A DNA stretch of 64,000 nt from Thalassolituus oleivorans MIL-1 (GTDB lineage: Bacteria > Pseudomonadota > Gammaproteobacteria > Pseudomonadales > Oceanobacteraceae). The notes under the pieces were generated by a model. The model was given only the letters and a program-made list of their open reading frames with translations. It did no database searches and was not told the origin of the DNA. A program made the translations under genes and the position numbers. This document shows positions 1 to 64,000 of this stretch, one piece after another. The stretch spans positions 2,773,501 through 2,837,500 of the forward strand of contig NC_020888.1 of NCBI RefSeq assembly GCF_000355675.1, given 5' to 3'. How positions within the stretch are numbered: position 1 is the first letter of the stretch; each line of letters starts with the position of its first letter.

Positions 1-126
1 TTACGCTACTTTTTTAAGCTTTTTCTTCAAGCTTTTTAACTTGCCTTCTTGCTTAGAAATTTTAGCTTTACGTGCTTTGATTTCTTTTTTGATACTAACA
101 ACTTGTTTAGAAACTTTCTTAGACAT
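1..126 (-). CDS. Small lysine-rich protein, 41 aa
   Basis: The reading frame runs from an ATG at 126 to a TAA whose last base is base 1, so the gene is complete. An AAGGGA Shine-Dalgarno sequence lies about 5 bases before the ATG. The 41-residue product begins MSKKVSKQVV and ends KKLKKVA. About 40 percent of residues are lysine or arginine, with a heptad-like pattern suggesting one basic helix or coiled coil. There is no cysteine, signal peptide or membrane segment. I do not recognise a family; nucleic-acid or ribosome association is only a guess from charge. It lies downstream of, and on the same strand as, the small gene at 166-387. Confidence 0.6.
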   Translation of the reverse strand: MSKKVSKQVVSIKKEIKARKAKISKQEGKLKSLKKKLKKVA

Positions 127-165
127 GGTTATTCCCTTCTTTTCTTTAATATTTGGCTTACGCCC

Positions 166-387
166 TCATTGATCATCAGTCTCTTGGTGTTCTCGAATAA
201 AGCTACGAATAAATCGTCGAATCTCCCTGGCTGCACTGGTATCTAAATCGTCACACAAAGCTAAAAACTCATCGCGCTCAACACCATTGATGCGAATCAA
301 CAACTGGGCGTCATTCTTAACTTTCGGTTTTTTCTTACTACCAGTCTCCTTTTTATCAGGGGCGGATTCAGACTTAGTTTTATCCAC
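166..387 (-). CDS. Small basic protein with ribbon-helix-helix-like C-terminus
   Basis: The open frame extends upstream to TTG codons at 429, but those lie in very AT-rich DNA. The GTG at 387 gives a 73-residue protein beginning (M)DKTKSESAPDKK and is my preferred start. Residues 1-25 are charged, low-complexity and lysine-rich. The C-terminal half (INGVERDEFLALCDDL, then AAREIRRFIRSFI) has the length and pattern of a beta-strand plus two helices, as in ribbon-helix-helix DNA-binding proteins. That fold is an inference from pattern, not a recognised family. Start choice is uncertain because no strong Shine-Dalgarno is visible. Confidence 0.5.
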   Translation of the reverse strand: MDKTKSESAPDKKETGSKKKPKVKNDAQLLIRINGVERDEFLALCDDLDTSAAREIRRFIRSFIREHQETDDQ

Positions 388-501
388 AAAAGAACTCAAC
401 AAGATTGAAGATATATTTATGATATACAAAATATATCACCATTCAACAATCCTAGCGAAATGAAATATTAAGTTTTTATGACACTTGAATTCGAAAAATA
501 C

Positions 502-529
502 AAAAAAGGCCGCAAAAGCGGCCTTTTTT
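502..529 (-). terminator. Rho-independent terminator after purL (works both ways)
   Basis: GGCCGC-AAAA-GCGGCC forms a 6-bp GC stem flanked by A6 on the left and T6 on the right. On the minus strand this is a stem followed by a U-run, about 45 bases after the purL stop. The symmetry would also allow use on the plus strand. Confidence 0.85.
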
Positions 530-556
530 ATCGCGCATACGATGCGCTCCTACGAG
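528..556 (-). repeat. REP-like repeat, copy A
   Basis: Read on the minus strand this is CTCGTAGGAGCG followed by CATCGTATG and CGCGATAAAA. The core GTAGGAGCG...CGCGATAAAA recurs at 45414-45515 and 53109-53148, always in intergenic DNA. The inner GCGCATCGTATGCGC part can fold into a small hairpin. It resembles the short GTAGGAGCG-type interspersed repeats common in pseudomonads. Confidence 0.5.
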
Positions 557-573
557 TTGATTTCAACGATCAA

Positions 574-3500
574 TCAATTCTCTTCACACCATACCCGCGC
601 ATTGCGGAACATACGCATCCACGCACCGTCTTCGCTCCAATCTTCGCTAGGAATATAAGAGTTCTGAACAGCACGGAATACGCGCTCTGGATGCGGCATC
701 ATAATAGTAACGCGACCTTCGTTTGCCGTTAAACCGGTAATACCTTGCGGTGAGCCGTTCGGGTTGGCTGGGTATTGCTGCGTCACTTGGCCATAGTTAT
801 CAACGTAACGCAGGGCAATTTGACCGACTAGTTCGTTGATATCGTCTTCAGAAGCAAACTCAGCACGACCTTCACCGTGTGCCACAGCAATCGGCATTCG
901 TGAACCAGCCATACCTGAGAGGAATACGGAATCCGATTCTTGTACTTCAACCATGGCAACACGCGCTTCAAACTGCTCGCTCATGTTACGTACAAAGTGT
1001 GGCCAGTGTTCAGCACCCGGAATCAACTCGTGCAAGTTGGACAGCATCTGACAGCCGTTACATACACCAAGAGCGAACGTATCTTCACGTTCGAAGAAGG
1101 CTTTAAACTGGCTACGTGCTTGCTCGTTGAAGAGAATAGACTTCGCCCAACCTTCACCGGCACCCAATACGTCACCGTAAGAGAAACCACCACACGCCAC
1201 TAGGCCACGGAAGTTTTCAAACGTCACTGCACCGCTTAATACATCACTCATGTGTACATCGACGGTATCAAAGCCAGCACGATCAAACGCCGCTGCCATT
1301 TCGATTTGGCCGTTGACACCTTGCTCACGCAAAATGGCAACGCATGGGCGGCCTTCAAGACCCGCAGCAATGTCGTCGTTAATGTCGAACGTTAATTCGG
1401 CATTAATACCTGGGTTTTCCGCGTCTAATAGAGCATCGAATTCTTGCTTCGCACATTCAACGTTGTCGCGACGCGCCTGAATTTCGTAGCTAGTTTGTGA
1501 CCACAAACGCTGCCAAGTCACACGACTTTCGCTCAATACGTCTTCGTCTTGGAAGCTGAAGATAATCTGGTCGTCTTCATTAATAGAGCCGATCACCTGA
1601 GTGCATTCACCCAAGCCTGCGCCTTCGAACTGCGCCAGCACTTCTTCTAGGTCATCGCGGCGAACCTGCATGACGGCACCGAGTTCTTCCGCAAACAAAG
1701 CTGCGGCTAAATCTGCTTCGGTTTCGGCCAACAGATCAAGCTTAACGTCAATACCACAATGTCCGGCAAACGCCATTTCCGTTAATGTGGCGAATAAACC
1801 ACCGTCGGAACGGTCGTGGTAAGCCAGCAATTTATCATCGCTATTTAAGCCCTGAACAACAGCGAAAAAGGCTTTTAAATCTTCGGCATCATCAAGGTCG
1901 GCCGGTTGTTGGCCAACTTGTTGATACACCTGCGCTAAGCACGAGGCACCTAAACGATTTTGCCCACGGCCCAAATCCACTAACACTAAGTCGGTTTCAC
2001 CGACGTTGGTTTTCAGCTGTGGCGTCATCACCTTGCGTGCGTCTGATACAGGCGCAAAACCTGTGATAATCAGCGACATCGGCGAGGTAACCGCTTTATC
2101 TTCAGCGCCTTCAGTCCAACGCGTTTTCATCGACATAGAGTCTTTACCCACAGGGATGGTTACCTGCAAATCTGGGCACAACTCCATACCCACAGCCTTC
2201 ACTGTGGCATACAATTTTTCATCTTCGCCGTCGTGACCCGCCGCACACATCCAGTTAGCGGATAGTTTGATATCTGCCAATTGAGCAATCGGCGCAGCCG
2301 CCAAGTTGGTAATTGCTTCAGCAACCGACAAACGACCTGACGCTGGGCCATCCAACAAGGCTACAGGCGTACGTTCACCCATTGCCATGGCTTCACCAAC
2401 GTATCCATCATAAGACGCTGTCGTTACCGCAACGTCGGCAACAGGCACCTGCCAAGGGCCAACAAACTGATCTCGTGCAACCGTACCCGTGATCGAGCGG
2501 TCGCCAATGGTAATCAAAAACGACTTACTGGCGACGGTTGGCAGCTTAAGAATACGTTCAGCCGATTCGGCCAAATCGATACTGGTTGCATCAAATGCAT
2601 CAACCGCCACCTTACGGGTAGTTGCTTCGCGATGCATACGCGGTGGCTTACCCAGTAATACTTGTAGCGGTAGATCCACAGGCTTGTTATCGAAATGGCT
2701 ATCCGTAACCGTTAAATGCTCTTCTTCGGTGGCGATACCCACCACCGCATATGGGCAACGTTCGCGCGCGCAAATCGCATCAAACACATCCATTTCTGAT
2801 TCAGGAACAGCCATAACATAGCGTTCTTGAGATTCGTTACACCAAATCGCCAGCGGGCTCATACCCGGCTCGTCGTTGGGCACGTTACGCAGCTCAAACT
2901 TGCCACCACGACCACCGTCAGATACCAACTCTGGGAAGGCGTTAGACAAACCACCAGCACCCACGTCGTGGATAAAGGCAATCGGGTTGGCATCACCCAT
3001 CTGCCAACAACGGTCGATCACCTCTTGGCAGCGACGTTCCATTTCTGGGTTTTCGCGTTGAACAGAAGCAAAATCTAAATCGGCATTGGATTGGCCAGAC
3101 GCCATAGATGACGCCGCACCACCACCCAAACCGATTTGCATGGCTGGGCCGCCGAGTGCGATTAAACGTGCACCGACAGGGATATCGCCTTTTTGTACAT
3201 GCTCGTCACGGATGTTGCCGTAACCACCCGCAATCATGATTGGCTTATGATAACCACGCACTTCACCGTCGTGCTCTAATTCGAATGTACGGAAATAACC
3301 GCACAGAGCAGGACGACCGAATTCGTTGTTAAATGCCGCACCGCCCAGAGGGCCATCGATCATAATATCGAGTGCAGAAACAATGCGATCCGGCTTGCCG
3401 TATTGGCTTTCCCAAGGCTGTTCGAAGCCTGGGATTTTTAAATCAGAAACAGTGAAACCAGTTAAGCCTGCTTTTGGCTTAGAACCACGACCGGTTGCAC

Positions 3501-4449
3501 CCTCGTCACGAATCTCGCCACCCGAACCAGTTGCAGCACCTGAGTGCGGTGCAATCGCAGTTGGGTGGTTATGAGTTTCTACCTTCATTAATATGTGCAT
3601 TTCTTCTTCGTGGTACGAATAGCCACGAGTATCTGGATTCGGGAAGAAACGACCACTCACATGCCCACGAATAACCGATGCGTTGTCTTTATATGCCGAC
3701 AAGATGTTTTCGTTGTAGCACTCGTAGGTGTTTTTAATCATTTGGAACAAGGATTTATCTTGTTCTTCGCCGTCAATCGTCCACGTCGCGTTGAAGATCT
3801 TATGGCGGCAATGTTCTGAGTTCGCTTGGGCGAACATCATCAATTCAATATCGGTCGGGTTACGACCTAAGGTGCGATAGCTGTCGGCAAGGTAGTCGAT
3901 TTCATCATCGGCTAATGCCAAACCGAGATTTTGGTCGGCGGCGACTAAGGCTTCACGACCACCACCGAGAAGATCAATCTCAGTTAATGGCGCGGGTTGT
4001 GCGTGCGAAAACATAGCGCCAGCGCCTTCACTGTTCTCCAACACGGTTTCTACCATGCGATCGTGCAGTACCGCAGCGGCTACTTCGCGCTCAGCAGCAC
4101 TAATACCTTCTACATAATAGGTAATGCCGCGCTCTAAACGCAGGACATTACCTAATCCACAGTTGTGCGCGATATCGGTTGCCTTTGAAGACCACGGCGA
4201 GATAGTGCCAAAACGGGGAATAACGAGAAACGACTCGCCGCTAGGCTCACGCACATCGGCTTTAGGGCCGTAACGCAGAATGCGTTGCAGCACAGTCAGT
4301 TCGGTAGCGCTGAGTTCAGCTTTTAGGTCTGCAAAGTGCGTAAATTCAGCATACACAGCGCTCACATGAGGCAGCACCTGTTGTAGCTTATTTAAGGTTT
4401 TATTCAGACGGAATTCAGACAGCGCCGGGGCGCCACGCAGCTCAAGCAT
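574..4449 (-). CDS. purL: Phosphoribosylformylglycinamidine synthase
   Basis: This is the large single-chain FGAM synthase of 1291 residues, close to the roughly 1295 usual in gammaproteobacteria. It converts FGAR, glutamine and ATP to FGAM in cytosolic purine synthesis. The N-terminal PurS-like region is followed by two AIR-synthase-like halves (motifs [20 protein letters not shown] and [14 protein letters not shown]). A C-terminal class I glutaminase domain carries the nucleophile in GVCNGCQ near residue 1130 and the PHPERVFR triad segment. The ATG at 4449 has GGAG about 10 bases upstream. It is a single-gene unit ending at the strong terminator at 502-529 and is divergent from mltF, the same order as in pseudomonads. 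Confidence 0.98.
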
Positions 4450-4500
4450 CGTGGTTCGACTCCAAAGGTTGGGAGCATATCAAAGCAAAAATGAGGCGGA

Positions 4501-4529
4501 ATTGTACTGGATCGGGCGGTTTCACACCA
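4501..4529 (-). promoter_or_regulatory. Candidate sigma-70 promoter of purL
   Basis: On the minus strand a TACAAT -10 (4501-4506) is preceded by 17 bases and a weak TGGTGT -35 (4524-4529). It lies about 50 bases before the purL start. The -10 is good and the -35 poor, so this is tentative. Confidence 0.35.
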
Positions 4530-4696
4530 GATTTTGCTTACTTTGCTTTTAATAATTGAGATTGTAATCAATGAACCAATGGCAACAGATTGTTCCGCGG
4601 CATTTTTGACTACAAAAAGTTACGTCATATCAAGGTGTTAGCGCAGAGTGTGAAGCTATACCCGAAAGTGCGGAAAAAGTTCCCGTCGTTTATAGA

Positions 4697-4726
4697 TTGT
4701 TTTTTAAGCAGTGCGCACGCTAAAAT
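4697..4726 (+). promoter_or_regulatory. Candidate sigma-70 promoter of mltF
   Basis: TTGTTT (4697-4702), an 18-base spacer, then TAAAAT (4721-4726), about 50 bases before the mltF ATG at 4778. The -10 matches 5 of 6 and the -35 matches 3 of 6 positions. Confidence 0.4.
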
Positions 4727-4777
4727 GACTCCCCAGATGAACAATGCACTACTTTGGTGCGATTTATAGGAAATTTC

Positions 4778-6217
4778 ATGCTTCGTGGCGTAATAAGTCT
4801 TTTAGCGATTGCCCTGCTAGCGTTCACTACGGTGACTACGCTCTCTGGCAACGTGCGCCCGCAAGGTATGGACGAATTACACAAAACGGGCAAAGTCGTC
4901 ATGGTGACGCGTAACAGCCCTACTACTTATTACGATGATCGTGATGGCGCCACAGGCTATGAGTATGAACTCGCCAAGGCATTTGCCAATTATCTCGGCT
5001 TAGAGTTAGAAATTTTAGTTGCCGATAATCTTGAAGGCGTAATGGCTGCTCTAGAAAGCGGACAAGCACAATTTGCAGCGGCCGGTTTAAGCAAAGAACA
5101 AACTGCCGATTATCCGCTACATTATTCGCCCAGCTATATGACGGTGTCGGAGTATATCGTGATGCGTCGCGGCGGAGAGCGCCCTACGTCGTTGAATGAT
5201 CTAGCTCAAAGCAGCTTAATGGTTACTGCCCATTCACGTCATGCTAGCAGCCTACGTCGCTGGCAGCGCGATGAGCTACCAAGCTTAAGCTGGCAAGAAA
5301 GTACCGATCTGGAAGCGTCCGATTTAATGCAAATGGTGTCGGACGGTGATCTAGACTTCACTATGGTGAATTCTAATGAATTCCAAATGATGCAGACCTA
5401 TCTACCGAACTTGGAAGTTGCGTTCACGCTAGGCGATCTACAGAACGTTGCTTGGAGCTTTCCTCAAAATTCTGACGATGGCTTAGCCCAAGAAGCCTTC
5501 AACTTTTTCTACCAAGCCGAAACCGGCGCGGTGCTGGCTGAGTTATCCGAGCGTTTTTACGGACACCTTGGCCAATTCGATTACGTCGGCGCTCAGCGTT
5601 TCTTGCGCCACTCACAACGCGCACTTCCACGTTATTTGGCCCACTTCCAAAAAGCCGCTGACGATAACAATTTCGACTGGCGTCTACTTGCAGCCATGGG
5701 ATACCAAGAAAGTCATTGGAATCCTAAGGCACGTAGTTACACAGGTGTTCGTGGCATCATGATGCTAACGCAAAATACAGCCAGCGAACTGGGTATAGAA
5801 AACCGCCTTGATCCACTACAAAGCATTGAAGGTGGGGGGCGTTATTTAGCCAAATTGCGCAGTCGTATTGATGATGAAGTTCAAGAGCCAGATCGCACTT
5901 GGATGTCGTTGGCAGCTTATAACGTCGGCTATGGGCATCTTAGCGATGCACGCAAGCTCACCAGTCAGTTAGGCAAAAATCCAAACTTGTGGATTGATGT
6001 AAAAGACAGCCTACCTTTACTAAGCCAGCGTCGGTATTACCGCAACACGCGTTACGGCTATGCTCGTGGCCAAGAGCCGGTTAACTACGTACAAAACATT
6101 CGTCGTTATTACGATGTCTTGGTATGGAATGACGAACAGTACGCAACGATTGGTGAAGGCAGTGATGCCCTACAACTATCTTCTTTAAACGTGACTGTAG
6201 TGCCACCGCTTCTATAA
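4778..6217 (+). CDS. mltF: Membrane-bound lytic murein transglycosylase F
   Basis: The frame opens at a TTG at 4754, but the ATG at 4778 follows AGGAAATTTC and begins directly with a signal or anchor segment (MLRGVISLLAIALLAFTTV), so I use it; the product is 479 residues. Residues about 30-260 form a periplasmic solute-binding-like domain (family 3). From about 290 onward is the lysozyme-like SLT domain: MGYQESHWNP holds the catalytic glutamate at residue 311, followed by GVRGIMMLTQNTA and the AAYNVGYGH segment. It cleaves peptidoglycan glycan strands to 1,6-anhydro products, probably bound to the cell envelope. It stands alone between purL and tadA. Confidence 0.95.
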   Translation: MLRGVISLLAIALLAFTTVTTLSGNVRPQGMDELHKTGKVVMVTRNSPTTYYDDRDGATGYEYELAKAFANYLGLELEILVADNLEGVMAALESGQAQFAAAGLSKEQTADYPLHYSPSYMTVSEYIVMRRGGERPTSLNDLAQSSLMVTAHSRHASSLRRWQRDELPSLSWQESTDLEASDLMQMVSDGDLDFTMVNSNEFQMMQTYLPNLEVAFTLGDLQNVAWSFPQNSDDGLAQEAFNFFYQAETGAVLAELSERFYGHLGQFDYVGAQRFLRHSQRALPRYLAHFQKAADDNNFDWRLLAAMGYQESHWNPKARSYTGVRGIMMLTQNTASELGIENRLDPLQSIEGGGRYLAKLRSRIDDEVQEPDRTWMSLAAYNVGYGHLSDARKLTSQLGKNPNLWIDVKDSLPLLSQRRYYRNTRYGYARGQEPVNYVQNIRRYYDVLVWNDEQYATIGEGSDALQLSSLNVTVVPPLL

Positions 6218-6234
6218 TCCTTGTGCACATGCCA

Positions 6235-6756
6235 TCAATCTTTAGACGGTACTGATGATGCTTGCTTCAGACGCTTTTTGGCATCGCGACGTAATTGAAA
6301 AAACTCCGACATAATTTCAGAACACTCGACAGCTAGCACCCCCCCCTTTAGATCAAGGCGATGATTTAACCAAGGTTGCGAAAATACTTGGGTCGCACTC
6401 TCAACGGCTCCGGCTTTTGGCTCTGTCGCACCATAGACAAGACGGCCGATACGGCTGTGGATAAGCAATCCAGAGCACATAGTGCAGGGTTCAACCGTGA
6501 CATACAGTGTGGCATCAGTAACTCGATAGTTACCAATACGCTTGGCTGCATCACGCAAAGCAACCATTTCTGCATGAGCACTCGGGTCGAGCGTCGTTAT
6601 TGGGCAATTAAATCCAGCACCAATAACAACACCATCCAACACCACAACAGCTCCCACAGGAACCTCGCCAGCAGCAAAAGCTTGCTGAGCTTGCAGCAAG
6701 GCTAAGCGCATAGCACTTTCATCATCTACGATGGGCAAACCAATGAGTGACAACAT
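6235..6756 (-). CDS. tadA: tRNA-specific adenosine deaminase TadA
   Basis: TadA makes inosine at wobble position 34 of tRNA-Arg(ACG). The zinc site is visible as SAHAEMVAL (His ligand and proton-shuttle Glu) and EPCTMCSG (two Cys ligands). The frame is open up to 6834, but the first 26 residues of that long form do not look conserved. I therefore choose the ATG at 6756, which gives 173 residues, close to family length. The Shine-Dalgarno there is weak, so the exact start is unsure. It converges with mltF (18 bases apart) and is divergent from the thioesterase gene. Confidence 0.93.
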   Translation of the reverse strand: MLSLIGLPIVDDESAMRLALLQAQQAFAAGEVPVGAVVVLDGVVIGAGFNCPITTLDPSAHAEMVALRDAAKRIGNYRVTDATLYVTVEPCTMCSGLLIHSRIGRLVYGATEPKAGAVESATQVFSQPWLNHRLDLKGGVLAVECSEIMSEFFQLRRDAKKRLKQASSVPSKD

Positions 6757-6864
6757 AAAATTCAGCTTGGATAAGTTGGCGGTATTGTAGTTAAGCGGGC
6801 GAGAAATTGGTATTAACTGCTCAAAATGGCACAATGTCGGTTAAATCCAATACGAGTTTATTTT

Positions 6865-7260
6865 ATGTGGACACAAAACATACTACCGCGCTTTGCTGAT
6901 ACAGATGCCCTAGGTCACATAAACAATACCGTACTGCCCGTCTGGTTTGAGGATGCACGTACGCCGATATTTCGCTTTTTTACACCCGATTTAAATCCTA
7001 AAGACTGGCATTTAATTGTGGCGAAAATTGAAGTCGAATATACCGACGAACTTTTTTATGGCCAAGATGTTGAAGTGCGTACATTTATAGGACGCATAGG
7101 GAATACATCATTTGTGGTCGAACATGAGGTTTGGCAAAGCAAGCGTTTGTGTGCACGCGGGAATGCCGTAATGGTGCATTACGATCACGCCGCCAAGGTA
7201 TCTTGCGCACTTCCAGAAACGATTAGAAAAGCACTAAGTGAGCATTTAGTGACTCTCTAA
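6865..7260 (+). CDS. Hot-dog acyl-CoA thioesterase, YbgC/FadM-like
   Basis: The product is 131 residues if begun at the ATG at 6865 (MWTQNILPRFADTD); the longer frame from 6826 overlaps the promoter region of tadA and lacks a good ribosome site. The motif FADTDALGHINNTVLPVWFEDAR contains the Asp and the GHINN signature of 4HBT hot-dog thioesterases. This family hydrolyses acyl-CoA or acyl-ACP thioesters in the cytosol; the substrate cannot be told from sequence. It is a single gene facing kefB end to end. Confidence 0.85.
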   Translation: MWTQNILPRFADTDALGHINNTVLPVWFEDARTPIFRFFTPDLNPKDWHLIVAKIEVEYTDELFYGQDVEVRTFIGRIGNTSFVVEHEVWQSKRLCARGNAVMVHYDHAAKVSCALPETIRKALSEHLVTL

Positions 7261-7294
7261 ATGCCCACAAAAGAAGCTATTTCCGGCTGGTATA

Positions 7295-9133
7295 TTAGGA
7301 GCGATCCCAGCCGCTATCTTGCATCCCTTTATCAACTTCATCATCAGACTGCAGCACTTTCTCTAAATCGGCAGTATGTTGCTTTGCCATGGTCAAGAAC
7401 GCCTTTTCATCAGCAATCACTTCCGTCAGCGCGTGAACATTTCGCTCGTCATGATGCTTAAACAACATTGCAGCGCGATGCGCTTGATAGGCTCTGTATC
7501 CTAAATTTTTTAACGCGTGTTCGCCTAACGACAATGCTGAGTCAAACGTTTCACGTTCGACATGATCAGCCCCTGCATGCAGCAATTCAGCAGCCTGACG
7601 ACGACCGGCTGCACGAGCCAGAATACGTAAATTAGGATAATGACGACGTACTTGATGGACAGTATCAAGCGTACGTTCATGATCATCGATCGCGAGCACT
7701 AACAACCGTGCATTAGCGATACCAGCAGATTCTAATAATTCCATTCTCGAAGCATCGCCATAAAATACTTTATGACCAAAGCTACGCACCAAATCTACCT
7801 GAGTCGCATTGTGCTCAAGTACTGTGATATTAAAACCGTTCATACGCAGCAAACGACCGACGATTTGTCCGAAACGACCAAAGCCCACCAATATAGCTTC
7901 TCCTTCGGCATCATGTGGTTCAATGGTATCGGTCGGCCTGACATTAGCGTTGCCCGAAAGTTTAGGTAACACCACGCGCTCATTGAGCACAAACAATAAG
8001 GGAGTAATGGCCATTGATAGCGCTACCACTAGCCCCATCGGCTCAACAATGGCCGCCGGCAAAATATCTTGGCTAGACGTAAAACTCAGTAAAACGAAAG
8101 CGAATTCACCGCCTTGTGCTAACGAAAAGGTAAAAATAGCGTTGCTGCGCGCCGACATACCGAAGCCCCACCCCAGCAACAGTAAGATCACCATTTTTAT
8201 CAGCACAAGCCCCAGTACTAAGGCGAGAATTGGCCATGGATTCGCTAAAAACAATCCAAAGTCGATGCTGGCACCAACAGATATAAAAAATAGTGCCAAC
8301 AATAAGCCTTTAAAGGGCTCAACCTCAGCCTCTAGCTCATGGCGATATTCGCTTGTTGCGAGAACCACACCCGCAATAAAAGTACCCAAAGCCGGTGAAA
8401 GACCGATATATTCCATTAATACGGCAATACCGACCACCAGCAACAATGCCATTGCGGTGAAAGTTTCACGTAACTTGGTTGCCGCAATAATGCGAAATAC
8501 ATGGCGGCTAACTAAACGTCCGACCACGACAATCGAACTAACTACCGCCAATACCAGCAGCGTACCTTGCCAACCTGGTAAGCCATGCTTCGCTGAAACG
8601 TGCTCCACATCGGTAACGGCTAATAATGGTAATATCGCCAACATAGGGATGACGGCGATATCTTGAAATAACAGAACGGAAAATGCCGATTGCCCAGCAT
8701 CATTTTTCATCAACCCTTTTTCATTTAGGGTTTGCAATACAATGGCCGTCGATGACAGCGCTAAAATCATGCCGATCGCCGTCGCATGTTGCCAGCTCAT
8801 AGATAACGCCATCGCCACACCGGCAATCGCGGCGGCGGTGAGCACAACCTGTAGTCCACCTAAACCAACGATGGGTACGCGCATGCGCCATAGCAGTGAC
8901 GGCTGCAGTTCCAAGCCGACCAGAAACAGCATCATGACGACACCAAATTCGGCGAAGTGCATCACGCCATCAATATCATTACCGATTAAACCGAATGCAA
9001 ATGGACCAATAACCGCACCAGCGGATAAATACCCAAGTACAGAACCGAGCCCTAAACGACTCGCAACCGGGACCGAAATAACCGCAGCGAGTAAGAACAC
9101 TAATGCTTGATGCATTAAACTGGTTTCAGCCAT
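7295..9133 (-). CDS. kefB: Glutathione-regulated K+/H+ antiporter, KefB/KefC family
   Basis: The 612-residue protein has about 12 membrane helices in residues 1-380 (CPA2 exchanger fold; FLVGLELQPSLLWRMR and the QDIAVIP helix are typical). A cytoplasmic TrkA-N/KTN nucleotide-binding domain starts near residue 400 with GFGRFGQIVGRLL. Family members release K+ and acidify the cell during electrophile stress, gated by glutathione adducts. Its ATG lies inside the end of the upstream flavoprotein gene (8-base overlap), matching the kefG-kefB arrangement. KefB rather than KefC is chosen because of this neighbour and is not certain. The C-terminal 40 residues are acidic and probably flexible. Confidence 0.9.
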   Translation of the reverse strand: MAETSLMHQALVFLLAAVISVPVASRLGLGSVLGYLSAGAVIGPFAFGLIGNDIDGVMHFAEFGVVMMLFLVGLELQPSLLWRMRVPIVGLGGLQVVLTAAAIAGVAMALSMSWQHATAIGMILALSSTAIVLQTLNEKGLMKNDAGQSAFSVLLFQDIAVIPMLAILPLLAVTDVEHVSAKHGLPGWQGTLLVLAVVSSIVVVGRLVSRHVFRIIAATKLRETFTAMALLLVVGIAVLMEYIGLSPALGTFIAGVVLATSEYRHELEAEVEPFKGLLLALFFISVGASIDFGLFLANPWPILALVLGLVLIKMVILLLLGWGFGMSARSNAIFTFSLAQGGEFAFVLLSFTSSQDILPAAIVEPMGLVVALSMAITPLLFVLNERVVLPKLSGNANVRPTDTIEPHDAEGEAILVGFGRFGQIVGRLLRMNGFNITVLEHNATQVDLVRSFGHKVFYGDASRMELLESAGIANARLLVLAIDDHERTLDTVHQVRRHYPNLRILARAAGRRQAAELLHAGADHVERETFDSALSLGEHALKNLGYRAYQAHRAAMLFKHHDERNVHALTEVIADEKAFLTMAKQHTADLEKVLQSDDEVDKGMQDSGWDRS

Positions 9134-9674
9134 GAGTCATTCCCGCCAGTAATTCAATTAACTTGTCGCGATAGCCGTTCGCGACATCTTGTATCGCTGC
9201 TTGCGTCTGTTGACGACTTGAGAATATCTCGCAAGGCTTTTCATAGCGCATGCCACATAGATGGGCAATTTGAGGATAAGCAATGAAGAAATCCGCCAAA
9301 GTGTGGCGATTAATACCTTCTTCAGAATAAGACGACTGCGATGCGCCAGCAGTAAGCACAGGCCAAAATACTTTTCCCACTAGTTTTTGACTACTGCGCC
9401 CATAAGCAAAGCCGTACACCAATACAAGATCTTGCCATTCTCGTAACAAAGCAGGTGCGCTATACCAATAAACCGGATGTTGAAAAACAATGATGTCATG
9501 TTCAAGCAGTAATGCCTGTTCGCGTTCAACATCAATATGAAAGTTCGGATACTCCTCATATAAATCATGAACCGTTACATCAGCAATACCAGCAATGGTA
9601 TCCAGTAAGGTTTGATTCGCTTGAGAGCGTTGATGAGCGGGATGGGCATATATGATCAGCGCTTTCGCCATCAT
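9126..9674 (-). CDS. kefG: KefG-like NAD(P)H:quinone oxidoreductase, antiporter ancillary subunit
   Basis: The 182-residue flavodoxin-like protein begins MMAKALIIYAHPAHQRSQAN and carries the FQHPVYWYSAPALLREWQDLVL segment of the KefF/KefG/MdaB family. In enterobacteria KefG binds and activates KefB. The translational overlap with kefB here (8 bases) supports the same role. The start is ATGATGA, overlapping the TGA stop of yciH, so either of two adjacent ATGs (9674 or 9671) may be used. The likely transcript is yciH-kefG-kefB. Confidence 0.87.
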   Translation of the reverse strand: MMAKALIIYAHPAHQRSQANQTLLDTIAGIADVTVHDLYEEYPNFHIDVEREQALLLEHDIIVFQHPVYWYSAPALLREWQDLVLVYGFAYGRSSQKLVGKVFWPVLTAGASQSSYSEEGINRHTLADFFIAYPQIAHLCGMRYEKPCEIFSSRQQTQAAIQDVANGYRDKLIELLAGMTHG

Positions 9675-10033
9675 CAGCCGCCCGACTTACGAACGGTAAA
9701 ACCGCGCTTAGTTAATTCAGCCACCAGTATATCTCTCTGATCCCCTTGGATTTCGACAACGCCATCCTTCAAGGCACCGCCAACACCGCATTTCTTCTTT
9801 AAATCTTTCGCCAGTGTTTTTAGCTCAGCACCAACCAAAGGGATGCCTGTAATAAGGGTCATGACTTTACCGCCACGCCCTTTCGTTTCGCGGCTAACAC
9901 GCACGATACCGTCACCCTGTGGCTGCTCATCTTGACCGCATCGGCAGTCTGTAACTGCAGCTCGACAATCAGGGCAAGTGCGACCAATTTCAGTAGAGTA
10001 AACTAAACCGCCAGAAGAAGATTTTTTCGACAT
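9674..10033 (-). CDS. yciH: SUI1/eIF1-like translation factor YciH
   Basis: The 119-residue protein has an N-terminal zinc-ribbon-like stretch (TCPDCRAAVTDCRCGQ). A SUI1 domain follows from about residue 45 (VSRETKGRGGKVMTLITGIP, LKTLAKDLKKKCGVGG, VEIQGDQRD). Family members bind the small ribosomal subunit near the P site and can discriminate initiator tRNA. It is the first gene of a unit whose stop overlaps kefG. Coupling a translation factor to the Kef system is known by synteny in some proteobacteria, but no functional link is shown by this sequence. Confidence 0.9.
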   Translation of the reverse strand: MSKKSSSGGLVYSTEIGRTCPDCRAAVTDCRCGQDEQPQGDGIVRVSRETKGRGGKVMTLITGIPLVGAELKTLAKDLKKKCGVGGALKDGVVEIQGDQRDILVAELTKRGFTVRKSGG

Positions 10034-10133
10034 GGGTACATCTTATTGCTGTATTTGAACGAGGAAAACTAACCGATACTATCCGTTGAATCAACGAAAC
10101 ATGCCAGCAAAACCAACACATACGAGGGATTTT

Positions 10134-11762
10134 TTAATCGAACAATACATCGGTAAAAGGGAACTTTAGAATGACGACCGTACCTTTACCGTTTTCACTG
10201 TTAATGGATAACTCTCCACCATGATTTAACATCAGGTTATAGGCTACAGTCAGCCCTAATCCGATGCCTGCACCGATTTCTTTACGAGTAAAGAACGGGT
10301 TAATAGCGCACCGAACGTCTTCTTCGCTCATGCCAACCCCTGTGTCTTTAATAAAAACAGACACCGACTCATCGTCATATTCGCCGGCAATTTCAATCGT
10401 GCCTCCCTTCGACAGTGCATCAATCGCATTTTGCAAAATTTTGCCGAACACCATCATTACTTGAGATCGAACGGCCTTCACTTCTGGAAGCCCATCCAAT
10501 AATGCATATACCCGAATAGTATCGTGGTCTAACAGGCCATAATCATTCAGACACTCATCCATCACGGCTTTCAAATTTAACGACGACTTTTCCTGTTGAT
10601 CGCTGTTAGCAAACGTCCGTAGCTCTCCTACTATATTGCGCACTCGCTCTAAACTACTTTTCGAAGCTCGAACCAAATCTGGTGCATCTTCACGGACAAA
10701 ATCAAAATCAATACTCTGCCGTAAGTTCGCTAATACTTTTCTTACAGATACATCGCCAATTTGATTTTCTGCTTGCTTGTATTGTTCAGCCAATTTAATT
10801 AATTCGGTTAGGTACTCACTTAATGTGGCGATATTGCTATAAACAATCGCGACTGGATTATTAATTTCGTGCGCCATACCGGCGGCCAAATGCCCCAGAG
10901 ACGCCATGCGCTGTGCTTGCAGTAGTAGGTTTTGCGTACGCTGCAATTCATCAATGCTATTTTGTAACTGGTGATTACTTGCATGCAATTCCTTGGTTCT
11001 ATCTTTTACCTTTTCTTCCAACTGCTCATTTAACAGGCGAACTCGCGACTCTGCATTTTTGCGCTGCGCTATTTCGTCGTTTACTGCACGTAATAAATCG
11101 TTCATTTTACACGCCAGATCATCTAACTCTGTGTACTTCAGCGCGTTTTCAACCTCCAACGATAGCGACGGCGCCTGCAAATCCACATCTAATAATCGAG
11201 CCGCCAAGCGCTTAATTGGCCCCGTTAAACGAGTTCGAAAGACGAGAATTAAAACAAAAGCCAAAACAATGTTGCGTAAAATATCCAGCAATAACGTAGT
11301 TAAGGCGCGTCCTTCAAACCCTTTACGTACTTGCTCTTCATCAGCCAGTAATATTAGCTCTCCGATTTCACGCTTAAGAGAACTGTATGCCTCTGGCTCG
11401 TATAGAACGACGGAGTATGCGCGCACGATATTATTAGAGGGGATGTCTTTCGGGGCAGCACCAGCAGAGATTTCATAACCTGTTTTTCTCTCAACGATAC
11501 GGGCTGCGAGAACCGCTGGATTGACTAATAAGCTATCCAAGATAGCTTTCATCGAACCGGAGTCGTAATTGTATAGTGCTAACGCGCTGGGAACTCGCTG
11601 ACCATTAATCAGACGCTGGGCATTTTCGTCAAACCTCTGACTCTCTACTACGTAATCTGTACCAATCTGCACGCCACTAAACAGCAAACCGAGCAGTACG
11701 CTGCACAGCACTACGTATAGAGTGAGCTTCTTCTCAATGGATGATGCAGTCTGCTGAGCCAA
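10134..11762 (-). CDS. Membrane sensor histidine kinase
   Basis: This 542-residue kinase starts at a TTG (11760-11762), supported by AGGGG 8 bases upstream and the absence of any nearby ATG. One helix near residues 12-32, a periplasmic region to about 160 and a second helix near 160-180 frame a sensor domain I cannot name. A HAMP-like linker and a coiled coil lead to GHLAAGMAHEINNP, with the phospho-acceptor His at residue 298. The ATPase domain has N, G1 (DTGVGM) and G2 (GAGIGLGLT) boxes. No response regulator lies beside it, so its partner is elsewhere. It stands alone between yciH and lrp. Confidence 0.88.
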   Translation of the reverse strand: MAQQTASSIEKKLTLYVVLCSVLLGLLFSGVQIGTDYVVESQRFDENAQRLINGQRVPSALALYNYDSGSMKAILDSLLVNPAVLAARIVERKTGYEISAGAAPKDIPSNNIVRAYSVVLYEPEAYSSLKREIGELILLADEEQVRKGFEGRALTTLLLDILRNIVLAFVLILVFRTRLTGPIKRLAARLLDVDLQAPSLSLEVENALKYTELDDLACKMNDLLRAVNDEIAQRKNAESRVRLLNEQLEEKVKDRTKELHASNHQLQNSIDELQRTQNLLLQAQRMASLGHLAAGMAHEINNPVAIVYSNIATLSEYLTELIKLAEQYKQAENQIGDVSVRKVLANLRQSIDFDFVREDAPDLVRASKSSLERVRNIVGELRTFANSDQQEKSSLNLKAVMDECLNDYGLLDHDTIRVYALLDGLPEVKAVRSQVMMVFGKILQNAIDALSKGGTIEIAGEYDDESVSVFIKDTGVGMSEEDVRCAINPFFTRKEIGAGIGLGLTVAYNLMLNHGGELSINSENGKGTVVILKFPFTDVLFD

Positions 11763-11880
11763 AACTAGCCCCTACTTTTATAAGTACTCAAAGTATAGAC
11801 GGGCTTTAGTTGTTCGCTCACATCAGTAACTTAAAGACAACGCAAGTCACAATAGTTACTCAGTAACCGTAAAGCAGTGC

Positions 11881-12384
11881 CTAATTGCGAGAGAATTTAG
11901 GGATGGCAACCGCGGTTCTATCAAGGACCTTGCGCATCACAAAACTAGAATGAACACCACTCACACCCTCAATACGCGTTAACGTGCCCAACAAGAACTC
12001 TTGGTACGCCTGCATGTCTTCAACCAGTACCTTGAGCACATAGTCGGCAGATTGGCCGGTGATTAGGTAACACTCCAACACTTCTGCGCAGGCAGTGACC
12101 TGCGCTTCAAAGTTATCGAAACGCTCGGGGGTATGACGATCCATGCTGATTTGAATGAGGGCCAGCAGATCCAAACCCAAACGGCGGGCATCTAGATGAG
12201 CTCGATACCCTTGAATTAAGCCACTATCCTCAAGTGCCTTCACGCGACGAGAGCATGGCGATGGCGACAAACCGATTTTATCTGCAAGTTCGATGTTGCT
12301 TAAACTACCGTCCACTTGCAGTAACTCCAAAATGCGCTGATCCGCACGATCCAATTTCACGCGTTCATAACTATTTGAAGCCAT
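11881..12384 (-). CDS. lrp: Lrp/AsnC-family transcriptional regulator
   Basis: The 167-residue protein has an N-terminal AsnC helix-turn-helix (DRADQRILELLQVDGSLSNIELADKIGLSPSPCSRRVKAL, residues about 12-52, described in parts) and a C-terminal RAM ligand-binding domain with the GQSADYVLKV segment. This architecture gives octamers that respond to amino acids. AGAGG precedes the ATG at 12384. It is divergent from leuA over a 310-base region, so leucine-biosynthesis control is a reasonable inference. The symbol is by closest resemblance only; several Lrp paralogues are normal in this group. Confidence 0.85.
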   Translation of the reverse strand: MASNSYERVKLDRADQRILELLQVDGSLSNIELADKIGLSPSPCSRRVKALEDSGLIQGYRAHLDARRLGLDLLALIQISMDRHTPERFDNFEAQVTACAEVLECYLITGQSADYVLKVLVEDMQAYQEFLLGTLTRIEGVSGVHSSFVMRKVLDRTAVAIPKFSRN

Positions 12385-12694
12385 AGTCCGTTACCTCTTA
12401 AGATTAAAGACATTTTTAACTAACATTAAGTATATATGCGCATTTTAATGCTAAAAATACCGCAAAAGCAAAGCAAGTTCGCAATCATATTTGCTCAAAC
12501 TGCGCATATACTGTGTTCACACTGTTAAGGCAGAGCAGAACAACCCAACCAGGTGAATCTGTGTGAATGTCCCCACAAGGGCCATAGATGGTAACGCTCA
12601 CAAGGCTAAGCCAATATCTGCCAACAGCGACTAATCAACCAAACCGAATACAGCGAGCCAAGCCACAAAACGGTAAGTCGCACAAGGACCCATC
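12385..12694. other. Divergent control region lrp/leuA
   Basis: This 310-base gap contains the AT-rich lrp upstream region (12395-12500). On the leuA side it holds a possible small leader ORF, listed separately. No classic run of Leu codons or attenuator terminator is visible. Confidence 0.5.
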
Positions 12695-12698
12695 ATGA
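12588..12698 (+). CDS. Candidate 36-aa leader ORF overlapping the leuA start
   Basis: An ATG at 12588 with AAGGG 6 bases upstream opens a 36-codon frame (MVTLTRLSQYLPTATN...). Its TGA overlaps the leuA ATG as ATGA (12695-12698). Leu codons occur at positions 4, 7 and 11 (CTC, CTA, CTG). The arrangement would couple leuA translation to the leader. It may also be chance; nothing else shows it is translated. Confidence 0.3.
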   Translation: MVTLTRLSQYLPTATNQPNRIQRAKPQNGKSHKDPS

Positions 12699-14392
12699 GC
12701 ACATCAAGCAATCCACGGTTTAATCATCGTAAATACCGTCCATTCCCTGCATTGCAAATGCCCAACCGTCGTTGGCCAAGCCGCTCGCTCAAGAACGCAC
12801 CGCTGTGGTGTTCTGTGGATCTACGTGATGGCAACCAAGCCTTAATTGAGCCTATGTCTGTACAACAAAAGCAGCAGATGTGGGGCTTATTAGTGCGTAT
12901 GGGGTTTAAGGAAATCGAAGTTGGCTTCCCTGCTGCATCACAGCCAGATTTTGATTTTGTGCGCTGGTTGATTACCGAAAACCAAATTCCAAACGACGTT
13001 ACGATTCAAGTATTAACCCAAGCCCGTGACGAACTGATTGAGCGTACCTATCAAGCGCTTGAAGGTGCTCGTCGTGCTGTTGTCCACGTTTATAACTCGA
13101 CGTCTCCCGTGCAGCGCGAAAAAGTATTTTCATTAGATAAAGACGGTATCGTCGCGATTGCCCGGCACGGCGCGGAAAAAGTGAAAAGCGAAGCACTGAA
13201 GTACCCTGCAACCGAATGGGTATTCCAGTATTCGCCAGAAAGCTTTTCTAGTACCGAAGTCGAATTTGCAGTCGAAGTATGCAATGCAGTCATTGATGTT
13301 TGGCAACCAAGCATTGATAACAAGACCATTATCAACTTACCAGCGACCATTGAGTCGGCAATGCCGAATGTCTTTGCCGATCAAATCGAATGGTTTTGCG
13401 ACCACGTCAAAAAACGTGATTGCTTAACCATTAGCATCCACACGCATAACGATCGTGGCTGTGCCGTTGCGGCTGCAGAATTAGCCTTACTGGCCGGAGC
13501 TGATCGTATTGAGGGTACTTTGTTAGGTAATGGCGAACGTACTGGCAATATGGACATAGTGACAATGGCGATGAACTTATACAGCCAAGGCATTGATCCA
13601 GAATTAGATATCAGCGCCGCTGACGATATTATCGCTACGGTCGAAGCGTGCACGAATATTCCAACGCACCCTCGCCACCCTTGGTTAGGTGAATTGGTCT
13701 ACACCGCTTTTTCTGGCAGCCATCAAGATGCAATTCGCAAGTGCTTAGCGGTGCAAGAAGATGATGCCTTCTGGGATGTAGCCTACTTGCCCATTGACCC
13801 GCAAGACTTGGGACGTAACTACCAATCGGTTATCCGAGTGAATAGCCAGTCGGGTAAAGGTGGCGCGTCTTATTTATTGGAGCAAGAGTTGGGTATTACC
13901 TTGCCACGCTGGATGCAAATTGAATTGGCTCAACACATCCAAGCCTTAGCAGAAACCGAGCAAGGTGAAATATCACCACAAACCATTGTGCAGGTATTCC
14001 GTAAGGCCTTTATGCCTAATGATGGGCGCTATATGCTAGCCAGCTATCAAACCGAGCATGGCAACCTAGAAAACGGCGAGCATCATCGTATTCAAGCCTG
14101 CCTGCACGATGGCAGCCAATTATTAACCGTGCACGGACATGGATTAGGCAGCATTAGCGCTTTTACTGATGCATTACACAAAACCACCGGCGTCGATGTA
14201 CAAGTGGTGCAGTTTGAAGAGCAAGCGTTAACCGAAGGTTCGAATGCGCAAGCAATGGCCATGGTTCAGGTGAATGTTGCAGGACAACGCTATTGCGCTG
14301 CAGCACAGGATGCCGACACGTTATCGGCAAGCCTACAAGCCATTGTTTCTGCATTAAATATTGCGTTAATTCGCAATGAAAAAGCAGCTTAA
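12695..14392 (+). CDS. leuA: 2-isopropylmalate synthase
   Basis: The 565-residue enzyme condenses acetyl-CoA with 2-oxoisovalerate in the first committed step of leucine synthesis. Catalytic-barrel motifs are visible: WCSVDLRDGNQALIEPM, ISIHTHNDRG (metal-binding HxH) and LGNGERTGN. The C-terminal leucine-sensing LeuA dimer domain begins near residue 435. The length and the N-terminal KYRPFPALQMPNRRWPS match the longer LeuA type of pseudomonads and actinobacteria rather than the roughly 520-residue enterobacterial one. AAGGA lies 6 bases before the ATG, which is overlapped by the candidate leader ORF. Lrp is transcribed divergently. Confidence 0.97.
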   Translation: MSTSSNPRFNHRKYRPFPALQMPNRRWPSRSLKNAPLWCSVDLRDGNQALIEPMSVQQKQQMWGLLVRMGFKEIEVGFPAASQPDFDFVRWLITENQIPNDVTIQVLTQARDELIERTYQALEGARRAVVHVYNSTSPVQREKVFSLDKDGIVAIARHGAEKVKSEALKYPATEWVFQYSPESFSSTEVEFAVEVCNAVIDVWQPSIDNKTIINLPATIESAMPNVFADQIEWFCDHVKKRDCLTISIHTHNDRGCAVAAAELALLAGADRIEGTLLGNGERTGNMDIVTMAMNLYSQGIDPELDISAADDIIATVEACTNIPTHPRHPWLGELVYTAFSGSHQDAIRKCLAVQEDDAFWDVAYLPIDPQDLGRNYQSVIRVNSQSGKGGASYLLEQELGITLPRWMQIELAQHIQALAETEQGEISPQTIVQVFRKAFMPNDGRYMLASYQTEHGNLENGEHHRIQACLHDGSQLLTVHGHGLGSISAFTDALHKTTGVDVQVVQFEEQALTEGSNAQAMAMVQVNVAGQRYCAAAQDADTLSASLQAIVSALNIALIRNEKAA

Positions 14393-14422
14393 ATTTAACT
14401 GACGGGCTACACTAGCAGCAGA

Positions 14423-14456
14423 GGCAGGAATTCTCGTACGAACGGGAGTTTCTGCC
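14423..14456 (+). other. Long hairpin after leuA
   Basis: A 14-bp stem (14423-14436 with 14443-14456, including a few G-U pairs) closes a 6-base loop TACGAA. It lies 30 bases after the leuA stop and 28 bases before the next gene. No U-run follows, so it is more likely a Rho-assisted stop, RNA-processing or mRNA-stability element than a simple terminator. Confidence 0.5.
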
Positions 14457-14483
14457 GTTGTCAGCCGCAATAGGACGCCCTTC

Positions 14484-14861
14484 ATGACGCTGCTAGCCCT
14501 TCATTTTGACGAAGTAACTATCCGCATTGCCTTACGTCGCACACCAACAGCGCATGCTTTACTCAAAGCCGTACCCTTTGAATCGACAATCCAAACTCGA
14601 GGGGCTCAAGTATTGTTCGATTGCCCGATACGAGTAACACCCGAAGATAAAGCGACCAATATCGTGCAACCCGGAGACATTGCTTTTTGGTCTGATGGCA
14701 GCTGTTTAGCCATAGCATTTGGCAAGACACCCACATCACAAGGTAATGAAATACGATTGTCTTATCCTTGTAATATTTGTGGCGATGCCTTAGATGAAGT
14801 AACGCAATTAAAGTCGGTAAAAGCCGGTACGCGTGTGCGCGTCGAGTTTGCCGAAGGTTAA
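14484..14861 (+). CDS. Cyclophilin-like fold protein (TM1367/DUF369-type)
   Basis: The 125-residue protein has the pattern of the small cyclophilin-like family: a strand with IRIALRRTPTAHALLKAVPFES, then VQPGDIAFWSDGSCLAIAFGKTPTS, the segment that resembles the family signature. Two cysteines in YPCNICGDALD are unusual and could bind metal or form a disulfide. The family has a cyclophilin beta-barrel, but isomerase activity is not established. GGACG precedes the ATG. It lies in the same direction as leuA, separated by a long hairpin, and converges with the FAN1-like gene. Confidence 0.7.
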   Translation: MTLLALHFDEVTIRIALRRTPTAHALLKAVPFESTIQTRGAQVLFDCPIRVTPEDKATNIVQPGDIAFWSDGSCLAIAFGKTPTSQGNEIRLSYPCNICGDALDEVTQLKSVKAGTRVRVEFAEG

Positions 14862-14868
14862 TTTAGCC

Positions 14869-16644
14869 TTACTTTGGCCCATCACGAACATGCAACACAC
14901 TGGCAGGAATACCTGCGCGGGCGAAACATTGCAGCCAAGCTTGCTGGTTTTTCTGCAAGGTATCGCCAGGGCCTTTCACCTCTATCAGTTCGTATAAATG
15001 CTCGTTTTTATTCGTACTATTAAACACAATTAAATCAGGCAAACCGCTGCGATGATGACGTAAGTCTTTTAGTATAAAACGAAACATTGCTAGCCAGTGA
15101 ACACGCGGAATGGCTTGCAACGCACTGACTAACAAGCCATCAGAAAACTCTGCTGTTAAAAACTCCCAATGAACAAATGGATTAGCTTTACCTTGATGCA
15201 AGGTAAAGCTAGCCGCTAGGTCATCTACAAACTCCACCAAGCTTTGCTGCTCAAGTTGCTGCCAACGACGAGCAAACAGCGTTTGGCGCTTGGCAATAAA
15301 GTCATCGTCGTACAAATCTGCAGGACGTATTTGAAAAGGATGATAAAAAGCACCCGTAATCGGTGCAAAAATCACATCCCAAAAATACAAACCAAAAACA
15401 CTAGGAATGAGTGCATTTTCGCAATAATAAGCCTGACACGGATATTGTTCTTGCAAGTAAGACAAGGCCGCAATCTCGACTCCCAGTCGCGATCTTTGCT
15501 CGCTTGCTAAATAGATCGTTTGTGTTGAAATATCAATCGGTTTGCTCGTTAACTCTTTGATCAAACTAACAGCCGTATTTGGGTCTGTAAAAATATCGAC
15601 TGGTTTAAATGCACGCGGTACAAAACTGTGTAGAAACTGTAATTCTTCTTCAGACATTGGCGCTGCATTCATTTTAACGGCTAGAGCTAACGCAGCCTCC
15701 CATTGTTTAAGCTTAACCAGTAAGCGTAAGCTACGCTCGCGTGCCGGATGCAGTGCGATAGCAGCATATAAACTGAGTGCACCATCATAATCCGCTAATC
15801 GCTCCAGTTGACGCGCGATTAACAACCGCGTGCGATCGAGTTTACGTTTTAATAATTCATCATCTACAGCAACAGGGAAGGCCTGCGACCATGCCAATAA
15901 AGCATCAGCTTGGTATTGGCTAACATCTCCCATAATCTCAAGAGTATTAAAATACTCAAGATGATGCTCTAACATCACCCTTGATTGGCACCAGCGCGAA
16001 GGTTGCTCTAACGCGTAGGCTTGGTAACGATAAATACCTAAATCACGCAACACAAAATCGGTTAAGCTTTGTTGTAAATTACCAAAGAATAAAAGCCGAA
16101 AAGACTGAAGTTCTTGCTCACCATAAACGCAAACCACAGGACTTTTTATCCACTGAGTAATCAGCTGTGGGGTTCGATTTAATTGCTGCAATACAAGCTG
16201 TTCAAGCTCATCGCGTCGAAAGCGCCTCCCACAGGACAACCATTGCTCCATTTCGTTTTTAGTAAATAACGCCAGCCATTCGCCATCATCGAAATCAGCA
16301 CTTAATTGTTCTGGTTGAAATACACCGAAATAACGACTTGTTGTTAATTCAGCAACTGCAGAGGGAATATCGGCTATCTCTTCATAATGAATTTTATCAA
16401 TTCGAAAGAGATCACCTCGACGACCAGACAACCTGACATATAGGCATTGAGCTGCAATAGACAACTGTAAAAACTCATCAATAAAACTGCACTCGTATTC
16501 CGATAGGAGGTCTCGATATAAGCTATTGACGTGATGAATAAGATGTAAAAAGTTATCTAAATAGTAAGTTGGTTTCAGTTCAACCGAACTGGTAGAAATC
16601 GTTGTCGTAGAGGTTGAGAATTGTGATATTGAGCTAACCATCAT
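14869..16644 (-). CDS. FAN1-like structure-specific nuclease with VRR-NUC domain
   Basis: The 591-residue protein (ATG at 16644; a GTG at 16653 is an alternative) matches the bacterial FAN1 layout. It has an N-terminal DNA-binding region (YYLDNFLHLIHHVNSLY), a helical TPR-like middle and a C-terminal VRR-NUC domain. The PD-(D/E)xK active site is visible: HRSGLPDLIVF with Asp 537 and ELIEVKGPGD with Glu 555 and Lys 557. FAN1 unhooks interstrand DNA crosslinks by 5' flap and successive-exonuclease cuts; a Pseudomonas protein of similar size has this activity. The gene is on its own; the UvrD-type helicase lies 1.5 kb away with two genes between. The assignment is by motifs. Confidence 0.85.
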   Translation of the reverse strand: MMVSSISQFSTSTTTISTSSVELKPTYYLDNFLHLIHHVNSLYRDLLSEYECSFIDEFLQLSIAAQCLYVRLSGRRGDLFRIDKIHYEEIADIPSAVAELTTSRYFGVFQPEQLSADFDDGEWLALFTKNEMEQWLSCGRRFRRDELEQLVLQQLNRTPQLITQWIKSPVVCVYGEQELQSFRLLFFGNLQQSLTDFVLRDLGIYRYQAYALEQPSRWCQSRVMLEHHLEYFNTLEIMGDVSQYQADALLAWSQAFPVAVDDELLKRKLDRTRLLIARQLERLADYDGALSLYAAIALHPARERSLRLLVKLKQWEAALALAVKMNAAPMSEEELQFLHSFVPRAFKPVDIFTDPNTAVSLIKELTSKPIDISTQTIYLASEQRSRLGVEIAALSYLQEQYPCQAYYCENALIPSVFGLYFWDVIFAPITGAFYHPFQIRPADLYDDDFIAKRQTLFARRWQQLEQQSLVEFVDDLAASFTLHQGKANPFVHWEFLTAEFSDGLLVSALQAIPRVHWLAMFRFILKDLRHHRSGLPDLIVFNSTNKNEHLYELIEVKGPGDTLQKNQQAWLQCFARAGIPASVLHVRDGPK

Positions 16645-16846
16645 GTTGTCCACTGCCTAAACATCCGAGTGGCAACATGTGGTTAGTGGGATACTGATAC
16701 GCCGCCGCCCTAAAGTGTACGATTAGCGGTACCTCCTGTCAGCCAAAACAGCGACAAAGAAATACCAACCAAGGTCACCCGCACCGTATCAAAGATACGC
16801 TTTAGAGCATCTCTAATACCATGCAATCAACGGCCTATCAGTTTAA

Positions 16847-17059
16847 TTAATTATTTTTCTTTGGCTGATGATGCGGCTCTATCGGCGTCGTGCCATAACT
16901 CACTAGCTCGCCAACTAACCAACCACCAATGAAGCCAGTAGCAGTAGCTTCAAGAGACATTCCAGTAGTTGCGCCAATGATCATGCCTAGGCCAGCACCT
17001 ACCAAACCTCCGGTTACTAACGCTTTATTACGATAACGAGCTAAACGTTCGTCTTTCAT
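16847..17059 (-). CDS. Small glycine-rich membrane protein
   Basis: The frame extends to 17092, but a strong GGAGGAT Shine-Dalgarno sits 8 bases before the ATG at 17059 and decides the start, giving 70 residues (MKDERLARYRNKALVTGG). A basic head is followed by a glycine-rich hydrophobic stretch (GGLVGAGLGMIIGATTG) and a second one (ATGFIGGWLVGELVSYG). These look like two glycine-zipper helices with a histidine-rich, lysine-rich tail (HHQPKKNN). No family is recognised. It is a single gene between FAN1 and slyD. Confidence 0.65.
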   Translation of the reverse strand: MKDERLARYRNKALVTGGLVGAGLGMIIGATTGMSLEATATGFIGGWLVGELVSYGTTPIEPHHQPKKNN

Positions 17060-17491
17060 ATGTTTATCCTCCGGATCGTTCCTGTAAGACATCCTAGATC
17101 AAGACTTTTGTCCTGAGCCTATTTTTGTCCCGCTTACGTCCTGTTGTGTGAGTTGCCTCACTTAAAAAGTTATATCAGATGCTTTTACGCGGTCAATGTG
17201 ACCAGAGTAAATAAGACAGGTTCCATTCGGCGAAATAGACATTTTTTGACAATTTACTGACTTAAATCAGATTGTTTGTGCTGCTTTTGATGGCACGACG
17301 TTAGTCGTATGCACCAGAATCCTTCAGATAGACAGGATTTACGAGTGTGACCAAGACAAGTTGTCTCAATTGGCATCTTTGCGAAAAGATTACAGCGGAA
17401 ATAAGATATTTTAGAGGAGTTGGGCAGAACAGAACGGCAAACCGGCAACCGTCGCTGCCGGTCTTATGTGGCCATCGAAATGGCCGACATT
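17060..17491. other. Intergenic region upstream of the small membrane protein
   Basis: This 432-base gap has no supported gene. It holds three spaced GTCC motifs (17110-17142) near the small protein's 5' end. A near-palindrome CTGACTTAAATCAG at 17257-17270 resembles a degraded FNR/Anr box. The weak slyD terminator hairpin is at its right end. Confidence 0.5.
17441..17462 (-). terminator. Weak hairpin after slyD
   Basis: ACCGGCA (17441-17447) pairs with TGCCGGT (17456-17462) across an 8-base loop, 30 bases after the slyD stop. On the minus strand only a short T-run follows, so it is a weak terminator candidate. Confidence 0.4.
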
Positions 17492-17977
17492 TTAGTGGTG
17501 ATGACCACCTTCGCCATGAACATGGCCATGAGCCAGTTCTTCTTCACTTGCATCGCGAACGCTTTCAACTTTAACCGAGAAAGCCAAAGCCTTACCCGCT
17601 AGAGGGTGATTAGCGTCAACGGTCACAATGTCTTCTTCAACCGCAGTAACGATCAAGTTGATTGGGCCGTGTTCAGTTTGTGCAGTAAATGCCATGCCTG
17701 GTTCAACTTGCTCAACACCTTCAAATGCCGCTACCGGTACTTGCTGAATGCGCTCATCGCTGTATTCGCCATAGGCGTCAGCTGGCTCTACTTGTACTTC
17801 GAACTCATCACCCACTACTTTACCTTCCAATGCTTGTTCTAAGCCTGGAATGATGTTTTGAAAGCCGTGTAGATAAGTCATTGGCGCACCGCCTTCAGAA
17901 GAATCGATCACTTCGCCACTGGCGACATCAACGACCTTGTAATGAATGGTGACGACCTTGTGCTGTGCAATTGTCAT
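17492..17977 (-). CDS. slyD: FKBP-type peptidyl-prolyl isomerase SlyD
   Basis: The 161-residue protein contains the split FKBP domain (VVTIHYKVVD, YLHGFQNIIPGLEQALEGK) with the inserted chaperone flap around residues 75-125. It ends in a short histidine-rich tail (HGHVHGEGGHHH) that would bind nickel or other metals. SlyD is a cytosolic folding helper and, in enterobacteria, a hydrogenase nickel chaperone. The tail here is much shorter than the E. coli one. No hydrogenase genes are in the window, so a general folding role is more likely. It is a single gene. Confidence 0.95.
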   Translation of the reverse strand: MTIAQHKVVTIHYKVVDVASGEVIDSSEGGAPMTYLHGFQNIIPGLEQALEGKVVGDEFEVQVEPADAYGEYSDERIQQVPVAAFEGVEQVEPGMAFTAQTEHGPINLIVTAVEEDIVTVDANHPLAGKALAFSVKVESVRDASEEELAHGHVHGEGGHHH

Positions 17978-18170
17978 AGCGTTTTTGTCCGTTGTCGTGG
18001 CCCCGATGGGCGTGTATTTGCATTACGCAAAGGCGACTTGAGGGGTTTCCAACAGCGGCCGGTCTCTACGAAGGTAGTAGAGTATAACAAGTGAATAGAT
18101 GAGTATCACCCCGTGTACCCGATCAAAATCAGCCAACACGCGTATCTAGAAGGCAAAGGGCGTAAAAATA

Positions 18171-20519
18171 TTAGAAATGAAATTTCAAATAATCAGCTGC
18201 CACATCTCGACTTAGGGTGCGCACCCCCTGCTCACCGTCGAAGCGAATTTTCACATATTGATCGTCTTGAGATATTAAAACGCCCGTACCTAACGAATCG
18301 TGAGTGACTCGCGTCACCCCTTGCTTACCAGGAAATTTCTGATCGACAACGCCACCATTAGCCGGCGGACGAACGGAGGAACGCTGGGTATTAGGCTTAG
18401 GCGCAGCCATCGTGAATTTAAGCTCACTTGTCGCCATACCGCTGCTTGATAAATGCTCTAGGTATTGTGGCACCCAATCCGCAAGCGCACCGAATTGCGG
18501 GTTCAGTTCGATTTCACCACCGCCCTGCTCTAGTGTTTTCATCAAGGTTAAGCAGCGTTCCACGGCCATTTCTCGATCAAAACGACTAGGCCAATCACGC
18601 GAGGTGGTATCACGTGCGGGTTTTGCGGATGGCGCTGGCGCCAGCAAATGCAGCTGTTCTCGCGCTCTAGTCATAGCCACATACAACAATCGCCGCTCGC
18701 TTTCTTCACTAGCGGCCGTTGTGAACTCGCCTTCCGGCGCATAGGGGTAATAGTGGGCATTTAATCCTGGAATAATTACCACGGGCCATTCACGCCCCTT
18801 ACTCTTATGGATTGATGTAAGTAGCACTCCAGTAGCTTGGCGCTGTTCTCGACGCTGCTGGCGTAATTCACGTAAATACGCCAAGGTGTCCTCACTGCTT
18901 TTATCCAGTTCACGAATAAAACGTAAAAATGCGCGAATGGTCTGTAATCGATCTTCAATTTGCTGTGCCGAAAATGCGCTATCTTCGATACCTTGTTCAA
19001 ACTCAGTTAAATCGACGTAATCTTTTAATAAGCGATAAGCCGATAATTTGCCGACTTCGGCATTGGCTAATACCTGCGCACGCGCCTCTAATTGCTGTTT
19101 TTGCCATTGGCTGAGTGAATCGGGAATAGCGCGAAACATGGCCTCGCCCAAGTTGTTATCTACTTGCGCTAAATGTCGTGCTAAATCTTCCAATACCTGA
19201 CGTTTTATTTTCGGATACGGCGTGGTGAGAACATGCAACCAGGCTTCTTCACGCGCGGCATAATCACGGCGATTAAATTCGCCTGACGCAATTTCTAACA
19301 ATAACCAAAAAATACGTAATTCCCAGCGTTCTAATACCGACTGAGCATTATCTAACTGATAAGGAATACCGGCCGCCAGTAAAGCTAGTTCTACTGGCGC
19401 ACATAAGGCCCATAAGCGATTGATAACGGCAATATCTTCTAGTGGTCGCTGCTTGGCTTCCTCTTGAATAAGAGTTAGCGTCAGCGCCGGCTCGTAGCGC
19501 GCATGATGCAATTGCACGCGCGTATTTGGCGTTGAAACATGAGACAAACACAATACCGGCTCACGTTCATTGTTGTGATGAATCAAATGGTTCGCCATTA
19601 AACTTAAGCGATGACCATAACGAAAGGTATGCGGTAACTGATAGCAAGTTACATCGCCCATTTCGCGATCAAACTGCTCAACAATAAACTCTGGGCGAGA
19701 GCCACGGAATTCATAAATGGTTTGATCAGGGTCACCGATCACCATGACCGAGCCACGACCACCGTGTAATACGCGCAATAGGTTTTGCTGAATATCGTTA
19801 ATGTCTTGATACTCATCCACTAAGATCCACTGCATATGACCGGCAAAAATATCGGCGATTTCGGGATGAGCGCGGAAACACATCACCGGGTCGTAAATCA
19901 TGTCGGCAAAACTAATACGGCGGTTCTGTTTACGCCAGTCTTCAAATTGATAAAACAGCTCGATGAAAATACGACACTGCGGCGGTAAATCTAAGCTATC
20001 GAAGACATCAGCTGGCGGCAAGAAACCCGATTTTACTAAATCAATGAAACTGAGCGCTGGTTCTACCCATTTTTTACGCTGCGACAGAATATCTTGTTTG
20101 GTTTCGTCATCGGCCAGTTGCTGCAACAACCGCCAAACCATAGGTTCCATTTCACCATCGGATAGCGGCTTACCCTGAAATGCTGGTAAGGCACCGCGCT
20201 CTATCAATTTTTGATACAAGCGCAACCCGAGGGAATGAAAGGTACGGATATCGGGAATCGGCTGATTGGGCATGACGTGCTTAAGCTTGGCTTGAAACTC
20301 AACCTGCGCCGCCTTGTTATACATCAGCACTAAGATACGCCGCAGCGGCACACCCTGTGCGACTCTAGCTTGAATAAAGTGAGCTAACGTCGTCGTCTTG
20401 CCCGCTCCAGCGACAGCCACAACCCGAGCATGGCCTTGAACATGGGCCACAACAGCCTGCTGCTGCGGCGTTAAACCGCTGGCATTAGAGACGTTTTGAG
20501 GTGGTAGGTGCTGAGACAC
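18171..20519 (-). CDS. UvrD/Rep-family superfamily 1A DNA helicase
   Basis: The 782-residue protein shows the ordered SF1A motifs: Q-motif LTPQQQAVVAH, Walker A AVAGAGKTTT (Lys 41), motif II VDEYQDIN, GDPDQTIYEFRGS, motif IV TFRYGHRL, motif V SIHKSKGREW and motif VI LLYVAMTRARE. A C-terminal Tudor-like segment (VTHDSLGTGVLISQDDQYVKIRF) resembles the RNA-polymerase-binding tail of UvrD/PcrA. The start is GTG at 20519. It is shorter and more divergent than housekeeping UvrD, so I do not assign a symbol. It lies between alkB-like and slyD on the same strand, without overlap. Confidence 0.88.
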   Translation of the reverse strand: MSQHLPPQNVSNASGLTPQQQAVVAHVQGHARVVAVAGAGKTTTLAHFIQARVAQGVPLRRILVLMYNKAAQVEFQAKLKHVMPNQPIPDIRTFHSLGLRLYQKLIERGALPAFQGKPLSDGEMEPMVWRLLQQLADDETKQDILSQRKKWVEPALSFIDLVKSGFLPPADVFDSLDLPPQCRIFIELFYQFEDWRKQNRRISFADMIYDPVMCFRAHPEIADIFAGHMQWILVDEYQDINDIQQNLLRVLHGGRGSVMVIGDPDQTIYEFRGSRPEFIVEQFDREMGDVTCYQLPHTFRYGHRLSLMANHLIHHNNEREPVLCLSHVSTPNTRVQLHHARYEPALTLTLIQEEAKQRPLEDIAVINRLWALCAPVELALLAAGIPYQLDNAQSVLERWELRIFWLLLEIASGEFNRRDYAAREEAWLHVLTTPYPKIKRQVLEDLARHLAQVDNNLGEAMFRAIPDSLSQWQKQQLEARAQVLANAEVGKLSAYRLLKDYVDLTEFEQGIEDSAFSAQQIEDRLQTIRAFLRFIRELDKSSEDTLAYLRELRQQRREQRQATGVLLTSIHKSKGREWPVVIIPGLNAHYYPYAPEGEFTTAASEESERRLLYVAMTRAREQLHLLAPAPSAKPARDTTSRDWPSRFDREMAVERCLTLMKTLEQGGGEIELNPQFGALADWVPQYLEHLSSSGMATSELKFTMAAPKPNTQRSSVRPPANGGVVDQKFPGKQGVTRVTHDSLGTGVLISQDDQYVKIRFDGEQGVRTLSRDVAADYLKFHF

Positions 20520-20590
20520 GCGTGGGTTTCCGACAGTAAAACCCGAATGGTAGGAGGTTTAGCGGCTAAGGGCTAGTGCTGTTAGAACAG

Positions 20591-20622
20591 AGACAAAAAG
20601 GCTCCGCCAGTTGACGGAGCCT
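20591..20622 (-). terminator. Terminator of the hydroxylase operon
   Basis: On the minus strand AGGCTCCG and CGGAGCCT pair around an 8-base loop and are followed by TTTTTGTC. It lies 20 bases past the hydroxylase stop. Confidence 0.85.
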
Positions 20623-20642
20623 CGATACGATCAAACTACAGC

Positions 20643-21803
20643 TTAGGCGGCCTTCATCAGGCTTCGAATACCACTCTTAGCATTTGCTTCTTGCGCTAAG
20701 ATTCTTTCCTCTTCGCTTGCGTAATGCTTATCCCAATGTTGAACTTTTGGCGTCATTAAGGCGTGCCATAGAGGCGGAATCAAAGCGACAACAATAGTGG
20801 TCAAATAACCATTAATCATCATTGGCGCTTCTGGATACGGACGCAATTCGTGGTATGGCACTTCACCTTGAGCATGGTGATGAGAGTGACGCGTCAAGTT
20901 AAACATTGTCCATGAGCTAAAGCGCTTATTGGTATTCCACGAATGGCGCGGCTGAACCGGTGTGGTCTCTGGGTTACGTACCATACCGTAGTGTTCCATG
21001 TAGTTAACAATCTCTAGCAGTGATTTACCAAACAAAGCAGCGGCGACAAATAACAACATCACCTCAACACCACCGGCAAGATAGGCTAGCGCAACAAGAA
21101 AAGCGCTCATTAAATAACCGCGTAATACTGAATTGCGAAGTGAAAATGCTGAATGCCCTGTTTTATTTAGGCGCTCTTTTTCCAAATGCAATGCACTGAT
21201 ATTGCCGCTAATAGTAGATCTTAATATATGATAATAAACATTACGGCCACGAGGAGCAGTGGCTGGATCTTTGGTAGTACTCACATAACGATGGTGGCCA
21301 TATACGTGCTCAATAGCAAACGCAACGTCAAAACTGAATGCTAATAACCAACGACCAATAAACAAAGAGGTTGGATCCCACGTACGGTGAGTTAATTCAT
21401 GACCCGTAATGGTGCCGATCAAACCGATCATTAAACCCGTCAGGATAATCGCAGCAAAAGCAACGCCGGCTCCACCTTCAGCGCGACTGGCAAGAACATC
21501 AATACCGGTCACCGACTGAATCAACGCACCAGCCCCGAACAGATCAGCACTGCTCACCTGCCATAAAAATGCAAATGTAATGAGAGCCAGTAGCGGTAGC
21601 GCAAACCACAACTGCGTTGTCAAAATAACTGGATGTTTAAATTTTGGTACCGTTGTGTCATCGCCCAATACAGCATCAAGAACGATGTAAGTAGAGAACA
21701 CAGCAATAAGACCATAGATAACCCAACCGTCTCCTAAAAATAAGAAGCTGGCCGCAGTTAATCCAATGATATGAAAGAGAAAGTATTTCAAATAGTGAAA
21801 CAT
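20643..21803 (-). CDS. XylM/AlkB-family membrane non-heme di-iron hydroxylase
   Basis: The 386-residue integral membrane protein has about six helices and the histidine boxes of the family: GHELTHR (His 135, His 139), EHVYGHH (residues 165-171), NYMEHYG (His 271) and RHSHHH (His 306-310). It would hydroxylate an alkyl chain or methyl group on a hydrocarbon using O2 and two electrons. The C-terminus (HWDKHYASEEERILAQEANAKSG) resembles xylene monooxygenase XylM as well as AlkB. The partner gene encodes a XylA-like ferredoxin reductase rather than rubredoxin, which favours a XylM-like enzyme. AGGA precedes the ATG. It is the second gene of a two-gene operon and ends at a good terminator. The substrate is not determinable here. 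Confidence 0.88.
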   Translation of the reverse strand: MFHYLKYFLFHIIGLTAASFLFLGDGWVIYGLIAVFSTYIVLDAVLGDDTTVPKFKHPVILTTQLWFALPLLALITFAFLWQVSSADLFGAGALIQSVTGIDVLASRAEGGAGVAFAAIILTGLMIGLIGTITGHELTHRTWDPTSLFIGRWLLAFSFDVAFAIEHVYGHHRYVSTTKDPATAPRGRNVYYHILRSTISGNISALHLEKERLNKTGHSAFSLRNSVLRGYLMSAFLVALAYLAGGVEVMLLFVAAALFGKSLLEIVNYMEHYGMVRNPETTPVQPRHSWNTNKRFSSWTMFNLTRHSHHHAQGEVPYHELRPYPEAPMMINGYLTTIVVALIPPLWHALMTPKVQHWDKHYASEEERILAQEANAKSGIRSLMKAA

Positions 21804-21829
21804 ATTTTTTTCCTGTTATTTATAAATTT

Positions 21830-22879
21830 TTACTTACTAGTTCCGTAAGAGCGGTCTAAGAACTTGTCGCTAAAAACATCGTTTATCGATATTCCAGCGT
21901 CGTTTAAAACTGCTTCAGCCGCATCCAACATAGGCGGAGGACCACAGAGGTATGCTTGTTTATTAGGGCCGGCAAAACGCTTCAGTGACTCGGTAATAAA
22001 ACCGCGCTCACCCTGCCAGTCTGATTCTTCAGGCTCTGCCGATAGAACTGGAATAAATTCAAACTTACCCGCCCAGTTATCTTGGATACGAATAATTTGA
22101 TCTAAGCAGTACAAATCGTTTTGAGTACGCGCACCAAATAAGAAAGTGACATCACGCGGATTTTTAAACTGCAAGGCATCTTCAAGAATGGCCAATATAG
22201 GAGCCAAACCACTGCCACCAGCGATCAAAATTAATGGCTTATCACTATTGCGCAGATAAAAATCGCCATAAGGCCCTTCAACTACAATAGATTGACCTGT
22301 CTCGGCGCTTTCATTCATCCAAGTCGACATTTCACCACCCGCAACTTCGCGAATAAAAAATGTCAGGTATCGTCCCCCCTGATTACCCGTTGGTGTTGCG
22401 AACGAATAACTACGCGGCGCATCAATTAATCCAGGTACTGATAACAAAGCGTATTGCCCAGCTAGATAGGTCATCGAGTTATCTAACTCAACATCAATTT
22501 TTACGATGTCGTGAGTTAATTTATCTTTGCCAATAATTCGTCCAGCGGTAGCCACTGGAGCCGCACCTACGCCGTCAACCAAACTATCAATTCGAATGGT
22601 CACATCCCCTTTGGGAATCGACTGGCAACCCAAAATATACGACTGATCCAAATCTTCTTTGCTAAGAATATAAGCGGCAGATGTTAGTTCTTTGACCTTT
22701 CCAATTTTTAGCTGGCATTTGCATGTTGCGCATCCACCCACACGACAACTGTGAGGAAAGCGCACGCCCTGCCGCAGCGCCGCGGCCAAAATGGTTTCCT
22801 TTGGCTTCACCTCAAACTCACCATCAATGCCTTCGATGGTTAATTTGCTTGGTTGAGCCGATTTAAATAGACCAAACAT
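21830..22879 (-). CDS. Ferredoxin-NAD(P)H reductase fusion, electron donor to the hydroxylase
   Basis: This 349-residue protein supplies electrons to the downstream hydroxylase. Residues about 10-100 are a plant-type [2Fe-2S] ferredoxin with Cys 45, 50, 53 and 85 (CRVGGCATC...GCQS). Next come an FAD domain (RSYSFATPTG, GGEMSTWMN) and an NAD(P) domain (LIAGGSGLAPI, YLCGPPPMLDAA). Length and domain order equal XylA of xylene monooxygenase. The frame begins at a GTG at 22891, but GGGG spaced 7 bases before the ATG at 22879 makes that the better start. The next gene is 26 bases on. A 17-bp palindrome lies just upstream of the ribosome site. Confidence 0.92.
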   Translation of the reverse strand: MFGLFKSAQPSKLTIEGIDGEFEVKPKETILAAALRQGVRFPHSCRVGGCATCKCQLKIGKVKELTSAAYILSKEDLDQSYILGCQSIPKGDVTIRIDSLVDGVGAAPVATAGRIIGKDKLTHDIVKIDVELDNSMTYLAGQYALLSVPGLIDAPRSYSFATPTGNQGGRYLTFFIREVAGGEMSTWMNESAETGQSIVVEGPYGDFYLRNSDKPLILIAGGSGLAPILAILEDALQFKNPRDVTFLFGARTQNDLYCLDQIIRIQDNWAGKFEFIPVLSAEPEESDWQGERGFITESLKRFAGPNKQAYLCGPPPMLDAAEAVLNDAGISINDVFSDKFLDRSYGTSK

Positions 22880-22893
22880 GGATATCCCCACAC

Positions 22894-22910
22894 ATAGGAA
22901 TAGTTCCTAT
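22894..22910. promoter_or_regulatory. Palindrome upstream of the reductase gene
   Basis: ATAGGAA-TAG-TTCCTAT is a perfect inverted repeat with 7-base arms, 14 bases upstream of the ATG at 22879 and next to its ribosome site. It fits an operator or an RNA hairpin near the translation start. No regulator gene is adjacent. Confidence 0.45.
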
Positions 22911-23133
22911 CCTGTATTATTGTAGGACAATCTTACCATGAGAATTGTATTGGGTAAGGTTATTTCTCGCCACAGACGACGGCTTCAATAGAATTTTATG
23001 GCCGTATTAGTGACCAAAATGTCTTACTAGGAGATAAGAAATAGAGAATCTGCACAGTGATAGACCTCATTGCAGCACTCTGTCAGCCCGTGCCAGCCAC
23101 TGATCTAACGCGAGAATTTTTATGCTAAGAACA

Positions 23134-23147
23134 CTGATCTAAATCAA
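23134..23147. promoter_or_regulatory. FNR/Anr-like box
   Basis: CTGATCTAAATCAA matches the TTGAT-N4-ATCAA consensus in all but the first base. It lies 84 bases before the GFA gene. The first 9 bases repeat the element at 23100-23108. Confidence 0.45.
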
Positions 23148-23231
23148 GTTATTGAGCTAGGATACTAAGGCTGTAAAAGGCCTTAACGCTCAATGAGGTC
23201 AAATCTAGTTGGCTAACAACAGGAGAATACG

Positions 23232-23648
23232 ATGACGACATCTTTTACCGGAGGTTGTTTATGCGGATTAGTTCGCTATCAAATCAATGGCAACCCTATA
23301 CGCTTTTACCACTGCCATTGCAGTCGCTGTCGCAAAGCTAGCGGAACCGGCAATGCATCAAACTTAATGGTCGAGCTAGAAAGTTATCAGTGGACGAAGG
23401 GCGAACATCTCATTAAGCATTTTAAGGTGCCGGAAGCGGAGCGCTTTACCAATTATTTTTGCAGCGAATGCGGAAGCCCGCTACCAAAGATTCGCCCGAA
23501 CATGGGGATTGCCGTTATACCAGCGGGCACTTTAGATAGCGCCCCAGCAATGAAACCACAAGCACATATTTTTTGGACTTCACGCATAGAATGGTCGTGT
23601 GAATCAGGAGACTTGCCGGTATTTGAGGAATATCAAAGCGATAGTTAA
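23232..23648 (+). CDS. GFA/CENP-V-type zinc protein
   Basis: The 138-residue protein carries the GFA-domain cysteine pattern: GGCLCGLVRY, CHCSRCRKASG and YFCSECGSPL, which bind two zinc ions. The family is named after a proposed glutathione-dependent formaldehyde-activating enzyme, but most members have no proven reaction. A good AGGAG precedes the ATG. It is divergent from the hydroxylase operon; if that system oxidises methyl groups, a glutathione/formaldehyde role would be consistent but is only inference. An FNR/Anr-like box is in its upstream region. Confidence 0.87.
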   Translation: MTTSFTGGCLCGLVRYQINGNPIRFYHCHCSRCRKASGTGNASNLMVELESYQWTKGEHLIKHFKVPEAERFTNYFCSECGSPLPKIRPNMGIAVIPAGTLDSAPAMKPQAHIFWTSRIEWSCESGDLPVFEEYQSDS

Positions 23649-23693
23649 ACGCGACGTTACAACAAAAATAGTCGAGCAACTGAATGCGAGAGT

Positions 23694-24176
23694 TTACTTA
23701 CGCCCTAACAATAATGACTCACTAATCGACACAAACTCATCCGCAGCATTAATGAGTGACTGAGCCGTTAATGCTGCCGCGCCATATACTACCGTTTTAG
23801 CCCCATCTCGTTTTACGCGCTCCAATGCTAAATCGAAGTCGCCGTCGCCAGATAACAATACAACAAGATCAGATTTAGGCGCGGCATCAAGTAAATCAAT
23901 AGTAATACCCACATCCCAGTCACCTTTGGCCGAACCATCGCGGCGCTGAATAAAAGGTTTTAGCCGTACTTCAAAACCAATTTGATGCAGGATACGCTGA
24001 AAATTCATTTGCGCGGCATCGCCACGATCAATCGCATAAGCGACGGCACGCACGACCTCTCGGCCTTGAGTAATTTCATCCCAAAATGCCTGATAGTTGA
24101 AATGACGACCGAAGGTCTGACGCGTGGTGTAGTAAATGTTTTGCACATCGACGAAAATCGAAATACGTTCTGCCAT
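23694..24176 (-). CDS. LabA/DUF88-like NYN-domain putative nuclease
   Basis: The 160-residue protein starts at the ATG at 24176 (GGA upstream); the longer frame uses a poor TTG. It shows the PIN-like NYN signature: FVDVQNIYYTTRQ near residue 10, KGDWDVGITIDLL near 90 and VLLSGDGDFDLAL near 105. These supply the conserved Asp cluster expected to hold metal. NYN proteins are predicted RNases or small-RNA-binding proteins, and LabA itself affects circadian output in cyanobacteria. The target here is unknown. It is a single gene, converging with the GFA gene. Confidence 0.82.
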   Translation of the reverse strand: MAERISIFVDVQNIYYTTRQTFGRHFNYQAFWDEITQGREVVRAVAYAIDRGDAAQMNFQRILHQIGFEVRLKPFIQRRDGSAKGDWDVGITIDLLDAAPKSDLVVLLSGDGDFDLALERVKRDGAKTVVYGAAALTAQSLINAADEFVSISESLLLGRK

Positions 24177-24246
24177 GGAATGTCCATTCAAACTATCTGA
24201 AATTAACGACTAGCATAACACCACTTTCCCGACCGGACTAAAATTC

Positions 24247-24274
24247 CAAAAAAAGGCCGCTAAATAGCGGCCTT
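24247..24274 (-). terminator. Terminator of the ethanolamine operon
   Basis: AAGGCCGCTA and TAGCGGCCTT form a perfect 10-bp stem with a 2-base AA spacer (24253-24274). On the minus strand it is followed by a run of seven T. It lies 26 bases after the permease stop. Confidence 0.85.
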
Positions 24275-24299
24275 AAAGCAGATGCCAATAGAACTATAA

Positions 24300-25703
24300 T
24301 CAACCAGCTACGGCTAAATCCGACTCAGCTTCAGCCAACATAGCAAACTCTTCGTCCGCTGATTTAGCAACTAAGTGCTTACTGCTGTAACCGAAATAAT
24401 AAGCGGCACCAATGACGAACAATACGATGGTGAAGAAGAATGCGCGCGGATCAAAAGCATAGACACCCGTTAATGCAATCAAAGACAAGACCAAAGCAAT
24501 ACCAGAAGTGGCAATACCACCTGGAGTTTTATAAGGGCGCACTAACTCAGGTTGTTTTATACGCAATAAAATATGGCTAAGCGCCATTAACGCATATGAC
24601 ACAGTTGCACCGACAACCGCCATCGCCAACATAAGATCACCTTCGCCGCTCAACGAGGCTAAGAAGCCAAAAATACCCGGGACGATTAAAGCGCGCGCTG
24701 GCACCTTACGTTCAGTGGTTACCGATAATGCTTTTGGTAAATATCCAGCACGAGAAAGCGCAAAAACCAAACGGCTGTAGCCATAGATAATTGAGAAGAA
24801 AGAGGCAACCAAACCTGCCAGACCAAGCACGTTTACCAGAGTCGCTAAACTTGCATTACCTGTTGCATTCAATGCATCCACTAGAGGCACCGCACTGGCA
24901 CCCATTGCCGTAGCACCTGCGGCACCCGGAACTAACACAACTACCAGTAGCGCAGTAAATAACAAGAAGATCATGGCTCCGATAATACCTTTAGGCACGT
25001 CTTTACCCGGATCTTTGGCTTCTTCAGCAGCCAAAGGTACACCTTCTACTGCTAAGAATAACCACATAGCAAAAGGTAAAGCTGCCCAAACACCATACCA
25101 ACCGAGCGGTAACATCTCGCTCGCGCCAGCCGCATCCGTAGCAGCAATATCAAATAGCAACGCAGAATCAAAACTTGGAATAAGCGCAACGCCCGTCGCG
25201 ATGATCGCAAATACCGCCAAACCGCTGATCACCATCATAACTTTTAGCGCTTCACCTACACCCGCCAAATGAATACCGACGAATACTAAATAAAATGCGG
25301 CATATACCCAGGGGCCATTCACCCCAATTAAAGACTCCACCGCCGACCCGATAAATATGACGATAGCGGCAGGCGCTAAGGCATATTCGATTAAAACAGC
25401 TAACCCAGTCATGTATCCACCGGCAGGTCCCATTGCTTGACGAGCGAAGCTGTAGCCGCCGCCAGCGGCGGGAATCGCTGCCGACATTTCAGCCAGCGAC
25501 AGCACTAAGGTTAAATACATAATCGCCATTAATACCGCAGCGATAGCAAAACCACCCCAACCGGCTTCGGCAATACCAAAGTTCCAACCGGCGAAATCAC
25601 CGGAAATAACATATGAAACACCTAAGCCTGCTAGAAGAATCCAGCCTGCTGTGCCGCGCTTTAATTGCCGTTTGGCAAGATACTCTTGATTTTCATTCGA
25701 CAT
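24300..25703 (-). CDS. eat: Ethanolamine permease, APC family
   Basis: With the ATG at 25703 (GAGGG upstream) the protein has 467 residues and about 12 membrane helices; the longer frame adds an unconserved leader. The N-terminal region (LKRGTAGWILLAGLGVSYVISGDFAGWNFG) and AEMSAAIPAAGGGYSFARQAMGP resemble the proteobacterial ethanolamine permease group of the amino acid-polyamine-organocation superfamily. Position directly after eutBC supports ethanolamine uptake into the cytoplasm. The three genes form one operon, eutB-eutC-eat, closed by a strong terminator. Confidence 0.88.
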   Translation of the reverse strand: MSNENQEYLAKRQLKRGTAGWILLAGLGVSYVISGDFAGWNFGIAEAGWGGFAIAAVLMAIMYLTLVLSLAEMSAAIPAAGGGYSFARQAMGPAGGYMTGLAVLIEYALAPAAIVIFIGSAVESLIGVNGPWVYAAFYLVFVGIHLAGVGEALKVMMVISGLAVFAIIATGVALIPSFDSALLFDIAATDAAGASEMLPLGWYGVWAALPFAMWLFLAVEGVPLAAEEAKDPGKDVPKGIIGAMIFLLFTALLVVVLVPGAAGATAMGASAVPLVDALNATGNASLATLVNVLGLAGLVASFFSIIYGYSRLVFALSRAGYLPKALSVTTERKVPARALIVPGIFGFLASLSGEGDLMLAMAVVGATVSYALMALSHILLRIKQPELVRPYKTPGGIATSGIALVLSLIALTGVYAFDPRAFFFTIVLFVIGAAYYFGYSSKHLVAKSADEEFAMLAEAESDLAVAG

Positions 25704-25767
25704 GATTAACCCTCTTTTCTGTGCAATTTTTAAATCAGTTTTTAAATGGGTAAAAAGCCATCCCGCT

Positions 25768-26643
25768 CTATTCAGAAAGCAGGAAGTTCTTCTGTTCAAC
25801 GTGATGCTCAATAACATCATCTTGAGTACGATCTTTTAGATTCACGCCCGAAAGCTTCAAACGTCGAGCTTCGCGCAATAAATATAAAGCACGACGCGCC
25901 GCTTCTGGATATTGCAGTCCGGCAGGACGAATATTGGAAATACAGTTACGACTGGCGTCGTTAAGACCCGATTTAGGATTCCATGTTAGGTATAAACCTA
26001 AACTGTCGGGCGAACTTAACCCCGGACGCTCACCAATCAATACCAACACCGCGCGGGCATTGAGTAGCTCACCAATATCATCCCCAATCGCTACTCGGCC
26101 CTGCTCTACAATGGTGATCGGTGAGAGTGACCATGGCTGATCTTCGGCTATTAGTAGTTCAGATAGCTGCTCAATAAACGGCACCGCATTTTTTTGCACC
26201 GCTAACGACGACAGTCCATCGACAACAACAATAGCAAGATCGTATTCAGGCTCAGCATGAGGCGCAGTGGGGCTGTTATCTAAGTTATTAGCCATAAATT
26301 GAATTAGTTTTTGCCGCGACTCGTCACTCAGTGCACGGCCTTGGTCGGGGCGTTGTAAATACGTGATTCTGTCTACGGCTTGGCTATGCAAACCAAGTGT
26401 TTTTTGATTAGGAATTAGCCCTACTAAGCTTTTGATATCACGGCAAATAGCTTCGGCATCCAGCGGAAAATGCACTGCATCACGCGCCTGAGCATGAGAT
26501 AACTGAAAAGCTAACATCTCTTTGGTGGGCAAACTAACACCGGCACGGCCTAAGCCGATTCGCGCATCGGTAAATTCGCGCAAGCGCCGCCATGGGTTAT
26601 TGACGACTTTGCCATTTTCTTCATGTTCGTTAATGTCGCTCAC
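25768..26643 (-). CDS. eutC: Ethanolamine ammonia-lyase small subunit
   Basis: The 291-residue subunit pairs with EutB in the adenosylcobalamin-dependent enzyme that splits ethanolamine into acetaldehyde and ammonia. Family landmarks include NPWRRLREFTDARIGLGRAG, the B12-contacting DGLSSLAVQKNA and VLIGERPGLSSPDSLGLYLTW, followed by NCISNIRPAGLQYPEAA. The start is GTG, overlapping the eutB TGA as GTGA with GGAGGTG upstream, so translation is coupled. Length equals the usual 290-295. Confidence 0.97.
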   Translation of the reverse strand: MSDINEHEENGKVVNNPWRRLREFTDARIGLGRAGVSLPTKEMLAFQLSHAQARDAVHFPLDAEAICRDIKSLVGLIPNQKTLGLHSQAVDRITYLQRPDQGRALSDESRQKLIQFMANNLDNSPTAPHAEPEYDLAIVVVDGLSSLAVQKNAVPFIEQLSELLIAEDQPWSLSPITIVEQGRVAIGDDIGELLNARAVLVLIGERPGLSSPDSLGLYLTWNPKSGLNDASRNCISNIRPAGLQYPEAARRALYLLREARRLKLSGVNLKDRTQDDVIEHHVEQKNFLLSE

Positions 26644-28046
26644 AAGCCACCTCCCGGCAAAGCTTTTAGCGAACGTGCAAAAGGCTCAGGTAATGAATCA
26701 TTTAAAATATGCTGATTGGCATTTTTCATAATCTGCATTTTCGTTAGCCAATGTTCAAACTCAGGGGCAGGACGTGAGCCCAACACACGACGCACATATA
26801 GCGCATCGTGAAATGATGTCGTTTGATAATTCAGCATGATGTCGTCAGAACCGGGAATCCCCATGATAAACGAGCAGCCAGCAACACCTAATAAAGTAAG
26901 TAAGTTGTCCATATCATTTTGATCAGCTTCGGCATGATTGGTGTAGCAAACATCGCAGCCCATTGGCACACCGAGTAATTTTCCGCAGAAGTGATCTTCT
27001 AGTCCGGCACGGGTAATTTCTTTACCGTCGAATAAATATTCAGGGCCAATAAAGCCGACAACAGTATTGACCAATAAAGGTTTAAATTTTCGTGCCACAG
27101 CATAAGCGCGCACTTCGCAGGTTTGTTGATCTAAACCATGATGCGCATTAGCTGACAACGCACTGCCCTGACCTGTTTCAAAGTACATAACATTATTACC
27201 GACATTACCGCGTCGTAAACTCAGAGCGGCGTCTTGGGCTTCAGCGAGGGTATTTAAATTAAAACCAAAACTGGAATTCGTTGCTTCAGTACCACCGATA
27301 GACTGAAACACTAAATCGACCGGGGCTCCGGCTTCTATACATTCAATGGTATTAGTAACGTGAGTTAACACACAGGATTGAGTCGGAATTTCATACTTCT
27401 CAATCACATCACTCATCAAATTCATGAGCTGAATTGCCTGCGCTACGTTATCTGTTGCCGGATTAATACCAATAACGGCGTCACCACTACCGTAAAGCAA
27501 GCCATCTAAAATACTGGCGGCTATTCCATTTACATCATCGGTTGGATGGTTCGGTTGTAGACGAGTTGATAAGTGCCCCGGCAAACCTATAGTGTTGCGA
27601 AAGGCAGTAGTAACATGACATTTTTTAGCAACTAGAATTAAATCTTGGTTGCGCATAATTTTACTGACAGCCGCGGCCATCTCTGGCGTAACACCCATAC
27701 GAATACTGGCTAAAACACTGGGTGTTGCATGATCACTGAGCAGCCAATTACGGAAATCGCCAACCGTTAAGTGAGCAATAGGCGCAAAGGCTTTATCATC
27801 ATGCTCATCAATAATAAGGCGGGTTATTTCATCGCTCTCGTAAGGAATAAGTACGTCATTTAAAAAGGTTGTTAATGGCACATCGGCCAACGTCATTTGT
27901 GCGACTGCACGTTCTTCTGCCGATAACGCAATCACTCCAGCTAAACGATCACCAGATCGCGCAGGCGTTGCTTTTGCCATTAACTCGGCAAGATTGCGAA
28001 ATTGATAGGTCTTGCTACCCAGCGTGTAGCAATATGACTTACTCAT
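26640..28046 (-). CDS. eutB: Ethanolamine ammonia-lyase large subunit
   Basis: The 468-residue catalytic subunit (E. coli about 453) has the TIM-barrel family segments: SDHATPSVLASIRMGVTPEM, IGLPGHLSTRLQPNHPTDD, GDAVIGINPATDN, FQSIGGTEATNSSFGF and FIGPEYLFDGKEITRAGLEDHF. GAGGTGA lies 5 bases before the ATG. It opens the eutB-eutC-eat operon and is divergent from the AraC-type regulator. No carboxysome-like shell proteins, EutE aldehyde dehydrogenase or EutA reactivase are in the window. The acetaldehyde must be handled by enzymes encoded elsewhere. Confidence 0.97.
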   Translation of the reverse strand: MSKSYCYTLGSKTYQFRNLAELMAKATPARSGDRLAGVIALSAEERAVAQMTLADVPLTTFLNDVLIPYESDEITRLIIDEHDDKAFAPIAHLTVGDFRNWLLSDHATPSVLASIRMGVTPEMAAAVSKIMRNQDLILVAKKCHVTTAFRNTIGLPGHLSTRLQPNHPTDDVNGIAASILDGLLYGSGDAVIGINPATDNVAQAIQLMNLMSDVIEKYEIPTQSCVLTHVTNTIECIEAGAPVDLVFQSIGGTEATNSSFGFNLNTLAEAQDAALSLRRGNVGNNVMYFETGQGSALSANAHHGLDQQTCEVRAYAVARKFKPLLVNTVVGFIGPEYLFDGKEITRAGLEDHFCGKLLGVPMGCDVCYTNHAEADQNDMDNLLTLLGVAGCSFIMGIPGSDDIMLNYQTTSFHDALYVRRVLGSRPAPEFEHWLTKMQIMKNANQHILNDSLPEPFARSLKALPGGGL

Positions 28047-28245
28047 GTGTTCACCTCAGGAACGAAACTTGCTGTACTCTTTTACAGAGTCCACTTTTCT
28101 ATAATGTGGAAGATGCGATATATATTCCGACCGACTATCAAATTTTGGCAAACCTTTGTTTTCGCTGGAAAATCAGGTGGTTAGCGAATATCAAAGGCCG
28201 TAAACTTATTGCGAAGTCATTAAATAGAGGCAATAACGCTCACCC

Positions 28246-29199
28246 ATGCAGCACGAACCACATCTGAGCGCACCGGAGAAGTGCATCAGTGAAGCAAGGG
28301 ACGCAGACGAACATGCCCACAACCTGACAAATTGGCAGCAAGAATACGATCAATTAAGTGATGGCAGCTTTTATGGTCGTATTGATGAAGTAACGTTAGA
28401 GGGTTTGCAGGTATTTAAAGAGCATACCAATCGCTCTTTACGTCAGCAGTGTAATGTCTGGGCAGACTCTATCTGGCTGGGGATTCCCGCACGGCCATCG
28501 GATAGTCGTATTAACGGCTTAGTGATTGGCAATGATCAACTCATGTGCCGTCCTGGCAGCTGCGACTTTGAATTAATGACGCCAGAAAAATATGATATCT
28601 ACGGCATCGTGGTGAAACAGGATGTGCTATTACAAGCTGCCGAGATTCAAGGTTTAGCTCTTAAAGGTTTGTCTTTCAACGAATATCCGCGTCTAACCGT
28701 GCAACAAAAAACGCTAGATGATGTACGTTATTTATTGGAACGAGTGTTAAACCACAACGCCAATGGATTAAATAATCAAATGCAGCAAGATGTGGTGACG
28801 ATGGGGCTACTTCGGCTTTTACAGGAAGAGACACCGTCCTCATCGCCAGCTCCCAGCTACGCGCATAGAAAGGCCGTCGTTGATCGCGTTAAAGAATATT
28901 TAGCAACCCATGCAGATGCACCCGTCACTATGACCGAGCTATGTGAATTAACGCACGTCAGTCGTCGCACACTGCAATACAGCTTTGAAACTATTTTAGG
29001 CATAAGCCCACTGCGCTTTTTGCGCACAGCGCGATTGAACCGTGTTCGACGTAATCTGAGCGACCCATTGTCAGACAGCTCAGTGGCTGTTGTCGCAGCG
29101 AACTGGGGATTTTGGCACCCCGGACAATTTGCAAAAGACTACAAGCAACTGTTTGGTGAAAATCCATCCGAAACGGTTAAGCGTGTGAAACACAGTTGA
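28246..29199 (+). CDS. eutR: EutR-like AraC-family regulator
   Basis: The 317-residue protein has an N-terminal sensor half resembling AraC proteins that sit beside eutBC. A C-terminal AraC/XylS double helix-turn-helix starts at about residue 210 (VTMTELCELTHVSRRTLQYSFETILGISPLRFLRTARLN, described in parts; then WGFWHPGQFAKDYKQLFGENPSET). EutR activates ethanolamine genes in response to ethanolamine plus B12. It is divergent from eutB over 199 bases. The only Shine-Dalgarno (GAGG) is 17 bases before the ATG at 28246, so the exact start is uncertain. Confidence 0.85.
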   Translation: MQHEPHLSAPEKCISEARDADEHAHNLTNWQQEYDQLSDGSFYGRIDEVTLEGLQVFKEHTNRSLRQQCNVWADSIWLGIPARPSDSRINGLVIGNDQLMCRPGSCDFELMTPEKYDIYGIVVKQDVLLQAAEIQGLALKGLSFNEYPRLTVQQKTLDDVRYLLERVLNHNANGLNNQMQQDVVTMGLLRLLQEETPSSSPAPSYAHRKAVVDRVKEYLATHADAPVTMTELCELTHVSRRTLQYSFETILGISPLRFLRTARLNRVRRNLSDPLSDSSVAVVAANWGFWHPGQFAKDYKQLFGENPSETVKRVKHS

Positions 29200-29227
29200 A
29201 ATTTATAAATTTCAACTAACAGACAAT

Positions 29228-29258
29228 AAAAAGCCCCGACTGTCGGGGCTTTTTTTTC
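29228..29258. terminator. Bidirectional terminator
   Basis: GCCCCGAC-T-GTCGGGGC is flanked by A5 and T8 and lies between the convergent eutR-like and FMN-reductase genes. It would serve both. Confidence 0.9.
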
Positions 29259-29267
29259 AATGAAATC

Positions 29268-29846
29268 TTACGACATACCATTACCGTACTCTTTAAAGCG
29301 CGAACATAAATATTCACGCTGCGGTGCCAGTGCCGTTATATAGGTTTGTAATTGATCGATGGCAAACGCCGCACGCTCATGTAAATACGTATCTGATTTA
29401 GAGTTTTCACCCGTCCATAAAGTCCCGACGTTGCGCAGTAACAAATGCTCGGGAGTATAAAGAAGCCTAGAGTTTTTATAGCCACTGCCGCGCATTTCAG
29501 CGATCACAAACGCACCGCCACTCGAAGCCGAGACACCAACGAGTAAGGTCGGCTTATGTGCTAGGTGACTGGCATTGCACCATAGCAAAAGATTTTTTAA
29601 GCCAGCAGGCGCCATGCCATGCCATTCAGGAATAACAAAAATAAAGCCATCAGCCTGCTGTAACGTATTTTGTACAGCGACCACCGTTGCCGTTGCTGCA
29701 CTGCCATCCCATAGCGGTAAGTCCGCTTCATTTAGATCGACGATACTGGCTTCGCCATTTAGGTGCTCATCATTCAAATGATGAGCAATACGCAAGCTTT
29801 GGGAGTCAGCGCGGTGACTTGCGCTAACAATGGCGATTTTAGACAT
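29268..29846 (-). CDS. NADPH-dependent FMN reductase-like flavoprotein
   Basis: The 192-residue flavodoxin-fold protein begins MSKIAIVSASHRADSQSLRIA, the flavin-phosphate loop of the NADPH-dependent FMN reductase family. It continues with FVIPEWHGMAPAGLKNLLLW and VGVSASSGGAFV. These cytosolic enzymes reduce FMN, quinones or azo compounds. AGGA precedes the ATG. It follows two glutathione-transferase genes on the same strand, suggesting a shared role in electrophile or xenobiotic defence. Confidence 0.85.
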   Translation of the reverse strand: MSKIAIVSASHRADSQSLRIAHHLNDEHLNGEASIVDLNEADLPLWDGSAATATVVAVQNTLQQADGFIFVIPEWHGMAPAGLKNLLLWCNASHLAHKPTLLVGVSASSGGAFVIAEMRGSGYKNSRLLYTPEHLLLRNVGTLWTGENSKSDTYLHERAAFAIDQLQTYITALAPQREYLCSRFKEYGNGMS

Positions 29847-29891
29847 AAATATTCCTACCGTACTTGAAAAATCAAAGGGCCGATCATCAAG

Positions 29892-30563
29892 CTATTTTTG
29901 AATAATCGTCTGCCCCGTTTGCGTAACCGTATCTTTATCGCCGCGAGCAGGCAAGCGAATACCGGCTTGCACCGCAGGACGCTCACGAATTCGTTGAATC
30001 CAAGCCTGCAGGTTGTCGAGCCCTGAAATATCAATACCCGACCACTCGTAAGTATGAGCCCAGCACCAGTTAGCGATATCGGCAACGCTGTATTCTCCAC
30101 GATTTTCGCCAACTAAATAGTCACGTTCTGCTAATGCTGAATCCAGTACAGTCAACAATCGCCGACCTTCGTTTTGGTAACGATCAATAGCCGGTTGAAT
30201 TTTTTCAGGGAAATAGCGAAAGAAGACGTTGGCTTGTCCCATCATAGGACCAACCCCGCCCATTTGAAACATTAACCACTGTATCACTTGAGATTTTTCT
30301 TTAGCGTTATTGCCCAGTAATTTACCAGCCTTTTCAGCCAGATAAATCATAATTGCGCCCGATTCAAATACCGCAAAATTGTCTTCGCCATGATCAATTA
30401 ACGCAGGAATTCGACCATTCGGATTGATCTTTAAAAACCATGCTTCTTTCTGTGCGTTACTGCCTAAATCAATCGGCGTCAACGTATACGGAAGTTGCAG
30501 TTCTTCGAGTAACACCGTGGCTTTCCAACCATTCGGCGTTGCTGCACTGTATAGCTCTAACAT
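29892..30563 (-). CDS. Glutathione transferase, YfcG/Ure2-like
   Basis: The 223-residue protein starts at the ATG at 30563 (GAGGA upstream; a GTG lies one codon earlier). The thioredoxin-like half has [33 protein letters not shown] and [13 protein letters not shown], the pattern of nu-class enzymes such as YfcG that act as disulfide-bond reductases with glutathione. The helical half ends with the RPAVQAG segment. It is between a second glutathione transferase and an FMN reductase on the same strand. Confidence 0.88.
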
Positions 30564-30615
30564 CACTATGTCCTCATGTGTTAGCTGCCTCAGTGCAGCT
30601 AATAACCACTACATT

Positions 30616-31227
30616 TTATGCTGTATATGATGGTCGCTCTTTCATAGCCGCATGCCAACGTTGAATCGAAGGGTATTCATCACCGATACGTATTTTAATA
30701 ACACGAGCAAAATCTATCGCACAGATGGCTGTAATATCGGCGATGGAAAACTCACTCCCAGCAACCCAAGTATTATCCGCCAGCTGTTTTTCTAGGATCG
30801 GTAGAATTTTCAATACATTCCCTACGCATTCTTTGCCCCAAGCTTCTACCGGCGTCATGCGGTCTTTAAAAAAGCCGCTGAGATGCTGAAAGCCCATTGC
30901 CACGCTAATGACTAAGCCTAACTCCATGCGGTGATCCCACATATCAATACGAGCTCGATCTTCTACTGTCTTACCAAACAGGCTTCCGCCATCAAAGCGC
31001 TCGTCGAGATAACGACAAATAGCACCGGTTTCTGCTAGGCAAAAACCATCATCAAGCTCCAATACAGGCACTTTTCCAAATGGATTTTTTGCACAAAATT
31101 CTGGGGTTAGATTCCCCCCAGCACCCAACTCTATCGGCACGATCTCTACGTCCGGAATACCTTTTTCTGCCAGTACCATACGAACGCGACGAGGGTTTGG
31201 CGCTTGATTGTTGTCATACAGTTTCAT
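30616..31227 (-). CDS. Glutathione S-transferase
   Basis: The 203-residue protein starts at the ATG at 31227, where AGAGGAAG gives a strong ribosome site; the longer frame runs into the promoter. MKLYDNNQAPNPRRVRMVLAEKG, NPFGKVPVLELDDG and ETGAICRYLDE form the glutathione-binding half, followed by the helical C-domain. It belongs to the general GST group that conjugates glutathione to electrophiles. It is divergent from a TetR gene with a palindromic operator between them, so the repressor probably controls it and perhaps the genes downstream. Confidence 0.9.
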   Translation of the reverse strand: MKLYDNNQAPNPRRVRMVLAEKGIPDVEIVPIELGAGGNLTPEFCAKNPFGKVPVLELDDGFCLAETGAICRYLDERFDGGSLFGKTVEDRARIDMWDHRMELGLVISVAMGFQHLSGFFKDRMTPVEAWGKECVGNVLKILPILEKQLADNTWVAGSEFSIADITAICAIDFARVIKIRIGDEYPSIQRWHAAMKERPSYTA

Positions 31228-31328
31228 GGAACTTCCTCTACATGCCCTAACGAGCGCGGATTGATGCACGATCAATAGATACCTTTGACGGTTAGCTATC
31301 AATGCAATAATTTCAAAGCACACCTTAT

Positions 31329-31344
31329 CAGAATGCTCATTCTG
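31329..31344. promoter_or_regulatory. Palindromic operator between GST and TetR genes
   Basis: CAGAATG-CT-CATTCTG is a perfect inverted repeat with 7-base arms, about 100 bases before the GST start and 80 before the tetR start. It is the typical size and place of a TetR operator serving both genes. Confidence 0.6.
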
Positions 31345-31423
31345 TATTACACTAGCCGAGAGCGATGGGACAGGTCAAGAGAACTTATGACCATATTCAA
31401 AATAATCAGTCGAGGCAGTTGCT

Positions 31424-32005
31424 ATGGCGCGAACGCGCAGTTTTGATCCTGAACAGGTATTACAACAAGCCATGATGTTGTTTTGGCAGCAGGGCTTTGA
31501 ACGCCTGTCGATGGAACAACTGGTGAAGCACTTGGGTGTCAATCGCTACAGCCTCTATGAGACCTTTGGTAACAAACAAGCCTTATTTGAATTGTCGCTG
31601 GAGCGCTATATCGCGGTGGTATTTGAATTTATGCAAATGCCGCTAAAGGAGCATAAAGGCAAAGCAGCTTTAACTGCCTTTTGTCAGAAGTTTCGTGATC
31701 AGCTACAACGAACGAATGCTAACAACGGTTGCTTAATGTTCAACAGCCTGCAAGCGAAAACGCCAATGTCTGATACTGCACTCCAGAATTTGCATACCGC
31801 CATAGAAAAGCAACAAACTCTATTGCTGCAGCGTATTATAGAAGCCCAGACGGAAAATGAGTTCAAACGTCAGTTTAAACCGGAGGCCGCTGCGCAGTTT
31901 ATTGCCGCACAAACCCGCTTATTACTTAATACTCGCCGTGATCAGGGCATAGAAGCAATGACCACCATAGCCGACTTTTTAATTGCCGATATTGAAGCTT
32001 GGTAG
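31424..32005 (+). CDS. TetR-family repressor
   Basis: The 193-residue protein has the N-terminal TetR helix-turn-helix: FDPEQVLQQAMMLFWQQGFERLSMEQLVKHLGVNRYSLYETFGNKQALF (residues 6-54, described in parts), then a helical ligand domain with NNGCLMFNSLQAKTP. That CLM motif is common in TetR proteins of the AcrR/NemR side that sense electrophiles, and its cysteine might be reactive; this is inference. It is divergent from the GST gene, with a palindrome between them, and converges with the response-regulator gene. Confidence 0.88.
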   Translation: MARTRSFDPEQVLQQAMMLFWQQGFERLSMEQLVKHLGVNRYSLYETFGNKQALFELSLERYIAVVFEFMQMPLKEHKGKAALTAFCQKFRDQLQRTNANNGCLMFNSLQAKTPMSDTALQNLHTAIEKQQTLLLQRIIEAQTENEFKRQFKPEAAAQFIAAQTRLLLNTRRDQGIEAMTTIADFLIADIEAW

Positions 32006-32020
32006 CCAAGCAATCGTATT

Positions 32021-32929
32021 TTATAAAGAATTTAAAAAACCTAAACTCACAGCGGTTGCACTGGCACGGTTCTCGACGCCCAACTTAGGAAATATTTGCT
32101 CTAAATGCTTATTCACTGTGCGTGGGCTCATGGCTAAAATCTGCGCAATATCACGATTGGTTTTGCCACGCGATAACCACATCAACACTTCGGCTTCGCG
32201 TTCAGTTAATAAAAACTTCTGGCGCAATTCAGCTTGTAATACATTGTCATCGTCGTTAATTAATCGTAATAAATATTCAGCAGGCGACGGTCGGCCTAAA
32301 TAGCGAACTTGCAGCGAATGCGCTCCCAGCTCTAATTTACTATGACTATTACGCTCGGGTGCTCTTGCTAACCAAGGTGCTATATCGCTGCGAATTAACG
32401 TTTCTAGTTCACTCTCTGAGCTCCCGAGCGTTTGTAATAACTCTCGGGTTTTTACCGTACTCCAGAGCATTTCCCCGTGAATATTACAAGCAAAGGCTGG
32501 TTGCCCCATTTCATCCAGAGCGCTACGTGCACTGCGTGTTTTACGCGCATTACTCAAATGCACATGCACGCGAGCTAACAGCTCATCTATGTTCACGGGC
32601 TTAGTAATATAATCGACACCACCTACTTCTAAGCCACGCAAGACATGCTCACTATCGCTCAAGCCTGTCATAAAAATCACAGGGATATCGTGCAATTCAT
32701 TGCGTTTTTTTAATGTTTCACAAGCCGTAAAGCCATCCATCGTTGGCATAATGGCATCCAACAAAATTAGGTCTGGTATCATACGTTCGGTAATACTCAG
32801 CGCCTGAGTACCATCCATCGCGAGTAATACTGTGTATCCCGCAGACGTCAGCGCTTCGTTCATCATAGCGAGAGATTCTGCTGCATCATCCGCAACCAGC
32901 ACGATTCCTTTAGATTCAGGCCTGATCAC
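32021..32929 (-). CDS. LuxR/FixJ-type response regulator
   Basis: The frame is open to 32983, but the GTG at 32929 has AAGGTG 8 bases upstream and overlaps the kinase stop by 14 bases, so I choose it; the product is 302 residues. A receiver domain has the acceptor Asp 58 (PDLILLDAIMPTMDG). A middle region near residues 140-230 resembles a PAS-like linker. The C-terminal LuxR helix-turn-helix is LTEREAEVLMWLSRGKTNRDIAQ followed by SPRTVNKHLEQIF. It is co-translated with the transporter-kinase upstream. It probably activates the divergent amide operon. Confidence 0.9.
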   Translation of the reverse strand: MIRPESKGIVLVADDAAESLAMMNEALTSAGYTVLLAMDGTQALSITERMIPDLILLDAIMPTMDGFTACETLKKRNELHDIPVIFMTGLSDSEHVLRGLEVGGVDYITKPVNIDELLARVHVHLSNARKTRSARSALDEMGQPAFACNIHGEMLWSTVKTRELLQTLGSSESELETLIRSDIAPWLARAPERNSHSKLELGAHSLQVRYLGRPSPAEYLLRLINDDDNVLQAELRQKFLLTEREAEVLMWLSRGKTNRDIAQILAMSPRTVNKHLEQIFPKLGVENRASATAVSLGFLNSL

Positions 32930-35900
32930 GGGATAACACCTTTTGGTTAGTAGAAATGATGGTCGCAAACTGGTACGACGCAAGGTAGCGTTTCATTTGC
33001 TGGACAAAAACTGGGTGCTCTCCCGAGCTTTCAATGCGCACTAAAATCTTCTCCACGCCATCAACATAACCCAATTCTGCCATCGCGATTAATTCGCGCG
33101 CATCGGCATGACTAATATCAATAATCTCGGCATCTGCAGTCTTTACTTCATTAACGGGTACATCATCTTTATAAATCCACTGTAAGGACAACGCTGCAGC
33201 CAGTTTATCGAGCAATACCTGATCACGAATCGGTTTAATTAAATAATCGTCATTTAAACGCTCGACATTATCTGTGCCGTTTTGTCTCTGATTGTGCTCG
33301 TGGCTTTCTTCTGCATCCGCAGACGCCATAATAATAGGTGCGGTAATATTTCTGTGGCGCAATTCTTTGACTAGCTCCCAACCCGTCATCTCGGGCATAG
33401 AAATATCGAGGAAGAATAGATCGACCGATACAGTATCAATCGCCTCTAAACAGGCGAAGGCGTTGGTTGCTTCAAGCACTATAAAGCCAAGCGGTGATAA
33501 AATTTCACTAATTAACCCCCGATGCGATGCATCATCGTCGACAACCATGACGGTGCGCTGCGGACCATGATAAGAATCTATCTCTCGTACCTGAGTTGTC
33601 CGCTGCAAAGGCATAGAAACACTCGATAACATGAGCGACAGCTTAAAACGACTCCCCTGCCCTGGATCACTTTTTAGTGTGATTTCGCCACCCATAATAT
33701 CGGTTAACAATTTACTGATGGTTAAACCTAGGCCAGTACCGGGCATTTGCGGTTGTCCTGCTTTGCGAATACGTTCAAATGGCTGAAATATTCGCTCCAT
33801 TTCTTTAGAGTCTATCCCGACCCCCGTATCCTCAACAGAGAATTCGGCGACTTGGCTACGATAGCGCACAGATAAAGTTACCGATCCGCTATGAGTAAAC
33901 TTAACCGCATTGGATAATAAATTAATCAGAATTTGGCGTAGATGCTTCTCGTCTGTCGTGACCACAGCCGGCAGATGCGGCGATGGTCGATAATAAAAAG
34001 CGATACCTTTATTCTCGGCTTGTAGCGAAAACATATCCACCAGTTCTTGCAACATACTACGGATAGCCACTTCTTCGCGCCGGATCTCCAATCGTCCTGC
34101 TTCAATACGAGATATATCGAGCAAGCCTTCGATCAAATCCGCTAAATGCTCACCACTGCGACGAACGAGTTTCACTTTGCTTAGCTGAGAAGTATCAAGG
34201 TTTTTGTCTTTTTCTAGTAACTGCGCATACCCTAAAATCGAATTCAATGGGCTGCGTAATTCATGACTAATACCGCCTAAATATCGGCTTTTAGCACGGT
34301 TAGCCGCCTCTGCTAAGTCTTTGGCATCCTGTAAGGCTCGATCCGTTGCCTCATGCGCACTGATTTCTTGAGTGAGTAATTCGGTTTGTCGCATGGATTC
34401 ATCTAACGCAAATTGCCGACTTTCATTCGCTAATACAAATAACCAAATCAATACGCCAATAATAATGAGTAACAGAAAATACACTTGCACTAGCGTTGTG
34501 CCGACCATAGATTGCACAGCATCCGCAGTAGGCACCTGGAGATACACCAGCCAAAACAGTACGGCGACAGTAAAAGCAATGATGCTAAGAAAACCACTGA
34601 ACTGCATTAAGCGAGGATTCATACGCCGGACTAACCAGACAGGTAATACTGTTTCGAGCAAAGATTGTAGTTGATCACCAAGACGTGCCTTTTCTTTGCA
34701 CTGATCATGACAGCGAGCTTCTAAGGAACAGCAAAGCGAGCAAATATGACCGCCATAAGCAGGGCACTGCGCAATATCTTCAAGATCAAAGGTGTTTTCA
34801 CAGACGACACACTCAGTCAGCATCGAGTGCGGATTAACCGGAACGATAGGTATAATTTCACGCGCAAGATAGAAGCGTCCTTTGGTCACGAACGCAATAA
34901 TAGGCGCGGTAACAAACGCAGTTAGCAAGGCAACATACGGCGCCATGGCCTGTGCCTCCGGACCAACAACTCCGACATAGCAAATAATACCGAGTAATGA
35001 AGCCAAGATCATAGCGCCACAACCAACGGGGTTAACGTCGTATAAGTAGGCGCGCTTGAACTCTATGTGTTTCGGACTCAGCCCCAATGGTTTGTTAATC
35101 ACTAAATCTGCGACCAGTGCTCCAACCCAAGCCACGGCCACATTGGCATAGATACCAAGGATATGGACGAGTGATTCATAGACACCCAGCACCATAAGCA
35201 ACAAGGCAATCATGACGTTAAACACCAGCCATACTACCCGCCCGGGATGACTGTGCGTTAAGCGCGAAAAGAAGTTAGACCACGCAATAGAGCCAGCATA
35301 GGCATTAGTTACGTTAATCTTGACCTGACAAAGAATCACAAAAACACCCGTAACCGCCATCACGACCATGGGTGAATCAAACAAATATCCAAATGCGACC
35401 CGATATATTTGCGTAGGGTCACTGGCATCACTGACGTTCAAACCGTGACTCAACGCCAGCACGGCTAAAAAGGAACCGCCGAGTAATTTAATAAAACCAA
35501 CAACAATCCAGCCTGGCCCTGCGCCCATTAGCGCAGTCCACCAACGTAACTTATGCTTTTTATCGGGTTCTGGTAAAAACCGAAGAAAATCGACCTGCTC
35601 ACCGATTTGCGCGATTAAGGAAAAAATAACGGCCGATGCAGCACCAAAAAAGACCAAATTAAAGCCACCGCTACCAATTGGTGCGCTTTCAGTTACTCGT
35701 TCGATCCCAGTAAATTGCACCCACGTCAGAGTAGCTGACCACTCATGCCACAGGATAAATACAAATGGGGCTAACTGCAGAACCAACCAAATTGGCTGAG
35801 TCCACAATTGGAAACGGCTGATTAAAGTAATGCCGTGCGTTACCAAAGGAATGACAATAATGGCACTGAGTAAATAGCCAAACATCAATGGCAGACCAAA

Positions 35901-36329
35901 CAGAATATCCAATGCGGAGGCCATGATGGCCGATTCAAGTGCGAAGAAGATGAAAGTAAATGATGCGTAGATCAGTGACGTAATGGTCGAGCCGATATAA
36001 CCAAAACCAGCTCCACGGCTAAGTAAATCAATATCAACGCCGTATTTAGCCGCGTAGTAGCTGATTGGAATAGCCGTTAAGAAAATAACTAAAGAGACTG
36101 CCATAAAGGCATAAAACGCATTATCGAAACCATACAGTAAGGTTACCGTAGCTCCGATTGCCTCTAAGGCTAAAAATGAAATAGCACCTAACGCCGTATT
36201 CGATACCCGAGCTGCCGACCAGCGTCGCGCACTTTTAGCGGTAAAGCGTAATGCAAAATCTTCGAGAGTCTGATTCGCGACCCAACGATTATAACTTCGT
36301 CGAGCCTTAAAGACCTGTTGATCGCTCAT
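32916..36329 (-). CDS. Hybrid sensor kinase with NCS1 transporter domain
   Basis: The 1137-residue protein (ATG at 36329; another ATG at 36362) begins with an entire NCS1-type nucleobase/cation symporter domain, residues about 25-480, with about 12 helices. A cysteine cluster follows at 506-544 (CVVC, QC, HICSLCC, RCHDQC), probably zinc-binding. Then come two helices near 570-620, a coiled coil, the His domain with ISHELRSPLN (His 689), the ATPase domain (GTGLGLTISK) and a receiver domain with Asp 975 (LDISMPEM). A C-terminal region of about 80 residues is unassigned. It probably senses a transported or bound amide or nucleobase. Its divergent neighbour is the amide-import operon. Confidence 0.9.
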   Translation of the reverse strand: MSDQQVFKARRSYNRWVANQTLEDFALRFTAKSARRWSAARVSNTALGAISFLALEAIGATVTLLYGFDNAFYAFMAVSLVIFLTAIPISYYAAKYGVDIDLLSRGAGFGYIGSTITSLIYASFTFIFFALESAIMASALDILFGLPLMFGYLLSAIIVIPLVTHGITLISRFQLWTQPIWLVLQLAPFVFILWHEWSATLTWVQFTGIERVTESAPIGSGGFNLVFFGAASAVIFSLIAQIGEQVDFLRFLPEPDKKHKLRWWTALMGAGPGWIVVGFIKLLGGSFLAVLALSHGLNVSDASDPTQIYRVAFGYLFDSPMVVMAVTGVFVILCQVKINVTNAYAGSIAWSNFFSRLTHSHPGRVVWLVFNVMIALLLMVLGVYESLVHILGIYANVAVAWVGALVADLVINKPLGLSPKHIEFKRAYLYDVNPVGCGAMILASLLGIICYVGVVGPEAQAMAPYVALLTAFVTAPIIAFVTKGRFYLAREIIPIVPVNPHSMLTECVVCENTFDLEDIAQCPAYGGHICSLCCSLEARCHDQCKEKARLGDQLQSLLETVLPVWLVRRMNPRLMQFSGFLSIIAFTVAVLFWLVYLQVPTADAVQSMVGTTLVQVYFLLLIIIGVLIWLFVLANESRQFALDESMRQTELLTQEISAHEATDRALQDAKDLAEAANRAKSRYLGGISHELRSPLNSILGYAQLLEKDKNLDTSQLSKVKLVRRSGEHLADLIEGLLDISRIEAGRLEIRREEVAIRSMLQELVDMFSLQAENKGIAFYYRPSPHLPAVVTTDEKHLRQILINLLSNAVKFTHSGSVTLSVRYRSQVAEFSVEDTGVGIDSKEMERIFQPFERIRKAGQPQMPGTGLGLTISKLLTDIMGGEITLKSDPGQGSRFKLSLMLSSVSMPLQRTTQVREIDSYHGPQRTVMVVDDDASHRGLISEILSPLGFIVLEATNAFACLEAIDTVSVDLFFLDISMPEMTGWELVKELRHRNITAPIIMASADAEESHEHNQRQNGTDNVERLNDDYLIKPIRDQVLLDKLAAALSLQWIYKDDVPVNEVKTADAEIIDISHADARELIAMAELGYVDGVEKILVRIESSGEHPVFVQQMKRYLASYQFATIISTNQKVLSRDQA

Positions 36330-36451
36330 TGTAGAACATGCCCCTAGCTGCAAATGTAACATTTACTTCACAGCCGTTATTTTTGGAATGCTGTCCTTGC
36401 AATGCCTTATAGTTTTGACCCGCGAGAACAACTTCTATCAATCGCACGCCC

Positions 36452-36498
36452 ATGCGTCAAGACAGTAATCACATCCTGTGCCAACCACTATGCGTTAA
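36452..36498 (+). promoter_or_regulatory. Spaced ATGCGTYAA repeats before the amide operon
   Basis: ATGCGTCAA (36452-36460) and ATGCGTTAA (36490-36498) lie 38 bases apart between the kinase and fmdD starts. The second is followed by TGACGTAT, an imperfect mirror. They are candidates for the adjacent LuxR-type regulator. This is pattern only. Confidence 0.3.
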
Positions 36499-36603
36499 AT
36501 GACGTATGCCTATGGTGCGAATAGCGAATTCTTTGCTTTCGTGACTTTCTGCATTCTAACGGTGTTCCCATTCCGAACCCACAAACGTCAGAGAGGCTAC
36601 ACC

Positions 36604-37857
36604 ATGCGCTCAAAAACGCTTAACCCTACCAGCGGTGTTCGTCGCCGTACCTTACTTAAAAGTTTACTCGCCATTCCTGCGGCCGTGATGTTGGCAAACG
36701 CCAACTTTGCCAATGCTGATATGGTCAACACCACAGGCTTAGCCGTTACCGACGACACGGTAACTGTGGGTATCCTGCACTCAGTGACAGGTACTATGGC
36801 CATCAGTGAGACAGGTTCTGTACAAGCTGAGAAATTAGCGATTAAACAGATCAATGCCATGGGTGGTGTATTAGGTCGTAAGATCGAGTATATCCAAGAA
36901 GACGGCGCTAGCGATTGGCCAACCTTCGCTGAAAAAGCCAAAAAATTATTGGTGAGCGATAAAGTTGCAGCCATCATGGGTTGCTGGACATCAGCATCAC
37001 GTAAAGCTGTTTTACCAGTAATGGAACAGTACAACGGTATGTTGTTCTACCCTACCTTCTATGAAGGCTTGGAGCAGTCTCCTAACGTTATTTACACTGG
37101 CCAAGAAGCTACTCAGCAGATCCTTGAAGGTATCGACTGGGCATCACGTGTTAAAGGTGCAAAATCATTCTACCTACTAGGTTCAGATTACATTTGGCCA
37201 CGTACATCTAACAAGATCGCGCGCAAGCACATCGAAAAATTGGGTCTTAAAACGGTTGGCGAAGAGTACTACCCATTAGGCCACACTCAGTTCAACTCTG
37301 TTATCAACAAAATCAAACTGAAAAAGCCTGATGTTGTATTCATCTCAGTCGTTGGTGGTTCTAACGTTGCGTTCTACAAGCAGCTAAAAGCCGCTGGTAT
37401 TGAAATGGGCAAAGAAAAGCCATTATTCCTAACCATCTCAGTAACTGAAGATGAAATCTTGGGTATCGGTGGCGAAAACATCGAAGGCATCTATGCCTCT
37501 ATGAAGTACTTCCAAAGCCTGCCTAACGAAAACAACAAAAAATTCGTTGCGGCATTTAAAGAAGAGTATGGCGACGACATCGTTATCGGTGACGTAACTC
37601 AAGCAGCCTACCTTGGCCCTTGGATCTGGAAAGCAGCGGTTGAAAAAGCCGGTTCCTTCGATATTGATAAAATCAAAGAAACCTTGCCAGGTATCGAAAT
37701 CACAGCAGCTCCTGAAGGCTACGTTAAAGTGCATGAAAACCATCACTTGTGGTCTAAAACACGCATCGGTCATGCAAAGTTAGACGGCCAATATGACGTA
37801 GTTTATGAAAGCCCAGAGCTAATTGAACCTAACCCATTCCCTGCCGGATACCAGTAA
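36604..37857 (+). CDS. fmdD: Amide/urea ABC transporter substrate-binding protein, FmdD/UrtA-like
   Basis: The 417-residue protein starts at the ATG at 36604 with GAGAGG upstream. It opens with a twin-arginine-type signal (SGVRRRTLLKSLLAIPAAVMLANANFANA), unusual for a binding protein but seen in this family. The mature part is a leucine-binding-protein-like periplasmic fold: VTVGILHSVTGTMAISE, MGGVLGRKIEYIQEDGASDW and GCWTSASRKAVLPVMEQ. UrtA binds urea and FmdD short amides; the amidase genes downstream favour amides. It opens the nine-gene operon and is followed by a 9-bp hairpin. Confidence 0.92.
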   Translation: MRSKTLNPTSGVRRRTLLKSLLAIPAAVMLANANFANADMVNTTGLAVTDDTVTVGILHSVTGTMAISETGSVQAEKLAIKQINAMGGVLGRKIEYIQEDGASDWPTFAEKAKKLLVSDKVAAIMGCWTSASRKAVLPVMEQYNGMLFYPTFYEGLEQSPNVIYTGQEATQQILEGIDWASRVKGAKSFYLLGSDYIWPRTSNKIARKHIEKLGLKTVGEEYYPLGHTQFNSVINKIKLKKPDVVFISVVGGSNVAFYKQLKAAGIEMGKEKPLFLTISVTEDEILGIGGENIEGIYASMKYFQSLPNENNKKFVAAFKEEYGDDIVIGDVTQAAYLGPWIWKAAVEKAGSFDIDKIKETLPGIEITAAPEGYVKVHENHHLWSKTRIGHAKLDGQYDVVYESPELIEPNPFPAGYQ

Positions 37858-37865
37858 GTAACAAC

Positions 37866-37889
37866 AGCGGCTCCTACCTTGGAGCCGCT
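37866..37889 (+). other. Intra-operon hairpin after fmdD
   Basis: AGCGGCTCC and GGAGCCGCT form a perfect 9-bp stem with a 6-base loop, 9 bases past the stop. No immediate U-run follows, and the next gene starts 42 bases later. Such elements usually protect the 3' end of the binding-protein message and give it higher expression. Confidence 0.6.
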
Positions 37890-37930
37890 ACTTACTACTT
37901 AGCTTTATTTTTTCCACCGGGAGATTACCT

Positions 37931-38857
37931 ATGTTTGCTGAATATAGCGCAGCCGAACTGACCTCCATCTTTGCTATGCAAGGATTTGCCGGTCTAATTT
38001 TATTCTCAGTTTTTGTTTTGATGGCACTCGGTCTGGCGATTATTTTCGGCCAAATGGGTGTTATTAATATGGCTCACGGCGAATTTATGATTCTCGGAGC
38101 TTACGTTACCTACTTAACCTCAAATGTATTCGCTAATTACCTGCCAGGTATTTACGAAGCTTATTTCTTTGTCGCCATGATAATAGCGTTTTTTGTCACG
38201 GGGGCACTCGGGGCCTTTGTCGAATGGGCGATGATTCGCCACCTGTACAAGCGTCCTCTCGATACTCTATTAGCAACTTGGGGCCTAAGCCTGATCATGC
38301 AGCAACTTTACCGTACCATTTTCGGCGCGCGTGAAGTAGGTGTTGTACTACCCGATTGGCTGATGGGTTCTTATCAAGTTACCGACATGATCGAAGTGCC
38401 TATTAACGGTATTTTCGTGATGATTTTAACCATCGTTATTTCCACTGGTGTGTGGTTAATGATGCAAAAGTCGCGTCTAGGCAAACAAACCCGCGCAGTA
38501 GTACAAAATCGTCCGATGGCTGCTGCAGTTGGTATTGATACCGGCCGTGTCGATCGTCTGACATTTGCCCTTGGTTGCGGTATCGCTGGCATTGCCGGAT
38601 CTGCTTTCACTATGGTGGGGTCTACCGGTCCAACCTCTGGCCAGCTTTATATTGTTGATACTTTCCTTGTCGTTGTATTCGGCGGCGCGACTAGCCTACT
38701 CGGAACTATCGCCTCTGCGTTCACCATCTCTCAAGCTCAATCGACAATGGAATTCTTCTTAAGTGGTTCGATGGCCAAAGTATTAACACTACTGACGGTA
38801 GTGATAATTCTGATGCTTCGCCCTGAAGGCCTATTCTCACTCAAGATTCGCCGCTAA
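37931..38857 (+). CDS. fmdE: Amide/urea ABC transporter permease, FmdE/UrtB-like
   Basis: The 308-residue inner-membrane protein has about eight helices and the LivH/UrtB pattern: [28 protein letters not shown] near residue 40, [32 protein letters not shown], the cytoplasmic coupling loop, and [12 protein letters not shown]. It forms half of the channel with the next gene product. GGGAG precedes the ATG. Gene order is identical to urtABCDE clusters; the symbol follows the neighbouring formamidase genes and is therefore inferential. Confidence 0.92.
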
Positions 38858-38870
38858 GGAGTCGTACATT

Positions 38871-40055
38871 ATGTTAACCAAAGCTCGCGATTTTTTAATG
38901 AAAGGTGACATCACTCACCTGATTATTCTGGCAGCGATTATCTTTGTAATCATGCCGCTAACAATGGATATCTTTCGCCTCAATCTAGTAGGTAAATACC
39001 TTACTTACGCTTTTGTGGCTTTAGGATTAGTACTGTGCTGGGGTTATGGCGGCGTACTCAGTTTAGGCCAAGGAGTATTTTTCGGTTTAGGTGGCTATTG
39101 CATGGCCATGTATTTAAAACTTCAGGCATCCACTCCTGAATTAACCGCAATCCAATCGACTCCGGGCATACCCGATTTTATGGATTGGAACCAAATAACC
39201 GAACTACCTTGGTTTTGGGAACCATTCCATAGCTTTGCCTTTACTGTACTTGCCGTATTTATTATCCCTGCCATATTCGCTTACATCATTGGCGTTGCCA
39301 TGTTTAAGCGTCGCGTAGGTGGTGTTTACTTCGCCATTATTACCCAAGCAGTAGCCGCCATTTTGACCATTCTTATTATCGGTCAACAAGGTTACACCGG
39401 AGGTGTGAACGGCATTACCGACTTACGTACCTTAAATGGCTGGGATATTCGTACCGATGAAGCCAAGTATGTTTTGTACTTCATCAACGGCTTGTTATTG
39501 TTCGGCGCTATTTTCGCATCGCGTTATGTTGTGAAAAGCAAATTAGGTCGCTTACTTGTCGCTATGCGCGAACGTGAAGACCGTGTGCGCTTCTCTGGAT
39601 ACGACGTATCTAACTTTAAGATTTTCATCTTCTGTTTAGCAGCAGCGATCTCGGCTGTTGGCGGCGCGATGTTCACTTTACAAGTGGGCTTTATGTCGCC
39701 TTCTTTCGTCGGCATCGTGCCCTCTATTGAGATGGTGATTTTCTGTGCTGTTGGCGGTCGTCTATCAATATTAGGCGCTATTTACGGAACATTAATCGTT
39801 AACTTCGCCAAAACAACCTTCTCAGAAAGCTTCCCAGAACTTTGGCTATTCGCCATGGGCGCACTCTTCATTGGTGTGGTAATGGCGTTCCCGAACGGTA
39901 TTGCTGGTGTATATCAAAGCCATATTTCTCCATGGCTTGCGAAGAAGTTTGGTAGCACGCCAAAAGATGAAGAAACTCCAACTATGGCGACTAAAAAGCA
40001 CTCTGTTGAATCCAATGAAGCCCAAGTAAAGGAGCCTAGCCATGCTGGAAACTAA
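38871..40055 (+). CDS. Amide/urea ABC transporter permease, UrtC-like
   Basis: The 394-residue protein is the LivM/UrtC-type partner permease with about ten helices. [28 protein letters not shown] and [29 protein letters not shown] are characteristic, as is the typical periplasmic insertion between them. A hydrophilic tail of about 40 residues follows the last helix. GGAG lies 8 bases before the ATG. The end overlaps the next ATPase gene by 14 bases, so translation is coupled. Confidence 0.92.
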
Positions 40056-40806
40056 TAAGCATATAGAGCAAAAAGATTTCGTGCTCAGTATTGAAGGGCT
40101 AACCGTTTCGTTTGACGGATTCAAAGCAGTTAACGATTTATCGCTTTACGTCGAAGAACAAGAAATTCGCGTCATTATCGGCCCTAATGGTGCCGGTAAA
40201 ACAACCGTACTCGATTTAATTTGTGGTCGTACTAAGGCGACTGAAGGATCAATTAAATTCAAAGGCAAAGAATTAACCAAGCTCAATGAACACCAAATTG
40301 TTCATGCGGGTGTTGGTCGTAAATTTCAAAACCCTTCGATTTATGAAGATTTGACCGTCTTTGAAAACCTTGAGCTATCTTTCCCTCGCGGTCGCAATGT
40401 TTGGGGAGCCTTGTTCTTCAAACGAGACCAAGAAGTAAAGGATAAAGTAAAAGAAATTGCCGAGATGATTTTTCTCGGCGACAAATTAAATATGCAAGCC
40501 GACCTACTAAGTCACGGGCAAAAACAATGGTTAGAAATCGGTATGTTGTTAATTCAGGATCCTGAATTACTCATGCTCGATGAGCCTGTTGCTGGAATGT
40601 CAGTGTCCGAACGCAAACAAACAGCCGACTTATTACACCGTATAACTAAAGATCGTTCGGTACTGGTAATTGAACACGACATGCAATTTGTCGCGGACAT
40701 CGCCGACCGTGTAACCGTTTTGCATCAAGGCAAAGTTCTGTCGGAAGGTTCGATGGAACGCGTGCAAGCCGATCCAAAAGTCATTGAAGTTTATCTCGGC
40801 CATTGA
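40042..40806 (+). CDS. Amide/urea ABC transporter ATPase, FmdF/UrtD-like
   Basis: The 254-residue ATPase has Walker [13 protein letters not shown] (near residue 50), a signature [12 protein letters not shown] that deviates from LSGGQ as usual in UrtD/LivG, Walker [13 protein letters not shown] and the switch His in VIEHDMQF. It energises transport at the cytoplasmic face as a heterodimer with the next protein. The ATG has AAGGAG upstream and lies inside the end of the permease gene. Confidence 0.93.
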
Positions 40807-40816
40807 GGATAACCGT

Positions 40817-41506
40817 ATGTTTGAATTAGCAGATTATGGTGTGGCTTATGGCCAGAGTGACGTCATCAAAGATATGAACTTGACGTTAAAGCCAAAAGAA
40901 ATCATCGCGGTACTTGGCCGTAATGGCATGGGTAAAACCACCATGATGAAGTCAATGATTGGCATGATTCCGAGCAAAGCAGGCACGATTACCTTAAATG
41001 GCAACGACTTATCTGGCTTACAAAGCCATCAGCGTGTAGCCGCCGGCTTAGGTTTTGTGCCACAAGGTCGAATGATTTTTTCAACCTTAACGGTACAAGA
41101 GAATATCGAAACTGGCTTAACCGTTACCGGCAAATCCACCGTACCTGAAGACCTGTATGAGTTGTTTCCAGTACTGCTCGAAATGAAAGATCGTCGCGGC
41201 GGCAACCTTTCTGGTGGCCAACAGCAACAACTTGCTATCGCTCGCGCACTTGCGAGTAATCCGAGCGTACTACTACTGGATGAACCAACCGAGGGGATTC
41301 AGCCATCCATTATTAAAGAAATGGCACGCACGCTGAAGAAAATTCGCGATCAGCGCAACCTATCCATCTTAGTTTCGGAGCAAGTGCTAAGTTTTGCGCT
41401 CGATATTGCCGATCGGATTTTGGTTATCGAAAAAGGAAAAATTGTACACGACGTACCAATTGCCGAGGCTGACCAAGCCAGTATTGCTAAGTATTTATCG
41501 GTTTAA
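40817..41506 (+). CDS. Amide/urea ABC transporter ATPase, UrtE-like
   Basis: The 229-residue ATPase starts at the ATG at 40817, after GAGG; the longer frame overlaps the previous gene. Walker A GRNGMGKTTMMK, signature LSGGQQQQLAIARAL, Walker B VLLLDEPTEGIQ and FVPQGRMIFSTLTVQEN fit LivF/UrtE. It completes the five-component importer. Only 23 bases separate it from amiE, so transporter and enzyme genes share a transcript. Confidence 0.93.
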   Translation: MFELADYGVAYGQSDVIKDMNLTLKPKEIIAVLGRNGMGKTTMMKSMIGMIPSKAGTITLNGNDLSGLQSHQRVAAGLGFVPQGRMIFSTLTVQENIETGLTVTGKSTVPEDLYELFPVLLEMKDRRGGNLSGGQQQQLAIARALASNPSVLLLDEPTEGIQPSIIKEMARTLKKIRDQRNLSILVSEQVLSFALDIADRILVIEKGKIVHDVPIAEADQASIAKYLSV

Positions 41507-41529
41507 TTATTTACTTTTAGGAGCCCATC

Positions 41530-42576
41530 ATGAGACACGGTGATATTTCTAGTAGTCCGGATACCGTTGGTGTTGCAGTTGTTAACTACAAGATGCCACG
41601 CCTACATACCAAGGAAGAAGTATTAGCCAACGCTGCCAATATTGCCGACATGATTGTCGGTATCAAGCAGGGGTTGCCTGGCATGGACCTAATTGTATTT
41701 CCCGAATACAGCACCATGGGCATCATGTACGACCATGATGAAATGATGGCTACTGCGGCTACTATTCCGGGAGACGAAACCGCTATTTTTTCTGCCGCCT
41801 GTAAAAAGGCCAATACCTGGGGGATTTTTTCACTGACTGGCGAACGTCACGAAGAACACCCTCACAAAGCACCTTACAACACTCTAATTTTGATTAATAA
41901 CGAAGGTGAAATCGTTCAAAAATATCGTAAGTGCATACCTTGGTGCCCAATTGAAGGCTGGTATCCCGGTGATCGCACTTACGTGAGCGAAGGCCCTAAA
42001 GGCATGAAAATCAGCCTTATTATTTGCGACGATGGTAACTATCCTGAGATTTGGCGCGACTGTGCCATGCGCGGTGCCGAATTAATCGTTCGCTGCCAAG
42101 GCTATATGTACCCTGCCAAAGAGCAGCAAGTCATGATGGCGAAAACCATGGCATGGGCTAACAATTGCTATGTTGCGGTTGCTAATGCCACCGGTTTTGA
42201 TGGTGTTTATAGCTACTTTGGGCACTCTGCTTTAATAGGATTTGATGGTCGTACATTAGGAGAGTGTGGCGAAGAAGATATGGGCGTGCAATATGCTCAA
42301 CTTTCAGTTTCACAAATTCGTGACGCGCGCAAAAACGATCAATCGCAAAATCATTTATTCAAATTATTGCACCGCGGCTATAGCGGCGTTCACGCCTCCG
42401 GTGATGGTGATAAAGGCATCGCCGACTGCCCATTTGAGTTTTACCGCACTTGGGTAATGGATGCAGAAAAAGCCCAGCGCGACGTCGAAGCGATGACCCG
42501 TGACACCATTGGCGTAGCCGACTGTCCGGTCGGAAACCTACCCGTAAGCGAACGTGAACGGGAGGCCGGCGAGTAA
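41530..42576 (+). CDS. amiE: Aliphatic amidase
   Basis: The 348-residue enzyme aligns without gaps through most of its length with the classical Pseudomonas aliphatic amidase, starting MRHGDISSS. The nitrilase-fold triad is at the family positions: Glu 59 (VFPEYS), Lys 134 ([10 protein letters not shown]) and Cys 166 ([13 protein letters not shown]). It hydrolyses short amides such as acetamide, propionamide or acrylamide to acid and ammonia as a cytosolic homo-oligomer. GGAG precedes the ATG. Here it follows an ABC importer and precedes amiB and fmdA. amiC, amiR and amiS are not present. Confidence 0.97.
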
Positions 42577-42592
42577 TCGCCGGACGAGAGCC

Positions 42593-43666
42593 GTGGTATT
42601 TATCACCGATAAACTCGAACAAAATCGCCGTGCACAACCTTTGTGTACGTCGCGTTTTGTATTCGATCCTAGTGAGATCGAAGGCGCTCTGCGCGCTAGA
42701 ATTATCGGCCAAGATGAAACCATCACTCGCTTTAAGCGTCAGCTCAGCGTGGTTAAAGCAGGGCTGCAAGATGATCGTAAGCCACTATTAAGCACCCTAT
42801 TTTTAGGCTCGACAGGTGTGGGAAAAACGGAATTTGTCCGCACCGTCGCTAAAGCCATTCATGGTAATAGCGAGGCTTTTTGTCGCATTGATATGAATAC
42901 CCTATCGCAAAGCCATTACAGCGCAGCGATCACTGGTGCGCCCCCGGGTTATGTTGGTAGTAAAGAAAATTATTCATTATTTAATGAAGACCACATTGCA
43001 GGCACGAGTACCCGTCCCGGCATCGTTTTGTTCGATGAAATCGAGAAAGCAAGTGCCGAAGTGGTTCGTAGCTTAATGAACATATTGGATTCCGGTTCAC
43101 TCACCCTCGCATCCGGTCAGAAAACGCTGAAATTTAATAATACTTTGATTTTCATGACCAGTAATATTGGCGCGATAAAAACTAAGACGTTCATATCCAA
43201 AGCTCGACAAAGCTTTTCTCAGAAGTCTAGAAAGGCAACTTTTATTAGAGCGTTAGAGCGTCATTTTGATCCCGAATTTATCAATCGTATTGGCAGTGTT
43301 AATTGCTTTAACGATCTTAGCATGACATCCATTCCGGATATCATCGAAAACTTAGAAGCGGAACTTAATCAACGCTTAAAAGCCCGCAATATTGCTATCG
43401 AACTTGACCCATCTGCGCGCACCTTAGTGTGCTCTGCTGGGTTTAACAAACGCTATGGAGCTCGCGATATTCAACGACAGTTCCAAGCACTTGTATTAGA
43501 GCCACTCGCTCAATTTTTACTCAGCGCTGCGGATGATCAATGTCGATTTATCTTCGGTACTGCTACAGCCAATAAAATTACGTTTCAACCGACCTTACTC
43601 AACGAATTTTCACGTACGAGTAAACCAGTGGCCTCTCGGCCGTCACAGGAGAAGACCCATGACTGA
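42593..43666 (+). CDS. amiB: AmiB, Clp/HSP100-like AAA+ ATPase
   Basis: The 357-residue protein most likely starts at the GTG at 42593, after GAGAG, 16 bases past amiE; a GTG at 42554 would overlap amiE. It is a single AAA+ module of the ClpB-D2/ClpA type: Walker A GSTGVGKTEF (from residue 72), pore loop GYVG (119-122), Walker B VLFDEIEKA (Asp 148, Glu 149), sensor 1 MTSNIGA, Arg finger FDPEFINRIG and sensor 2 GARDIQ. The same position after amiE is held by AmiB in Pseudomonas, whose exact role is unsettled. An intact pore loop suggests protein threading or assembly of an amidase. Confidence 0.88.
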   Translation: MVFITDKLEQNRRAQPLCTSRFVFDPSEIEGALRARIIGQDETITRFKRQLSVVKAGLQDDRKPLLSTLFLGSTGVGKTEFVRTVAKAIHGNSEAFCRIDMNTLSQSHYSAAITGAPPGYVGSKENYSLFNEDHIAGTSTRPGIVLFDEIEKASAEVVRSLMNILDSGSLTLASGQKTLKFNNTLIFMTSNIGAIKTKTFISKARQSFSQKSRKATFIRALERHFDPEFINRIGSVNCFNDLSMTSIPDIIENLEAELNQRLKARNIAIELDPSARTLVCSAGFNKRYGARDIQRQFQALVLEPLAQFLLSAADDQCRFIFGTATANKITFQPTLLNEFSRTSKPVASRPSQEKTHD

Positions 43667-44891
43667 TACCATTATTAAAATCGATTTAAGTAAATCAGCG
43701 TACGATCACGATAATGTTCACAATCGCTGGCACCCTGACATTCCTATGGTTGCTAAGGTGAAACCCGGTGATGACTTTATCGTCGAATGCTTTGACTGGA
43801 CAGGCGGACAGATCAAGAACGACGACGACGCTTCTGACGTGCGTGATGTCGATTTATCTCAAGTGCACTTTTTATCTGGTCCTATTGCTGTTGAAGGCGC
43901 ACAGCCCGGTGATTTATTAGAAGTCGATATTTTAGACATCGGTGCATTTACCGAACAACAATGGGGCTTTAACGGCTTCTTTTCTAAAAAGAACGGCGGT
44001 GGATTTTTAGACGAACACTTCCCTGAAGCACAAAAATCCATTTGGGATTTCAACGGTATCTACACCAGTTCACGTCACGTACCGGGCGTTGAATTTGCTG
44101 GTATTTTACACCCAGGCCTAATCGGTTGCTTGCCATCACGCGATATGCTGGATAAGTGGAACACGCGTGAAAAAGAATTGTTCGACACTGATCCAGATCG
44201 TACGCCAACACTTGCTTGCTTGCCGTATGCACCGACAGCACACATGGGCCGCATGCAAGGCGACGATAAAGCTGCAGCAGCTGCTGAAGGTGCTCGTACC
44301 GTACCGCCACGCGAGCATGGTGGTAACTGCGATATTAAAGACCTAACCCGTGGCGCAAAAATCTACTTCCCAGTATATGTAGATGAAGCCGGTCTATCGG
44401 TTGGCGATTTACACTTTAGCCAAGGCGATGGCGAAATCACCTTCTGCGGTGCAATTGAAATGGCTGGCTGGATTCACATGCGTGTGAATTTAATTAAAGA
44501 CGGTATGGCTAAATACCAGGTTAAAAACCCAATCTTTAAGCCAAGCCCATTAGTACCTAAGTACGACGACTATTTAATCTTCGAAGGTATTTCTGTTGAC
44601 GAAAATGGCAAGCAGCACTTCTTAGATACCACCGTTGCGTATCGCCAAGCCTGTTTGAACGCCATTAACTACATGGAGCTATTCGGATTCTCGCGTGCTC
44701 AGGCTTACGCCATTATTGGTTGTGCACCGATACAAGGTCACATTAGCGGCGTGGTCGACGTACCGAACTCTTGTGCGACCTTATGGTTACCAACCGATAT
44801 CTTTAAATTCGATATTAAGCCTAACGCTAATGGCCCGACTAAATTCCTCGACGGCTCGGTCGATATTCCACTAGCGCCTGATTTGGATTAA
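43659..44891 (+). CDS. fmdA: Formamidase
   Basis: The 410-residue protein starts at the ATG at 43659, with AGGAG upstream, and overlaps amiB by 8 bases. It belongs to the FmdA/AmdA acetamidase-formamidase family, a beta-rich fold unrelated to AmiE. Visible segments include HNRWHPDIP, VKPGDDFIVECFDWTGGQI, HFLSGPIAVEGAQPGDLLEVDILD and HGGNCDIKDLTRGAKIYFPV. It splits formamide to formate and ammonia. Length is close to the 407 of Methylophilus FmdA. Two unrelated amidases in one operon point to a broad amide range, with AmiE for C2-C3 amides and FmdA for formamide. Confidence 0.96.
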   Translation: MTDTIIKIDLSKSAYDHDNVHNRWHPDIPMVAKVKPGDDFIVECFDWTGGQIKNDDDASDVRDVDLSQVHFLSGPIAVEGAQPGDLLEVDILDIGAFTEQQWGFNGFFSKKNGGGFLDEHFPEAQKSIWDFNGIYTSSRHVPGVEFAGILHPGLIGCLPSRDMLDKWNTREKELFDTDPDRTPTLACLPYAPTAHMGRMQGDDKAAAAAEGARTVPPREHGGNCDIKDLTRGAKIYFPVYVDEAGLSVGDLHFSQGDGEITFCGAIEMAGWIHMRVNLIKDGMAKYQVKNPIFKPSPLVPKYDDYLIFEGISVDENGKQHFLDTTVAYRQACLNAINYMELFGFSRAQAYAIIGCAPIQGHISGVVDVPNSCATLWLPTDIFKFDIKPNANGPTKFLDGSVDIPLAPDLD

Positions 44892-44906
44892 TAAGGGGAA
44901 TTAAAC

Positions 44907-45281
44907 ATGCCTTTATACGATTATAAATGCACTCAGCATGGTGTTTTCCAAGAACTTGCGTCAATGGAACACCACGATCATCCGGCTAAATGCCCACAAT
45001 GTGCGCAGTTATCTGCGCGTGTTGTGATGATCCCACCGCATATTGCGGCCATGATTAAAGAGAAAAAAGAAGCCATGGAGCGTAATGAAAAAGCGCAACA
45101 TGAACCCGACTTCATGACCTCAACACAATTTCATGAACGGGAAAAAGAAAAGCAAGAGCGTGCCGCACACGGCAAACACAAAGGTTGTGGCTGCGCGCCG
45201 AAACGCCCGAGCAATTTATTGTGGACCGCTGATGGAAATAAAATGTTTCCGTCTATGCGCCCGTGGATGATAAGTCATTAA
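44907..45281 (+). CDS. fmdB: FmdB zinc-ribbon protein
   Basis: The 124-residue protein has the FmdB domain MPLYDYKCTQHGVF with a second pair CPQC at about residue 31, a zinc ribbon whose first pair is CxxHG rather than CxxCG. A charged, lysine/glutamate-rich helix and a tail with GCGC and SNLLWTADGNKMFPSMRPW follow. It is the last gene of the operon and ends at a UUCG-loop terminator. FmdB is called a regulator of formamidase, but its mechanism is unproven. Confidence 0.93.
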   Translation: MPLYDYKCTQHGVFQELASMEHHDHPAKCPQCAQLSARVVMIPPHIAAMIKEKKEAMERNEKAQHEPDFMTSTQFHEREKEKQERAAHGKHKGCGCAPKRPSNLLWTADGNKMFPSMRPWMISH

Positions 45282-45316
45282 TGTCTAGGGATTAGACATA
45301 CCCCGCAATGCCCTTT

Positions 45317-45347
45317 GCCTCGGTTCGCCGGGGCTTTTTTGTTTTTT
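45317..45347 (+). terminator. Terminator of the amide operon
   Basis: GCCTCGG-TTCG-CCGGGGC is a 7-bp stem with one G-U pair and a UUCG tetraloop, followed by T6GT6. It lies 35 bases after the fmdB stop. Confidence 0.92.
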
Positions 45348-45413
45348 GCGGCTAACGCCGTAGGTTTTTTTCCCTAGAGCAAGCCCAATATGAATAGAAA
45401 ATGTATTCTTTTC

Positions 45414-45515
45414 TGTAGGAGTCACTCAGGGAGCGCCAGCGAGCAGTGACGAATTAATACGCGGAAAATTACATCGCGACTACGAACAAAAAGCGTTCGT
45501 TGAATCGCTCCTACA
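45414..45515. repeat. Paired REP-like repeats, copies B1 and B2
   Basis: The block begins TGTAGGAG (45414-45421) and ends CTCCTACA (45508-45515), a perfect 8-base inverted end pair enclosing 102 bases. Read inward from either side, each half shows TGTAGGAG then GTGACG/GTCGCG and an AT-rich end. The layout is like two REP elements head to head. The rest of the gap 45282-45647 holds only the fmdB terminator and no gene. Confidence 0.55.
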
Positions 45516-45647
45516 AATCAAAAATCCGCTTCGAATTCATCAAGCTTCAAGCATATCGTCTCGTGCGTCTGCGCCAGCAGCTAAAAAACCATAAACAGCA
45601 TCCAAAAAAAAGCGGCCCGAAGACCGCTTAATTTAATTCACTAACAA

Positions 45648-47531
45648 TTACGCTTCGCGACGCTTACGCTGCGGAGGACGTGAATCACCACGTGAATCAT
45701 TACTGCTACGTGGCTTGCCACGACCGCCAGCACCACCAGGCTTGCCTGAGCCACCCGCACGACGCGGTGGAGCAGAGCGACCTGTTGATTCAGGAATGTC
45801 ACTTTCTTTGTAAGTCTTGATGCTCAAAGGACGACCACATACGCGTGCTTTACGCAGGGTGTTCATCACTGGTTCTGGCATACCTGCTGGTAAATCGATC
45901 ACAGAATAATTTTCAAAAATTTCAATGTGACCAATAAAACGGCTTTCTAAATCGGCTTCGTTCGCGATAGCGCCAACAAGGTTACCTGGCTTCAAGCCAT
46001 CGTCGTAGCCAATGCCAACCATGTAACGTGCCATCGCCATATCAGGGTTACCTTTTAATGGCATAGGCGAAGCGCTGGCTGGCATTTTGCTGCGTGGAGC
46101 ACCACGTTCGCGTTCACCACTGCGCTCACGACGCTCGCCACGTTCTGGGCGGTCGCGTGATTCACGGCTATTTTGTTCTTGCGCACGTTTTTGTGCACGT
46201 GCATCTTCTTGTTCGTCGATGAACAATGGCTTATCGCCTTGCACCATGCGAGCAATCGCGGCTGCAACATCCATCGCATCCACCGGGTGTTCGCTCAAGA
46301 TCTTTTCGATCATTTCGCGATACACTTTGTTTTTCTCTGGGTGCAGGCTATCTAAAACGCGTGCTTGGAACATAACACGACGTTTTTCGTTAACCATTTC
46401 TGCCGATGGTAGTGGCATTTCTTCAATAGGCTGACGAGTAGCACGTTCGATATCACGCAACATACGCTTTTCACGGCCACGTACGAAGACAATGGCTTCA
46501 CCATTACGACCGGCACGACCAGTACGACCAATACGGTGAACGTAGGATTCGGTATCTTGTGGAATATCGTAGTTGATAACGTGGCTGATACGCTCAACGT
46601 CCAAACCACGAGCGGCAACGTCAGTTGCAACAATAATATCCAACTGGCCTGCTTTTAAGCGTTCTACCGCTTTTTCGCGTTGTGCTTGTGGAATATCACC
46701 GTTTAATGGTGAACATTTAAAGCCGTTACTGACCATAAACTCTGCAACTTCTTCTGTTGCTTGCTTGGTACGTACGAACACCATCATGGCGTCAAATTCT
46801 TCGGTTTCGGCAATACGCAATAACGCATCATTTTTATGTGCGCCACCGACAAACCAATAACGCTGACGAATTTTATCGTTGGTCGTCGTTTTGGTTTCGA
46901 TTTTTACTTGTACTGGATTATTCAGGTGAGTTTCAGCAACACGCTGAATCTCACGCGGCATAGTCGCAGAGAATAAAGCAACCTGACGGCTGGCTGGGGT
47001 TTGTTCCAGAATCCAGTTTACGTCGTCGATAAAGCCCATGCGCAGCATTTCGTCCGCTTCGTCTAGAACAACGGCTTTAATATCAGCCAAGCTCAACGTA
47101 CCGCGACGTAAGTGATCCATTACACGGCCAGGAGTACCAACAACCCATTGTGGGCCACGTTTCAAATCACGTAGCTGGCTGCCGTAATCGGCACCACCAT
47201 AAATAGCAGTTACTTCAATGCCCGGCATGTGACGGCTATAGGTTTTAACGGCTTCAGCCACCTGTTGCGCCAGTTCACGCGTTGGTGCTAACACCAATAC
47301 TTGTGGGCTTTTAAAGTCGGCTTGAGTGCGAGCCAAGATAGGTAATGCGAACGCAGCCGTTTTACCGGTGCCGGTTTGTGCCATACCCAGTACGTCTTTG
47401 CCTTCAAGCAATGGCGGAATACTGTGTTCTTGGATAGCAGAAGGAGTTTCGTAACCCAACTCTTCTAGAGTGCGAAGAATAGGAAAAGGAAGGCCCAGGC
47501 TTGCGAAGCCTGTGCTGATTGTATCGGTCAT
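45648..47531 (-). CDS. deaD: DEAD-box RNA helicase DeaD/CsdA
   Basis: The 627-residue helicase has Q-motif and Walker A MAQTGTGKTAAFALPI, motif II VLDEADEML, SAT, and C-terminal helicase motifs DVAARGLDVERI and HRIGRTGRAG. A charged linker follows (about 440-490), then the DbpA-type RNA-binding fold (VGIGYDDGLKPGNLVGAIANE) and an arginine/glycine-rich tail. It remodels RNA in ribosome assembly and cold adaptation. AGGTGA precedes the ATG, and an untranslated leader of up to about 245 bases could exist, as is usual for cold-regulated deaD. It is divergent from ppnP. Confidence 0.95.
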   Translation of the reverse strand: MTDTISTGFASLGLPFPILRTLEELGYETPSAIQEHSIPPLLEGKDVLGMAQTGTGKTAAFALPILARTQADFKSPQVLVLAPTRELAQQVAEAVKTYSRHMPGIEVTAIYGGADYGSQLRDLKRGPQWVVGTPGRVMDHLRRGTLSLADIKAVVLDEADEMLRMGFIDDVNWILEQTPASRQVALFSATMPREIQRVAETHLNNPVQVKIETKTTTNDKIRQRYWFVGGAHKNDALLRIAETEEFDAMMVFVRTKQATEEVAEFMVSNGFKCSPLNGDIPQAQREKAVERLKAGQLDIIVATDVAARGLDVERISHVINYDIPQDTESYVHRIGRTGRAGRNGEAIVFVRGREKRMLRDIERATRQPIEEMPLPSAEMVNEKRRVMFQARVLDSLHPEKNKVYREMIEKILSEHPVDAMDVAAAIARMVQGDKPLFIDEQEDARAQKRAQEQNSRESRDRPERGERRERSGERERGAPRSKMPASASPMPLKGNPDMAMARYMVGIGYDDGLKPGNLVGAIANEADLESRFIGHIEIFENYSVIDLPAGMPEPVMNTLRKARVCGRPLSIKTYKESDIPESTGRSAPPRRAGGSGKPGGAGGRGKPRSSNDSRGDSRPPQRKRREA

Positions 47532-47720
47532 ATTGTCACCTGTGTGCAGACGGGGAAGGGCTTTGCCGCTAACTGGTTAGCTCTGCTAACACGCTGCTGA
47601 CACGGGTGAGCCCGACTCATCATTGTTCAAAAGGGCGCAAAGTATATAGGAAATTTTACGCCACTGCTCAGGTTTTTTTCATGTAAACGAAATATTTACG
47701 TGATAACCCTACTCTGCCTC

Positions 47721-47749
47721 TCTGCAAAGCACCATAGGATGCGTATAAT
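47721..47749 (+). promoter_or_regulatory. Candidate promoter of ppnP
   Basis: A perfect TATAAT (47744-47749) lies 30 bases before the GTG start, with a poor -35 (TCTGCA, 17 bases upstream). Confidence 0.5.
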
Positions 47750-47778
47750 CGCGACCTCACTTAATAGGAGTACGTATC

Positions 47779-48060
47779 GTGCTGAAAGTTAACGAATATT
47801 TTGACGGCAAAGTAAAATCAATCGCTCTGCAAACCGCGACTCTACCGGCCACTGTCGGCGTAATGGAAGCGGGCGATTACGAATTTGGCACGAGCCAGAA
47901 AGAAGTAATGACGGTTGTTTCAGGTTCTATGGATGCTTTGCTGCCTGGCGCCACTGAATGGGCAACCTTTAACCAAGGCGACTCATTTGAAGTTGCCGCC
48001 AACGTAAAATTTCAAGTGCGTATGGCTGGTCAAACCGCTTACTTCTGCACTTACGAGTAA
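47779..48060 (+). CDS. ppnP: Pyrimidine/purine nucleoside phosphorylase PpnP
   Basis: The 93-residue cupin-like protein (formerly DUF1255/YaiE) starts at a GTG with AGGAG 8 bases upstream. MLKVNEYFDGKVKSIALQ, VGVMEAGDYEFGTSQKEVMTVVSG and GATEWATFNQGDSF match the family along its length. It phosphorolyses several nucleosides to base and ribose 1-phosphate. It is a single gene ending at a bidirectional terminator. Confidence 0.96.
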   Translation: MLKVNEYFDGKVKSIALQTATLPATVGVMEAGDYEFGTSQKEVMTVVSGSMDALLPGATEWATFNQGDSFEVAANVKFQVRMAGQTAYFCTYE

Positions 48061-48075
48061 GCCGCTTAAAAAGAA

Positions 48076-48106
48076 CTAAAGGCCATTTAATGGCCTTTAG
48101 TTTTTT
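48076..48106. terminator. Bidirectional terminator between ppnP and the GGDEF-EAL gene
   Basis: CTAAAGGCCATT-T-AATGGCCTTTAG is a perfect palindrome followed by T6 on the plus strand and a T-rich stretch on the minus strand. The GGDEF-EAL stop lies inside the stem. Confidence 0.88.
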
Positions 48107-50759
48107 CTAACTTTAACTCAGCTACAGGCACGGGTTTACTAAAATAAAATCCTTGGTAACTTTCGCAACCATTGTCACGCAAGAAATTCAATTGAGCTTC
48201 CGTTTCCACACCTTCCGCCAGCACCTGTAATCCCAAACCTTTCGCCATATGAATAATGGTTGTAGTAATGACGCGACCTTCGTCTTCGTCCTCAACGCTT
48301 TGTACAAAACTGCGGTCGATTTTTAATTTATCAACCCGATAACGATGCAGATACGCTAACGAAGAATAGCCCGTACCAAAATCATCAACCGCCAACATCA
48401 CTCCAAGCTCTTTTAAGCCATTAATAGTGTCGAGAACTTGAGTACTTGGCTCTAGTAAAGCACCCTCGGTAATTTCAAGTTCCAACCAACTAGGATCAAT
48501 TTGTGTTTCATCCAGCAAGCGCCGTAAACGCTCGACCAAACCACCGGCAACAAAGGTTGGCTGGGATATATTCACCGCAACGATCATGGGTTCGAAGCCT
48601 TCATTTTGCCAGACGGCAATTTGATGACAGGCCACACGTAACGCCCAGCCGTCCAACTCAGGCATTAAGCCATTATCTTCGGCAACGGGTAAAAAACGAC
48701 CTGGCGCAATGATACCTTCTTGTGGATGATGCCACCGCATTAAGGCTTCAACACCCACAATATGGCCATCAATTAAACAAACTTGAGGTTGATAATAGAG
48801 TTGTAATTCATTGTCGTGCTGCAATGCACCGCGCAACTGATTGCCAAGTTCTAAACGATCCGACACCGCTTGAGTCATATCATTTGAATAAAACTGATAA
48901 TGATTACGCCCATGCTGCTTCGCCTGATACATAGCGACATCAGCATTACTCAATAATTGAGTCACATCTGAGCCATGATCTGGAAATAATGTAATCCCCA
49001 AACTGGCACCAATATAAAGCTCTTGGCCGACGCCAACATCAAATGGTGTGCGTAATAGATTCAAAATAATGTCAGCAACGTTACTCACCTGCTCATGAGA
49101 AATAACATTTTCTAACACCACTACGAAATCATCACCACCTTGGCGAGCAACGGTATCGCTATCACGCAAACGCTGGCGCATACGCTGAGCAAATTCCTGC
49201 AACAAACGGTCGCCCGCGGGATGGCCAAGGCTGTCATTAATATGTTTGAAATGATCGAGGTCAATGGCAATAACACCAACTTTACGACCCTTCTGTGTTG
49301 CTACATTAACAGCCCCTTCAAGACGGCTTAATAGCAGAGCACGATTCGGTAAATTGGTAAGCGAATCATAATTAGATAAGTGCTCCAATTGCTCTTCTGA
49401 TTCTTTGATGCGAGACATGTCGGAAAAAACACCGACATAATTAGTGACACGGTTTTGCGCATCTTTCACTTCGGTAATCGTTAGCCACTGCGGATAAATC
49501 TGACCATTTTTTCGACGATTCCAAATTTCACCGCGCCAGTAACCACGTTCCTGGACGGATCTAGCAATACCTTCATAAAAGGTTTTGGAATGACGGCCCG
49601 AATTTAGTAAGGAAATTGATCGGCCAAGGACATCAGCTTCTTCAAAGCCTGTAATGGAAGTAAATGCAGGATTAATTGCCTCAACTCGGTTTTGCGAATC
49701 GGTGATCACCACCCCTTCCATCGTCGATTCAAACACGGTCATTGCTTGTCGTAAGCGGTGTTCTTTCGCTTGTTGTTCAGTAATATCTTGAATAGAACCA
49801 ACTCGACCAACTAACTTACCACTATCATCAACAATAACTTCGGCACGACCATGGATAACTTTCACCGTGCCAGATTCAGTGACGATTCGGTATATCATGT
49901 CGGACGGTTTATGCTGCTGCATACTCTCAGTTAAAGTTTGCGCTACACGCTCACTATCATCAGGATGCACATATTCAAAAAACCGAGACAAACTCACCGT
50001 TGTTAACGTTTCTTCTTGTTCAAAAATCACCGCAGCTTGGGGCGTAATAACAATGACATCGTTCAACACATCATCTTGCCAACTACCAATATTCGCTAAG
50101 CGCTCAGTTTGTCTTAGTAATTGCTCTCTATCCTCTAGCTGGCTCATCATAGTGAGACGGTCTTGAACTAAAAAACAAAGCTGCGCGAAGGTAGCTAGTA
50201 ATGCTTGACGGCGATTACTCAATGGCGGCTGATTTTGCTCAAAACTAATTAACAGAAAGCCAACTGCGCCTTCCTGACCGCTCACTGGAAGCAAAATAGC
50301 ATTATCAGAGTCTAAAAGGTTTAGTAATTCTACATCCGCAGGTATCGCTGCCGCACGTCTAAGGACTTTCGAACCGCCCATTTCATAGTGCCGTTCGGTA
50401 TTTAAATCATTACGCCAATAGTTGTTGAGGAGTTGTGGCAGCTCCTCAACGTCTTTTGCACCGATACTAACCAATAATTCAGAAACAGATTCACCATCAT
50501 CAGCAACGAAAACCAATGCGCTCCGCGCCTTCAAATAACGAGCAATATGAAGCAGCGCACCTTCGATATCCGCATGTAACGTTTCAGTTCGTGTGGTTAA
50601 AAAAACACGTAAGCAACGTTCTAAAATTGTCTCTAGACGGATTTCACCACTTTCTGAACGAACGACACCTAGTGAAATTCCTTCTTCTGCTTCACGCTCA
50701 ATCCGAGACCACCCTTCACTAACAAAAGAAGAATCTAGAACCGGTTTAACGGCATTCAT
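48087..50759 (-). CDS. GAF-PAS-PAS-GGDEF-EAL c-di-GMP enzyme
   Basis: The 890-residue cytosolic protein has an N-terminal GAF-like region (about 40-215), two PAS domains (about 215-345 and 345-460), a GGDEF domain with GGDDF at 541-545, preceded by an RxxD inhibitory site, and an EAL domain with EAL at 671-673 and DDFGTGYSSL. It can potentially make or degrade cyclic-di-GMP. The EAL motif set looks complete; GGDDF is a variant of GGDEF that is still acidic. GGAG lies before the ATG. It forms a single-gene unit. Confidence 0.92.
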   Translation of the reverse strand: MNAVKPVLDSSFVSEGWSRIEREAEEGISLGVVRSESGEIRLETILERCLRVFLTTRTETLHADIEGALLHIARYLKARSALVFVADDGESVSELLVSIGAKDVEELPQLLNNYWRNDLNTERHYEMGGSKVLRRAAAIPADVELLNLLDSDNAILLPVSGQEGAVGFLLISFEQNQPPLSNRRQALLATFAQLCFLVQDRLTMMSQLEDREQLLRQTERLANIGSWQDDVLNDVIVITPQAAVIFEQEETLTTVSLSRFFEYVHPDDSERVAQTLTESMQQHKPSDMIYRIVTESGTVKVIHGRAEVIVDDSGKLVGRVGSIQDITEQQAKEHRLRQAMTVFESTMEGVVITDSQNRVEAINPAFTSITGFEEADVLGRSISLLNSGRHSKTFYEGIARSVQERGYWRGEIWNRRKNGQIYPQWLTITEVKDAQNRVTNYVGVFSDMSRIKESEEQLEHLSNYDSLTNLPNRALLLSRLEGAVNVATQKGRKVGVIAIDLDHFKHINDSLGHPAGDRLLQEFAQRMRQRLRDSDTVARQGGDDFVVVLENVISHEQVSNVADIILNLLRTPFDVGVGQELYIGASLGITLFPDHGSDVTQLLSNADVAMYQAKQHGRNHYQFYSNDMTQAVSDRLELGNQLRGALQHDNELQLYYQPQVCLIDGHIVGVEALMRWHHPQEGIIAPGRFLPVAEDNGLMPELDGWALRVACHQIAVWQNEGFEPMIVAVNISQPTFVAGGLVERLRRLLDETQIDPSWLELEITEGALLEPSTQVLDTINGLKELGVMLAVDDFGTGYSSLAYLHRYRVDKLKIDRSFVQSVEDEDEGRVITTTIIHMAKGLGLQVLAEGVETEAQLNFLRDNGCESYQGFYFSKPVPVAELKLEKTKGH

Positions 50760-51060
50760 GCAACTACTCCACGAATCTCACACTCGCCAACGGGGGCTAT
50801 TTTACTCAAGTGCCGACCTCACAAACCCTTATACAACTCGGGGAAAACTAGATGGCACTTTGCCACGATGCATCATTGTCGTAGAAAAACAGTGTAGACC
50901 ATCCATAATGACAATTATAAAAATAGGCACAATTTTCTCACCAATAATGTCAATTTGCGACATAAGTTATCCTGTAAGGTCGATATTTACTAGTAATTTT
51001 GGCTTGCTTGAGCAGCCGGCCCACCTCATCATGGTAGGCAACTATCAAGGGTGACGAACT
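50760..51060. other. Intergenic region before the DUF3820 gene
   Basis: This 301-base gap holds no gene I can support. An open frame crossing it on the plus strand is the continuation of a shadow of the GGDEF-EAL gene. It must carry the promoters of both flanking units, but no convincing hexamer pair was seen. Confidence 0.4.
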
Positions 51061-51318
51061 GTGTTTGATAAGAATGATCTGCTATTACTGATCACAACGA
51101 CAATGCCCTTCGGCAAGTATCAAGGTCGTGTCCTAATGGATATTCCAGAAGAATACCTACTCTGGATGAATAATAAGGGCTTCCCTCAAGGACAGCTGGG
51201 CCAACTCCTAGCACTTGCGCTAGAATTAAAAATTCATGGATTAGAGGATATTCTCACTCCGCTGCGGAAGAACAATCCACCTAACCATCAACACTCAACA
51301 GACGACACGCTGCATTAA
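51061..51318 (+). CDS. DUF3820 family protein
   Basis: The 85-residue protein starts at a GTG with AAGGGTGA 6 bases upstream. MPFGKYQGRVLMDIPEEYLLWMNNKGFPQGQLGQLL is the DUF3820 signature. Members are small proteins of unknown biochemical role; a Pseudomonas relative was labelled a quorum-sensing-regulated factor. The stop overlaps the next ATG (TAATG), so the two are translationally coupled. Confidence 0.85.
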   Translation: MFDKNDLLLLITTTMPFGKYQGRVLMDIPEEYLLWMNNKGFPQGQLGQLLALALELKIHGLEDILTPLRKNNPPNHQHSTDDTLH

Positions 51319-52043
51319 TGACTATGAAGTACCTTGGCCTGTTAGAAACAGACGATCTATATTCTGACCTTCTAGAAGACTATAAGAGTTACGGCACCAT
51401 GTTTCGGCATTTTTTTAATAGCCTGCCGTCAAGGTCTCACGAGCTTCAGTACCGTCACTATCAGGTTAAGCAAGGTGAATTACCACAAACCTTCGACGAG
51501 TGTGATGCGTATTTAATTACTGGTTCCAAAACGGGCGTGTACGATAACGAACGATGGATTGAGCCACTGAGTAACTGGATCAAAGCAGCTCACGATAAAG
51601 GAGCTCCCCTAATTGGGATTTGTTTTGGCCATCAAGTTATTGCTCATAGCCTAGGCGGCTACGCTCAAAAAAGCAGCAAAGGATGGGGCGTTGGAGTACA
51701 TATGACAACCATAGAACACCGTCCTGCTTGGCTAAACGACCAACGCAGTCATATGCGCCTCATTTATAGTCATCAAGATCAAGTAGAACAATTACCCCCA
51801 AAAGCGAAACGTCTAGCTGGAAGTCGTTTTTGCAATAACGCTTCTTTTTTTATCGACGACCGCGTATTAACTTTTCAGGGTCACCCAGAGTTTACCGCTG
51901 AATACTTTGTGCGCTTGCTAGAACGCCGGCGCGCAGCTATCGGCGATGAGATTTTAGATGCGGGATTTTCGAGTTTAGATCAGCCGACAGACGCTGATGA
52001 TATCGGTGCCTGGATTTTAGAATTTATACAGTTACAACGTTAA
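51318..52043 (+). CDS. Class I glutamine amidotransferase-like protein
   Basis: The 241-residue protein resembles GMP-synthase-type stand-alone amidotransferases. The nucleophile elbow is GICFGHQVIAHSLGG (Cys near residue 108), and the triad His/Glu lie in FQGHPEFTAEYF. IYSHQDQVEQLPP is also typical. Related enzymes act as gamma-glutamyl hydrolases or as unassigned glutaminases; the acceptor is unknown. The start may be either ATG of ATGACTATG. It is coupled to the DUF3820 gene upstream. Confidence 0.87.
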   Translation: MTMKYLGLLETDDLYSDLLEDYKSYGTMFRHFFNSLPSRSHELQYRHYQVKQGELPQTFDECDAYLITGSKTGVYDNERWIEPLSNWIKAAHDKGAPLIGICFGHQVIAHSLGGYAQKSSKGWGVGVHMTTIEHRPAWLNDQRSHMRLIYSHQDQVEQLPPKAKRLAGSRFCNNASFFIDDRVLTFQGHPEFTAEYFVRLLERRRAAIGDEILDAGFSSLDQPTDADDIGAWILEFIQLQR

Positions 52044-52111
52044 TAATTGATCCAGTAATAACATACCCTGCAATATTTTAATCGGCATAAAATAAAAGAT
52101 TCCGATTAATT

Positions 52112-52354
52112 CTATTGAGGTAAAAACTTAGCAACGTACCAGCAACTTGCTTTAACGTTTAATTGTTCTGCATTAGCCCAAGCCAGTCCTACTTCAACTA
52201 GTTGCTCTGCTAAACCCTTGCCGCGCAAACGGAAAGGTACATACGTGTGGGTAAAATTAATATTCTGCCCCTCGAGCGCATACTCAAGTAAACAGGTATG
52301 CCCATCTTGTTCGATAATGAAACGAGTCTGCTCTGGCTGATGTACTACCATCAT
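52112..52354 (-). CDS. Small GNAT-like acetyltransferase (YjdJ type)
   Basis: The 80-residue protein contains only the core acetyl-CoA binding part: FTHTYVPFRLRGKGLAEQLVEVGLAWAN, with the RGKG loop. The short form with an N-terminal EYALEGQNINFTHT strand belongs to the yjdJ/GCN5-related group often annotated as acetyltransferase. GGAG lies 4 to 7 bases before two adjacent ATGs, so the start may be 52351. The substrate is unknown. Confidence 0.85.
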   Translation of the reverse strand: MMVVHQPEQTRFIIEQDGHTCLLEYALEGQNINFTHTYVPFRLRGKGLAEQLVEVGLAWANAEQLNVKASCWYVAKFLPQ

Positions 52355-52382
52355 ATTCTCCGGTAATTAGTCGCGTTCACTT

Positions 52383-52694
52383 CTATTGAACTCGATGTGG
52401 CATAAGCTGTAACGAAGCAACGCGGTATCCCTCTAGCTGGATGTAACCGGCGTAACGTTCGTCACCGGTAGAAGTAAACTCAAACGCATAGCAGCGACAT
52501 AACACTGGCGTATTATCTTTGCGCCATTTAAACCGCATACTTTCTAGAATTAACGTATCGTCCAGTAACTGCAAAGCATCCGTTTCGCACTGGCGCTTTA
52601 CTCGGGTCAACGCTAACGAACGTGCTCGCTGCTGCCGACTCCAACCTAAATAGAGAACGGCAAATACTGCACAAACAGCGATCAGCAATAACAT
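52383..52694 (-). CDS. DUF3301 membrane-anchored protein
   Basis: The frame is open to 52787, but AGGAG 8 bases before the ATG at 52694 decides the start; the product is 103 residues. One N-terminal helix (MLLLIAVCAVFAVLYLGW) is followed by a conserved cytosolic domain (CETDALQLLDDTLILESMRFKWR, CRCYAFEFTSTGDERYAGYI). This matches the DUF3301 family of gammaproteobacteria, whose function is unknown. It is 28 bases upstream of the GNAT gene on the same strand. Confidence 0.82.
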   Translation of the reverse strand: MLLLIAVCAVFAVLYLGWSRQQRARSLALTRVKRQCETDALQLLDDTLILESMRFKWRKDNTPVLCRCYAFEFTSTGDERYAGYIQLEGYRVASLQLMPHRVQ

Positions 52695-52809
52695 GAAGCA
52701 ACTCCTGCAAGGGGTATAGACTATATCGGTATGAAGCGGCGTATTTTCAAGACACGATACAAGCCATTGGCAGGTATAATACCTCAATTAAACTGACTCG
52801 GAGATTACT

Positions 52810-53091
52810 ATGGCTCGTCGTGCCTGTGCTCGTCACATTCTGGTTAAAACGGTAGATGAAGCAAACGCCTTACTTAAGCGACTTAAAGAAGGCGAAGACT
52901 TCGACAAGCTAGCACGCAAGTATTCAACCTGCCCTTCTAAAAAGAACGGCGGCTCGCTAGGCGAGTTTAGCCGCGGCGATATGGTACGAGCGTTTGATGA
53001 AGCCGTGTTTGAAGGACCCGTCTTGAAAGTACAAGGGCCTATCAAAACACGGTTTGGCTGGCATTTGATTGAGACGATTTATCGGCAGTGA
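52810..53091 (+). CDS. ppiC: Parvulin-type peptidyl-prolyl isomerase
   Basis: The 93-residue protein is a single parvulin domain without signal peptide: ARHILVKTVDEANALLKRLKEG, FDKLARKYSTCPSKKNGGSLGEFSRGDMV and TRFGWHLIETIYR. It is close to cytosolic E. coli PpiC in size and motifs. It accelerates proline isomerisation. GGAG lies 8 bases before the ATG. It is a single gene, divergent from the DUF3301 gene. Confidence 0.95.
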   Translation: MARRACARHILVKTVDEANALLKRLKEGEDFDKLARKYSTCPSKKNGGSLGEFSRGDMVRAFDEAVFEGPVLKVQGPIKTRFGWHLIETIYRQ

Positions 53092-53108
53092 TTTTGATTT
53101 GTGTTTAG

Positions 53109-53148
53109 ATTTTACCGCGGGTTCTGTTCACTACACCCGCTCCTACGA
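53109..53148 (-). repeat. REP-like repeat, copy C
   Basis: On the minus strand this reads CTCGTAGGAGCGGG, a 16-base middle, then CCCGCGGTAAAA. It shares both ends with copy A. The GCGGG and CCCGC arms can pair into a hairpin. It lies between the convergent ppiC and oadB genes. Confidence 0.55.
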
Positions 53149-53181
53149 GCAAAATCCAAGCTCACGATATCATGGGAGAAT

Positions 53182-53211
53182 AAAAAACGGCCCACTAAGT
53201 GAGCCGTTTTC
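53182..53211 (-). terminator. Terminator of the oad operon
   Basis: AACGGCTCACT and AGTGGGCCGTT pair with a single mismatch and are followed on the minus strand by TTTTTTATTC. It lies 15 bases past the oadB stop. Confidence 0.8.
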
Positions 53212-53226
53212 TCATCGCGCTAACGA

Positions 53227-54399
53227 TTAACCGAAATAGCTAATCATCACACCCGCAGCAACCGCCGAACCAATCACACCAGCCACGTTAGGGCCCATAG
53301 CATGCATCAGCAGGAAGTTCTGTGGATTCGCTTCCAAGCCCACTTTGTTGGATACACGAGCCGCCATCGGCACCGCCGATACACCCGCAGAACCAATCAA
53401 TGGGTTGATAGGATCTTTCGAGAACTTGTTCATGATCTTCGCCATGATAACGCCTGCGGCAGTACCCATGCAGAAGGCAACCATGCCTAGAATCAAGATG
53501 CTTAAGGTATCGAAGTTTAAGAACTTATCAGCGCTCATTTTCGAACCAACACCCAAGCCTAAGAAAATAGTCACAATGTTGATCAAGGCGTTTTGCGCTG
53601 TATCGCTCAAACGATCAACAACACCCGACTCTTTCATCAAGTTACCAAAACAGAACATACCCAAAAGGGGCGCAGCTGATGGTAACAACAAGGCAACTAG
53701 TACCAGCAAAGTAATCGGGAAGATAATTTTCTCACCCTTACTCACTTCGCGCAGCTGACTCATTTTGATCTTACGTTCAGATTCGGTCGTCAACGCTTTC
53801 ATGATTGGTGGCTGAATCATAGGCACCAATGCCATGTAAGAGTATGCAGCAACCGCAATTGCACCCAATAGCTCAGGAGCCAACTTAGATGCAATAAAGA
53901 TCGAGGTTGGGCCGTCAGCACCACCGATAATACCGATAGCGGACGCTTGCTGCAGGGAGAAGTCCATCACACCAATATCAGTGAAGAAGGCCGCACCAAA
54001 CAAGGTACCGAAAATACCAAACTGTGCAGCAGCGCCGAGCAATAAGGTTTTTGGATTAGCCAGCAAAGGACCAAAATCCGTCATTGCACCAACACCCATG
54101 AAAATGAGCAGTGGGAATAAACCGGTTTCAATACCTGCGTGGTAAATGTAATACAACAAACCTGCCGGAGTATCGAGGTGACCATCCGCAGCGATCACTG
54201 GGCCAGCATAAAAGTCAGCACCAGGGATGTTTACGAAAATGGTACCAATCGCAATCGGCAACAACAGCAAAGGCTCGAACTGGAACTTAGGATGGATAGC
54301 TAAAAACAGCAGCACACAACCAATGCAAAGCATTGCTAGTTGCCCTAGCTCCATCTGGTATAAACCAGTGTCGTGCCAAAGGTTAATCAAACTATGCAT
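53227..54399 (-). CDS. oadB: Oxaloacetate decarboxylase beta subunit (Na+ pump)
   Basis: The 390-residue membrane protein is the carboxybiotin decarboxylase that couples CO2 release to Na+ export. The family stretches [51 protein letters not shown] and [23 protein letters not shown] are evident. AAGGAG lies 6 bases before the ATG. The gene follows oadA with 9 bases between. Confidence 0.96.
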
Positions 54400-54408
54400 G
54401 ACAGCTCC

Positions 54409-56175
54409 TTAACCTAGGGTATACAGAGTGTCGCCCACTTTAACGGCCGTACCTTCTTTGGCAGAAACACTGCCAATGGTGCCGTCTTTCGGTGCGCGAA
54501 TCTCAGTTTCCATTTTCATGGCTTCCAGAATCAGTACGACGTCGCCTTCTGCAACTTCATCACCTGGCTGAACCAATACCTTCCAAATATTACCTGCCAA
54601 TGGCGAAGTAATTGGATCACCGCCACCCGCAGCAACAGGTGCAGCCGTTGAAGAAGCACCACCTATAGACATAGGTGCGCCATTCACCGGAGCAAGATTT
54701 GTAACATCACCACCTTCATTAACTTTAACAACGTACTCGTTGCCATCAATGTTGATCGTGTAGGTATCAGCACCTGCAGCACTTGGTGCTGGTTCGAACG
54801 CATCTGGATTACCACGATTGGCCAAGAACTTTGGCGCAACCTGCGGGAACATAGCCAGAGTCAGCGCGTCATCGATGGCATTTTCAGCCAACTTGAAGCC
54901 TTTCTCTTCAGCCAGTTTCTTAACGTCTGCTAACACTTGATCCATTTCAGCATCGATCAAATCGGCTGGACGACACGTGATGGCTTCTTTCCCATCCAGA
55001 ACGCGAGCTTGTAACTCGGCATTCATAGGCGCAGGAGCCGCACCGTATTCACCTTTCAGGATGCCTTGAGTTTCTTTTGAGATCGACTTGTAACGCTCAC
55101 CCGTCAAAACGTTCAGTACTGCTTGAGTACCAACGATCTGAGAAGTAGGCGTTACTAGAGGAATAAAACCAAGATCTTCACGCACGCGCGGGATTTCTTT
55201 CAATACTTCGTCGAACTTGTCAGAAGCACCCTGCTCGCGCAGTTGGTTTTCCATGTTGGTCAACATACCGCCTGGTACTTGAGCAACCAAGATACGAGAA
55301 TCAGTGCCGCGTAGAGCACCTTCAAACTTAGAATACTTCTTACGAACTTCACGGAAGTAAGCAGCAATTTCCTCTAGCAATAACAGGTCGATCCCTGTGT
55401 CGCGATCAGTACCAGCCAAAGCAGCAACAACCGATTCCGTTGCCGTGTGACCATAAGTCATCGACATTGAGGAGATGGCAGTATCAACACGGTCAATACC
55501 GGCTTCAACGGCTTTCAGAATAGTCATATCAGACAAGCCAGCCGTCGCATGTGCGTGCAACTGAACTTCAAGGTCGGTCTGAGCCTTAAGGCGAGAAACC
55601 AATTCATATGCATTATATGGAGTCAGTACACCAGCCATATCTTTAATAGCAATGGAGTCTGCACCCATATCTTCAATTTGTTTTGCCAAGCTTACCCATG
55701 CTTCCAGTGTATGAACTGGGCTAGTGGTATAAGACAAGGTCGCTTGTGCATGACCGCCGTTCTTTTTAACTGCTTTTAGAGCAGTCGCAAGATTGCGCGG
55801 ATCGTTCATTGCATCGAACACGCGGAATACGTCTACACCATTGGTAGCAGCACGTTCTACGAATTTCTCCACAACATCGTCAGCGTAGTGACGATAGCCC
55901 AGCAAGTTCTGACCACGAAGCAACATTTGTTGCTTAGTTTTTGGCATTGCCTTTTTGAACTCACGGATACGATCCCATGGATCTTCACCGAGGTAGCGGA
56001 TGCAAGAGTCAAACGTTGCACCGCCCCAAGATTCAAGTGACCAGTAGCCGACTTGATCGAGTTTGGCAGCGATAGGAAGCATGTCATCAATGCGCATGCG
56101 GGTGGCCAGAATAGACTGGTGTGCGTCGCGAAGAACGACGTCTGTGATACCTAAAGGTTTCTTAGAATCGGACAT
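54409..56175 (-). CDS. oadA: Oxaloacetate decarboxylase alpha subunit
   Basis: The 588-residue protein has a carboxyltransferase barrel ([18 protein letters not shown], metal-binding [13 protein letters not shown]) and a conserved middle domain. An alanine/proline-rich linker leads to a biotinyl domain with the biotin lysine at 554 ([10 protein letters not shown]). It moves carboxyl from oxaloacetate to biotin at the cytoplasmic face of the membrane complex. Gene order oadG-oadA-oadB is standard. Confidence 0.97.
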
Positions 56176-56234
56176 GGATGATGGCCTTTTCTTCCGTTAA
56201 CGTTGTAAACGTATGGGTTGTTATATACCGCATG

Positions 56235-56480
56235 CTACTTTTGGCGCGCGCGATGCTCTTTTACCGCAGCTGAAAGTACTTTCAACAATTGCGGATCTAC
56301 ACCTGGCTGTTTTTTAGTTACCACTTTAGCGGGAACGATTACAGGCTCAGGCGTCAGTTTAGTTACCAGCTTGGACATGAAGCCGGTTACGAACACTAGC
56401 ATCGTCAAAAACACGAATACTACGCCCATACCGAAGATCATTAACTCCAAACCCTGAGATACGAGACTAGGCTCAGACAT
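56235..56480 (-). CDS. oadG: Oxaloacetate decarboxylase gamma subunit
   Basis: The 81-residue subunit has one membrane helix (LELMIFGMGVVFVFLTMLVFVTGF) and a cytosolic tail that begins with a proline-rich stretch and is basic at the end. It anchors the alpha subunit and binds zinc in known systems. AAGGAG lies 9 bases before the ATG. It is the first gene of the oad operon, 59 bases before oadA. Confidence 0.92.
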   Translation of the reverse strand: MSEPSLVSQGLELMIFGMGVVFVFLTMLVFVTGFMSKLVTKLTPEPVIVPAKVVTKKQPGVDPQLLKVLSAAVKEHRARQK

Positions 56481-56647
56481 GCAGGGGGCTCCTTGTAATG
56501 TCGTATTTATACTTGTACTAGGCTTTTCGTTAGAGCAGAAAAAACCCTGCCAATAGGTTTGACAAGCCGACGTAGATTACTGAAAAGACCAATTTAAAGC
56601 AACTGCCATAAAGAAGCCAAAAGGCTTGGTTATGCAGGCTAGAGCGT

Positions 56648-57691
56648 ATGTGGCTAGCAGAAAAAGGCCTAGATGCGTATACTCGCGCGCCTTCAGTTGC
56701 AATACGTATCCCCATGTTTACTGGCACGCTTCCCTTTTCCATACAAGATCGACCTTACATTGCGCTAGCGCCGATGGAAGGCCTAATGGATGGCGAATTT
56801 CGTGAGTTATTAACCGCTGTTGGCGGCATAGATCACTGCGTAACTGAATTCATTCGCATTACGACACAAGTGCTACCAGCAAAAGTTTACTATCGTCTGT
56901 GCCCGGAACTGCACAATAGCGGTAAGACATTGGCGGGAACTCCGGTACATGTGCAGCTATTGGGCAGCGATCCCGAAATGATGGCAGCGAATGCTGCCGT
57001 TGCAGCAAGCTTGGGCGCTCCCGCCATTGATTTAAATTTTGGTTGCCCTGCTAAAACCGTCAATCGCAGCATGGGTGGCGCAGTATTACTGCAATTCCCC
57101 GATTTGCTGCACCGCATTGCAACCCAAGTCCGTGCAGCGGTTCCTAACCACATCCCTGTCAGTGCCAAAATGCGCTTAGGCTTTAACGACAAAACCTTAG
57201 CAATAGAAAATGCTCAGGCTCTCGCTAGTGGCGGCATCCAGTGGCTCACCGTACATGCGCGCACCAAAACCGAAGGCTACAAACCACCGGCCTACTGGGA
57301 TTGGATTAAACAGATAAAAGATGTAGTTACCATCCCTGTGCTCGCCAATGGCGAAATATGGACACCCGCCCAAGCCGCACAGTGCCAACAGGAAAGTGGC
57401 TCCGATGTACTCATGATTGGCCGTGGGTTAGTTTCGACACCCGATTTGGCCCTGCGCATTAAACAGCCAGATCATGTGCCTATGACATGGCAGCAACATT
57501 TAGCGCTACTGCCTTTATTGGCAACCAAACTACCGGATATTACCGATAAGCAGTTAGTGGATCGAATGAAGCAATGGCTGCATTACTTTTCGATCCAATC
57601 TGCGGAGCTAGCTCAGGTATTCGAGGATGTGAAACGTGAGCGCGACAGAGCTGCGTTTTTTGCAGCCTTGCAGGAAAGAATCGATAGCTAG
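56648..57691 (+). CDS. dusC: tRNA-dihydrouridine(16) synthase DusC
   Basis: The 347-residue flavoenzyme reduces uridine 16 of tRNA. The N-terminal FMN motif ALAPMEGLMDGEFRELLTAVG, the catalytic Cys in LNFGCPAKTVNRSMGG, VSAKMRLGFND and VLANGEIW match the DusC branch rather than DusA or DusB. An ATG at 56714 would remove the first 22 residues, which are not typical of the family. No strong Shine-Dalgarno favours either start. It meets cmoB end to end with no gap. Confidence 0.93.
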   Translation: MWLAEKGLDAYTRAPSVAIRIPMFTGTLPFSIQDRPYIALAPMEGLMDGEFRELLTAVGGIDHCVTEFIRITTQVLPAKVYYRLCPELHNSGKTLAGTPVHVQLLGSDPEMMAANAAVAASLGAPAIDLNFGCPAKTVNRSMGGAVLLQFPDLLHRIATQVRAAVPNHIPVSAKMRLGFNDKTLAIENAQALASGGIQWLTVHARTKTEGYKPPAYWDWIKQIKDVVTIPVLANGEIWTPAQAAQCQQESGSDVLMIGRGLVSTPDLALRIKQPDHVPMTWQQHLALLPLLATKLPDITDKQLVDRMKQWLHYFSIQSAELAQVFEDVKRERDRAAFFAALQERIDS

Positions 57692-58720
57692 CTAAGCTTC
57701 CGCAATCACCACTGCACGCAGCGGTGCCGGATAGCCTTCAGCAGTCTTGTTGATATCACTAGGATCGAGAAAATCCTTTAGCGAATTAAACGTCATCCAA
57801 TCAGTGGAACGTTGTTCCTGCAGCGATGTTTGGTTCAAATCGACGATGCGCGCATTCTTGAAACCTACTCGACGACACCACAACAGCAGAGTTTCAGGCG
57901 AAGGTAAAAACCAAACATTACGCATCATGGCATAACGGTCTTCGGGCATTAGTACTTCACCTAAAGGACCATCAATGACTAACGTTTCCAATACCAACTC
58001 ACCACCGGGACGCAAGGTATCGCGCAGCTCCTGCAGATGATCAATCGGCGATTTACGATGATATAAAACACCCATCGAAAATACCGTATCAAAGGCTTTT
58101 AATCGTGGCGGCACATCTTCCATTTTTAACGGCAATAAGTCAGCGGGAAGTTTACCCAATGCCACTTCAGCGTATTTTTTTACCGCTTGGAACTGCATTA
58201 AAAATAACCGCGATGGGTCAACACCAATCACGCGCGCAGCGCCGTCACCTAACATGCGCCACATGTGGTAACCCGAACCACAACCCACGTCGAGCACCAC
58301 ACGTCCATGCAATGGCGATAAATGTGGTGCTACACGATCCCATTTCCAATCGGAGCGCCATTCAGTTTCTATGTGTGTATCAAAGAATTGAAATGGGCCT
58401 TTGCGCCAAGGAATCAGCCCTTGCACCGCGGCTAAAACCGCCGCTTGTTGTTCATTGGAAATATTAGTACTCGTCAGAGCCAAATCATGCGCCGTTAAAT
58501 CGCAATTCACTTGTTCCAAGTCAGGCAGGGAGTACAAGGCATCTAACCAACGACGCTGATCACCGTGTTCATTGTCGTGCAATACACCTTGCAATTGTTG
58601 TTCAACAACAGCCCCCCAAGGCGCAAACTTACCTTCATTTAAAAAGGAACGTAATTCGTCAAACCAAGGCAATAAAGACTCGGAGCTCGCTATATCAGCT
58701 GTCAATACATCGGTGTTCAT
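57692..58720 (-). CDS. cmoB: tRNA U34 carboxymethyltransferase CmoB
   Basis: The 342-residue enzyme transfers a carboxymethyl group from carboxy-SAM to 5-hydroxyuridine 34, making cmo5U in tRNAs that read four-fold codon boxes. The Rossmann SAM site is VLDVGCGSGYHMWRMLG, with FDTVFSMGVLYHRKSPIDHL and LVLETLVIDG following. The N-terminal W-rich segment (PFQFFDTHIETEWRSDWKWDRV) is typical. It lies 6 bases after cmoA, on the same strand. Confidence 0.97.
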   Translation of the reverse strand: MNTDVLTADIASSESLLPWFDELRSFLNEGKFAPWGAVVEQQLQGVLHDNEHGDQRRWLDALYSLPDLEQVNCDLTAHDLALTSTNISNEQQAAVLAAVQGLIPWRKGPFQFFDTHIETEWRSDWKWDRVAPHLSPLHGRVVLDVGCGSGYHMWRMLGDGAARVIGVDPSRLFLMQFQAVKKYAEVALGKLPADLLPLKMEDVPPRLKAFDTVFSMGVLYHRKSPIDHLQELRDTLRPGGELVLETLVIDGPLGEVLMPEDRYAMMRNVWFLPSPETLLLWCRRVGFKNARIVDLNQTSLQEQRSTDWMTFNSLKDFLDPSDINKTAEGYPAPLRAVVIAEA

Positions 58721-58726
58721 AATAAA

Positions 58727-59452
58727 TTATTTAATCGCTAAAAATGAGGCAAAATTAAAACACTGATACCAACGAATGACCTGAGAAAAACCAGCGGCTT
58801 TTAAACGCTGAATATGCACATCTTCGGTTTCCGGAATCAATACGTTATCAATGGCACTGCGTTTCTGCGCAATTTCCAGATCAGAATAACCATTGGCGCG
58901 TTTAAAATCTAAATGCAGAGCATCCTGCACCGGTTGTTCATTGACGTCAAAAGCCAGTTTTTCAGACAAGATTAATGCACCGCCAGGTAAAGTTGCAGCG
59001 GCGATATCTTTTAATAATTCTAGGCGGTGCTCTAACGGAATAAATTGCAAGACGAAATTTAATGCGGTAACCGAGGCATTTTCGAGTGGATAATTACAAA
59101 TATCCGCACAAACAAAATGGACCGGTACATGCGCGTCATCTAAGGCTAAATAATGCTCGGCACGCTCTAACATGGATGCCGAATTATCAATACCTATGAT
59201 CTGGCAATTTGTGGCTCGCACACCATGACGCATCGCCAATGTAACGGCGCCAAGAGAGCAGCCTAGATCATACAAGTTGGAGTTAGCTTGCGCATATTGA
59301 CCGGCGATAACCCCAGACATAGCAACGGTTTCGGCATAACCGGGCACAGAACGACGAATCATATCGGGAAACACGCGCGCGACCGCGGCATCAAAGGCAA
59401 AGTCTGCTACTTTGCCGTGCGGTGCTTGATAGATGTTATCGCGTTCGCTCAT
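58727..59452 (-). CDS. cmoA: Carboxy-S-adenosyl-L-methionine synthase CmoA
   Basis: The 241-residue protein makes carboxy-SAM from SAM and prephenate, the donor used by CmoB. Family segments include the N-terminal DNIYQAPHGKVADFAFD, the SAM loop YDLGCSLGAVTLAMR, GIDNSASMLERA and LNFVLQFIPLEHR. The pair cmoA-cmoB forms one transcript. Length equals the usual 240-250. Confidence 0.97.
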   Translation of the reverse strand: MSERDNIYQAPHGKVADFAFDAAVARVFPDMIRRSVPGYAETVAMSGVIAGQYAQANSNLYDLGCSLGAVTLAMRHGVRATNCQIIGIDNSASMLERAEHYLALDDAHVPVHFVCADICNYPLENASVTALNFVLQFIPLEHRLELLKDIAAATLPGGALILSEKLAFDVNEQPVQDALHLDFKRANGYSDLEIAQKRSAIDNVLIPETEDVHIQRLKAAGFSQVIRWYQCFNFASFLAIK

Positions 59453-59531
59453 AGGTCAGCCTAGCTGTACAAAAGTGCGACATTCTAGCCCAAGCACAGT
59501 GCGACAACCAGAACTGGCGAACGGATGCCAC

Positions 59532-61325
59532 TCAATTCATATCATGGCGTTCATTAACAACGACACGATTGCGACCGGTATTTTTAGCCACAAATAAGCT
59601 ATTGTCGGCACGCTCTAAACAATGCTCTAACGTTTCTTCAGGCAAGCGGACAGCCACACCTAAGCTACACGTAATATGAATTGTTTTGGTCTTGTATGGG
59701 AATGGATAGCTTTCTACGCGCATGCGGATACGTTCTGCCAGCATGCGAACATGAGGCAAAGACGCACCAATGGTAACGATCACGAACTCTTCACCGCCGT
59801 AGCGGTATAAGGAGTCGGAATAACGTAAGCTATCCTCAACCTCTCGGGCAAAATCACTGAGGATAGAATCACCAGCAGCATGACCAAAACGATCATTCAC
59901 TTTCTTAAAATGATCGATATCAACCATGATTAATGCTACCGCTTGTTCAGACCTTGAACCATAAGCATTTAGTTCATCCATTCGAGCATCAAAGCTACTG
60001 CGATTACCCACAAGAGTAAGATGGTCGGTACGAACTTTATGACGCAGCTGTTCCATTTGTCGCTCAATCATCTCGCCATTGAGGAGCAAAACACCAAAAC
60101 CATTGTCTTTCGCTTCAGAGAGATAACCAACACTGGCAAGAACAGGAAATTCATCACCACTGGCATTGCGGGCGCTGATACGAAAAGGCTGATGGGTGTA
60201 ATGCGTACGATTTTGGCAATTTATAAAATGATCGAAATGTTTATCAAAACTTTCATGGGCGGATGATGCAAGTAGCTCACGTATGTGTCGCCCTTGCAAA
60301 TACTCAACAGGGAATTCAAATAATTGCGAGGCACCGTCGTTAGCTAACTTAATTTTGCCGTCTCTCCCCACGAATAATACGCCTTTAGATATAGTATCTA
60401 GCAGCATAGTTAATTGAGATTGCGCCCCCACGCGCGCTTCAATTTCTTGATTAATGGAATCAAACCACTCGTCTTCGCGCCGCGAGTTCCATAAAAGAAC
60501 AGAAACAATGGTCAGGCAAAAACCAGACGCCATGATGGCCAAACCAAATGATGCTGTTAAATACTCTTGGTTAACCAGTTGATGCAAGACAGCTCCCGTA
60601 CCTAATGGGATAAATAAGGTTGGCAAGATGAGACGTCTAAACTGGCGAAAACCCGGACCATCATCGGGATAATGATCGGCTCCATTACGGCGCCCTACTC
60701 CCATAGCAACCGCCATATACAACAAGATGAACGACACACTCGTGTGGATCGCCATGGTCGAAAAGGCGTCAACTTTGGCTAAGTCAGAATAATCATAAAT
60801 ATATATAACGACCCCAGTGGTTGGGGTAAGAGCACCCAAAATAATTAAGGCGATGACCAGATTGTGAGAATGACGTCTAAGAATACTCCCGACCATCATC
60901 AACCCTGATAACAGCATGAAGGTCCAGCAGGTCGACGGAGACGAGCGTAAAGACAAAGGATCGGCTGAGTCATCCGACCAAAACCATTCATCAATACCGA
61001 GTGACATATCAAGCCAGTATTGCAGCAGGGTCAGCGCGGATAAAACGAAAACAATAGTCCCCGTTATTTTGCTACAAAAACCAAAGACGACATGGCGATC
61101 GCATATCAAACCTAAGCTCAATAAAGCAAAAAACAGCGCGGTATTGAACACCATGGCGGGAAAATCATCAGCAAATCGAGTAATCGTCGGAATAGCAGCA
61201 ATCCAGCCGAGTAATACCGCAGCAGCAACCGCCAGCACCAGCAAAGCCAAAGCTCTAGCGCCTAGATTCTGGAACGCTTGCCAATTTAACTTTAAAGCCT
61301 GCTGTGATGGGGGCGATATATCCAT
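59532..61325 (-). CDS. Membrane diguanylate cyclase with PAS domain
   Basis: The 597-residue protein has an N-terminal sensor of about seven to eight helices (residues 20-285), then a PAS domain (about 300-420) with LPxLG-like GVLFVGRDGKIKLAN. A GGDEF domain follows with GGEEF at 510-514 and an RYSD inhibitory site five residues upstream. It should make cyclic-di-GMP with product inhibition. The membrane domain is a conserved integral-membrane sensor of unknown signal. It is a single gene with a 250-base upstream gap to rmuC that contains a direct repeat. Confidence 0.93.
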   Translation of the reverse strand: MDISPPSQQALKLNWQAFQNLGARALALLVLAVAAAVLLGWIAAIPTITRFADDFPAMVFNTALFFALLSLGLICDRHVVFGFCSKITGTIVFVLSALTLLQYWLDMSLGIDEWFWSDDSADPLSLRSSPSTCWTFMLLSGLMMVGSILRRHSHNLVIALIILGALTPTTGVVIYIYDYSDLAKVDAFSTMAIHTSVSFILLYMAVAMGVGRRNGADHYPDDGPGFRQFRRLILPTLFIPLGTGAVLHQLVNQEYLTASFGLAIMASGFCLTIVSVLLWNSRREDEWFDSINQEIEARVGAQSQLTMLLDTISKGVLFVGRDGKIKLANDGASQLFEFPVEYLQGRHIRELLASSAHESFDKHFDHFINCQNRTHYTHQPFRISARNASGDEFPVLASVGYLSEAKDNGFGVLLLNGEMIERQMEQLRHKVRTDHLTLVGNRSSFDARMDELNAYGSRSEQAVALIMVDIDHFKKVNDRFGHAAGDSILSDFAREVEDSLRYSDSLYRYGGEEFVIVTIGASLPHVRMLAERIRMRVESYPFPYKTKTIHITCSLGVAVRLPEETLEHCLERADNSLFVAKNTGRNRVVVNERHDMN

Positions 61326-61573
61326 ATGAATGTGTGCGAATTAGATCCAGTAGTGAGACAGCATGTAACAGACCTTCTCATCTCAAACTGCACAAATGTG
61401 AGAATATGTATGCTTTTTGATTCTAGTCGCTTACTGAAAGAGCGCCAGCCCTGCTAGTGTAAGGTTACAAATGGCTACAAAAGGCCTACTAGGACAATGG
61501 GGGATCATGCCAACTAGGACATGACTTATTGGAGGCCGTTGCTGGTAATAAAAAACCGTTTAACTGTCGTTGA

Positions 61574-63100
61574 TCAGTCGTCACTGTCGACGACAAGAGG
61601 CTTAAGACGCATAGATTCGTGTAAATCATGCTCGTCATTCGCTTCTTCTACGAGGTTCTTGGCCAACTCTTTTTTAACCCGAACCCCCAACTTCAAAAAC
61701 TGATCCGCTTGGCTAAACAGATTACCACGTCCCGTTTTTAAAGAATTCCAAGCGCTATCCCAAGTGCCTTGTGCCGTATTCAGCTGTTTACCTAAGGTTT
61801 CCATGCGATCAACAACAATGGTTAGCTTGTCATATATCTTGCCCGCTTGCTCTGCCAGTTTCTCGGTACTCTTGTTACGGCGTTCTATTGCCCAAATACT
61901 GGCAACTGTGCGCAACGTCGCTAACAAGGTCGTTGGTGTAACGACCACGATACGACGTTCAAACGCATCATTGAATAGACTTTCATCATGCTGAAACGCC
62001 AACATAAAGGCGGGTTCAATCGGCATAAATAAGAAGACAAAGTCTGGCGAGTTGATACCTTCCAGCTGTTGATAGGCTTTTTCACTCAAACTACGAATAT
62101 GGTTGCGAATGGCATCAGTATGACGGCGCGCCGCAAGTGTTCGCGCCTCATCAGTTTCTGCGGCGACATAATCGGTGTAGGCATTCAGCGAGACTTTAGA
62201 GTCGATAACGATGTGCTTACCTTCTGGTAAGTTAATAATCACATCCGGGCGAAAGCGTTGGCCTTCATCATTTTGCATACTCTGCTCACGCTGATACTCT
62301 TCGCCCGCGCGTAAACCAGAACGCTCTAGTACTCGTTCAAGTACCATCTCCCCCCAATTACCTTGAGTCTTTTTCTCGCCACGTAGAGCCGTCGTCAATG
62401 CATGAGCTTCTGTAGTCATCTGCTTATTAAGCTGATGCAGCTCGGTAATTTGTGCTTTTAACGTCGTGCGATCACGTACGTCGTCTATATGTACATCTTC
62501 GACTTTCTTTTTTAGCCCTTCGAGCTGCTCTTTAAACGGTGTTAATACCGTATCCAAACCGACGCGATTTTGCTCGGTGAATTGTTTGGTTTTTTGCTCG
62601 AAGATTTTTTGGCTAAGCAATTCGAACTCTTTCAACATCTCTTCTTTATTACTTTGCAGCAGGGCTAACTTTTCTTCGGCATGCTGTTGTTGTTGCAGAC
62701 GAGTTTCTTGTTCGGTCGCCAATTGCGTTTGGCTTTGCTGCAACTGCTGCTGACTGTCACGCAGAGTGTGCTCTAACTGCTCTAATTTCGCTTGTTGCTG
62801 TGCTAATTGCTGCTGCTGGGCTATTACTCGCTCTTGCTGACGCGCTTCTTCCACTTGATAACTTTGCAGTTGCGCCAATTGTTGCTGCGACGCTTGCTGT
62901 AATACTTGATATCTTTCTTGTTCTTGTTGATATTCTTGCTGAGTTTGCATTAAAGCTTGCTGCACCCTCTGAAATTCTTCACTCAGGCGCGCAACCTTGC
63001 GACCACGCAGCAGATAACCTAAGCCACCAGCCGCAATAAATCCTAACGCCAGCAAGGCAATAACGATCTGACTTGGGTACTGATTAAACCATTCAGGCAT
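61574..63100 (-). CDS. rmuC: DNA recombination protein RmuC
   Basis: The 508-residue protein has one N-terminal helix and a long glutamine-rich coiled coil (about 30-170). The RmuC domain is a restriction-endonuclease-like fold with PDVIINLPEGKHIVIDSKVSLNAY. The family limits inversions at short repeats. It overlaps the upstream gph gene by 8 bases (ATGCCTGA). Confidence 0.95.
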   Translation of the reverse strand: MPEWFNQYPSQIVIALLALGFIAAGGLGYLLRGRKVARLSEEFQRVQQALMQTQQEYQQEQERYQVLQQASQQQLAQLQSYQVEEARQQERVIAQQQQLAQQQAKLEQLEHTLRDSQQQLQQSQTQLATEQETRLQQQQHAEEKLALLQSNKEEMLKEFELLSQKIFEQKTKQFTEQNRVGLDTVLTPFKEQLEGLKKKVEDVHIDDVRDRTTLKAQITELHQLNKQMTTEAHALTTALRGEKKTQGNWGEMVLERVLERSGLRAGEEYQREQSMQNDEGQRFRPDVIINLPEGKHIVIDSKVSLNAYTDYVAAETDEARTLAARRHTDAIRNHIRSLSEKAYQQLEGINSPDFVFLFMPIEPAFMLAFQHDESLFNDAFERRIVVVTPTTLLATLRTVASIWAIERRNKSTEKLAEQAGKIYDKLTIVVDRMETLGKQLNTAQGTWDSAWNSLKTGRGNLFSQADQFLKLGVRVKKELAKNLVEEANDEHDLHESMRLKPLVVDSDD

Positions 63101-63818
63101 TCTTTGGCTCCATTAAATCGAACAGGCTATTCAGTAAATAATCAGGGTGGCTAAGCGCAATATCATCGCCGTGGTTGTAACCATAAGTGACGGCAGCAGA
63201 ACAAATAGCTGCGGCTTTAGCCGCTCCAATATCATGGCGTGAGTCGCCAATCATCAGTGCATTGCTCGGGGTCACATTAGCAAATTCACAGGCTTTGAAT
63301 AGCGGCATTGGTGAAGGTTTTTTTTCGCTGAAGTCATCACCACAAATCAGCCTCAAAAAATGCCCCGTCCAACCCAGTGAATCAATGAGTGGTACGGTAA
63401 ATAAACGCGGTTTATTGGTGATTAAAATCTTCGGCGTCGTAACACGCTCTAACCAGTCCGAGACACCAGGAAAAACACCCGTAGCTTGATGCAGGGTGGA
63501 TAAATAGGCTGTATCAAATAACTGACGTGGGGTCTGTAGTTCACTGGCCGTCAATGCATTAGCGGCATCTTCGTCACCACAACTGAGTGCACGTCGAATC
63601 AGCATATCAGCACCGTTACCAATCCAATGGCTTACTTGTTGTTGACCTGCAGGCTCTCGCCCCAAAGCCGCCAGCATAGTATCCACCGCCGCCGCTAAGT
63701 CAGGCACGCTATCAATTAAGGTGCCATCCAGATCCAGCAGCACTAGTTCAGGGCCAGTATCGCCAAAGCGCTGACGAACAGCGCTATTCCATTGGACGGA
63801 AAAATCGCGATCAGGCAT
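63093..63818 (-). CDS. gph: Phosphoglycolate phosphatase
   Basis: The 241-residue HAD hydrolase starts at the ATG at 63818, which overlaps the rpe stop by 8 bases; the longer frame from 63851 would run deeper into rpe. HAD motif I is [11 protein letters not shown], motif II is ILITNKPR and motif III/IV is [10 protein letters not shown]...MIGDSRHD. It removes phosphate from 2-phosphoglycolate made in DNA repair. Position after rpe is the common arrangement. Confidence 0.93.
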
Positions 63819-64000
63819 TAACGCTGGCGATCTCGGAGCGCATTTTATCAATCACGGTTTTATAATCCGGCGCATTAAAAATCGCAGAACCGGCAACAAA
63901 CATATCGGCACCGGCCGCATAAATTTCGGCGATATTATCTACCTTAACACCACCATCAATTTCTAAACGAATATCGAAACCCGACGCATCAATTTTCGCA
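63811..64000 (-). CDS. rpe: Ribulose-phosphate 3-epimerase, 3' part
   Basis: Only the C-terminal 62 or so residues are inside the window; the rest lies beyond base 64000. Translating the minus strand gives [33 protein letters not shown] (parts), the conserved phosphate-binding end of the epimerase barrel with GG and VAGSAIF. The TGA is at 63811-63813. It would interconvert ribulose 5-phosphate and xylulose 5-phosphate. It leads an rpe-gph-rmuC unit. Confidence 0.92.

Follow-up and report, generated by a model that had tools for sequence, protein, structure and literature searches.

Sensor kinases with a transporter-derived membrane domain have precedents. According to the available text of the respective papers, CbrA, CrbS/MxtR and RpuS join a transporter of LeuT fold to a histidine kinase and control nutrient genes (PMC13022988, PMC7918813), Ks-Amt5 uses a transporter domain as the nitrogen receptor of a kinase, with binding without efficient transport (PMC5764959, PMC8534201), and the 5TMR sensor kinases have a membrane domain that shares its fold with a transporter component (PMC11109136). 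In addition, a fmd/urt-type cluster has been published for P. veronii Yu15 (PMC13209695), and a urtABCDE set with a hybrid kinase and a LuxR regulator for E. guguanensis (PMC13296017); in the available parts of these two papers, the transporter domain of the kinase is not identified. The term NCS1 was not found in PMC13022988, PMC7918813, PMC8534201 or PMC11109136, and no description of an NCS1-type sensor kinase was found in a mostly non-subscription literature; an earlier one may exist. In this study, we analysed a 64,000-nucleotide stretch of the Thalassolituus oleivorans MIL-1 genome (the window), which encodes a kinase of this type together with a response regulator.

32021..32929, minus strand: response regulator, receiver and LuxR-type HTH; likely GTG start in the final codons of the overlapping kinase gene
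32916..36329, minus strand: hybrid sensor kinase, 1137 aa (Pfam, profile comparison, predicted structure)
34698..34811, minus strand: 8-Cys cluster of the kinase, residues 507-544 (C507, C510, C522, C530, C533, C534, C540, C544)

Architecture of the sensor kinase

The kinase ORF (32916-36362, minus strand) is open over 1148 codons, and a start at 36329 (MSDQQ...), the one first given for this gene and the one at which close homologues also begin, yields 1137 aa. From N to C terminus, the protein comprises an NCS1-like fold (about 24-482), the 8-Cys cluster (507-544), two helices (about 572-645), HisKA-HATPase, a receiver, and a tail for which no Pfam match was found. HisKA (690-756), HATPase_c (803-911) and Response_reg (938-1054; all in the numbering of the 1148-aa ORF) score above their Pfam cut-offs and, along with the adjoining regulator gene, identify a hybrid histidine kinase. 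Thus Pfam, profile comparison and an AlphaFold model (pLDDT 80.6, pTM 0.84) confirm the preliminary description, made from the translation, of one polypeptide joining an NCS1 domain, a cysteine cluster, a His kinase and a receiver.

PF02133 (NCS1) did not match the kinase in any scan, even at the laxest threshold of E<=10, and matched 0/37 aligned rows at E<=1; the domain is therefore called NCS1-like here and not filed as an NCS1 family member. When compared profile to profile with seven NCS1 permeases, E. coli CodB among them, residues 24-449 gave 98.8% probability and E 9e-17. The NCBIfam cytosine permease model PRK11017 matched 8/37 rows at E<=0.01, an E threshold rather than the model's own cut-off (best 7.8e-10), and the window's own kinase is not among these eight. 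In a Foldseek search with the AlphaFold model, CodB (7qoa) and Mhp1 ranked first, with target-normalised TM of 0.74-0.76 for CodB and of 0.66-0.76 over ranks 1-5 (query-normalised 0.49-0.50), and the predicted fold is of the LeuT type, closest to CodB/Mhp1. NCS1 was thus an apt first label; Pfam misses it, and it took profile comparison and Foldseek to bear it out.

Despite this likeness to CodB and Mhp1 in fold and profile homology, the kinase differs from CodB by the extra Cys domain and kinase and at binding-site positions. Thr278/Thr279 of the CodB Na2 site (TM8) correspond, ungapped in the profile alignment, to K337 (160/160 rows) and I338 (159/160 rows), whereas a MAFFT alignment places a 3-column gap in this region. 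Going by the profile alignment of 160 rows, the Na2-site hydroxyls on TM8 are absent from the kinase family, and we infer a lack of Na+ coupling, the sensor probably being Na+-independent. Furthermore, Q105 and W108, which occupy cytosine positions in CodB, are T and F here.

Like the SLC5/STAC kinases, as far as the available text on those goes, the window's kinase is a LeuT-fold transporter-kinase fusion linked to nutrient genes, and CrbS is also a hybrid. It differs from them in its NCS1-like domain instead of SLC5, in the 8-Cys domain plus two helices that replace STAC, and in its linkage to a formamide/urea operon; Pfam scans of the kinase and of the 37 aligned rows gave no match to SLC5 (SSF) or STAC. 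Two candidate relatives were rejected, PA3271 as the P. aeruginosa counterpart, because it is CrbS, and GrtK, because it is of the PilS type. With Ks-Amt5, as described in the accessible text, it shares the use of a transporter domain as nitrogen receptor of a kinase, albeit with an NCS1 fold and amides instead of the Amt fold and ammonium. The 5TMR kinases, again in the part of the source available, likewise have a membrane domain with the fold of a transporter component, which is the S-component fold there and a LeuT/NCS1-like fold here.

All eight cluster positions are Cys in 160/161 rows (window included), the remaining row being without the region. Of the 8-Cys/2-His cluster first described, the cysteines are therefore real and invariant, whereas the two histidines, though present in the window, are not conserved (H528 in only 10/160 rows, H541 in 78/160), and this poor conservation rules them out as metal ligands. 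Comparison of the Cys domain with known zinc folds gave weak Foldseek matches of PHD/RING/LIM/FYVE types (best E 0.28), and a profile search of PDB sequences gave C2H2 fingers around the first CxxC (best E 0.00052). The invariance of the cysteines, along with a reduced kinase of 618 aa (L277) which has lost the transporter and keeps a short Cys-rich stretch, would suit a cluster that is itself the main input, for a metal such as nickel for urease or for redox, with the NCS1 part as mere anchor. We consider this improbable, since membrane residues T125, E132, Q241, E244 and K337 are as invariant as the eight Cys, and copies that lack the kinase part but carry all eight Cys stand ahead of fmdA in three genomes (G306, G700 and G701; in G700 also ahead of a PF01425 amidase). 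The retention of the cluster in these copies indicates that it is part of the transporter-like module and not of signalling alone.

Linkage of the kinase to formamide and urea genes

Divergent from the kinase gene lies the operon urtABCDE-amiE-AAA-fmdA-fmdB, just as first described.

36488..36509, no strand: candidate operator dyad CTATGCGTTAAATGACGTATGC, consensus GTATACGTCAaATGACGTATAC (TACGTCA-N2-TGACGTA), upstream of urtA
36604..37857, plus strand: urtA-type substrate-binding protein of a urea/amide ABC importer (TIGR03407 over cut-off; start from sequence)
37931..38857, plus strand: urtB-type permease (ORF; named by order and translation alone)
38871..40055, plus strand: urtC-type permease (ORF; named likewise)
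40042..40806, plus strand: urtD-type ATPase (ORF; named likewise)
40817..41506, plus strand: urtE-type ATPase (ORF; named likewise)
41530..42576, plus strand: aliphatic amidase AmiE (NF009802 over cut-off)
42554..43666, plus strand: ClpA/ClpB-D2-like AAA+ ATPase (PF07724, PF10431)
43659..44891, plus strand: formamidase FmdA (NF045496 over cut-off)
44907..45281, plus strand: FmdB-family zinc-ribbon protein, RPWMISH (NF053663, TIGR02605 over cut-off)

UrtA, AmiE, FmdA and FmdB, all over curated cut-offs, mark an amide/urea utilisation locus and are shared with the published fmd/urt amide-urea operons.

The kinase family was matched in 55/398 sampled phylum genomes, or 52 without three marginal matches. 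The 62 matching rows comprise the window, 57 examined places, a second piece of one gene (G691) and the three marginal matches (an NCS1 in G498, a 94-aa fragment in G539 and a remnant kinase in G590), which stand outside the neighbourhood and FmdA counts and are kinase-negative in the Fisher test. One examined place, L224, is a kinase-less NCS1. Among the other 56 in the phylum sample, 37 have fmdA nearby, 17 have urease or a urea-type urtA, and 2 are on short contigs, whereas none of 20 control windows (20 kb, from kinase-carrying genomes, at round coordinates chosen by hand) had such neighbours. FmdA was over cut-off in 40 phylum genomes and the kinase is present in 39 of them, G056 being the exception; in the host's own family, where neighbourhoods were taken for part of the kinases, it is present in all 21 of the genomes that match FmdA, one of these matches being a contig-end piece and the other 20 over cut-off. 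Relatedness is left in these locus and genome counts and in the Fisher value, the rows contain near-copies, and some genomes are listed under both name and G handle; one locus, L138, is an unusable placeholder stretch. The co-occurrence of kinase and amide genes is thus upheld, and homologues without amide genes, which had been named as evidence against it, do occur, but with urea genes in their place except at six full-length places (L125, L128, L242, L132, L133 and L136) with neither fmdA, urease nor close urt genes. G180 accounts for two of these, since both of its kinase copies (L132 and L133) are on the list. Because 17/56 places lie by urease or urea-type transporter genes, the earlier reading as a sensor of amides, although strongly supported by the comparative evidence, was too narrow and is to be widened to urea.

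Loci were labelled F (FmdA match >150 bits), U (urease match), and f or u (UrtA of the window's type or of the other type), in each case anywhere in the fetched locus. On the tree, computed without L092, the distribution of F, U and none takes 12 changes, compared with a mean of 38.6 for shuffled labels, with kinship still present in the shuffles. In eight genomes, both of two kinase copies were examined. Six of these genomes pair an F-type with a U-type copy (G462, G549, G681, G528, G015 and G017), one has two F-type copies (G396) and one has neither type (G180); the far side of a second kinase in G292 is outside the examined region. Two loci fit the labels less neatly, L276 (G702) having only an intermediate UrtA relative (44-46%), and L193 being urease-type although its genome has fmdA ~12 kb away from the kinase. 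Positions that distinguish F from U run together most strongly at 403-406, within the tenth core helix of the model; this placement would be consistent with tuning to the ligand and speaks further against the NCS1 part as mere anchor.

The ring nucleobase that had been offered as an alternative ligand is disfavoured: the CodB cytosine positions are replaced, and none of the neighbours recognisable by eye is a nucleobase-breakdown gene that returns in several lineages, though a methylthioadenosine phosphorylase-like gene recurs in eight of 80 named loci.

The most constant neighbour of the kinase is the importer UrtABCDE. The sensor might then read flux through, or contact with, this importer rather than the amide itself, as BceS reads BceAB; flux sensing by that kinase-transporter pair is described in the available text of PMC8534201. 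Such an arrangement seems unlikely here, because linked operons exist with no urt gene in view (fmdA and amiE in G306) or no urtA in view (G700, G701), no urt gene is seen at four loci that have urease only (L134, L204, L207, L223), and such a sensor would have no need of a complete transporter-like domain.

The response regulator and a candidate operator

The regulator gene overlaps the kinase gene by 14 bases, and a relative of the LuxR-type regulator is found in the same locus in 78/80 and 55/57 loci. The dyad scores >=12 bits in 115/118 kinase-urtA intergenic regions, with a matrix built from the same sequences. When the matrix was derived from 20 other loci, the dyad was found in 60/98 held-out regions against 0.2 in shuffles, a hold-out not fully blind because the 20 training sites were chosen with a seed word from a k-mer count over all loci. 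The best score in the 20 control windows was 7.9, and the host genome contains one exact site and eight with 3 mismatches (control pattern 4). At urea-type loci, the dyad reaches >=15 bits in 16/29, and in ten of these 16 it lies <=0.3 kb from urtA yet 1.9-9.1 kb from the kinase start, so that the conserved candidate dyad appears to mark target promoters also away from the kinase. No good dyad was found in 13/29 urea-type loci, seven of them one clade (L193, L202, L205, L207, L134, L204, L223) and the others L104, L118, L199, L203, L200 and L115, nor in two F-type non-hybrid kinase loci (L220, L221) or two cyanobacterial ones (L125, L129). Sigma-54 control of the urt promoter is unsupported by a site search; at other loci, sigma-54 sites oriented towards the kinase occur more often than expected by chance, but the window has none.

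These data also bear on whether the neighbourhood is an ancestral accident and the kinase controls other genes. The six places with neither amide nor urea genes would agree with this, but operon type and sensor type have been swapped together, repeatedly and separately, and the dyad stands at the target promoter even when far from the kinase, which makes an accident very hard to credit.

Taken together, the kinase very probably reports the presence of small nitrogen sources to the cell, and the neighbourhoods, the FmdA co-occurrence, the shared operator and the kinase-less copies in amide operons strongly support, at the level of sequence comparison, amide sensing. We consider it likely that the protein is a receptor kinase which derives from an NCS1-type transporter, senses small amides (formamide/urea) and activates its own uptake and hydrolysis operon. 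In this scheme, the NCS1-like domain would bind formamide (urea in other members), probably in the pocket that holds cytosine in CodB, and a ligand-driven rearrangement would reach the kinase through the 8-Cys domain in the cytosol and then the last two helices; the 8-Cys domain would most likely be a structural switch of treble-clef-like form with two zinc ions. The LuxR-type response regulator would then receive the phosphate. Hybrid kinases usually depend on a phosphotransfer step, which counts against this scheme. The regulator would bind the dyad upstream of urtA and activate uptake and hydrolysis, by urtABCDE-amiE-fmdA here and by a urea urtABCDE and urease elsewhere.

Implications for transporter-derived sensors

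In the literature searched, few classes of transporter-derived sensor kinases are described (SLC5/STAC, Amt and S-component fold). The window's kinase adds an NCS1-like class from a large and widespread family whose transporter-like part is unseen by Pfam. More tentatively, the NCS1-like and 8-Cys module may be an amide permease family in its own right, coupled to protons, with a metal-bound gate on the cytosolic side and three uses, namely as the formamide/amide importer of the operon (kinase-less copies in the usual place of urtABCDE), as the receptor part of hybrid kinases and as that of non-hybrid ones, its formamide/urea specificity having switched several times via TM10. The class is already tied to a few candidate ligands and a candidate operator, and its kinase-less, formamide-type and urea-type members form a natural series. 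The transceptor question, whether signalling is by binding or by transport, thereby becomes testable with tiny, cheap ligands, and the locus provides a candidate inducer system for bacterial formamide and urea use.

Architecture of the kinase and its NCS1-like membrane part

The kinase and its immediate neighbours are encoded in the window as follows.

36329-32916, minus strand: sensor kinase, 1137 aa
32929-32021, minus strand: LuxR-type response regulator, with its start codon inside the last codons of the kinase gene
42554-43666, plus strand: single-ring ClpA/ClpB-D2-like AAA+ ATPase, adjoining amiE

Divergent from the kinase are urtA-E (urea/amide ABC importer), amiE (aliphatic amidase), the AAA+ ATPase, fmdA (formamidase), and an fmdB-type gene. 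UrtA, AmiE, FmdA, and FmdB pass their NCBIfam cut-offs, and the names urtB-E were taken from the ORFs. The ATPase, which we take to resemble AmiB of the Pseudomonas amidase operon, has a relative in 12 of the best 80 of at least 596 named loci, all 12 with amiE too. A urease alpha subunit gene is also found in this genome, far from the window (C1:1030666-1031016).

Pfam recognises HisKA, HATPase_c, and a receiver in the kinase, and gives no match above cut-off for residues 1-680. PF02133 matched neither the kinase nor any of 37 aligned family sequences in single-sequence searches; a PDB sequence search with the kinase gave no meaningful match, and a profile search of PDB gave weak zinc-finger matches only. 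Although PF02133 misses it, the NCS1-type domain proposed in the preliminary description was recovered by profile-profile comparison against a set of seven NCS1 permeases, E. coli CodB among them (98.8%, E 9e-17), by the NCBIfam cytosine permease model, which matches 8 of the 37 sequences, the window's own not among them, and by the AlphaFold model (pLDDT 80.6), whose nearest PDB structures are CodB and Mhp1. A natural bridge is provided by locus L045 of genome G163, whose product has 27% identity to the query (E 4.4e-5) and also passes PF02133. By these predictions the membrane part is NCS1-like; we avoid the term member because the protein does not reach the Pfam cut-off and does not keep the Na2 site.

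T125, E132, Q241, E244, Q245, Q335, K337, and N342 are invariant across 160 aligned sequences. According to alignments and PMC9379551, CodB has Q105 and W108 where the kinase has T125 and F128, and the Na+-binding T278-T279 where the kinase has K337-I338. The latter correspondence comes from an ungapped profile alignment, since the MAFFT alignment is gapped at this site, and by the same profile alignment the Na2 site of CodB is not conserved in the kinase family. Proton-coupled relatives typically carry a Lys at Na2, as the CbrA preprint states of its K196, which would make Na+ coupling of the NCS1-like part unlikely.

As to the reported 8-Cys/2-His cluster, every sequence that contains the region (160 of 161) has all eight Cys, whereas the two His are not conserved. 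Because kinase-less family copies retain the cluster, and CodB, L045, and the NCS1 protein of locus L224 lack it, we conclude that it arrived with the transporter-like module and not with the kinase. The predicted Cys domain consists of short strands and one helix, with good confidence only in the middle of the model, and its structural matches are weak and mostly of double-zinc types (PHD, RING, LIM, FYVE). Zinc binding by the cluster is likely.

Distribution and gene neighbourhoods

The kinase family is real, widespread, and well conserved. Counting the genome under study in each sample, matches were found in 24 of 44 genomes of its own family. The class sample gave matches in 17 of 274 genomes (including a plain NCS1 protein in G163 and a partial match in G081), and the phylum sample in 55 of 398. 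Named genomes hold at least 596 relatives, of which the best 80 are chiefly from Pseudomonadota, with two cyanobacteria among them.

The expected neighbourhood link to amide genes holds at most loci, where fmdA (FmdA match >150 bits) or urea genes lie in the same locus. The 57 places of the phylum sample comprise 37 with fmdA (35 with closely related urtA), 13 with urease, 4 with urea-type urtA alone, and 3 with neither, namely two short contigs and L224, which has no kinase. The best 80 of at least 596 named loci comprise 59 with fmdA, 10 with close urtA only, 3 with urease, 3 with urea-type urtA, and 5 with none (L092 and L105 being cut short). The 20 family and class loci comprise 10 with fmdA, 6 with urease or urea-type urtA, and 4 with none, three of these at contig ends (L226, L241, L244). 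Outside these sets, L130, L131, and L135 have fmdA, L137 has close urtA, and L132, L133, and L136 have none. L276 has only a UrtA relative of intermediate type, and L129 a weaker UrtA relative with an AmiE relative nearby. Such neighbours occur in 0 of 20 control windows. The link fails at six full-length places with no amide or urea genes in view: L125, L128, L132 and L133 (both G180), L136, and L242.

Co-occurrence with fmdA was borne out, the kinase being present in 39 of the 40 genomes (among 398) that pass the FmdA cut-off and in 21 of 21 own-family genomes having an FmdA match. The sole exception, G056, has no other query gene in the fetched fmdA stretch. Thirteen phylum-sample genomes have the kinase and no FmdA above cut-off, 12 with urea-type neighbours and one on a 4.8-kb contig; their own-family counterparts (G016, G018, G019) show a urea-type urtA locus, a locus with both urease and urea-type urtA, and a locus truncated at the end of its contig. 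Among eight two-copy genomes examined, six (G462, G549, G681, G528, G015, G017) pair an fmdA locus with a urease or urea-type urtA locus, G396 has two fmdA loci, and G180 has neither type.

On a tree of 160 sequences, the labels fmdA, urease, and none need 12 changes vs 38.6 in shuffles. Urea-type sequences fall into separate groups: family f110 genomes with G662, near Comamonadaceae; Aureimonas with family f211; and one or two within gammaproteobacteria. When 284 conserved positions were compared, G403-V406 stood out as the strongest four-position run specific to fmdA or urease loci (6 of 2000 shuffles of positions, which leave relatedness uncorrected). This run belongs to the model's tenth core helix and may be regarded as a lead to the seat of specificity.

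A candidate operator

Kinase-urtA intergenic regions commonly contain an inverted repeat, GTATACGTCAaATGACGTATAC.

36488-36509: candidate operator dyad, the window's own site

It scores at least 12 bits in 115 of 118 regions (shuffles 0.0) with a matrix made from the same regions, and occurs in 60 of 98 held-out regions (shuffles 0.2) when the matrix is derived from 20 gammaproteobacterial loci; control windows score at most 7.9. At urea-type loci it reaches at least 15 in 16 of 29, the other 13 having no good dyad, and it is also absent from L220, L221, L125, and L129. In L212, L219, L213, L216, L225, and L227-L231 the dyad lies at most 0.3 kb from urtA and is separated from the kinase start by 1.9-9.1 kb; in L194, L197, and L112 it lies beside the kinase start, with urtA more distant. 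Since the genome under study has no second site within two mismatches of the pattern, its regulon is probably narrow. Sigma-54-like sites facing the kinase (at most one mismatch) were seen in 9 of 118 regions, against an expectation of 0.55 when shuffled regions were scanned in the opposite direction, and none in the window.

Modularity and the proposed role

The NCS1-like and 8-Cys module occurs in hybrid kinases, in non-hybrid kinases (L220, L125), or without any kinase.

L130:9767-11446 and L273:9902-11548: kinase-less copies with the 8-Cys cluster, ahead of fmdA or amidase
L224:9349-14381: more distant NCS1 permease (PF02133) with a nitrilase-family (CN-hydrolase) gene, AmiC-like binding protein, and AmiR-type regulator
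L277:9357-11210: family-related reduced kinase, 618 aa, whole transporter part lost

In G306, G700, and G701, a kinase-less copy of the 559-aa type is divergent from the kinase, with the dyad between them. It is followed by fmdA, an fmdB-like gene, and amiE in G306, with no urt gene in view in this operon, and by fmdA and amiE in G700 and G701, with no urtA in view beside it. G700 has another kinase-less copy ahead of an amidase gene, without the dyad. The L224 permease is possibly an amide or nitrile transporter. Because kinase-less copies precede fmdA or amidase genes and the L224 permease adjoins amide-type genes, amide transport is suggested as the ancestral use of the module. The L277 kinase, which has the dyad immediately upstream, retains a short Cys-rich stretch; an iron alcohol dehydrogenase gene is one of its neighbours.

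Gene clusters of this kind are noted in PMC13209695 and PMC13296017, and other transporter-derived kinases have been described; no description of an NCS1-type kinase was found in the literature searched. The NCS1-like kinase family is a new form among transporter-fused sensor kinases, and is best read as a sensor of small amides, a role we consider probable.
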